Origin: a virus
Strand: one strand, 5' to 3'
Virus record (IMG/VR): IMGVR_UViG_3300037245_001091
Coordinates: 1-27,687 of that record
DNA length: 27,687 nt
In this document: one piece after another, positions 1 through 27,687 of the stretch
Numbering within the stretch: the stretch's first letter is position 1
Layout: every line of letters begins with the position of its first letter
Notes under the pieces: model-generated
Database searches by the model: none
The model's input: the letters and a program-made list of their open reading frames with translations, nothing else
What the model was told of the DNA's origin: nothing
Position numbers and translations under genes: made by a program

Positions 1-1
1 T

Positions 2-580
2 ATTGGATTGATTCTAGAACATGCCGAACGGCAGTTAGCATCGTACTTCAATGAATACGAAGACAGCGACGAAGTCGTAACGATTAAGTACCCAGAGCAG
101 TACGCACTGAAAACTGATTCCGATCGATTGAAGGAAGCACAAGATGCGTATGATGTTATGATCAAATTGCCAACTGAGAAGGCACAACGCGAGATGCTGA
201 AGCAAATTGCACGCGGCCTCTTGGAAGCCAAGATATCGCATGAAGATATGTCTGAGATTATCCAGCAGATCGAGACTGCTGAGTATCTTTCGTCTGAGCC
301 TGAAGTGATCTACGGTGACCTAGAGAAGGGTCTATTGTCTACAATGACGGCGTCGACCGCACGCGGGTATGACGCTAAGAAAGAGGTACCGCAAGCTAAA
401 GTAGATCACGCAGAAAGAATTTTGAGAATCAAAAACGCACAGTCTAACGATGGTGCTCGCGGTGTTGGGGATCTGGATGCCTCACCAGAGGAAAGTGCTA
501 AAAGTGAAAAAGTGGCGAGTCAGAACGCTGACCTCCAAGGTGATACCAAGAAACCAGTACGACAAGAGGAGAAGAAGTAA
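2..580 (+). CDS. Probable portal protein, C-terminal part (5'-truncated)
   Basis: The frame is open from the first bases of the window, so the visible 190-odd residues are the C-terminal end of a longer protein; the TTG at position 8 is not taken as a real start. The segment is helical and charged (pattern YPEQY...DRLKEAQDAYDVM...AQREMLKQIARGLLEAKIS), which resembles the helical C-terminal region of phage portal proteins. It ends in a disordered, Lys/Glu/Ser-rich tail (about the last 50 residues). Position just upstream of adaptor, scaffold and capsid genes fits a portal, the dodecameric ring through which DNA enters the head. The stop overlaps the next start (TAATG). No catalytic motif exists to confirm the call, so it rests on context and sequence character. 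The alternative is another head protein of the same module. Confidence 0.55.
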   Translation: MGLILEHAERQLASYFNEYEDSDEVVTIKYPEQYALKTDSDRLKEAQDAYDVMIKLPTEKAQREMLKQIARGLLEAKISHEDMSEIIQQIETAEYLSSEPEVIYGDLEKGLLSTMTASTARGYDAKKEVPQAKVDHAERILRIKNAQSNDGARGVGDLDASPEESAKSEKVASQNADLQGDTKKPVRQEEKK

Positions 581-1326
581 TGGGACAAACAGCAGGTTTT
601 CCGGGCGCAATTTGGGACGGTGACTCTGGCAATCGTGACAGCGATGACGCTCCGCAGATGTCGCCTGACTGGCGAGACTGGAGTCGAATGATCGCAGAGG
701 TCGCGGCCGCACAGACGCGCATCAATAACAACGCCACTGGTATTGATGACGATACGCTTGACAGCGTCGGTACTGTGTCTACTAAGACGGGACTGACAGT
801 CACCGAAAAAGGTAGCGCAGGGATGCACAAGACCATTCTCACGATGACAGAAATGGAATTTGCTACCACGGACGGTAGTACACCGGCCACAGATGGCGCT
901 TGGGCAACGCAACCTCTTTATGTGTTTCCCACGGGGCGGATTATGTTGCTTGGCCAGCACATCCAATTCCCGTTGGGTCTCTTGGAGGCAGTCACAGGCG
1001 GTGGCACTGGCCTGAGTGATACCGCTGATTTTGAAATCGGAGTGGGATCAGTGGCCGCAGCTAACGCTAGCTCTTTCGACTTGAACGCTGGCGACGAGGA
1101 AGACATCATTACGGCTATTGTGGTCGCTTTGACCGGTGGAACGTCCGCAGCTATCGAGACTGGTATGGGCACTGGCGCCCTAGCAGCGATCGACGGAACC
1201 AGCGGCAGTTACACTGCCCGGCTCAACATGCGAACTGTTGACGACGCTGATCACGGAACCGTGGCTGACGTACTTCTGTGTACTGGCGTCTGCACATTCA
1301 TCTGGACAATGCTGGGAGACGACTGA
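580..1326 (+). CDS. Beta-rich phage virion protein, first of a tandem paralogous pair
   Basis: 248 residues, function not recognised. The N-terminal 45 residues have the pattern MGQTAGFPGAIWDG...NRD...WSRMIAEVAAAQTRI, shared with the next gene. The rest is Gly/Thr/Ala-rich with alternating hydrophobic residues, as in beta-sandwich virion proteins, and ends in a short strand (CTFIWTMLGDD). Sequences of this style occur in phage structural modules between portal and capsid genes; a head decoration or fibre role is an inference from position only. The start ATG overlaps the upstream stop codon, implying translational coupling with the probable portal gene. No transmembrane segment or signal peptide is apparent. 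Confidence 0.7.
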   Translation: MGQTAGFPGAIWDGDSGNRDSDDAPQMSPDWRDWSRMIAEVAAAQTRINNNATGIDDDTLDSVGTVSTKTGLTVTEKGSAGMHKTILTMTEMEFATTDGSTPATDGAWATQPLYVFPTGRIMLLGQHIQFPLGLLEAVTGGGTGLSDTADFEIGVGSVAAANASSFDLNAGDEEDIITAIVVALTGGTSAAIETGMGTGALAAIDGTSGSYTARLNMRTVDDADHGTVADVLLCTGVCTFIWTMLGDD

Positions 1327-1328
1327 GC

Positions 1329-2009
1329 ATGGGCCACAACGCTTACCCTAATTCGGTATGGGATGGCAGCAGCCCTACTAGGGATGCCGCTTTAGGTATT
1401 AGGCGTGAAGCTGACAAGTCTGATTATGATCAAATTGTATCTGAAATTGCAGCTATACAGACTTATTTGGGTGCGCAAGGCGCGGTATCTGGCCGCATTC
1501 CTGCTAATGGTTCGGGACTTGAAATAGACAGGAATAGTCTTGCCAAGTATCAATCTACCCATATTAAACTGACCGATGCCATTGTTCCATTGGCGGACGG
1601 CCCTCCGGGCCCTGCCTACGGGAGCAAATTGATTTGGGAATTTGGGAGCACACCTGTTATTACGCAGGCTGCTGGTGTATCTTTAACTATAACAAAAAGT
1701 TCAGCAGGCGTTGATGCCGATTGGGACGGTGACATTTCTATGGGTACGGCGCCGGCTAACGGTGCTGATGGATTGACCGCAACGGAAGCCGACATATTTA
1801 CGTCCATAGTTACCCCGCAGGCGGTATTGGGTGTAACTTCGGTCGGGAATCTCGAACTTAATAGTGACAGATTTTCGGGTTCGACAGGGCCACACAAAGT
1901 ATATCTAAATTTGATTGTAGATCTTAATGATCATAGTGTGCCTACTCCGCCTTGTAATTTAATTCTGAACGGTTTTGTTATACTACTTTGGCTCCCTGTT
2001 GAGGTGTAA
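1329..2009 (+). CDS. Beta-rich phage virion protein, second of a tandem paralogous pair
   Basis: 226 residues from ATG 1329; an upstream extension to 1278 would overlap the previous gene and lacks support, whereas GGGAG lies about ten bases before 1329. The N-terminus (MGHNAYPNSVWDGSSPTRD, then SDYDQIVSEIAAIQTYL) aligns with the start of the preceding gene, including the WDG and RD positions and the following helix. The C-terminal half is a predicted beta-rich domain ending in VILLWLPVEV, matching the end of the neighbour in style. The coding sequence is visibly richer in A and T than its neighbours, hinting at a separate origin. Function unknown; a head-surface protein is possible from context. 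Confidence 0.7.
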   Translation: MGHNAYPNSVWDGSSPTRDAALGIRREADKSDYDQIVSEIAAIQTYLGAQGAVSGRIPANGSGLEIDRNSLAKYQSTHIKLTDAIVPLADGPPGPAYGSKLIWEFGSTPVITQAAGVSLTITKSSAGVDADWDGDISMGTAPANGADGLTATEADIFTSIVTPQAVLGVTSVGNLELNSDRFSGSTGPHKVYLNLIVDLNDHSVPTPPCNLILNGFVILLWLPVEV

Positions 2010-2012
2010 GAC

Positions 2013-2474
2013 ATGGCTAACTACGGCACTAGAGCGGATGGCGACACGTATTTTCGGAACAAGTTACATAATCAAACTTGGTTCGATGCTACGCCGGACG
2101 AGCGAGTAATCGCTTTGACTGAGGCATCCATGCGTATTGATCGCCTACGCTTTAGTGGCGCCTTGGTTGACGACGATCAGGAACTTGAATTTCCTCGGTA
2201 CTACGGTGACGATGTTGAGGGCGACGAGGAAGTTCCTGAAGACATAGAGGATGCGACTTACGAATTGGCTTTTTCGCTACTTGACGGTATTGATCCTGAT
2301 ATGGAAGTTGAGAATTTGAATTCGACATCTCACACATATGCAGGCATCCGGACTAATCGATACCCTCTGGATACGATCCCGCATATAGTGGCCGGCATTC
2401 CGAACTTGACCGCGTGGCGGTTTCTGATGCCTTATCTAGCAACATCGAGAACGTTGAAAATCAATCGCGCATAG
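2013..2474 (+). CDS. Head-tail adaptor, DnaT-like family
   Basis: 153 residues. The pattern YGTRADGDTYFRNKL...W...ERVIALTEASMRIDRLRFSG...DQELEFPR...VPEDIEDATYELAFSLLDG is characteristic of the phage family annotated as putative DnaT-like ssDNA-binding protein. Members are helical head-completion adaptors that bind the portal ring; the DNA-binding name is historical. Helices are interrupted by the conserved FPR turn at about residue 60. It starts four bases after the previous stop. The gene lies before the scaffold and capsid genes rather than after them, a less usual order. Family assignment is fairly confident from the motif pattern; the adaptor role is from family knowledge. Confidence 0.75.
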   Translation: MANYGTRADGDTYFRNKLHNQTWFDATPDERVIALTEASMRIDRLRFSGALVDDDQELEFPRYYGDDVEGDEEVPEDIEDATYELAFSLLDGIDPDMEVENLNSTSHTYAGIRTNRYPLDTIPHIVAGIPNLTAWRFLMPYLATSRTLKINRA

Positions 2475-2515
2475 TCAGGACCGTGCTGACTTTGTGTTTG
2501 CAACTTTCACGGGCC

Positions 2516-2522
2516 AGGAGAG
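2516..2522 (+). promoter_or_regulatory. Ribosome binding site of the scaffold gene
   Basis: AGGAGAG lies five bases upstream of ATG 2528 and decides this start over an in-frame start at 2414, which would lie inside the preceding adaptor gene. Confidence 0.7.
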
Positions 2523-2527
2523 TTTTA

Positions 2528-3364
<837 letters not shown>

Positions 3365-3416
3365 ACGGGAACCAATCCGGGTTCTGTAAATCTGAACACA
3401 CTCCATGGAGACACAA
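3365..3416 (+). promoter_or_regulatory. Untranslated leader of the major capsid gene
   Basis: A 52-nt leader in an otherwise gapless gene array. It contains a small possible stem (GAACC 3369-3373 with GGTTC 3380-3384) and the ribosome binding site GGAG at 3407-3410, six bases before ATG 3417. The segment TGGAGACACAAATGAA closely resembles the leader of the tail tube gene (TGGAGACCACAATGAA, 8396-8411). No convincing -35/-10 pair was seen. Confidence 0.45.
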
Positions 3417-4844
3417 ATGAACTTTCTTAAGAAAGTTAGTCGACTTTACTTCGCCAACGATTTTGACACGGATGATCGCGCTTGGAATCCCATCGTTTGG
3501 GCTCAAGAGACTCTGGCCATTCTCGAAGAGAACATGGTCATCGGTCAGTTGGTGCACACCGATTTTAATGAGGAGATCGCCAGCTTTGGCGACGTTGTCA
3601 ATACCCGTAAACCGGGTGAGTTTGAGGCCGAGCGTAAGGGCGTCAATGACGATATTACGGTCCAGGACGCTACCGCGGTCAACGTTCCGGTGAAACTCGA
3701 CCAGCACATCCACACCTCCTTTATGATTCGGGACGGCGAGGAGAGCAAGAGTTTTGCCGATCTTGTCTCGCAGTACCTCGGTCCGGCAGGTACGGCGTTG
3801 GCACGGACTATTGATCGAATTCTGCTCGGTCAGGTCTACCAGTTCCTGGATAACGCTGCCGGCCAACTAGGTCAGGTTTCTGATACTGTAGTCAAGGGTT
3901 ACGTCCTTGATACGCGTGAGATTCTTAACCGAAACAACGCTTGGATGTCCGGACGGAATTTGATCGTAGCACCAGGTACCGAAACCGAGATGTTGAAGTT
4001 GGACACCTTCACCGAGGCCAACAAGGTCGGTGACGATGGTACGGCTTTGCGCGAGGCTTCTCTTGGCCGTAAGCTTGGATTCGACATTTTCATGTGCCAG
4101 AATGTGCCTGATCCAACGACTGCCGTGAGCACGCTTCACGCCGATGAGCTTGGTACCGGTGGTTCCAAGGGCGATCTGATATGGGCCGTCGACGACGGGA
4201 CCATTTGTACGGCTGGTCAGTACGTTGTGATTGAAGGCGACCTGCAGCCTTTCCGGATCACGGCTATCAACACGAATAATTGGACTATGGATCGTCCTTT
4301 GCGGACCGACATCGCGGTAGGAACCTCGGACATTACAGAGTTTCTTACCAACACAGTCGATTTGGCCGGTCACGCTGGCGTCACTTCTTACCCGACTGGA
4401 TATGCCAAGCGGATCAAGATTGACGACGATAGCAGCACGACTGCTGTTCCTATTCAAGGTCAATTGATTTCCTTTTCGTCTGGTGCTACTCTCAGATCCG
4501 GAGAGTACCGCATCATCCGCGTGATCTTGGATTCTACTGATTACTACATCCTGCTTGATCGCCCTCTTGATGCCGCTTTGTCGGATAATGACATTGTCAA
4601 TTACGGTCCGAATGGCGACTACAACTTTGCGTTCCATCGTAACGCGCTGTCGCTCGTGTCGCGACCGTTGGCGCAGCCACGAAGTGGAACTGGCGCGCTC
4701 AGTGGCGTCGCCAATTTCAACGACTTGTCCGTTCGTGTTACCATCACGTACAATGGTACGGCACAGGGACATCTCGTGACGTTGGATATTCTGGCTGGAG
4801 TGAAAGTGCTCGACGAGGACTTGGGCGCAGTCATGCTTGGTTAA
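3417..4844 (+). CDS. Major capsid protein, P22 coat protein family (HK97 fold)
   Basis: 475 residues from ATG 3417, chosen because GGAG lies six bases upstream; an in-frame ATG at 3405 has no ribosome binding site. The N-terminal third (NPIVWAQETLAILEENMVI, then ASFGDVVNTRKPGEFEA, then LDQHIHTSFMIRD) matches the pattern of P22 gp5-type coat proteins, which form the icosahedral shell with an HK97 fold. Residues about 225-390 (IWAVDDGTICTAGQYVVIEG and following) look like an inserted beta-rich region. The last 70 residues return to a beta-rich fold (NALSLVSRPLAQP...VRVTITYN). It follows the scaffold gene and is followed by a very stable hairpin, consistent with high and separately tuned expression. 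Confidence 0.9.
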   Translation: MNFLKKVSRLYFANDFDTDDRAWNPIVWAQETLAILEENMVIGQLVHTDFNEEIASFGDVVNTRKPGEFEAERKGVNDDITVQDATAVNVPVKLDQHIHTSFMIRDGEESKSFADLVSQYLGPAGTALARTIDRILLGQVYQFLDNAAGQLGQVSDTVVKGYVLDTREILNRNNAWMSGRNLIVAPGTETEMLKLDTFTEANKVGDDGTALREASLGRKLGFDIFMCQNVPDPTTAVSTLHADELGTGGSKGDLIWAVDDGTICTAGQYVVIEGDLQPFRITAINTNNWTMDRPLRTDIAVGTSDITEFLTNTVDLAGHAGVTSYPTGYAKRIKIDDDSSTTAVPIQGQLISFSSGATLRSGEYRIIRVILDSTDYYILLDRPLDAALSDNDIVNYGPNGDYNFAFHRNALSLVSRPLAQPRSGTGALSGVANFNDLSVRVTITYNGTAQGHLVTLDILAGVKVLDEDLGAVMLG

Positions 4845-4896
4845 AGTGACCACTACCCGAGTCCCAATTTGGGACTCGGGATCTGGTCACTTTAAC
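4840..4896 (+). terminator. Strong hairpin after the major capsid gene
   Basis: The outer stem is 13 bp: GTTAAAGTGACCA (4840-4852) pairs perfectly with TGGTCACTTTAAC (4884-4896). A 3x3 internal loop (CTA/ATC) follows, then an inner stem of at least 10 bp: CCCGAGTCCC (4856-4865) with GGGACTCGGG (4871-4880), around AATTT. The left arm contains the capsid stop codon and the right arm abuts the next ribosome binding site (AAGGAG). There is no downstream T-run, so it may act as a partial terminator, an RNA-processing site or a 3'-end stabiliser rather than a classical full terminator. Confidence 0.75.
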
Positions 4897-4908
4897 AAGG
4901 AGAGCGAT

Positions 4909-5187
4909 ATGGAGAACGATATGAATGGCCTAGCTGCCTTAGCCGGAGAACTGACGCAGATTAGAGAGAAATTGGACGTTATAGTAGTAGCTGTAGTTGG
5001 TGATCCCTCGGACCCTAGTAAGCCTGGAGTTCTTCTGAGACTCGATAGACTAGAGCAATCTAGTCCTAAGGACATCAGCACTCGATTAGATAGACTTGAG
5101 CAAGCACGTGGTAGGAACAACAAGGTTTTTTGGCTCATGGCCACAGGCATCGCTGCCGCTGTAGGCGGTATAGCTCTTCAATTTTAG
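4909..5187 (+). CDS. Small single-pass membrane protein, holin-like
   Basis: 92 residues from ATG 4909, preceded by AAGGAGAG (4897-4904). A longer frame from a TTG at 4837 would read through the hairpin and is rejected. The N-terminal two thirds are coiled-coil-like with repeated RLDRLEQ motifs (about residues 43-67), and the C-terminus has one membrane segment (FWLMATGIAAAVGGIALQF) preceded by basic residues. This topology, an amphipathic helix followed by a C-terminal anchor, resembles XhlA-type phage membrane proteins linked to lysis. It sits amid head genes with no endolysin nearby, so a holin role is only a suggestion; a virion or superinfection role is also possible. Confidence 0.65.
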   Translation: MENDMNGLAALAGELTQIREKLDVIVVAVVGDPSDPSKPGVLLRLDRLEQSSPKDISTRLDRLEQARGRNNKVFWLMATGIAAAVGGIALQF

Positions 5188-5188
5188 T

Positions 5189-5686
5189 ATGATACAACCA
5201 CGACGAAAAGCAACACGACACATTCGCAAGGTTCTGTACTCCTTGAAAAAGGAATACGGTTTCGCTGTGACGTTCTATAACGTGACTTCAGAGGATGTGG
5301 ACTATAAGACTGGTGTGCGTGAGAATGTCACGGACCACTTGAACGTCCGTAAAGTGATAATTCTGCCGCGTAACCTTAAGCAAAAGTTCGAGTTTGACTT
5401 AGCGTATGTTGCAGCCGGAAAGAATATGACTTATGGCGGTCTATATAACACCGGCACACGGAAGCTTATTGTAGACCGTAGAGACGTAGGCGATTTTGAA
5501 ATCAAAGTAGACGGCTACTTCACTTGGGAGAATCAACGCTACCAGATTGCTGAAGTCGAAGACTTTGAACTTAACACCGGGTGGGTGATCGTTGGTCGTG
5601 TAGTAGAAGGTGCTGTAAGGAATAAGATTGTAGATTTGAAAGCTGAATCACCACTAACATTCGCACAAGAAATTGGAGTCGCATAA
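5189..5686 (+). CDS. Probable head closure (stopper) protein
   Basis: 165 residues, beginning two bases after the previous stop. A basic N-terminal helix (RRKATRHIRKVLYSLKKEYG) is followed by a beta-rich body with alternating strands (TFYNVTSEDVDYKTG, RKLIVDRRDVGDFEI, YFTWENQRYQIAEVEDFE). Small beta-barrel proteins of this size between the capsid and tail genes commonly close the head after packaging and connect it to the tail. No family motif was recognised with certainty, so the call depends on size, fold character and position. The stop overlaps the next start (TAATG). Confidence 0.5.
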   Translation: MIQPRRKATRHIRKVLYSLKKEYGFAVTFYNVTSEDVDYKTGVRENVTDHLNVRKVIILPRNLKQKFEFDLAYVAAGKNMTYGGLYNTGTRKLIVDRRDVGDFEIKVDGYFTWENQRYQIAEVEDFELNTGWVIVGRVVEGAVRNKIVDLKAESPLTFAQEIGVA

Positions 5687-6198
5687 TGGAACTTGTTCCT
5701 CTGAAAGTCAAAATTGGCCTCAAGAACGGTGGCGGTCACCAGTTCCCTAACTTTAACGCGCTGTCTTCCGAATTACGTGACGGCATGGACTGGTCACATT
5801 ATGTGGACAAGTTCGGTGGGTGGCACTACGATAAGGTCGCCGGACACCATGACGATGACACTGAAAACGACAGCCCTCCAGGCACATGGATTGGCATGCT
5901 CATGGTACCTGAAGACTTCTCCCTGGCGGCTGTGGCGGCGTTCCCGGAAACTTGCAGCGTTTGCACAGAATATGTTTGCGCTGACTTCTACGACAATCGC
6001 GCGCACAAACATGAGCCGGCCATCAAAGAGGATAAGGAAGTTTTGCAAGCCATCCTGGCTAAACGTGATCTAGGCATCGAGGAAGACCAGGGAGACATCG
6101 ACGCTATGGACCCTGAGCACCCTGCCATGGGACGTCGGCGCAACAAGTTGAACACGTTCGAGGATTTCAAAGCTCAAAAGGGAATCACGGTTAAGTAA
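5686..6198 (+). CDS. Conserved phage hypothetical protein of the head-tail region
   Basis: 170 residues. The pattern is PLKVKIGLKNGG near the start, WHYDKVAGHHDDD at about residues 46-58, SPPGTWIGMLMVPEDFSLAAVAAFP at about 64-90 and a charged C-terminus (MGRRRNKLNTFEDFKAQKGI). Proteins of this pattern are common in phage structural modules but no function is known to me. There is no signal peptide, membrane segment or enzyme motif. It overlaps both neighbours by one base pair of a stop-start junction, so it is translated in register with the head-tail operon. Confidence 0.65.
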   Translation: MELVPLKVKIGLKNGGGHQFPNFNALSSELRDGMDWSHYVDKFGGWHYDKVAGHHDDDTENDSPPGTWIGMLMVPEDFSLAAVAAFPETCSVCTEYVCADFYDNRAHKHEPAIKEDKEVLQAILAKRDLGIEEDQGDIDAMDPEHPAMGRRRNKLNTFEDFKAQKGITVK

Positions 6199-6824
6199 TG
6201 ACCAGTGTTTACGTAACAGTTCCGAACGGCAAAGGGTGGCTGCATAAGCATGTCCACTTTGCGATTTGTAATATCCTTTCGGATCGGCGGTACAGGGTGC
6301 GCCATGACTGTCCCACCCACAGCCCTTACGTAAATAATTTGCACCATTGCATGCATGATTTCCTTAACGGCGGGGAAGACTACTGGCTGTCAATGGACGA
6401 TGACAACCCCCCGACTAACAATCCCTTGGATCTAGTGGAGTTCGATTGTGACCTGATTGGTTTGCCCACGCCCGTCTGGCATAACTCCACACCAGGTGAC
6501 CGACCTTGGTACTTTAACGCACTGGACGCTGTCGGTGACGCGTACAAGCCGCATGAGCCCTGCAACGGATTGCAGGAGGTGGACGCAATTGGTAGTGGGT
6601 GTTTCCTTGTAAGTCGTAGGGTGATGTTAAAATTAAAGGATCAACAACCGTTCATGCGGGTGTGGAACCCTGATGGTACTGTCGAGGTCGGAGGCGATTA
6701 TTCTTTTTGTCGTAAGGTCAAAACCGCCAATTTCAGAATCTGGGCGCACTATGATTATCCTTGTCGCCATTTCAATGAGTTGGACCTGGTCGAGATGCTC
6801 CAAGCTATGCAAGGAATCAAGTAA
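6198..6824 (+). CDS. Glycosyltransferase, GT-A (family 2-like)
   Basis: 208 residues. Features typical of GT-A nucleotide-sugar transferases: a DDD motif (residues 67-69, in YWLSMDDDNPP) for metal and nucleotide-sugar binding; a GSGCFLVSRRVM stretch (about 132-143); a GGDYSFCRK acceptor-side acidic motif (about 165-173); and a terminal His in YPCRH (191). The length is short for the family, so this is a compact catalytic domain without membrane anchors. It sits between head-completion and tail genes with start and stop overlaps, so it is co-expressed with virion proteins. It could glycosylate a virion protein or modify host surface sugars; which one cannot be read from the sequence. Confidence 0.75.
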   Translation: MTSVYVTVPNGKGWLHKHVHFAICNILSDRRYRVRHDCPTHSPYVNNLHHCMHDFLNGGEDYWLSMDDDNPPTNNPLDLVEFDCDLIGLPTPVWHNSTPGDRPWYFNALDAVGDAYKPHEPCNGLQEVDAIGSGCFLVSRRVMLKLKDQQPFMRVWNPDGTVEVGGDYSFCRKVKTANFRIWAHYDYPCRHFNELDLVEMLQAMQGIK

Positions 6825-8356
6825 TGGCTAATACACCTTGGTGCGGAGTAGCTGACGTTAAGCTGTTCTTACAGAGTGGGCAATTTACGTCCACTATCAA
6901 AGATAGCGAGGATGTCTCAGGCGTCGACACTGATTGTGAAGGCGTATCGTGGGATGGGACAGACTCACCTTGGTGTGGTGCTACTGACGACAAGTTATAC
7001 TTGCAGTCTGGACAATTTACGTCCACGTTGAAAACTAGCAGGGATATAAATAGCGTTAATCCTACTATCAAAGCGATTTCTTGGGACGGCACTGATACGC
7101 CATGGGTTGGCACCTCTGTCGCCTCAAAATTATACTTACAATCTGCCCAATTTACTACAACAGTCAAGACTAGCGAGAACGTAGGAGGTGTAGAGGCATC
7201 ACCGTCTGGTGTGACATGGGATGGGACAAACACTCCATGGTGTGGCTGGGCAAATGATAAGTTCTGGTTAACATCAGGACAATTCACGTCCACGCTGAAA
7301 ACAAGCATTGTTGTATCAGGTATAGATACCAGAGTAGAAGGTATTTCTTGGACTGGAGTAGACACGCTAGCGTGCGGACTGCAGAACGATAAATTATATT
7401 TAGTGTCAGGGCAATTTACGACCACTGTCAAAACTAGTGAGGCCGTAGGCGGTGTAGTAGCATACCCGACTGGCATTTGTACAGCGGACGTTGAAGCCCG
7501 GATAGGTCCGCAGTCGAGCACGTTTGAAGAGACTGCAGAAAGCGATGTGACTTTCACCCAGGACGCCATAAGTCAACGGATTCGAGAATTATTCGCGGTA
7601 GATTCTGTTACGTTTACCTCGACTGCCGCGGTACAAAGTATATTCGGGGCTATAGCTGAGTCCACAGTTACGTTTACCTATACCGCTGTACCCCAAAAAA
7701 TTGCGTCACCACAGGCCGAATCTACGATTACGTTTGTCTCAATTGCTACTACACAAAGTACATGTAATGTGTCGGCGGAGTCAACAATTACATTTGACCA
7801 GGACATTATACTAGACATAGATAAGCTGCATGACGCAAACAACACGTTTACATTCACTCAGATTGCCAGCGCAAGTCATTTAGTATGCTACGACAGACCG
7901 CACTTGCCCCGATGGATAAAGGCATCTGTCAGTGAGCACTTTAGGCAGTTCGCAGAGGACAACGACATTCATTTCTTCGCCGAAGGAACCTATCGATACA
8001 CTCCCGAGCACCAACAATACATTGAATTCCGCATGGACGGGCCGGACGCCCAAGAGATTAGCAAAGGTTATTGGAAACTTGACGTTGAAATCAATATACT
8101 ATGGGGGTACAACCAGGACCATGACTTCCATGGACCAGAGCGTCTCAAGGGTTTGATCATGGAAGCTATGGATGAAATTTGTGTTTATAGATACGGCGAC
8201 GGGCAGTGTGATGCCCAGACTTTAGTCGGGCAACTGCGAAGAGTACATGAAAAACGCAATGCTACCCGCGTTAATGATTTTGGTCAGATCCGTCAGGATG
8301 TTAGAATGATGCAAGGAACAATTGAGTGTATGTACAAAATGTTCGTGACCGAATGA
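6824..8356 (+). CDS. Propeller-repeat / tail terminator fusion protein
   Basis: 510 residues in one uninterrupted frame. Residues 4-230: five repeats of 44-45 residues (pattern TPWCG..DKLYLQSGQFTSTLKTS....V.....GISWDG), with a final GICT strand that could close a five-bladed beta-propeller. Residues 238-352: six short beta repeats (AEStVTFTQtA). Residues about 363-510: a globular domain (RWIKASVSEHFRQF...AQEISKGYWKLDVEINILW...GQIRQDVRMMQGTIE) that resembles tail completion/terminator proteins, normally encoded alone at about 150 residues just before the tail tube gene, as here. The start overlaps the glycosyltransferase stop, with AAGGAA upstream. The N-terminal module recurs in the gene at 15366. 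The terminator assignment is inference from position and sequence style. Confidence 0.75.
   Translation: MANTPWCGVADVKLFLQSGQFTSTIKDSEDVSGVDTDCEGVSWDGTDSPWCGATDDKLYLQSGQFTSTLKTSRDINSVNPTIKAISWDGTDTPWVGTSVASKLYLQSAQFTTTVKTSENVGGVEASPSGVTWDGTNTPWCGWANDKFWLTSGQFTSTLKTSIVVSGIDTRVEGISWTGVDTLACGLQNDKLYLVSGQFTTTVKTSEAVGGVVAYPTGICTADVEARIGPQSSTFEETAESDVTFTQDAISQRIRELFAVDSVTFTSTAAVQSIFGAIAESTVTFTYTAVPQKIASPQAESTITFVSIATTQSTCNVSAESTITFDQDIILDIDKLHDANNTFTFTQIASASHLVCYDRPHLPRWIKASVSEHFRQFAEDNDIHFFAEGTYRYTPEHQQYIEFRMDGPDAQEISKGYWKLDVEINILWGYNQDHDFHGPERLKGLIMEAMDEICVYRYGDGQCDAQTLVGQLRRVHEKRNATRVNDFGQIRQDVRMMQGTIECMYKMFVTE
6833..7513 (+). repeat. Five propeller-like repeats, copy A
   Basis: Five in-frame units with conserved Trp at residues 6, 50, 94 and 139 (fifth unit has Ala at 183), spacing 44-45 codons, each with a QSGQFTSTLKTS-like core. 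The module ends in GICTADVEARIGPQ, matching the end of copy B. Confidence 0.85.
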
Positions 8357-8406
8357 GAGCGGGTAAACTCTCAGCAACCCTAGGTAATTTAACTCTGGAG
8401 ACCACA
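8357..8406 (+). promoter_or_regulatory. Untranslated leader of the tail tube gene
   Basis: A 50-nt leader in an otherwise packed operon. It starts with a small stem (TGAGAG 8354-8359 with CTCTCA 8368-8373, 8-nt loop) that includes the upstream stop codon, and ends in GGAG (8397-8400), six bases before ATG 8407. The bases around the start match those of the major capsid gene. Confidence 0.4.
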
Positions 8407-10128
8407 ATGAATAATTTTCTCAGGTCAGAGCCGCAACTCACGTGCTTCGCTCCGATTGACTTGAAGCAGGCGGATCTTTACATCCGCGACGGTTTCGATA
8501 ATGATACGAGCACGCCTACTACTGGTGCTGTTGAGCCGATTGGTGAATCAATTATCGCTATCAGTAATATGGATACTGTTGTTCCAATTGGTGCTACAGT
8601 CAAATTTGGCAGTGATGACACTGAGTACACTGTCTCGGCCAAGGTTGATGGTGGCGGAACTAACGAACAGCAAGTCATCCAGATTGATGATGCCACCAGC
8701 GGCGGGACTTTCAAGCTGCAATTCAGCGGCGAGGACACCGGTACTATTGCGTACGGCGCGAATGCCGCGACGGTTCAATCTGCGCTTGAAGCTCTGAGTA
8801 CGATCGGTGTTGGTAAGGTGACTGTCTCGGGTGCGAGTCCCGAGTGGACGGTTACGTTCGTCAGCACGTTTGCATCCACTGATGTAGACCTCATTACCGG
8901 CGACGGTACGAGTCTCACTGGCGGTGACCTAACTGATGTCGACGTCACGGAGACGACGACCGGCGTAGCGGCCGTGAATGAAGTCCAAACTCTCACGGTC
9001 ACAGGCACGCCTGCTGGCGGTGACACCGTCATCAGTTATGGCGGCGACTCTACTGGGGACATCCCGTATGACGCGGAAGCCGCTGACGTCGAACTTGCGC
9101 TTGAGGCGATGGATTCCATTCCACAGGGTGAAGCTACGTGTGGTGGCGGGCCGTGGCCAGGTTCTGCAATCACGGTGACCTTCAGTGGTTCACTAGCAGG
9201 ACAAGACGTCACAATGCTGACGAATGTCGATAGCTTCACTGGGGGTACCGCCCCGGTATTGACCATTACTGAGACTACTCCCGGCGTGGAGGCTGTCGAC
9301 GAAGTCCAGACTGTTCATATCAACAGTAGCGTTACTGGTGGTACGTTCACGCTTACGTATGCCGGGCAGACTACGTCTCCAGGGATTGCGCCAGATGCCA
9401 CTGCTGCGCAGGTTAAAGCGGCTCTTGAGTCGCTTAGTAATATCGATCCAGGTGATTTGACGGTTACTGGCGGCGCCGGCCCCAAAAAGGATTGGATCGT
9501 CGAATTTGGCGGCACTCTTGCTGCTACTGACGTCGCTGCGATGACCGGTACTGGCACGAGCCTTACGGGTGGTAGTTCCACGACTGTCTCCACTTGGGAG
9601 TCTGTCAAGGGAGTCACGGCAACTGGCAGTTCACAGATTACTGTGAGTCCAGGGCTTGTTTTGGCTACGACTGTTGGGGGTTCCGTGACCTTTAATGGCC
9701 GTAAGTTGGAAATCAAAATCGGTGAAGGAAACCTGACCTTCACGGAGAACACTCCGCACGATTACATCCTCGATCGAGGTCTACTGGACACAGTGCGTCT
9801 GGCCGATCAAGAGCCGATGGATGTGTCTTTCGAGTTTACTTGGGAATTCTTGAGCGCTGTAAGTGCCTCTGGTACTCCGACTATCAAGGAAGCTCTCAAG
9901 AATACCGGTGAGGCTTCAGACTGGGAATCTTCCTCTGACGATGCGTGCGAGCCATACTGCGTTGATATTGAAGTCAACTACGACCCCGGTTGTGGTGGCG
10001 ATAATACGGAACTGATCGTGTTGCAGCAATTCCGGACAGATTCTCTTGACCATAATCTGCGGGACTCACAAGTCTCGGCGACTGGAAAATGCAACGTTAC
10101 TGGAGCTGTTGAAACCCGAGGAGCCTGA
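8407..10128 (+). CDS. Tail tube (major tail) protein with three inserted repeats
   Basis: 573 residues from ATG 8407 (GGAG six bases upstream); a start at 8326 would lie inside the previous gene. The N-terminal ~85 residues and C-terminal ~170 residues form a beta-rich body (TVKFGSDDTEYTVSAKV at the front, SQITVSPGLVLATTVGGSVTF and RKLEIKIGEGNLTFTEN at the back). Between them lie three tandem repeats of 105-107 residues (about 86-190, 191-297, 298-403), each with the pattern NEVQT...GGTFTLTY...ATAAQVKAALESL...TVTGG...VTFSGTLAGTDV...TGGTA. The repeats seem to be inserted in a loop of the tube fold. The next gene is the tail assembly chaperone, the usual order. Tube assignment is from position, size and the shared leader with the capsid gene. 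Confidence 0.75.
   Translation: MNNFLRSEPQLTCFAPIDLKQADLYIRDGFDNDTSTPTTGAVEPIGESIIAISNMDTVVPIGATVKFGSDDTEYTVSAKVDGGGTNEQQVIQIDDATSGGTFKLQFSGEDTGTIAYGANAATVQSALEALSTIGVGKVTVSGASPEWTVTFVSTFASTDVDLITGDGTSLTGGDLTDVDVTETTTGVAAVNEVQTLTVTGTPAGGDTVISYGGDSTGDIPYDAEAADVELALEAMDSIPQGEATCGGGPWPGSAITVTFSGSLAGQDVTMLTNVDSFTGGTAPVLTITETTPGVEAVDEVQTVHINSSVTGGTFTLTYAGQTTSPGIAPDATAAQVKAALESLSNIDPGDLTVTGGAGPKKDWIVEFGGTLAATDVAAMTGTGTSLTGGSSTTVSTWESVKGVTATGSSQITVSPGLVLATTVGGSVTFNGRKLEIKIGEGNLTFTENTPHDYILDRGLLDTVRLADQEPMDVSFEFTWEFLSAVSASGTPTIKEALKNTGEASDWESSSDDACEPYCVDIEVNYDPGCGGDNTELIVLQQFRTDSLDHNLRDSQVSATGKCNVTGAVETRGA
8662..9615 (+). repeat. Three tandem ~105-codon repeats in the tail tube gene
   Basis: Units start at 8662, 8977 and 9298. 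Each encodes an N/D-E-V/Q-Q-T start, a GGTF/GGDT strand, an AA.VQ.ALEAL helix, a T(V)TF..(S/T)LA/FA..DV segment and a closing TETT.GV strand. Protein similarity is evident; DNA similarity is only partial, so the duplication is not very recent. Confidence 0.85.
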
Positions 10129-10132
10129 GTAA

Positions 10133-10609
10133 ATGAAACTCAACGGTAAGAAAATTGAAGGTCCTAACGAAGTTACGATTGTGATCCCGCGTGGATCGGG
10201 TGAGGACATTGTCCTTAAAGCCCGTGCTGTGTTGGATTTGGATGATTTTGAGGAGATGTGTCCTCTCCCCACTCCGCCTTCCCGCCGCATGGCTGGAGGC
10301 GCGGATGTGCCAAACTTGAAGGATCAAGGATATGTGTCAGCGCTTCAACGCCGGAATGTAATGCGTCTGAATTACATTGTACTGTCGTCGTTGGAAGCCA
10401 CGGAAGGACTGGAGTGGGAAACCGTTGACATCTCGGATTCCAATACGTGGGATAATTTTAACACTGAATTGAAAGACGCCGGCTTCAGTCCGATTGAGAT
10501 TCAGCGGATTGTCGCCGACATACTCAACGTGAATGCGTTAGATGAAGCTAAGATCGAAGAAGCGAGACAACGTTTTTTACTAGCAGCCCAGGAAGCACAC
10601 GTCGTCTAA
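10133..10609 (+). CDS. Tail assembly chaperone, short form (gpG-like)
   Basis: 158 residues. Starts LNGKKIEGPNEVTIVIPRG, with a central LSSLEATEGLEWETVDISD motif and a helical C-terminus (IQRIVADILNVNALDEAKIEEARQRF), a pattern I associate with phage tail assembly chaperones encoded between the tail tube and tape measure genes. Such proteins coat the tape measure during tail assembly and are absent from the mature virion. The 3' end carries a T TTT TTA slippery heptamer (10573-10579) giving a second, longer product by -1 frameshift. A GAGGAG ribosome binding site lies upstream of ATG 10133. Confidence 0.85.
   Translation: MKLNGKKIEGPNEVTIVIPRGSGEDIVLKARAVLDLDDFEEMCPLPTPPSRRMAGGADVPNLKDQGYVSALQRRNVMRLNYIVLSSLEATEGLEWETVDISDSNTWDNFNTELKDAGFSPIEIQRIVADILNVNALDEAKIEEARQRFLLAAQEAHVV
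10573..10579 (+). promoter_or_regulatory. -1 ribosomal frameshift slippery heptamer
   Basis: T TTT TTA in the zero frame (codons TTT 10574-10576, TTA 10577-10579), a canonical X XXY YYZ site. The -1 frame beyond it is open to TGA 10786-10788 and encodes a chaperone T-type domain. A possible downstream stem (GCAG at 10583-10586 with CTGC at 10628-10631) was not evaluated energetically. Confidence 0.8.
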
Positions 10610-10788
10610 TTCTACCGAAAGGACGGACTGCATTGTACGCCATTTGGAAAGCATGTGATCGTTTTGGGATAATGCCTCCAGGCGTAAAACCAACTTCCTG
10701 GGATGACAATAATGTTGTTGCCCAAGCAGAAATGTTAGCTTACTCGCAGATACGTGAAGTAGAACATGTTGGCTGTCCACTGTTATGA
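10579..10788 (+). CDS. Frameshift-only extension of the tail assembly chaperone (gpT-like)
   Basis: This frame adds 69 residues after the slip, giving a fusion of 149 plus 69 = 218 residues. It contains LYAIWKACDRFGIMPPGV, then TSWDDNNVVAQAEMLAYSQI, and ends EVEHVGCPLL. The pattern FGI.PPGV...SWDD....QAE..A..QI is what one expects of the T part of G-T chaperones, which recruits tail tube subunits to the chaperone-bound tape measure. No good independent start exists (only TTG 10633 without a ribosome binding site). The stop TGA overlaps the ATG of the next gene (ATGA, 10785-10788), so ribosomes that frameshift are well placed to start the next gene. Without this reading the stretch 10610-10784 would be an unexplained gap. 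Confidence 0.8.
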   Translation, partial: TSSPGSTRRLILPKGRTALYAIWKACDRFGIMPPGVKPTSWDDNNVVAQAEMLAYSQIREVEHVGCPLL

Positions 10789-11261
10789 AGTTCACCGGAT
10801 CGCTCATAGGGTTGACGCTCGACCATCAGGAAGCTCTCAAAGCTATGGAAGAGCATCTAGTAAGCGAGTTACATCGCTGTACAGGTGCTTGGGTCCAAGC
10901 TATTGCGGGTCCTGGTGGTCGGGTTCCCCTATGGTCCGGTATGGCGCGTGCTTCCTTAATGGAAGTAAGCCAATTGGTGAACAGCCAGATTGTGATTTCA
11001 GCATTAAAAGCGCCCAGTAGGGTACAGGAAGGTGCTCGACTTGGGACAGCAGAGCAGACCATACGACCAGATCTCTACCAGATAGAAATTATTACTGACG
11101 TGGAACACTGGAACATTCAAGAATACGAAAAAGTGTCAAAAGGCGGAAGCAAATCCGCCCCGTGGCGAGCATTAGAGTTCGCATCAGTCGCGTTTCTTGC
11201 GTGTGCAGCGACAGTGTCATTACCAGTCCCGGTATTCAAATCCTTTGTAAGGAAGGTGTAG
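10785..11261 (+). CDS. Probable minor tail protein, HK97 gp10-like
   Basis: 158 residues, start overlapping the frameshifted chaperone stop. An N-terminal helical part (TLDHQEALKAMEEHLVSELHRCTGAWVQAI) is followed by VPLWSGMARASLMEVSQLVN, similar to the W(S/T)G.AR.S motif of gp10-type tail completion proteins. A C-terminal segment (ALEFASVAFLACAATVSLPVPVF) is hydrophobic. Location between chaperone and tape measure is unusual for gp10-type proteins, which normally come before the tail tube, so the assignment is tentative. Confidence 0.5.
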   Translation: MKFTGSLIGLTLDHQEALKAMEEHLVSELHRCTGAWVQAIAGPGGRVPLWSGMARASLMEVSQLVNSQIVISALKAPSRVQEGARLGTAEQTIRPDLYQIEIITDVEHWNIQEYEKVSKGGSKSAPWRALEFASVAFLACAATVSLPVPVFKSFVRKV

Positions 11262-11262
11262 C

Positions 11263-14200
11263 ATGGCTAACGAACATCATACAGTCTTAGGTTTTGACGC
11301 CAGTCAGGCGATTAGTACCCTATCGAGATTGGAACATGCCACGACATCGTACGCCGCAGGCGTCGATATCGCAACAGGTTCTATCATCAATTATAATCGG
11401 GTAGCTAAGCAAACTGACGCTGGCTTAAGGAAGAACGCTGCCAATATGAGTCTTGTCTCGCAGTCTATGAATGACTTCGGCAAGACAGCTTCAAAACTAC
11501 CGCCGTCACACCCAGTCTCGCAAGCCCTAAAAACACTTGACAAGGACGCCACAAAGGCGGCACAAAGCCTGACGCTTACATGGAAAAGTATGGCCAGGAT
11601 CTTCACGATTCAGGCTTTGCATGGGGCGATTTCACAATTAACTTCTGTTCTGAGTGACTCAGTTGAGGAAGCTCGTGCCTTCGGTATAGCTATTGCAGAA
11701 GTCGAGACGATTGCCGGACCGCTAGGTCTCACTTTCGACCAGCTTGCCGAGCAGGCTCGCGGTGTCGCTGAGGCCATCGGCGCGCCTCTTGACGTAGTCG
11801 CTGAAGCGCAGTACCAATTGTACTCGAATCAGGTAGGTGGTGCGGTAGAGAGTACACTGGCTTTGGAAGCCGCTAGTAAGCTATCTATCGCTGCTGTCAC
11901 TTCACTCAATGACTCGGTCGCCGTGACCACGGGTGTAATGAACTCGTATGGTATTTCTGCGGCGCGGGCTGAGGAAATTTCTGCTAAGCTATTCCGCACT
12001 GTCGAGCTAGGCCGTGTTCGTGCTGCTGAATTGGCTAACACTCTCGGTCGAACGACAGTCATTGCCGCACAGCTAGGCGTGAGCTACGAGGAAGTTTTAA
12101 CATCAATCGCTACTATGACTATCCAGGGACAGAAAGCGTCAGATGCTCAGACGCGATTGACCCAGGTGATGTTAAAATTGATCAAGCCTACGGACGCAAT
12201 GAAGGAAGCGTACAAAGAACTAGGAATAGTGTCAGCCGAGGCAGGTATTCAAGCGTTCGGCTTCCAAGGTTTTCTTGAGAAGTTACGTGAGACTACGGAT
12301 GGTTCGGTCACTGAGTTCGCTCAACTATTCGGGCGGGTTCGTGCTACTGCAGGTGCTCTAGGTCTCACTGGTAAAGCCGCTGAGCGTTACCACGAAAATT
12401 TGGAGAAGATTAACTCTACTACCACAGAGTTGCTAGACCAAAAGGTCGAGATCATTATGCAGACTAACGCGAAGCAAGTTGAGAAGGAACTTAATAATCT
12501 TCACGTTAACACTGTCGTAAATTTTGGAACAGGTCTCAATGACTTGCTAGCCAGTATATTCCGATTCTTTGGTGGCGCTGTCAAGACAATTAACGCTCTA
12601 GCGACGGCTGCTGGAATAGCAGGTGCGGCGTTCTTATTGATGCGTAATAAAGCAATTGCGTCTTTCGTAGCTATTAGAGTGCAGGCACTCGCCGCGGCTG
12701 TAGGAGTTGGGACGCTAAATGCCAGCATGCTCAGTTTGGCCACTAGCCCAGTAGTAGTTGCAGCAGCTTTCGCTTTGGCTACCGCCACGGTAATAAAGTT
12801 TTTCGTTACTACGCAGGAGGAAGCTAACAAGACTCTTGACCTGTTCAAAGAATTACGTACAAAGGAATTTGCCGCGCAACTCAAGTCACAGGACAAGGCG
12901 TTTAAGGCCAGGCAAAAGAACAGCAAAAAAATTATCGCTGAAACTCAGAAATGGTTGACCACCGCGGTCAAATTGCAGGAAGCAGCCATTGAAAGAGCTT
13001 CAGATCTTGAGAAACGCGCAACGGACTCACTTAACAGCCAACTGAGTGATCGCGCTGGCTCTTTGCGGTCTTACGTTGGCAGTATAATCAATCTTGCGGA
13101 TACACTTGATTCTAGACTCAAAAAATTGGATGAGTCTTCACAGGAAGTCGCCCGCAACATTGAAGACTTCCAATTCGGTCGGGGTCTTAGAGACTTAAAT
13201 GACGTTCAAAAAATCTACGCCTTAATCAATAAGGCGCAAGATACACGAAAACAAAGCACGGCCGCCTTGAACGCAGGTGAACGCGAACTCGCAGCGTCTC
13301 TGTCTGCTCAAGCAGAAGAGTACGCTAAGCAGGGACTGCAACTTGCCGACAATAATGATAACCGTGCTCTCGCTCGTAAGGCCGAACAGGAAGTTATATT
13401 TACACTTAGTCAGCAGCAATCCTTGAATTTCGGGATCGCAAAGCAGGAAGAAGCTCGTAAGAAATTAGCTGAGGAGCAGCTTCCGGCACTGCTCGCACAG
13501 TCCAATCAGCTTGATCAACTAGTATCTAAGCTGAAGGATACTGAGGTTGAAATCAGGAAGGGTGGTAAGTCTGAGAAAGAGATTCAACAGATAGTAGCAA
13601 AACGACTTAGCATCATTAAAGATATTGAGCAAGTACAGGCTCGTATTGCTAAGGGCTCTGACGTATCCGCTGAACTTGGTCTCGAGGACCAATTCGATGC
13701 GGCCCTAAAAGCTGTGCGTGAAGGCATCACTGGCCAAGAGATGAATCTCTCTGAGATTGTTACTTTTGAGGCTGACGCTATAGCTGGCGCATTGAATCTA
13801 GAATTGAATAAAATTGACGCAACGCGTCTGGCTAAGTTAGAGCTTACATTGGACGTCAAAGGTCCTGCTGCAGTGGCTGCGGCATTGACAGCGATACCAG
13901 GAGCCATGGAAGCTGCTAATGAGCAGATTGAGAAAAATAAGGTTCTCATGTTTGAGGCTAGTAATGTATACGTAGATATCCTTAGCGACATGACGGCTTT
14001 GGAAGAGTCCTTGGGTACTAGCACTCTTGACATCTTGAGACTACAGCAATTCAAGCAGATAGCTGATGAAGCTGCGAAACAGATCCAAAAAATAAGCGAT
14101 CCATCCAGTGGTGTGCGTAGAATAGATATAGAAAACAATATCCAGGGACTGCGGAATATGGCCCAAGCACTCGAGACCGCGGGAGATATTGAGTCCGCCG

Positions 14201-14751
14201 CTATAGTGGTGACAGCCGCTGACAAATTACTTGCCGCTTTATCTAAGCTGTCACAAGTTCAAATTTCGTCCGCAGGCGTTGAAGCCCAGCAAGCAATACG
14301 TTCTGTAGGTGAAGCCGCAGAAGAGTCAGCAAAGAAAACTGAGTTGGCTACGGAAGCTATTAACAACAGTATACAGGTAATAAAACAAAATGCTATTGCG
14401 GCTTTTAACGCGATATCACGACTAACACTGGGCGCGGGCGCCGTCCAGAATAATGCGCATGGCGCTATGTACTTAGCCGGCGGCGGATTCACTCCGCGCG
14501 GCACAGACAGAATTGCAGCGATGTTGTCCAGGGGAGAATCTGTAAACACTTCTGATTCCACAAGAAAGTTTGCGTCACAAATACAAGCAATGAACGCTGG
14601 CGTGACGCCAGTATACCGTAACGCTGGAGGAACTACTACAATCGGGGATACGAATATAACTGTGCAGGGTGCATCTTCACCACAACAAACTGCGCGTGAA
14701 GTGATGGCAGCGATTCGACGTGAGCAACGGCGTAACACATCATCTTTTTAG
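11263..14751 (+). CDS. Tail tape measure protein, TP901 family core
   Basis: 1162 residues. The TP901-type core is at about residues 140-320: AFGIAIAEVETIAGPLG, AEAQYQLYSNQVGGA, AAVTSLNDSVAVTTGVMNSYG, SAKLFRTVELGRVRAAELANTLG and AAQLGVSYEEVLTSIATMT. Hydrophobic helices follow at about 435-525 (INALATAAGIAGAAFLLM; SPVVVAAAFALATATVIKFF), then long coiled-coil regions (530-1050), then a Gly-rich C-terminus (GGGFTPRGTDRIAAMLSRGE), typical of tape measure proteins. It sets tail length and may help DNA passage through the host membrane; at about 0.15 nm per residue, 1162 residues imply a tail near 170 nm. AAGGAAGG precedes ATG 11263. Confidence 0.92.
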   Translation: MANEHHTVLGFDASQAISTLSRLEHATTSYAAGVDIATGSIINYNRVAKQTDAGLRKNAANMSLVSQSMNDFGKTASKLPPSHPVSQALKTLDKDATKAAQSLTLTWKSMARIFTIQALHGAISQLTSVLSDSVEEARAFGIAIAEVETIAGPLGLTFDQLAEQARGVAEAIGAPLDVVAEAQYQLYSNQVGGAVESTLALEAASKLSIAAVTSLNDSVAVTTGVMNSYGISAARAEEISAKLFRTVELGRVRAAELANTLGRTTVIAAQLGVSYEEVLTSIATMTIQGQKASDAQTRLTQVMLKLIKPTDAMKEAYKELGIVSAEAGIQAFGFQGFLEKLRETTDGSVTEFAQLFGRVRATAGALGLTGKAAERYHENLEKINSTTTELLDQKVEIIMQTNAKQVEKELNNLHVNTVVNFGTGLNDLLASIFRFFGGAVKTINALATAAGIAGAAFLLMRNKAIASFVAIRVQALAAAVGVGTLNASMLSLATSPVVVAAAFALATATVIKFFVTTQEEANKTLDLFKELRTKEFAAQLKSQDKAFKARQKNSKKIIAETQKWLTTAVKLQEAAIERASDLEKRATDSLNSQLSDRAGSLRSYVGSIINLADTLDSRLKKLDESSQEVARNIEDFQFGRGLRDLNDVQKIYALINKAQDTRKQSTAALNAGERELAASLSAQAEEYAKQGLQLADNNDNRALARKAEQEVIFTLSQQQSLNFGIAKQEEARKKLAEEQLPALLAQSNQLDQLVSKLKDTEVEIRKGGKSEKEIQQIVAKRLSIIKDIEQVQARIAKGSDVSAELGLEDQFDAALKAVREGITGQEMNLSEIVTFEADAIAGALNLELNKIDATRLAKLELTLDVKGPAAVAAALTAIPGAMEAANEQIEKNKVLMFEASNVYVDILSDMTALEESLGTSTLDILRLQQFKQIADEAAKQIQKISDPSSGVRRIDIENNIQGLRNMAQALETAGDIESAAIVVTAADKLLAALSKLSQVQISSAGVEAQQAIRSVGEAAEESAKKTELATEAINNSIQVIKQNAIAAFNAISRLTLGAGAVQNNAHGAMYLAGGGFTPRGTDRIAAMLSRGESVNTSDSTRKFASQIQAMNAGVTPVYRNAGGTTTIGDTNITVQGASSPQQTAREVMAAIRREQRRNTSSF

Positions 14752-14755
14752 GAGG
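14750..14755 (+). promoter_or_regulatory. Ribosome binding site deciding the start at 14762
   Basis: AGGAGG overlaps the tape measure stop codon (TAG 14749-14751) and lies six bases before ATG 14762. It favours this start over an in-frame start at 14720 within the tape measure gene. Confidence 0.8.
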
Positions 14756-14761
14756 CTACTG

Positions 14762-15307
14762 ATGGATAACTCGATCAATTTTAAGGGCAGGTTCGTTGTT
14801 GAGCATTGGAGGGACGACAAGCACATTGCAACTTACGAGTTGCAAAATGGTGTAACGATTGAAGGTAAGAATTTCAATCTGGACGTGTTCTTCCACGCCA
14901 CGACAGCCGCGCCGACTTGGTGGCTCGGACTTATTGACGATGATAGTTATGTTGCGCTTGCCGAGGGTGACACATACGACGATATTGACCAGGCCGGTAA
15001 CGGATGGGATGAGTATCAGGACTACACTGACGCTAACAACACTGACAGCACGACGACGCGACCTGAGTTCCTGGAAAATGCTGCGTCAGCCAAGTCGATT
15101 ACCAATGGCACGCAGGCGATCTATGACATCACGGCGCCTGGCGGTGTAGTGAAAGGAATTTTCGCAGTAGGTCTTGGCGCGAACGCTAATCTTAAGGGTG
15201 ACCATGCTAATGATGGAAAATTGTGGGCCACTGCCCTCTTTACTGGCGGCGACGTCGTTGTCGCGACTAGCGATCAATTGAAGGTCACTTACACCGTCAG
15301 CACTTAA
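14762..15307 (+). CDS. Phage virion-associated beta-sandwich protein
   Basis: 181 residues. Pattern: GKNFNLDVFFHATTAAPTWWLGLID, then ALAEGDTYDDIDQAGNGWDEYQDYTD, then RPEFL..AASAKSITN, then APGGVVKGIFAVG and LWATALFTGGDVVVATSDQLKVTYTVS at the end. Proteins of this design (N-terminal linker, WW.GLID, a W.E...Y motif and a final LKVTYTVS strand) recur in phage structural modules and are likely virion components, though their exact role is unknown to me. Positioned between tape measure and tail-tip genes, a tail decoration or tip component is plausible. Confidence 0.7.
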   Translation: MDNSINFKGRFVVEHWRDDKHIATYELQNGVTIEGKNFNLDVFFHATTAAPTWWLGLIDDDSYVALAEGDTYDDIDQAGNGWDEYQDYTDANNTDSTTTRPEFLENAASAKSITNGTQAIYDITAPGGVVKGIFAVGLGANANLKGDHANDGKLWATALFTGGDVVVATSDQLKVTYTVST

Positions 15308-15365
15308 CCCCACTGAGCAGGTGAGTGGAGGAATGGACTCCCCCACGTAACCTGATTTTAGAATC
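15308..15365 (+). other. Short untranslated gap before the second propeller gene
   Basis: 58 nt. Contains a weak stem (GTG..GGAG 15321-15330 against CTCC..CAC 15338-15346) and a five-codon frame (ATG 15333 to TAA 15350) directly after GGAGG, too close to it for efficient initiation. No ribosome binding site is visible for ATG 15366, so start of the next gene may depend on re-initiation. Nothing else recognisable. Confidence 0.35.
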
Positions 15366-17516
15366 ATGGCAGACACACCTTGGATCGGACACAACGGCGA
15401 TAAGCTATACCTGCAGAGCGGGCAGTTTACGTCCACGCTTAAGACTAGCCAGTCTATAACCGGTACAGACAATCACCCATGGGGGATAACATGGGATGGA
15501 ACAAACACTCCGTGGTGCGGATCACGGCATGACCGACTGTATCTGCAGAGCGGGCAGTTTACGTCCACGCTTAAGACTAGCCAGAGCGTTGGTACCCTGG
15601 AATTATTTGGGATCTCATGGGACGGAACTAATACCCCGTGGGCTAGTCTGTCCGAGAATAAATTATTTCTGCAGAGCGGTCAGTTCACGTCCACCCTTAA
15701 AACCAGTAGGGCCGTGGGCACAATCAATGACCTCGTGACCGACGTATCCTGGGACGGTACAGATACTCCGTGGTGCGGAGTTGACCCAATTAGGATCTAT
15801 CTACAAAGTGGGCAGTTCACGTCTACACTTAAAACTAGCGAAGACTTGTCCGCAGTTGACTCTGCTGCACAAGGCGTATCCTGGGACGGTGTTAACACTC
15901 CGTGGTGTGGCTCTGGCGATGATAAATTGTATCTGCAGAGTGGCCAATTTACGTCGACTATTAAAGACAGTGAATACGTAGGTAGCGTTGAAATCGAGGC
16001 GGCCGGTATATGTACCAACAATGTTGCCGGACGTTTAGGTCCGCAAATACATACCGAGACCACTGCGTCGTCAGTTACATTCAGCCAGACTGCGTTACGT
16101 GGCGCAGTATGTATTGAGACCGCCGAGAACACAGTCACGTTCACTCAGATCGCAGTGGGAGGTGTAATTCTATCGAGCTACCCTGTCACCAGTACGGTAA
16201 CATTCAGTCAGACTGCTACTGTTATACAGATGCCAATGTACCTTGTGGCTTCTAATGCTATTGTATTTACGCAAGAGGCTAGGATACCTGATGTTTTCGT
16301 GGCCACAGCTCTGAACACTTTCACGTTCTCACAGGCAATAGCCCGTGCCGGGACCGAGTATTTCGATGCATCGAACGCCGTAAATTTCTTCGTAGAGGCG
16401 GATGCCACGCTAAATGGAACTACTATATACTCACGTATTGTTGGGCACGTTCTTGATTTCACACATGAAGCTACTCAAGGTATATCATTCAAAGTAGCGC
16501 GCGCTGAATCAACGGTAGCATTCACGCAGGCAATGCTGGCTATATTCCCACGGTCAGTGATAGCGGCGTCGTCACTTGAGTTTTTACAAACTATACGGTA
16601 TACTCCGGTAAAAGTTTATGCCGTATCTGACTTAGCTGAAATAATTTGGACTGTACCAGAGGACGGCAATGTCACGCTGGAACCAACTGGTTTTCAGCAA
16701 ACTATTGGACTTACTCAAATAGCTGGTCAGTCACCACCTGATTCCAGAATCAATTTTGAGCACATCGCAGACGTAGTACATATTAGAGACGCCGACGGGG
16801 TCAGTAAGGTAGCTGAGAGTGTAGTTACATTCACGCAGTCATCACAAGTAACTTACGGAGGTGGATCTACAGTCACTTTCTTGCAGTCAGCGACCGCAGA
16901 CTTATGTACGCCAACAAAGTCTACACTCGCATTCACGCACACTGTCGACCTGGAATCTACCGTGACTAGGAACACGTCAAATACTGTTGAATTCCGACAG
17001 AGCGCTTACCATACGCTCACACGTAACGGCGAGTTGCGTGACGTACAATGTGACGTTACCGCGGAGTTACCTCACTATGATAATGTGCAGTTCGCATACC
17101 CGATAACATCTGTTACGCATACTCTTACATTACGTGGCGCAGAATTCGGCAATCGCGAGCGCATGCATTTCCAAAGAATAAATCGAGAAACCCGCGGTGG
17201 CACCTTGATCGTCTTCGCTGACCCGATTTGGCCAAAGAATGACCATTTGGTTATGGACTTTGTGGGTCTAACTGAAACTGAGACTAACCAAGTCAGGTCG
17301 TTCATCAAAACAACTTTAGGTAAGCAAGTAACACTACGTGACTGGGAAGGTAGGAACTGGGTGGGAGTGATAGTGTCGCCGGACAACCCAGTTGTGCGCG
17401 ATGGCGCGCTTTGCATGAACACGGTCACGATAGAGCTGGAAGGTCACGCCGGGTATGATGTTACTACATCTTCGGCTGTGACCTTCACTCAGACTGCTGT
17501 GGGGACAAAAACATGA
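15366..17516 (+). CDS. Propeller-repeat / tail-tip fusion protein
   Basis: 716 residues. Residues 4-227: five repeats of 42-44 residues with conserved Trp at 6, 50, 92, 136 and 180, closing with GICTNNVAGRLGPQ; this is homologous to the N-terminus of the gene at 6824. Residues about 230-550: roughly a dozen short beta repeats of the AeStVTFtQtA type. Residues about 557-700: a globular domain (YPITSVTHTLTLRGAEFGNRERMHFQRIN; FIKTTLGKQVTLRDWEGRNWVGVIVSP; CMNTVTIELEGHA) resembling the small protein encoded next, probably Dit-like or another tail-tip element. A last VTFTQTA unit ends the protein. The homologous start MADTPW (MANTPW in the other copy) supports ATG 15366 despite the missing ribosome binding site. 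Function of the propeller is unknown; carbohydrate binding is a hypothesis. Confidence 0.75.
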   Translation: MADTPWIGHNGDKLYLQSGQFTSTLKTSQSITGTDNHPWGITWDGTNTPWCGSRHDRLYLQSGQFTSTLKTSQSVGTLELFGISWDGTNTPWASLSENKLFLQSGQFTSTLKTSRAVGTINDLVTDVSWDGTDTPWCGVDPIRIYLQSGQFTSTLKTSEDLSAVDSAAQGVSWDGVNTPWCGSGDDKLYLQSGQFTSTIKDSEYVGSVEIEAAGICTNNVAGRLGPQIHTETTASSVTFSQTALRGAVCIETAENTVTFTQIAVGGVILSSYPVTSTVTFSQTATVIQMPMYLVASNAIVFTQEARIPDVFVATALNTFTFSQAIARAGTEYFDASNAVNFFVEADATLNGTTIYSRIVGHVLDFTHEATQGISFKVARAESTVAFTQAMLAIFPRSVIAASSLEFLQTIRYTPVKVYAVSDLAEIIWTVPEDGNVTLEPTGFQQTIGLTQIAGQSPPDSRINFEHIADVVHIRDADGVSKVAESVVTFTQSSQVTYGGGSTVTFLQSATADLCTPTKSTLAFTHTVDLESTVTRNTSNTVEFRQSAYHTLTRNGELRDVQCDVTAELPHYDNVQFAYPITSVTHTLTLRGAEFGNRERMHFQRINRETRGGTLIVFADPIWPKNDHLVMDFVGLTETETNQVRSFIKTTLGKQVTLRDWEGRNWVGVIVSPDNPVVRDGALCMNTVTIELEGHAGYDVTTSSAVTFTQTAVGTKT
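15375..16046 (+). repeat. Five propeller-like repeats, copy B
   Basis: Five units, 42-44 codons each, core LYLQSGQFTSTLKTS. Units 1 and 2 share a perfect 42-base direct repeat (15411-15452 and 15543-15584, 132 bases apart). Units 3 to 5 carry close variants, and unit 5 (SGQFTSTIKDSEYVGSV) is most like unit 1 of copy A. Confidence 0.9.
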
Positions 17517-17878
17517 TCCAATTAGCGGCGCCATACCCGACTGTCAGGCAACTTCTGTACCTTCCAAACCCAGGATTCGGGGACAGTGATAATGACACGC
17601 ACACTATCAATCTCCGGTACACGCAGGACGGTAAGCAGTACACCTACGTCAAGACTAAGAACGACCGAGTCAGATTGCTGATGGTTTTCGAGATGCACCG
17701 ACAAAAAGCTTTAGAATTTAGGTTGTTTTTGAAGCTATACTTTGATTCTGAAATCAGATTGATTGACCATCTTGGACGCACGTGGGTGGGAAATTTCACG
17801 ATTAACCCGTTTGAATTCACTTCCGTAACGGGTGAATGGCAAACGATAAACATTGAGTTCGAGGGCCTTGAACTGTGA
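17513..17878 (+). CDS. Small tail-tip protein, Dit-like domain
   Basis: 121 residues, start overlapping the previous stop (ATGA). Beta-rich, with FLPNPGFGD-like opening (LLYLPNPGFGDSDNDTHTINL), a central helix (EMHRQKALEFRLFLKLYF) and a closing segment (RLIDHLGRTWVGNFTI...WQTINIEFEGLEL). The closing segment parallels the C-terminal domain of the preceding fusion protein (RDWEGRNWVGVIV...NTVTIELEG), so the two are probably related tail-tip domains. Proteins like this usually sit between tape measure and hub, as here. The next gene starts at an overlapping GTGA. Confidence 0.6.
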   Translation: MIQLAAPYPTVRQLLYLPNPGFGDSDNDTHTINLRYTQDGKQYTYVKTKNDRVRLLMVFEMHRQKALEFRLFLKLYFDSEIRLIDHLGRTWVGNFTINPFEFTSVTGEWQTINIEFEGLEL

Positions 17879-20796
17879 GAAATCTTTCAGCATCAGCATT
17901 ATCTAAGATACGTGAACAGTATGGCAGTGAACCGATCACCATTCTTGATATCGAATGGGCCCAGGATTCTATTACGCAGTACGCGGACCGTGACGTGCAG
18001 TCGGTCAAGGGTAAGATTCTTGAAGTATCATCCCTTGATTCTGTGATCACGATCTCGAACAGTAATGACTCGCAGCAAATAACTGTGACTCTTGACGACA
18101 GTGATGGTACGATCAAAAGTATTATGGACAGCCAAGACATCCATAAGACTAGCGTCTGGGTGTACCAGTTCTTTGACGGACTGAGTCTTGTCGACCGCTT
18201 TTTGCTGTTCAAGGGCACGATCAATTCTCCTGTCTCCTGGAGGGAGTCTGACCGTTCAGTCACCTTCACAGTCCTCAGTAAGATCGAAGACAAGGAGGTT
18301 GGATTCTCGCCAGAGGAAGGCCAGTTTCCATTCATCCCGAGAGAATTGATAGGCAAGACTTGGCCCTCATGCTTTGGGACACCTATCGATGTTCCTTGCG
18401 TCCAGATCAATAAAGCCATAACTGGCAGGACGCTGTGTGGTGTAGGAATTATAAGCGGCCAGGGCATCCACGTAAACGCTACTACTGAGGGCAAAGTCCC
18501 GGACTTACGTGAGCAAAGCGCGAGGGCACAGTACCTCAATAACCTTGCTAATATCTTTGAGAGTGCGGCTTCAACTCATGAAGGGTACGTGCCCGGCAGC
18601 CAACAAGATCTAATTTTTCCCAATAACGAGGACTATACAAATAAGGCACGCGCTTACCGTGAAGAGTCTAACGGAGTGTACCGACAGATCACAGAGACGG
18701 TAGCACAATACCTACAACAACTCAGATGCGCCAGATTACGGCGGGCTAGTACATTAAGTGACGCTGAGGATACTGGCGAAGGTTGCAATCCGTTAGAGAT
18801 CCTCGGCGGCGAAGACTTCCCTCGCGGTACAATCACGTTAGATATAAATGGAGGGTTGTTCACTGGGTATTTTCTAGGGGACGGTAATGAGTTCAAAATC
18901 ACGTCGCGTACGCACCCAGACAATGAGGCGAGAGCTGCGGAACAGCTAACTAATGATGAGTCTTTACCTGCCGGTTGCGGCCCAGTCACACCACCAGGAA
19001 AACATATTCTTTGGGAGACGCAGGTTCCGGCAGGGGAAGGCAATGCTACACCTATTGGGAATATTGGGTCTTCCTCTTCTAGTGGGCTGTTTGACGTATT
19101 CCGTAAAGACTTTTATCTGTTCTATAATGCTCCAACACGTAGGAGTACCAGCCAGAATCAGCGAGCCATCCACTTTTGGGCGGACGCCGGAACAACTGTG
19201 ACAATGGCTGAGGACGAGCCCGTTTATCATGTGGTTAGCATCGTTCCAGGTACTGTTCTACAGGTCAAAGCTTTCAAGGATATTAACGGCGTGAGAACGT
19301 TAGTAAACGTACCGGACGATTTGTGGGTGGACGAAATAGCAGAGTACGGAAGCATCACGGCGGTGCAGATAAAATTGAATCGTTCGCTGACCACATTCGA
19401 GGATCAAAACTGGGAGGGTGACACACTATATGTCACTTTCGAGTCGTCAGTCGGGCCCAACATCGTTGATATTGTGGAGTATCTGATAGATACGTACACA
19501 GATCTGACATATGATAGTACGAGCTTCAATAGTGTCAGAACAAAATTGGCACCGTTCCCGGCTAACTTTGCGCTATTAGACAGAAAGAACATCGTCGAAG
19601 CATTACAAGAGATTGCGTTCCAATCACGATGTAGTATTCGACTTATCAACGACGTATTCTACATTGCTTACTTAGCTGAGGAGCCTACGACCGTGGATAC
19701 TTTCTATGTGAGTGACATTGAAGCCAAGAGCGTGGAAGTGGAACTCACTTCCACTGAGGACCTAGTAACCAAATACACTGTGGATTGGCGCGTGAGTTAC
19801 GCGCAGGACGAAATGAACAAGATTATTGTGCGCAACAACGTGTCCAAGTACGGTATCCAGGAAGGCGGCGACGAATACTACATCTACAACCAGCCGGACA
19901 TCATACACAAGGTGGCCACATTCTGGCTGATTCGGAAATCAAATACGTGGAAGCATATTAGTTTCAATACGTTCCTACATAAGATGAACGTCGAGACGTT
20001 TGACGCTGTTACTCTTGACCTGCTTGACTACGTGTCTGATAGTCCAGTTAAGAGTATCGTCGAACAGGCTCAGTTCAATTCTGACAATCAGACAATCAAC
20101 TTTGAATGCTGGACGCCTGTGAAAGCAGGAACAATGGTGCCATACCTGTTCGCGTGGCCCGCGGACGTGCCGGCGGAATGGGTCTTCCCAACGGACGACG
20201 AAATTGATTTGGGCTTGGCCGGCGGTAACAATATCGGAGAGAACGCTACCGGAGAGTTGCCAATCGGTGACACATCCCATTTGGACTCCGGCGACATCTT
20301 TGTGGGCGGCATCAACATCCTGTTTGGTCCTCAGACAGACCGCGGTGACAGTCACCCGTCTGATCGGGGATTCTCGGCCCAGGACGTCATTATCGGCACT
20401 GAGTTCGCTGTGATTTCAGCATCAGCTAATCCGAACCCGTATCTTGGCCTGGAATACGAGGAAGATATTCTTCCCCCGCCTGTGGACGTAGATGTGTCCG
20501 GAGTCACGGAAATAGTTCTCGAAAGAACCAAGGTTATATCCACTAAAGTGAAGGGCCAATTCAATTACCTCAGCGACATCCTGTCCTTAGAAGATGGTAA
20601 GCCGTTAGCGATACATACGGCTACGCTGTTCAGTGGTAAGGACCAAGACGGAAGTTGCAAGCGAAGTCCTTACGATTTCAAATATGACCCGAAGTGTACT
20701 CTTTGGGTGGCTGGGTCGGCTTACCTGGCTGAAGAGGAGTGTAATGACTTGAAAGATAGCCAGTCGGGTGAAAAACTCGGGGAATGCGACGAATAA
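17875..20796 (+). CDS. Tail hub / tail-associated protein
   Basis: 973 residues, starting at GTG 17875 inside the previous stop codon. The N-terminal domain has alternating strands (EPITILDIEW, QQITVTLDDSDG, SVWVYQFFDGLSLVDRFLLFKGTINSPVSWRESDRSVTFTVLSKIEDKEVGF) typical of phage tail hub proteins. A central region includes NFALLDRKNIVEALQEIAFQSRCSIRLINDVFYIAYL (about 560-600), resembling hub domains of Tal/J-type proteins. The C-terminal ~250 residues are low in similarity, rich in Gly/Asp and end in a Cys-rich tail (CKRSPYDFKYDPKC; CNDLKDSQ; ECDE). The hub closes the tail tube and holds receptor-binding proteins. No lysozyme or peptidase motif was recognised. Confidence 0.75.
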   Translation: MRNLSASALSKIREQYGSEPITILDIEWAQDSITQYADRDVQSVKGKILEVSSLDSVITISNSNDSQQITVTLDDSDGTIKSIMDSQDIHKTSVWVYQFFDGLSLVDRFLLFKGTINSPVSWRESDRSVTFTVLSKIEDKEVGFSPEEGQFPFIPRELIGKTWPSCFGTPIDVPCVQINKAITGRTLCGVGIISGQGIHVNATTEGKVPDLREQSARAQYLNNLANIFESAASTHEGYVPGSQQDLIFPNNEDYTNKARAYREESNGVYRQITETVAQYLQQLRCARLRRASTLSDAEDTGEGCNPLEILGGEDFPRGTITLDINGGLFTGYFLGDGNEFKITSRTHPDNEARAAEQLTNDESLPAGCGPVTPPGKHILWETQVPAGEGNATPIGNIGSSSSSGLFDVFRKDFYLFYNAPTRRSTSQNQRAIHFWADAGTTVTMAEDEPVYHVVSIVPGTVLQVKAFKDINGVRTLVNVPDDLWVDEIAEYGSITAVQIKLNRSLTTFEDQNWEGDTLYVTFESSVGPNIVDIVEYLIDTYTDLTYDSTSFNSVRTKLAPFPANFALLDRKNIVEALQEIAFQSRCSIRLINDVFYIAYLAEEPTTVDTFYVSDIEAKSVEVELTSTEDLVTKYTVDWRVSYAQDEMNKIIVRNNVSKYGIQEGGDEYYIYNQPDIIHKVATFWLIRKSNTWKHISFNTFLHKMNVETFDAVTLDLLDYVSDSPVKSIVEQAQFNSDNQTINFECWTPVKAGTMVPYLFAWPADVPAEWVFPTDDEIDLGLAGGNNIGENATGELPIGDTSHLDSGDIFVGGINILFGPQTDRGDSHPSDRGFSAQDVIIGTEFAVISASANPNPYLGLEYEEDILPPPVDVDVSGVTEIVLERTKVISTKVKGQFNYLSDILSLEDGKPLAIHTATLFSGKDQDGSCKRSPYDFKYDPKCTLWVAGSAYLAEEECNDLKDSQSGEKLGECDE

Positions 20797-22098
20797 ATGG
20801 CCGCTGACGACAACACTTTCCCATTCAGCCGTAAGGTCTGGAACGACGAAATTATCAAGCCGATAAATTCGTTGTGCGAGAATCCACCAGACGGCTGCGA
20901 CGAGATTGATACTCTAGACGAAGCCGAGAAGGATCATATCTGGACAAAGAAAGATGTCCAGGACGTACATGACAAACTCATAGAGATCTGTGAAGATAAT
21001 GAGTTTGATGACTTAGAGACGCCTCAACTGAACCTGAAGACTCTTATCGAAGACATTCTTGAGGCTATACAAGAAGGGTGGTGTCATTGCAAACCAGTAA
21101 ACATAGAGTTGGGAACATATTTTTCCCAAATATTCTTCTACACTGAAAATAGTGTAGATTGTTGTGACATCACAAAAGAGATAAATGCTGGCCACATCTT
21201 TTGCAGGTACACGGTATTCCGAACGTACATAGCCCCGTACATTGACATATGGGTGCAGGACGACAGCGTGCCTGGATTGGTCTCAGAACGTAGTGAGTCC
21301 TACAATAAAGCCAACGATAACAGCCGTGAATGGGCTAGTAATCGTGCAGAGGAGTTGACGGCAGAAAGATTTGCGAAACAACTTAGGACTGACCTGAGTA
21401 ATGCTGAGGAAGCATTGCAGAATGCGCAAAATGTTCTTAGCGCGTGTACTATCAACTGCGAGGATGAGCAGGCGGCCGTGGACCACTGGCAGAGCCAAGT
21501 ATCCGAAATCGAAGAACTACTCGACGAGCAAGAGGAGATCCGTGACGAAGCCAAGGAAAAGGCTGAAGATAATTTGGTCAAAGCAGATGAAGGAGCTACC
21601 CGGCAGTGGGAGATCATGAGCAATCACCCGTACTTAGCAGCTTCACGCAGTACCGGCGGAGTCAAGAAGTATGCTATGGACTTCATGCCTGGGACCGTAG
21701 ACTTGCTAAGCGTGGCGAGTCCCTCTAGTGCCGCATGGGGAGTAGGCCCTTACCCATTTGATTGGACGCAGGCATACGAGCTAGTGTACTATGAGAGACA
21801 AGTTCGCGGGTTTCATCGCGACCGTCAAGGATACTTTCGCACTCGATTTACACCTAATGGGCTGCCCTACGGAGGTCCGCCTAACAGAAAATACTGGATT
21901 GACGTTCCTATCCATGGTTACGATCAAGTTTCCGACTACTCGGGGTATGTTTCGCCGCCGTGCCCAACGCCGTCCGACGACGACGGTGAACACCGTTTTG
22001 GCCACTCACTGTGGGATACATGGGGAGTTGGTAGCTGGGTGAAATTCGATAAGAAAATACGTGGCGGCACGCGTCAAATGGAGTATGACGATCTCTAA
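20797..22098 (+). CDS. Cys-rich coiled-coil tail-tip or fibre protein
   Basis: 433 residues, starting directly after the hub stop. The N-terminal ~140 residues contain many cysteines (CENPPDGC, EICED, CHCKP, DCCD). Residues about 165-275 form a heptad-rich coiled coil (AEELTAERFAKQLRTDLSNAEEAL... EIEELLDEQEEIRDEAKEKAED) broken by ACTINCED. The C-terminal 140 residues are aromatic and Gly/Pro-rich (AYELVYYERQVRGFHRDRQGYF; HRFGHSLWDTWGVGSWVKF), suggestive of a receptor-facing domain. As the last gene of the rightward operon after the hub it probably forms a fibre or tip. No family was recognised. Its stop overlaps the convergent exonuclease stop. Confidence 0.6.
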   Translation: MAADDNTFPFSRKVWNDEIIKPINSLCENPPDGCDEIDTLDEAEKDHIWTKKDVQDVHDKLIEICEDNEFDDLETPQLNLKTLIEDILEAIQEGWCHCKPVNIELGTYFSQIFFYTENSVDCCDITKEINAGHIFCRYTVFRTYIAPYIDIWVQDDSVPGLVSERSESYNKANDNSREWASNRAEELTAERFAKQLRTDLSNAEEALQNAQNVLSACTINCEDEQAAVDHWQSQVSEIEELLDEQEEIRDEAKEKAEDNLVKADEGATRQWEIMSNHPYLAASRSTGGVKKYAMDFMPGTVDLLSVASPSSAAWGVGPYPFDWTQAYELVYYERQVRGFHRDRQGYFRTRFTPNGLPYGGPPNRKYWIDVPIHGYDQVSDYSGYVSPPCPTPSDDDGEHRFGHSLWDTWGVGSWVKFDKKIRGGTRQMEYDDL

Positions 22099-22703
22099 AA
22101 TGCTGTCATCAGCATTCTTCGGTAGCATTCTGCTGTCGCAATCGTGTCCTGAAGCGCATCGTGAGCTTTGTGATTCGTAACTTCCAGGGCGTTACATAGA
22201 TACCTGAGCGCGAACTTCTGAAACAAGTACGGCTGTTCTCGAAAGCTCATCAGGTCGCTATGGAATGCAGCCACAGGCATCGTGTCGCGGAAGTGCGGAT
22301 GGAAGAACTGCTCGAAGCTCTCATTGCCAAGCCAGTCTACGAGGAAGCCCTTATCGAACGGCCAGTTCTGAGCCATTGGCATCAGCTTTTTGTAGATCGG
22401 CAGGTCCAGTCTGACGAACCAGTCGTCAAACAAATCAGCGGCTGTGAAATAGTCAACAGCGTGCTGTTGACGCCTAACAAACTCTGCACGCGTTATCTGT
22501 ATCGCCTTCTTTTCTATGCGGTCAGGGTGCCTGATTTTAATATCAAGCGCGAATGGCAAGACGCCTTTCAGCGGCTTGATATCAGTATCCAACGGTAGGA
22601 CAGCAATCTGATGTATGTCGTGATACCCTGCGCGCAGACCGGTAGTCTCCACGTCCACGCAGGCAAGGATATTGCCATTAAGATGTACCATTCCTCGGCT
22701 CAT
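22095..22703 (-). CDS. DEDDh 3'-5' exonuclease (DnaQ-like)
   Basis: 202 residues. RNase H-fold exonuclease motifs are complete: ExoI DVETTG (Asp17, Glu19), ExoII NWPFDKGF (Asp117) and ExoIII HKAHDALQDT (His181, Asp186), which places it in the DEDDh class. It would remove nucleotides from DNA 3' ends in proofreading, repair or processing; no polymerase gene is in the window. GAGGTGA precedes ATG 22703 on the minus strand, and the start overlaps the end of the upstream gene. Last gene of the leftward replication operon; its stop overlaps the tail operon stop by four bases. Confidence 0.88.
   Translation of the reverse strand: MSRGMVHLNGNILACVDVETTGLRAGYHDIHQIAVLPLDTDIKPLKGVLPFALDIKIRHPDRIEKKAIQITRAEFVRRQQHAVDYFTAADLFDDWFVRLDLPIYKKLMPMAQNWPFDKGFLVDWLGNESFEQFFHPHFRDTMPVAAFHSDLMSFREQPYLFQKFALRYLCNALEVTNHKAHDALQDTIATAECYRRMLMTAF
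22099..22116. terminator. Small hairpin at the convergent gene junction
   Basis: AATGCTG (22099-22105) pairs perfectly with CAGCATT (22110-22116) around TCAT. On the minus strand the arm runs into TTTTA, resembling a weak intrinsic terminator for the leftward operon; on the plus strand TTCTTC follows. It starts right after the tail gene stop and lies in the last codons of the exonuclease gene. AT-rich stem, so strength is doubtful. Confidence 0.4.
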
Positions 22704-23014
22704 GATGTCACCTCGTCGTATGTGATTGCAAAAATGTGTGGCTTACAGGGATACATTTCACCTTTGATTCCAGTAATTATCCAGTCGCCAGGGCATACTA
22801 TGTGTACTCCCTCTAGTGTGTCGATCCACCCGTGGCTGAACATTTTGCGTCCGCACATACCGCATACGAATTCACCTGTGTAATATGGTTTGCAGTAACG
22901 TCTGACGATTTTGCCATCATTTTCTGGCACGTGGCAAGCGTCTAAAGAATGGTCGCCGTTTTTGAACCACTGTTCAGCTTCAATCGTGATAGCTTTCTTT
23001 CGGAACATACTCAT
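22700..23014 (-). CDS. Conserved phage protein with Cys pairs, function unknown
   Basis: 104 residues from the ATG at 23014, which overlaps the upstream stop as ATGA; a TTG at 23050 would add 12 residues but overlaps the previous gene. Pattern: MFRKKAITIEAEQWF, then FVCGMCGRKMFSHGWIDTLEGVHIVCPGDWIITGIKGEMYPCKPHIF. The CxxC pair plus later Cys/His residues could bind zinc. This W.DTLEG.H.V.PGDWII.G..GE.YPC.P.IF pattern is widespread in phage early genes with no assigned role that I know. Small, soluble, no membrane segment. Confidence 0.75.
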   Translation of the reverse strand: MSMFRKKAITIEAEQWFKNGDHSLDACHVPENDGKIVRRYCKPYYTGEFVCGMCGRKMFSHGWIDTLEGVHIVCPGDWIITGIKGEMYPCKPHIFAITYDEVTS

Positions 23015-23343
23015 TTGCCCGGCCGCTTCAAAAGGTGTGAAAATTGGCAAGCGATCTCACCAAGTGGTGTTATCTGAAAAGTCACTTTGTACACAGCACA
23101 ATAGTAGTGCGGATCATTTGTCATAGGCGCCAGGACAGGGGCACTAGGATTCTTGACACGAGTCTGCATGCCCTTCATAGGTCCGTCCACACAGATCGCA
23201 GCGTAACCATCTTGCGGCATCGCAGTCTTGACCGGCTCAGGATTGAGTCTCTTCTTCTTCTTGCTGGCAGTGACTGGCTCAGCTTCACTACGTCGAATCG
23301 CACCGCGTAATATACCGTCTTCCATCTTCAAGGTGTCTTTCAT
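23011..23343 (-). CDS. Hypothetical protein
   Basis: 110 residues. A basic stretch (SKKKKRLNPEP, about residues 27-37) is followed by a compact C-terminal part (YAAICVDGPMKGMQTRVKNP...YYCAVYKVTFQITPLG). Not recognised. The start overlaps the dNMP kinase stop (TAATG) with CTGGAGAAG upstream as ribosome binding site, and the stop overlaps the next start, so it belongs firmly to the leftward operon. Confidence 0.6.
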   Translation of the reverse strand: MKDTLKMEDGILRGAIRRSEAEPVTASKKKKRLNPEPVKTAMPQDGYAAICVDGPMKGMQTRVKNPSAPVLAPMTNDPHYYCAVYKVTFQITPLGEIACQFSHLLKRPGK

Positions 23344-23900
23344 TACTTCTCCAGTAGCTTGAGGTCATCGGCGATTGTCTTGATCTTAGAATTAAGGTCA
23401 CTGAGAGAGCCGTCATTGTGGATCAAGTAGTTCCATCGACTCCAACCTATCAAGTCAACTTCCGCTGGGTCAGTGCCCACTTCAATTCCTGGTCGGCGCA
23501 TCTCGATTAGTGTGGCGCCAAGTTCCAGTAGTTTGTATCCTTCATTAGGGAATCTAAGATCCGTAATGATCGCAACGTCACAATGCGTACCTTGCAGGAC
23601 GAAGTCAATCCAAGTGTCCTGGTACACTTCACGCAACTTGTTACCTACTTGAATCCAGATATCGCGCGGCGAGAGTCCTAGAGTAGGAAGAACGACTTCC
23701 TTTTGATCACGGTGTGTCTCGTAATAGATGCCGCGCTTCAGTCCAGCCCACCCGTACAACTGGAAGGCGATGTCCTTCAGTTTGTCAGCGAAGGAAGCAC
23801 GGCAGGACTTAATGTTGTTGGCCCGCAACAAGATGTCAAGGAACTTGCCTGCGGTGTCTTTGCCTGATCCTTTTTGATAGCCAAAAGCAATGATCTTCAT
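23343..23900 (-). CDS. Deoxynucleoside monophosphate kinase
   Basis: 185 residues. The P-loop is at residues 7-16 (GYQKGSGKDT), in the form seen in T4 gp1-like phage dNMP kinases (GxxxxSGKDT), followed by a conserved ADKLKDIAFQLYGW segment, LGLSPRDIWIQVGNKLREVYQDTW and the ITDLRFPNEG motif, all typical of the family. It phosphorylates dNMPs to dNDPs for phage DNA synthesis. ATG 23900 is preceded by AGGAG on the minus strand. Lies between small ORFs in the replication operon. Confidence 0.88.
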   Translation of the reverse strand: MKIIAFGYQKGSGKDTAGKFLDILLRANNIKSCRASFADKLKDIAFQLYGWAGLKRGIYYETHRDQKEVVLPTLGLSPRDIWIQVGNKLREVYQDTWIDFVLQGTHCDVAIITDLRFPNEGYKLLELGATLIEMRRPGIEVGTDPAEVDLIGWSRWNYLIHNDGSLSDLNSKIKTIADDLKLLEK

Positions 23901-23901
23901 G

Positions 23902-24207
23902 TCAGTCTCCTGAGGTTATTCTTGTGTCGAAAGATCCAACGTACTTAGTAGGTGCCGCTATTGCCAGACATGGAATGGCCGCCATAAATAGTGCTAAGAT
24001 ATCTGTTGGCGCACGCCTGAATAATGACTCCAAATTTCCAGTTCGTAGCACAGAGGAAATTTGAAGATCAATTATACGTCGTAAGTGTTGAATAGCTTTT
24101 ATAGGTGTTCCGCCGTCGGCTACCAAGTCCATTTCAATACAATGTGCTATCCAGCAGTCTTCTTCACGGTAAATTATCACTCGAATCGTATAAGGTAATT
24201 TGATCAA
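23902..24207 (-). CDS. HicB-like small protein
   Basis: 101 residues from TTG 24207 with AGGAG (24214-24218) six bases upstream. The first 50 residues (YTIRVIIYREEDCWIAHCIEMDLVADGGTPIKAIQHLRRIIDLQI) follow the HicB antitoxin fold pattern: a strand, W(I/V)A.C.E.D..A.G.T, then a helix. The C-terminal half (LFRRAPTDILALFMAAIPCLAIAAP) lacks an obvious DNA-binding domain. No HicA toxin (double-stranded RNA-binding-like small basic protein) is adjacent. It may be an orphan antitoxin-fold protein, perhaps countering a host HicA, but that is inference. The final residues TSGD arise from a sequence that also serves as the next ribosome binding site. Confidence 0.55.
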   Translation of the reverse strand: MIKLPYTIRVIIYREEDCWIAHCIEMDLVADGGTPIKAIQHLRRIIDLQISSVLRTGNLESLFRRAPTDILALFMAAIPCLAIAAPTKYVGSFDTRITSGD

Positions 24208-24208
24208 A

Positions 24209-24412
24209 TCAATCTCCTGAGGTTACGGTACCGGTACTCCAATCTCCGCGTACTTCCAATATTTTAAGATGCGGAACTCGGATGGGAACTAGATGCACGC
24301 CTACGAAGGTGCGGCCAGTGCGCACGTATTGCGCAATGCCGTTGTCGAAGGCATACGATAGTTGCCTTCGTTGTTGTAGGTCAAGTTTTTCTATTTTGGA
24401 TCTAATGCTCAC
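24209..24412 (-). CDS. Small hypothetical protein
   Basis: 67 residues from GTG 24412, overlapping the end of the primase-helicase gene by 11 bases. Basic N-terminal helix (SIRSKIEKLDLQQRRQLSYAFDNGIAQYV) and a beta-like remainder (TFVGVHLVPIRVPHLKILEV). Not recognised; it does not match HicA despite preceding the HicB-like gene. The end (TVTSGD) overlaps the ribosome binding site of the next gene. The weak start signal leaves some doubt. Confidence 0.5.
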   Translation of the reverse strand: MSIRSKIEKLDLQQRRQLSYAFDNGIAQYVRTGRTFVGVHLVPIRVPHLKILEVRGDWSTGTVTSGD

Positions 24413-27086
24413 TAATCAATTTCCCATCGTAGAAAATCAACTTGGGTTGATCGGTGTTCTCTGGCTCAGTAAACGACAGATTGCCGACGTAGTGCGGCGC
24501 ACCTATTCGGCCCTTCGGATACTTGTGCGGAAGTTCGCGGCCCATCTTGATCTTACTCCATTCATGCACTTCCATTGGGTCAAGCCACTCTTGGAATCGC
24601 CCGAACAAGTCAGCGACTTGGATGGACTCACCTGGGGCGTCATAACATACTTCGTCGATGAAGATTTCCAGCGATGACCGGTTGCTTTCGGCCGTCAGTT
24701 TCTTGATGTCAGACTCAACAATGGGCACATTCAAACGGTCGTTAGACGGCGGTATCTCAACCTGCAGAATATCAGCGATGAAATCAGGAGCCTCCTGCTT
24801 TAACAGTTGATGCAATTGATTCCTAGGAATCATGTCCATCATGTCCAGTACCGGAACATGAATCATCGTGATTCTAGTATCACCCGAGAAAATGGGGCAT
24901 TCTTCGATACTATTTCCGGTCTGTACAAAGTGGACAGTGTTGCGAACTTGGTACGGGGTGCGGCCTTTGTGGTGGATCATCAATGTCTTCGACATGACCC
25001 AATCCTTGATCCTGTTCCGTGCCGCCGCGGCCTTCTGTAGGTTAGTCTCTTCGACCACGCACAGCACGGCACCCTCTAGCTCGCCGTTGAACCCTGCCGA
25101 TGAAATCAATGCGACGTCCGCTCGCACATACCCGCGAGTCATCAGCATTTCAATAGCCTCATGGAACGTGGACTTGCCAGTCTTCTCCTCCTTGGAGTAT
25201 AGGAACAGGTACGGCAGTTGCTCCTTGGGCGCTTGGAATAGACTAGCTACCCATATCTTCAGGTAGTCGGCGCCTGTTGACACACCGTTAGCCTGACACC
25301 ACCCATCAGTCTTAACCGCGGAATCCAGGCCCTTGCCACACTGTTCTAGAATCTTATACCACGTGGGGCAATTGTATGGTTCCTCCTCTTTAGGCTTGTA
25401 TCGAAGCTGCGGAGCGTCACGGTTCCACAGCCGCCCGCCTAAGAATTCTTCCTTGAAAGGCTCGTTGGCAAGAATCCAAGGTTCCAGTACACAGTCCCCA
25501 AGGATCTTATTGATTTCAGCATCACGCAAACCGTGAGATTTCATCGCGAGTCTGACATGCGTGTACGGTTCTTCACGCCACTTGCCTGCGGCATTCACGA
25601 CCCATCCGCGGTCGGTGCTTTTGTCAGTAGATAGATGCCTGATGATGTCGTCGTGCTTGATCGCCTCGGGCTCAAAAGTCTCTTGAAGATTAGCATTGAA
25701 TATGCGCGTCCAGTGTCCTTTGTCCTCACGCCAGCCAGGGATATCGTCATAGCGGTCTGTCGACTCTTTCTTGAATGATACCACCAGCCGCCCGTCTTTA
25801 TGCTGATGAATCTTGGCTTTATGCGCCCACGACCACTCTGGTAGTTTGATCTTGATACCTAGCGCCCTAGCGCAGGCAGCCACAGCCTTGCTGTCGTTGA
25901 AGTGGAAGGCTCCTTTTTCGTCTTCCATGCCACCATAGTTCTGTGCGGCATTTTTGAGAGAGGGATCACAGTTGAAGTAGCATCGCGTGTACCCGCTACC
26001 GTCTTGCTCCCAGTTGTTAGATTCCTCTACTCCTTTGGCGTACCTACGGACGACCCACCCTCCTTCTGGGTGATCGATCGGGAACGCGAAGCAGTTGTGG
26101 TCAGCGCCCTGTGTGGCGCCTGTAGCACCTGTTGATTTAGTGTCGAATATGCCGCGCAACTGGAGTTCCTTGTGCGCTTTCTTCAGGTCTAACGTGTGAC
26201 AAACCATCATGTAATGGTCCGCGTCCCACCACCATTGAGCTTGATTTTTCTCCAAGTGATCCATCAGTTTTTTGTGCGTGTCATCCAGCTTAACGCGTGG
26301 GCGCTGGCCTGTCAGTTCTTCAAACTTGGATTCGTCGTCGACGAACTCCGGCTTAATGCGCTTGCGATTGCCTTTGACGACGTCAACGTGGTCCTGCCAA
26401 TTGACCGGAATATCAATGAGGACTTTGCCCCGCTTGATAAGCTCCAGACCGCGGTTAGCAGGAGTCATCTTACGATGCCAGATCCAAAGAACTGATCCGC
26501 ATACGTCTACTTTGCTGCTGAAATCGAATCCAGTGGTGGCCGCCATTTTACCTAGAATTGCGCGCGATAGGGCGGAGTGATCATTATGCGTTGCCGTGGG
26601 CACGCGGTCTAGATAGACGTATAGATGGAGTCCACTGCCAGATGTCGAGCGACGGACCGTCACCCACGGTAGGTTGATGGCGGCCTCGCGGACTGCGTCT
26701 AGTTCAGTGTCAGTGAGAGAGTTAGCACCTGAGTGGCCGGCAATAGCGTCGAAATCATAACCCACCCATCTGGATACTCGCTCTTTCCAATCCCAACCAG
26801 TTAGGCCGATGCCGTCCGCGTGCGCCGCCAAATCATAGTTGATTTTGAAATCATTGTTCTCAGGATTGGAGAACGCCTTCTTTGGAATTCTGAATGAGTA
26901 CCACTCTTGCGCGCCATCAGAGTAGGAATGCCAGGTTCGGCCTTTGAAGCCCTCAGTAGAAACGCGGTCGCCTCCGTCTTGAGCGACGTTGACTTGGACC
27001 TCCATTCCCAGATAGTATGATTCTGCTAAATCAGCGTGAGTCATCGCTGTCAAGAAAGTTTTAATGGCTTCCGATCGCGTGGGCAT
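24402..27086 (-). CDS. AEP primase / SF3-type helicase fusion
   Basis: 894 residues. An N-terminal primase-like domain of the archaeo-eukaryotic primase type: YDFDAIAGH (Asp111, Asp113, metal-binding), STSGSGLHLYVYLD (His154) and a later DVCGSVLWIWHRK. The C-terminal D5/SF3-like ATPase (DUF5906-like pattern) has Walker A KTGKST (636-640), Walker B AVLCVVEE (Glu679-680), NRIKDWVMSKTLMIHHKGRTPY, the sensor-like FVQTGNS, and the arginine region FSGDTRITM. It would prime and unwind the phage replication fork. ATG 27086 has no clear ribosome binding site; a leaderless or weak start is possible. First gene of the leftward operon, transcribed away from the control region. Confidence 0.88.
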   Translation of the reverse strand: MPTRSEAIKTFLTAMTHADLAESYYLGMEVQVNVAQDGGDRVSTEGFKGRTWHSYSDGAQEWYSFRIPKKAFSNPENNDFKINYDLAAHADGIGLTGWDWKERVSRWVGYDFDAIAGHSGANSLTDTELDAVREAAINLPWVTVRRSTSGSGLHLYVYLDRVPTATHNDHSALSRAILGKMAATTGFDFSSKVDVCGSVLWIWHRKMTPANRGLELIKRGKVLIDIPVNWQDHVDVVKGNRKRIKPEFVDDESKFEELTGQRPRVKLDDTHKKLMDHLEKNQAQWWWDADHYMMVCHTLDLKKAHKELQLRGIFDTKSTGATGATQGADHNCFAFPIDHPEGGWVVRRYAKGVEESNNWEQDGSGYTRCYFNCDPSLKNAAQNYGGMEDEKGAFHFNDSKAVAACARALGIKIKLPEWSWAHKAKIHQHKDGRLVVSFKKESTDRYDDIPGWREDKGHWTRIFNANLQETFEPEAIKHDDIIRHLSTDKSTDRGWVVNAAGKWREEPYTHVRLAMKSHGLRDAEINKILGDCVLEPWILANEPFKEEFLGGRLWNRDAPQLRYKPKEEEPYNCPTWYKILEQCGKGLDSAVKTDGWCQANGVSTGADYLKIWVASLFQAPKEQLPYLFLYSKEEKTGKSTFHEAIEMLMTRGYVRADVALISSAGFNGELEGAVLCVVEETNLQKAAAARNRIKDWVMSKTLMIHHKGRTPYQVRNTVHFVQTGNSIEECPIFSGDTRITMIHVPVLDMMDMIPRNQLHQLLKQEAPDFIADILQVEIPPSNDRLNVPIVESDIKKLTAESNRSSLEIFIDEVCYDAPGESIQVADLFGRFQEWLDPMEVHEWSKIKMGRELPHKYPKGRIGAPHYVGNLSFTEPENTDQPKLIFYDGKLISEH

Positions 27087-27250
27087 GGCATGATTTTCGT
27101 GTCAAATTTCTTGTGATTGCGAAGTCATAGTGACGAAATCAAATCATTATCGACCGAGGGCGTCCACCTACGGCCCGTAGTAATATACGTATAATCGGCC
27201 CACATTGTTCATTCTTTACCGGATTATCCCTTTTCCTTATCGCTCTATGT

Positions 27251-27270
27251 CTTTCTTTCTTTCTTTCTTT
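27251..27270. repeat. CTTT tetranucleotide microsatellite (five units)
   Basis: Five perfect CTTT units make an all-pyrimidine strand. It lies in a 19-codon frame starting at 27247 that lacks any ribosome binding site, so a coding role is not claimed. Confidence 0.9.
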
Positions 27271-27334
27271 CTATTCTCTAGAGAAGGCTATGTATATGGT
27301 AAATAGTAGTAGGAAGTGGTGTACATAAGTTATT

Positions 27335-27400
27335 CGTATATATAGGCGCGCTATTTTCCTAATCCTGCGCTTTATGCGAACAATGCGCGCCATATATACG
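27335..27400. repeat. Large inverted repeat in the control region
   Basis: CGTATATATAGGCGCGC (27335-27351) is the reverse complement of GCGCGCCATATATACG (27385-27400) except for one extra A. The arms are separated by 33 bases. The right arm continues into a 12-bp palindrome. Candidate paired operator or replication-protein site. Confidence 0.8.
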
Positions 27401-27420
27401 TATATTCCTTAGCATAGGCG

Positions 27421-27449
27421 TTGTGCGCACTAACGTGGAATGATATGAT
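27421..27449 (+). promoter_or_regulatory. Candidate sigma-70-type promoter with extended -10
   Basis: TTGTGC (27421-27426), 17-base spacer, TATGAT (27444-27449) preceded by TGA, an extended -10. The -10 element matches consensus at five of six positions and the -35 at three. Located 35 bases before the rightward gene at 27484. Confidence 0.45.
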
Positions 27450-27483
27450 TTAGCCTCTTTAACAGGAGAATCACGGTGAAACG

Positions 27484-27687
27484 ATGACTTTGAAATCAAT
27501 GATGGACGACGTAGTGAAAGTGACTCCGAGAGCACGTGAGCGCATAGGCAGATGTTGGCGCGACGATAGGGTACGGGATCGCGAGATGGATTCAGAATTG
27601 GCTGAGGTGTTCGCGGAACTCCTAAGCGAGTATATGTACGCTCTAGCGTGGTGTGGAGGCGCATCTGCTTTCGGGCCTGATGGAGAA
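27484..27687 (+). CDS. Hypothetical early protein, 3'-truncated by the window end
   Basis: 68 codons visible, open to the last base. Begins MTLKSMMDDVVKVTPRARERIG, with a basic/acidic middle (CWRDDRVRDREMDSE) and LAEVFAELLSEYMYALAWCGG. Not recognised. A strong AGGAGA (27464-27469) is 14 bases upstream of ATG 27484, but six bases from GTG 27476, which opens a three-codon frame whose TGA stop overlaps this ATG. The ATG at 27499 is another possible start. Divergent from the replication operon, so probably an early gene. Confidence 0.55.
   Translation, partial: MTLKSMMDDVVKVTPRARERIGRCWRDDRVRDREMDSELAEVFAELLSEYMYALAWCGGASAFGPDGE

Follow-up and report, generated by a model that had tools for sequence, protein, structure and literature searches.

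Genes flanking the divergent region and their relatives

The window, that is, the whole 27,687-nucleotide stretch of a virus record analysed here, carries phage coat and tape-measure genes as judged by profile matches. Among the leftward genes at its right end are those for an exonuclease, a dNMP kinase and a primase-helicase (DUF5906). The window gave no Rfam match at gathering threshold, and no tRNA was found. The original prediction had placed positions 27087-27483 between the primase-helicase gene and a rightward gene, which is right, as the two reading frames start at 27086 and 27484 on opposite strands:

24402-27086, minus strand: primase-helicase gene (DUF5906), left member of the divergent pair (PF19263, 5.8e-14; PHROG 1156, DNA primase, 4.4e-26).
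27484-27687, plus strand: start of the rightward operon, a small ORF taken from the ORF list and cut by the record end; it resembles the 60-aa ORF before parB1 in relative L002 (51% over 35 aa).

Two relatives reach beyond the window end, namely L002, which lies in the 63,905-b record G001 and whose primase is 96% identical, and L003 (61%). The rightward operon of L002 runs from the 60-aa ORF through ParB1 (326 aa), orf217 and orf178 to an SNF2-type helicase. Its parB1 gene occupies L002:4372-5349 on the minus strand. For the window, parB1 itself would lie beyond the end of the record, and its presence is inferred from the relatives. We gathered 24 loci by a ParB search and 80 by a primase search, the latter being the best 80 of 265 relatives. 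In 68 of the 80 primase loci parB1 is divergent to the primase gene; the remaining 12 are cut by contig ends, the primase match beginning at most 642 b from the end. Among loci long enough to tell, every one had parB1, which left no relatives devoid of it to act as a control. The locus counts given below are not independent, since near duplicates occur among them (L067/L068, L100/L101, L066/L071 and L084/L085). As for the host, 26 stretches of genome contigs matched a pattern and none of them encodes a relative.

Two matched promoters predicted back to back

Besides the inverted repeat of the original prediction, treated below, the region contains a second one, with 32-nt arms at 27179-27210 and 27378-27409 that are 81% complementary. 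Each arm holds a promoter-like sequence and is followed, in the direction in which it points, by a short box made of tandem half-sites:

27179-27210, minus strand: predicted promoter arm toward the primase gene, holding TATACGTATA (27184-27193); sigma70-like TGAACA-18-TATATT, from 27211 to 27182.
27378-27409, plus strand: predicted promoter arm toward the rightward operon, holding ATATACGTATAT (27394-27405); CGAACA-18-TATATT at 27377-27406, assigned by eye by analogy with the primase side.
27136-27146, minus strand: box A, made of tandem half-sites, TGATTTGATTT when read in the direction of the primase gene; one of two window copies.
27441-27451, plus strand: box B, tandem half-site box TGATATGATTT toward the rightward operon, one of two window copies.

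By hand count, the predicted −10 sequence and the box are 35 b apart toward the primase gene and 34 b apart toward the rightward operon. The hexamers taken alone are weak evidence, since 3 promoter-like matches were found in 26900-27600 vs 1.4 in shuffles. When 55 of 69 divergent regions were searched for inverted pairs (window included; regions shorter than 250 b or longer than 600 b left out), the best pair exceeded all six shuffles in 47, and the strongest pairs were about 47-90 b long with roughly 80-94% identity. On these sequence features, 27087-27483 is best described as two matched putative promoters standing back to back. In L066, L069, L099, L100, L103, L107 and L119 the two divergent promoters are near-identical within a genome and unlike between genomes. 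The likeness within each genome looks as if it were maintained by gene conversion or by a shared factor.

Palindromes and the local inverted repeat

The five palindromes that had been described in 27087-27483 are present, as five perfect ones with arms of at least 4, and the region also holds the local inverted repeat (no strand is assigned to these features):

27184-27193: palindrome TATACGTATA, inside the primase-side promoter arm.
27274-27285: palindrome TTCTCTAGAGAA, between the promoter arms; whole in L002 too.
27337-27344: palindrome TATATATA.
27394-27405: palindrome ATATACGTATAT, inside the rightward promoter arm.
27423-27430: palindrome GTGCGCAC.
27331-27404 (outer limits; arms about 27335-27351 and 27385-27400): local inverted repeat, score 17.5.

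Two of the palindromes do have a common core, as had been noticed; it is TATACGTATA, and both sit in the promoter arms. The number of palindromes alone is near chance, since dinucleotide shuffles gave a mean of 2.5 and 10.6% of 2000 reached five; finding two whose arms are 6 or longer is less common (1.1% of shuffles). The gapped inverted repeat was borne out, its score of 17.5 lying above the maximum of 11.5 in 60 shuffles, and we regard it as real. In L002, read by eye, an A has become G in each of its two arms, on the same strand both times; as these arm changes are not compensatory, a conserved hairpin at 27331-27404 is not supported. A role for TACGTA as a conserved operator was likewise rejected: its 13 copies in 40 kb of divergent regions amount to 0.32 per kb vs 0.16 elsewhere, so that it is of local interest only, inside the promoter arms.

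A TTTC run lies at about 27250-27272, between the promoter arms, and differs in L002. Perfect palindromes also occur elsewhere in the window: AACTTTCTTAAGAAAGTT at 3420-3437, near the coat gene start, and TGATTCCTAGGAATCA at 24817-24832, inside the primase gene.

A palindrome family dispersed over the genome

Three features were absent from the original prediction: the inverted repeat with 32-nt arms, the tandem boxes and a family of TGATTT/AAATCA palindromes. Repeats near 26840, 27114 and 27485 suggested the pattern TGAYTTNNAARTCA, and when up to one mismatch is tolerated the window contains 12 copies of it vs 0.21 expected, a number reached by none of 100 shuffles; 3 of the 12 sites had suggested the pattern and 9 are independent of its choice. 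The sites, which have no strand, come from the motif scan and the alignment to G001:

27114-27127: site A, the palindrome TGATTGCGAAGTCA, some 28 b upstream of where the primase gene starts; at most one mismatch in G001.
27485-27498: site B, palindrome TGACTTTGAAATCA, at the start codon of the small ORF.
26840-26853: TGATTTTGAAATCA, inside the primase gene.
22532-22545: TGATTTTAATATCA.
19928-19941: TGATTCGGAAATCA.
18888-18901: TGAGTTCAAAATCA.
17743-17756: TGATTCTGAAATCA.
15353-15366: TGATTTTAGAATCA, touching the start codon of ORF 15366-17516.
9963-9976: TGATATTGAAGTCA.
8080-8093: TGACGTTGAAATCA; two mismatches in G001.
5491-5504: CGATTTTGAAATCA; perfect in G001.
1026-1039: TGATTTTGAAATCG.

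Over these 12 sites, 140 of 144 core bases are identical in G001 vs 84.7% over the alignment, and 11 of the 12 are within one mismatch there. G001 (64 kb) contains 24 copies of TGAYTTNNAARTCA and G002 contains 4, the backward control giving 0 in the window, G001 and G002. At least one copy was found in 19 of 25 records, with 26 in G003, 19 in G024, 14 in G005 and 11 in G014 (backward control, 0 to 3).

A search of the window that presupposed no motif returned as best palindrome TGATTT with a 2-b gap, present in 9 copies vs at most 4 in 40 order-2 Markov sequences, and a palindrome of like kind was best in most ParB1 records. In five other phages the palindromes stayed within their own null, and TGATT palindromes were few (0-5) in these five, lambda and N15. 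The best single words of control phages had a z as high as 11.2, in the range of weak ParB1 records, and in seven control phages, over 40-50 kb, the motif gain rose as high as 27.5; weak cases are therefore poor evidence. Across relatives the motifs fall into several classes (TGATT with 14 or 15 b, TGAGT, GATG, TGATA, GTTTA and others). The motif search gave a gain above 28 in 32 of 80 loci; with the divergent region masked, a gain of 20, the threshold, was reached by 33 of 81 loci, and of those below it many are short. No palindrome family was found in some long parB1 loci, e.g. G010, L096 and L110; G010 (L013) is a 67.9-kb record that has ParB1 and no dispersed palindrome family of TGATT type. 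The cultured phages Bowser, Dmitri, VarioGold and Aval, in which a distant ParB is encoded and a ParA is not annotated, yielded no clear family, the best words in cultured phages being of low complexity or few; Yong-DA has a ParA.

Placed on genes called by a greedy ORF script, 241 sites in ten records lie mostly within genes and nearly all in two codon phases, which could suggest that codon use or a common peptide creates the palindromes. The confinement to two phases is what one expects if TGA has to be kept out of frame. Of the 241 sites, 43 lie close to a gene start vs 26.3 expected. With 32 sites intergenic vs 14.3 expected, with the excess over Markov sequences and the empty backward control of the window and G001, and with a motif that varies between relatives yet agrees with their boxes, an artefact of composition or coding has next to no probability.

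Boxes and start-proximal sites change together with the motif

We then turned to the boxes. The window has just two copies of TGATTTGATTT when at most one mismatch is allowed, one at 27136 and one at 27441, inverted with respect to each other. The divergent regions of the 80 loci, 46 kb in all, contained 106 boxes, and the remaining 1.24 Mb contained 61. Where the motif class is another one, several phages build the box from their own half-site. When the divergent region was masked before the motif class was assigned, 24 of the 30 classed loci, of which the window is one and some are near duplicates, had a box of their own half-site, and one, L092, had a box of another class. Box and palindrome half-sites thus change together between phages, so one reader for both is likely on this sequence evidence. 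The half-sites of the box are 5 b apart, which places them on opposite helix faces, an odd arrangement for one dimer; this counts against the reading proposed below.

The palindromes themselves are found close to the two divergent genes. Among 32 strong-motif loci (gain above 25; L126 is included, although its motif is a tandem array and not a dispersed palindrome), 26 had an own-motif site at 0-70 b before parB1 vs 11% expected, the parB1 start codons coming from a simple script, and 25 had one within −70 to +10 of the primase match start vs 12% expected; the training data of the motifs used for both counts contained the divergent region.

ParB1 resembles ParB proteins and has no ParA partner in the records searched

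In relatives, ParB1 has the PF02195 (ParB_N) and PF17762 (HTH_ParB) domains; its nearest solved chains are Spo0J, Noc, ParB and KorB, the mean pLDDT of the predicted model being 83. All 68 ParB1 sequences lack the box II and box III glutamates and retain the box II Arg and the box III Asn; box II is mostly GLHR or GLQR. The ParA-binding motif [LFI]G[KR]G[LFI], as defined in the part of PMC12704722 available, was found in none of the 68. ParA-type proteins were absent as well, PF13614 from all 48 records searched (0/25 and 0/23), some of which are fragments, and PF01656 from 24 records, some of which may be fragments. With no ParA found and no ParA-binding motif, ParB1 does not qualify as a member of a ParABS system. 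Two traits of KorB-type proteins are present as far as sequence goes, namely operators scattered over the replicon and an operator at the protein's own promoter (the 26 of 32 strong-motif loci).

These findings bear on a partition of plasmid style, in which the palindromes would be parS and a ParA of the host would move the phage genome. The ParB fold and the parS-like palindromes would suit it; the ParA searches, the missing ParA-binding motif, the many scattered sites and the absence of a tyrosine integrase (PF00589) from 16 of 16 records speak against it and make it very improbable.

ParB1 is the likely reader of the sites

Sequence comparisons make ParB1 the likely reader of both kinds of site. 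The main competitor would be a different protein of the phage, with ParB2 the foremost candidate; this HTH_ParB protein, the second one, is encoded 3-10 kb past parB1 on the same strand (18 relatives; 19779-20033 in G001). Two HTH_ParB matches were obtained in 18 of 19 records searched, one match in G041 being below the curated cut-off and the window, a fragment, having none, and ParB2 retains the canonical ENxxR box III in 44 of 44 sequences. Own-motif sites were found at parB2 in 10 of 25 cases (0.32 expected), which is no clear enrichment, compared with 21 of 25 at parB1 (0.32 expected); moreover, the recognition helix of ParB2 is nearly constant across motif classes, whereas that of ParB1 varies (19 rows). 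These two differences favour ParB1, and we consider a reader other than ParB1 unlikely. The gene trees do not discriminate between candidate readers. In trees of 25 rows the motif class changes 9 times for parB1, 9 for the primase, 9 for SNF2 and 8 for orf217, and the reader cannot be picked out by phylogeny; L073, being ambiguous, was left out of the trees and of the ParB1/ParB2 comparison. Column covariation in the ParB1 HTH is weak, slightly above that in the rest of the protein.

With ParB1 as the reader, the arrangement probably represents a control region autoregulated by ParB1 and common to two divergent operons, on one side that of the primase-helicase and on the other the one that in relatives codes for ParB1, two unknown proteins and the SNF2-type helicase, together with ParB1 sites over the whole genome in the manner of KorB or Noc. 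Two near-copy promoters would point outward, with a box about 35 b beyond each −10 and then a 14-bp palindrome near the start codon. ParB1 would bind boxes and palindromes and, by repression, keep both operons, its own included, in balance. It may also load at the scattered sites in Noc or KorB fashion and act there as an organiser or long-range regulator of the genome that needs no ParA motor. The suggestion that the region is a regulator-binding switch therefore stands at the level of sequence, with matched promoters, a box and a palindrome on each side and a genome-wide family; the motifs that carry it are not those listed at first, though two of the listed ones lie in the promoter arms.

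The other suggestion, that replication starts in the divergent region through the adjoining primase-helicase, fared less well. The region adjoins the primase gene and is AT-rich (GC 0.41), and in relative L126 an 8-mer is repeated 24 times between the divergent genes. However, none of the five related genomes covered in full has a GC-skew extreme at this place, the window is devoid of iterons except for the TTTC run, and the matched promoter arms and the boxes near the starts indicate transcription. An origin here gains no backing from skew or iterons and is quite improbable. The array of L126 consists of 24 x GGGACCGG in the 1483-b parB1-primase region, is iteron-like and belongs to one of 68 relatives examined.

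Relation to known systems

The nearest parallels to an autoregulating ParB1 with scattered sites are found on plasmids, in Bacillus and in other phages. SopB of the phage-plasmid N15 is alike in being a ParB-type protein with palindromic sites on a phage genome, and it has several centromere sites. N15 differs in encoding both ParA and ParB and in its few sites; a comparable palindrome family was not found in our N15 scan. Noc has dispersed palindromic binding sites and exerts its effect on the chromosome of the host and on cell division. Its palindrome differs in sequence from those described here. Noc is alike in its fold and, in the part of PMC12704722 available, as an orphan ParB paralogue that has no ParA-binding motif; the same source, within that part, describes orphan ParB proteins as common on mobile elements with roles largely unknown.

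KorB with its operators OB on plasmid RK2 is alike as a ParB-fold protein with an HTH and many operators on one replicon, 12 according to a reference title. Its box II, GARRYR, has no glutamate, as in ParB1, and yet KorB hydrolyses CTP, as stated in the part of PMC11790492 available. Unlike ParB1, for which no ParA was found, KorB has the ParA homologue IncC and the partner KorA; here, in addition, the carrier is a phage and the sites are mainly within genes. By analogy, the sites may work like KorB/OB or Noc, with many sites for one ParB-type protein.

The nearest phage precedent is that of the Cluster O mycobacteriophages (Corndog, Firecracker), for which more than 30 symmetric 17-bp dyad repeats genome-wide, about one third of them in genes, were reported in 2015 with function unknown; these phages have no integrase and encode a ParB-like protein that is not proposed as the reader in the part of the report available (PMC4351075). 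Our scan recovered the Firecracker repeat, with 26 exact copies in a 36-kb stretch. Unlike in the family studied here, the repeat has another sequence, the ParB-like protein is distant (E 1.8e-9) and the nearest upstream site is 361 b from its gene. The stoperators of Cluster A, as presented in the available part of PMC9283540, are also repressor sites spread across a phage genome; they are asymmetric, oriented with transcription and read by an immunity repressor, whereas the present sites are symmetric and a tyrosine integrase was not found. In the literature matches listed, titles and abstract starts describe no ParB as the reader of phage-wide dispersed sites.

In this large family of uncultivated phages, an orphan ParB and scattered symmetric repeats are found together and joined by a sequence link. 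A more far-reaching reading, which we put forward tentatively and hold somewhat less probable than its opposite, is that the orphan ParB is a coat or organiser of the whole genome: it would load at dozens of parS-like sites with no ParA, mark and shape the phage DNA and set its own dose via paired promoters that are alike within and unlike between genomes, with site, box and reader switching specificity together. With this link, and with specificity that changes naturally across the family, direct tests become feasible of binding, of its dependence on nucleotide and of what it does to the phage genome.

Elsewhere in the window, two large ORFs, 6824-8356 and 15366-17516, contain repeated units like SWDGTDTPWCG and LYLQSGQFTSTLKTS; they probably encode beta-repeat proteins, the fold being a guess.
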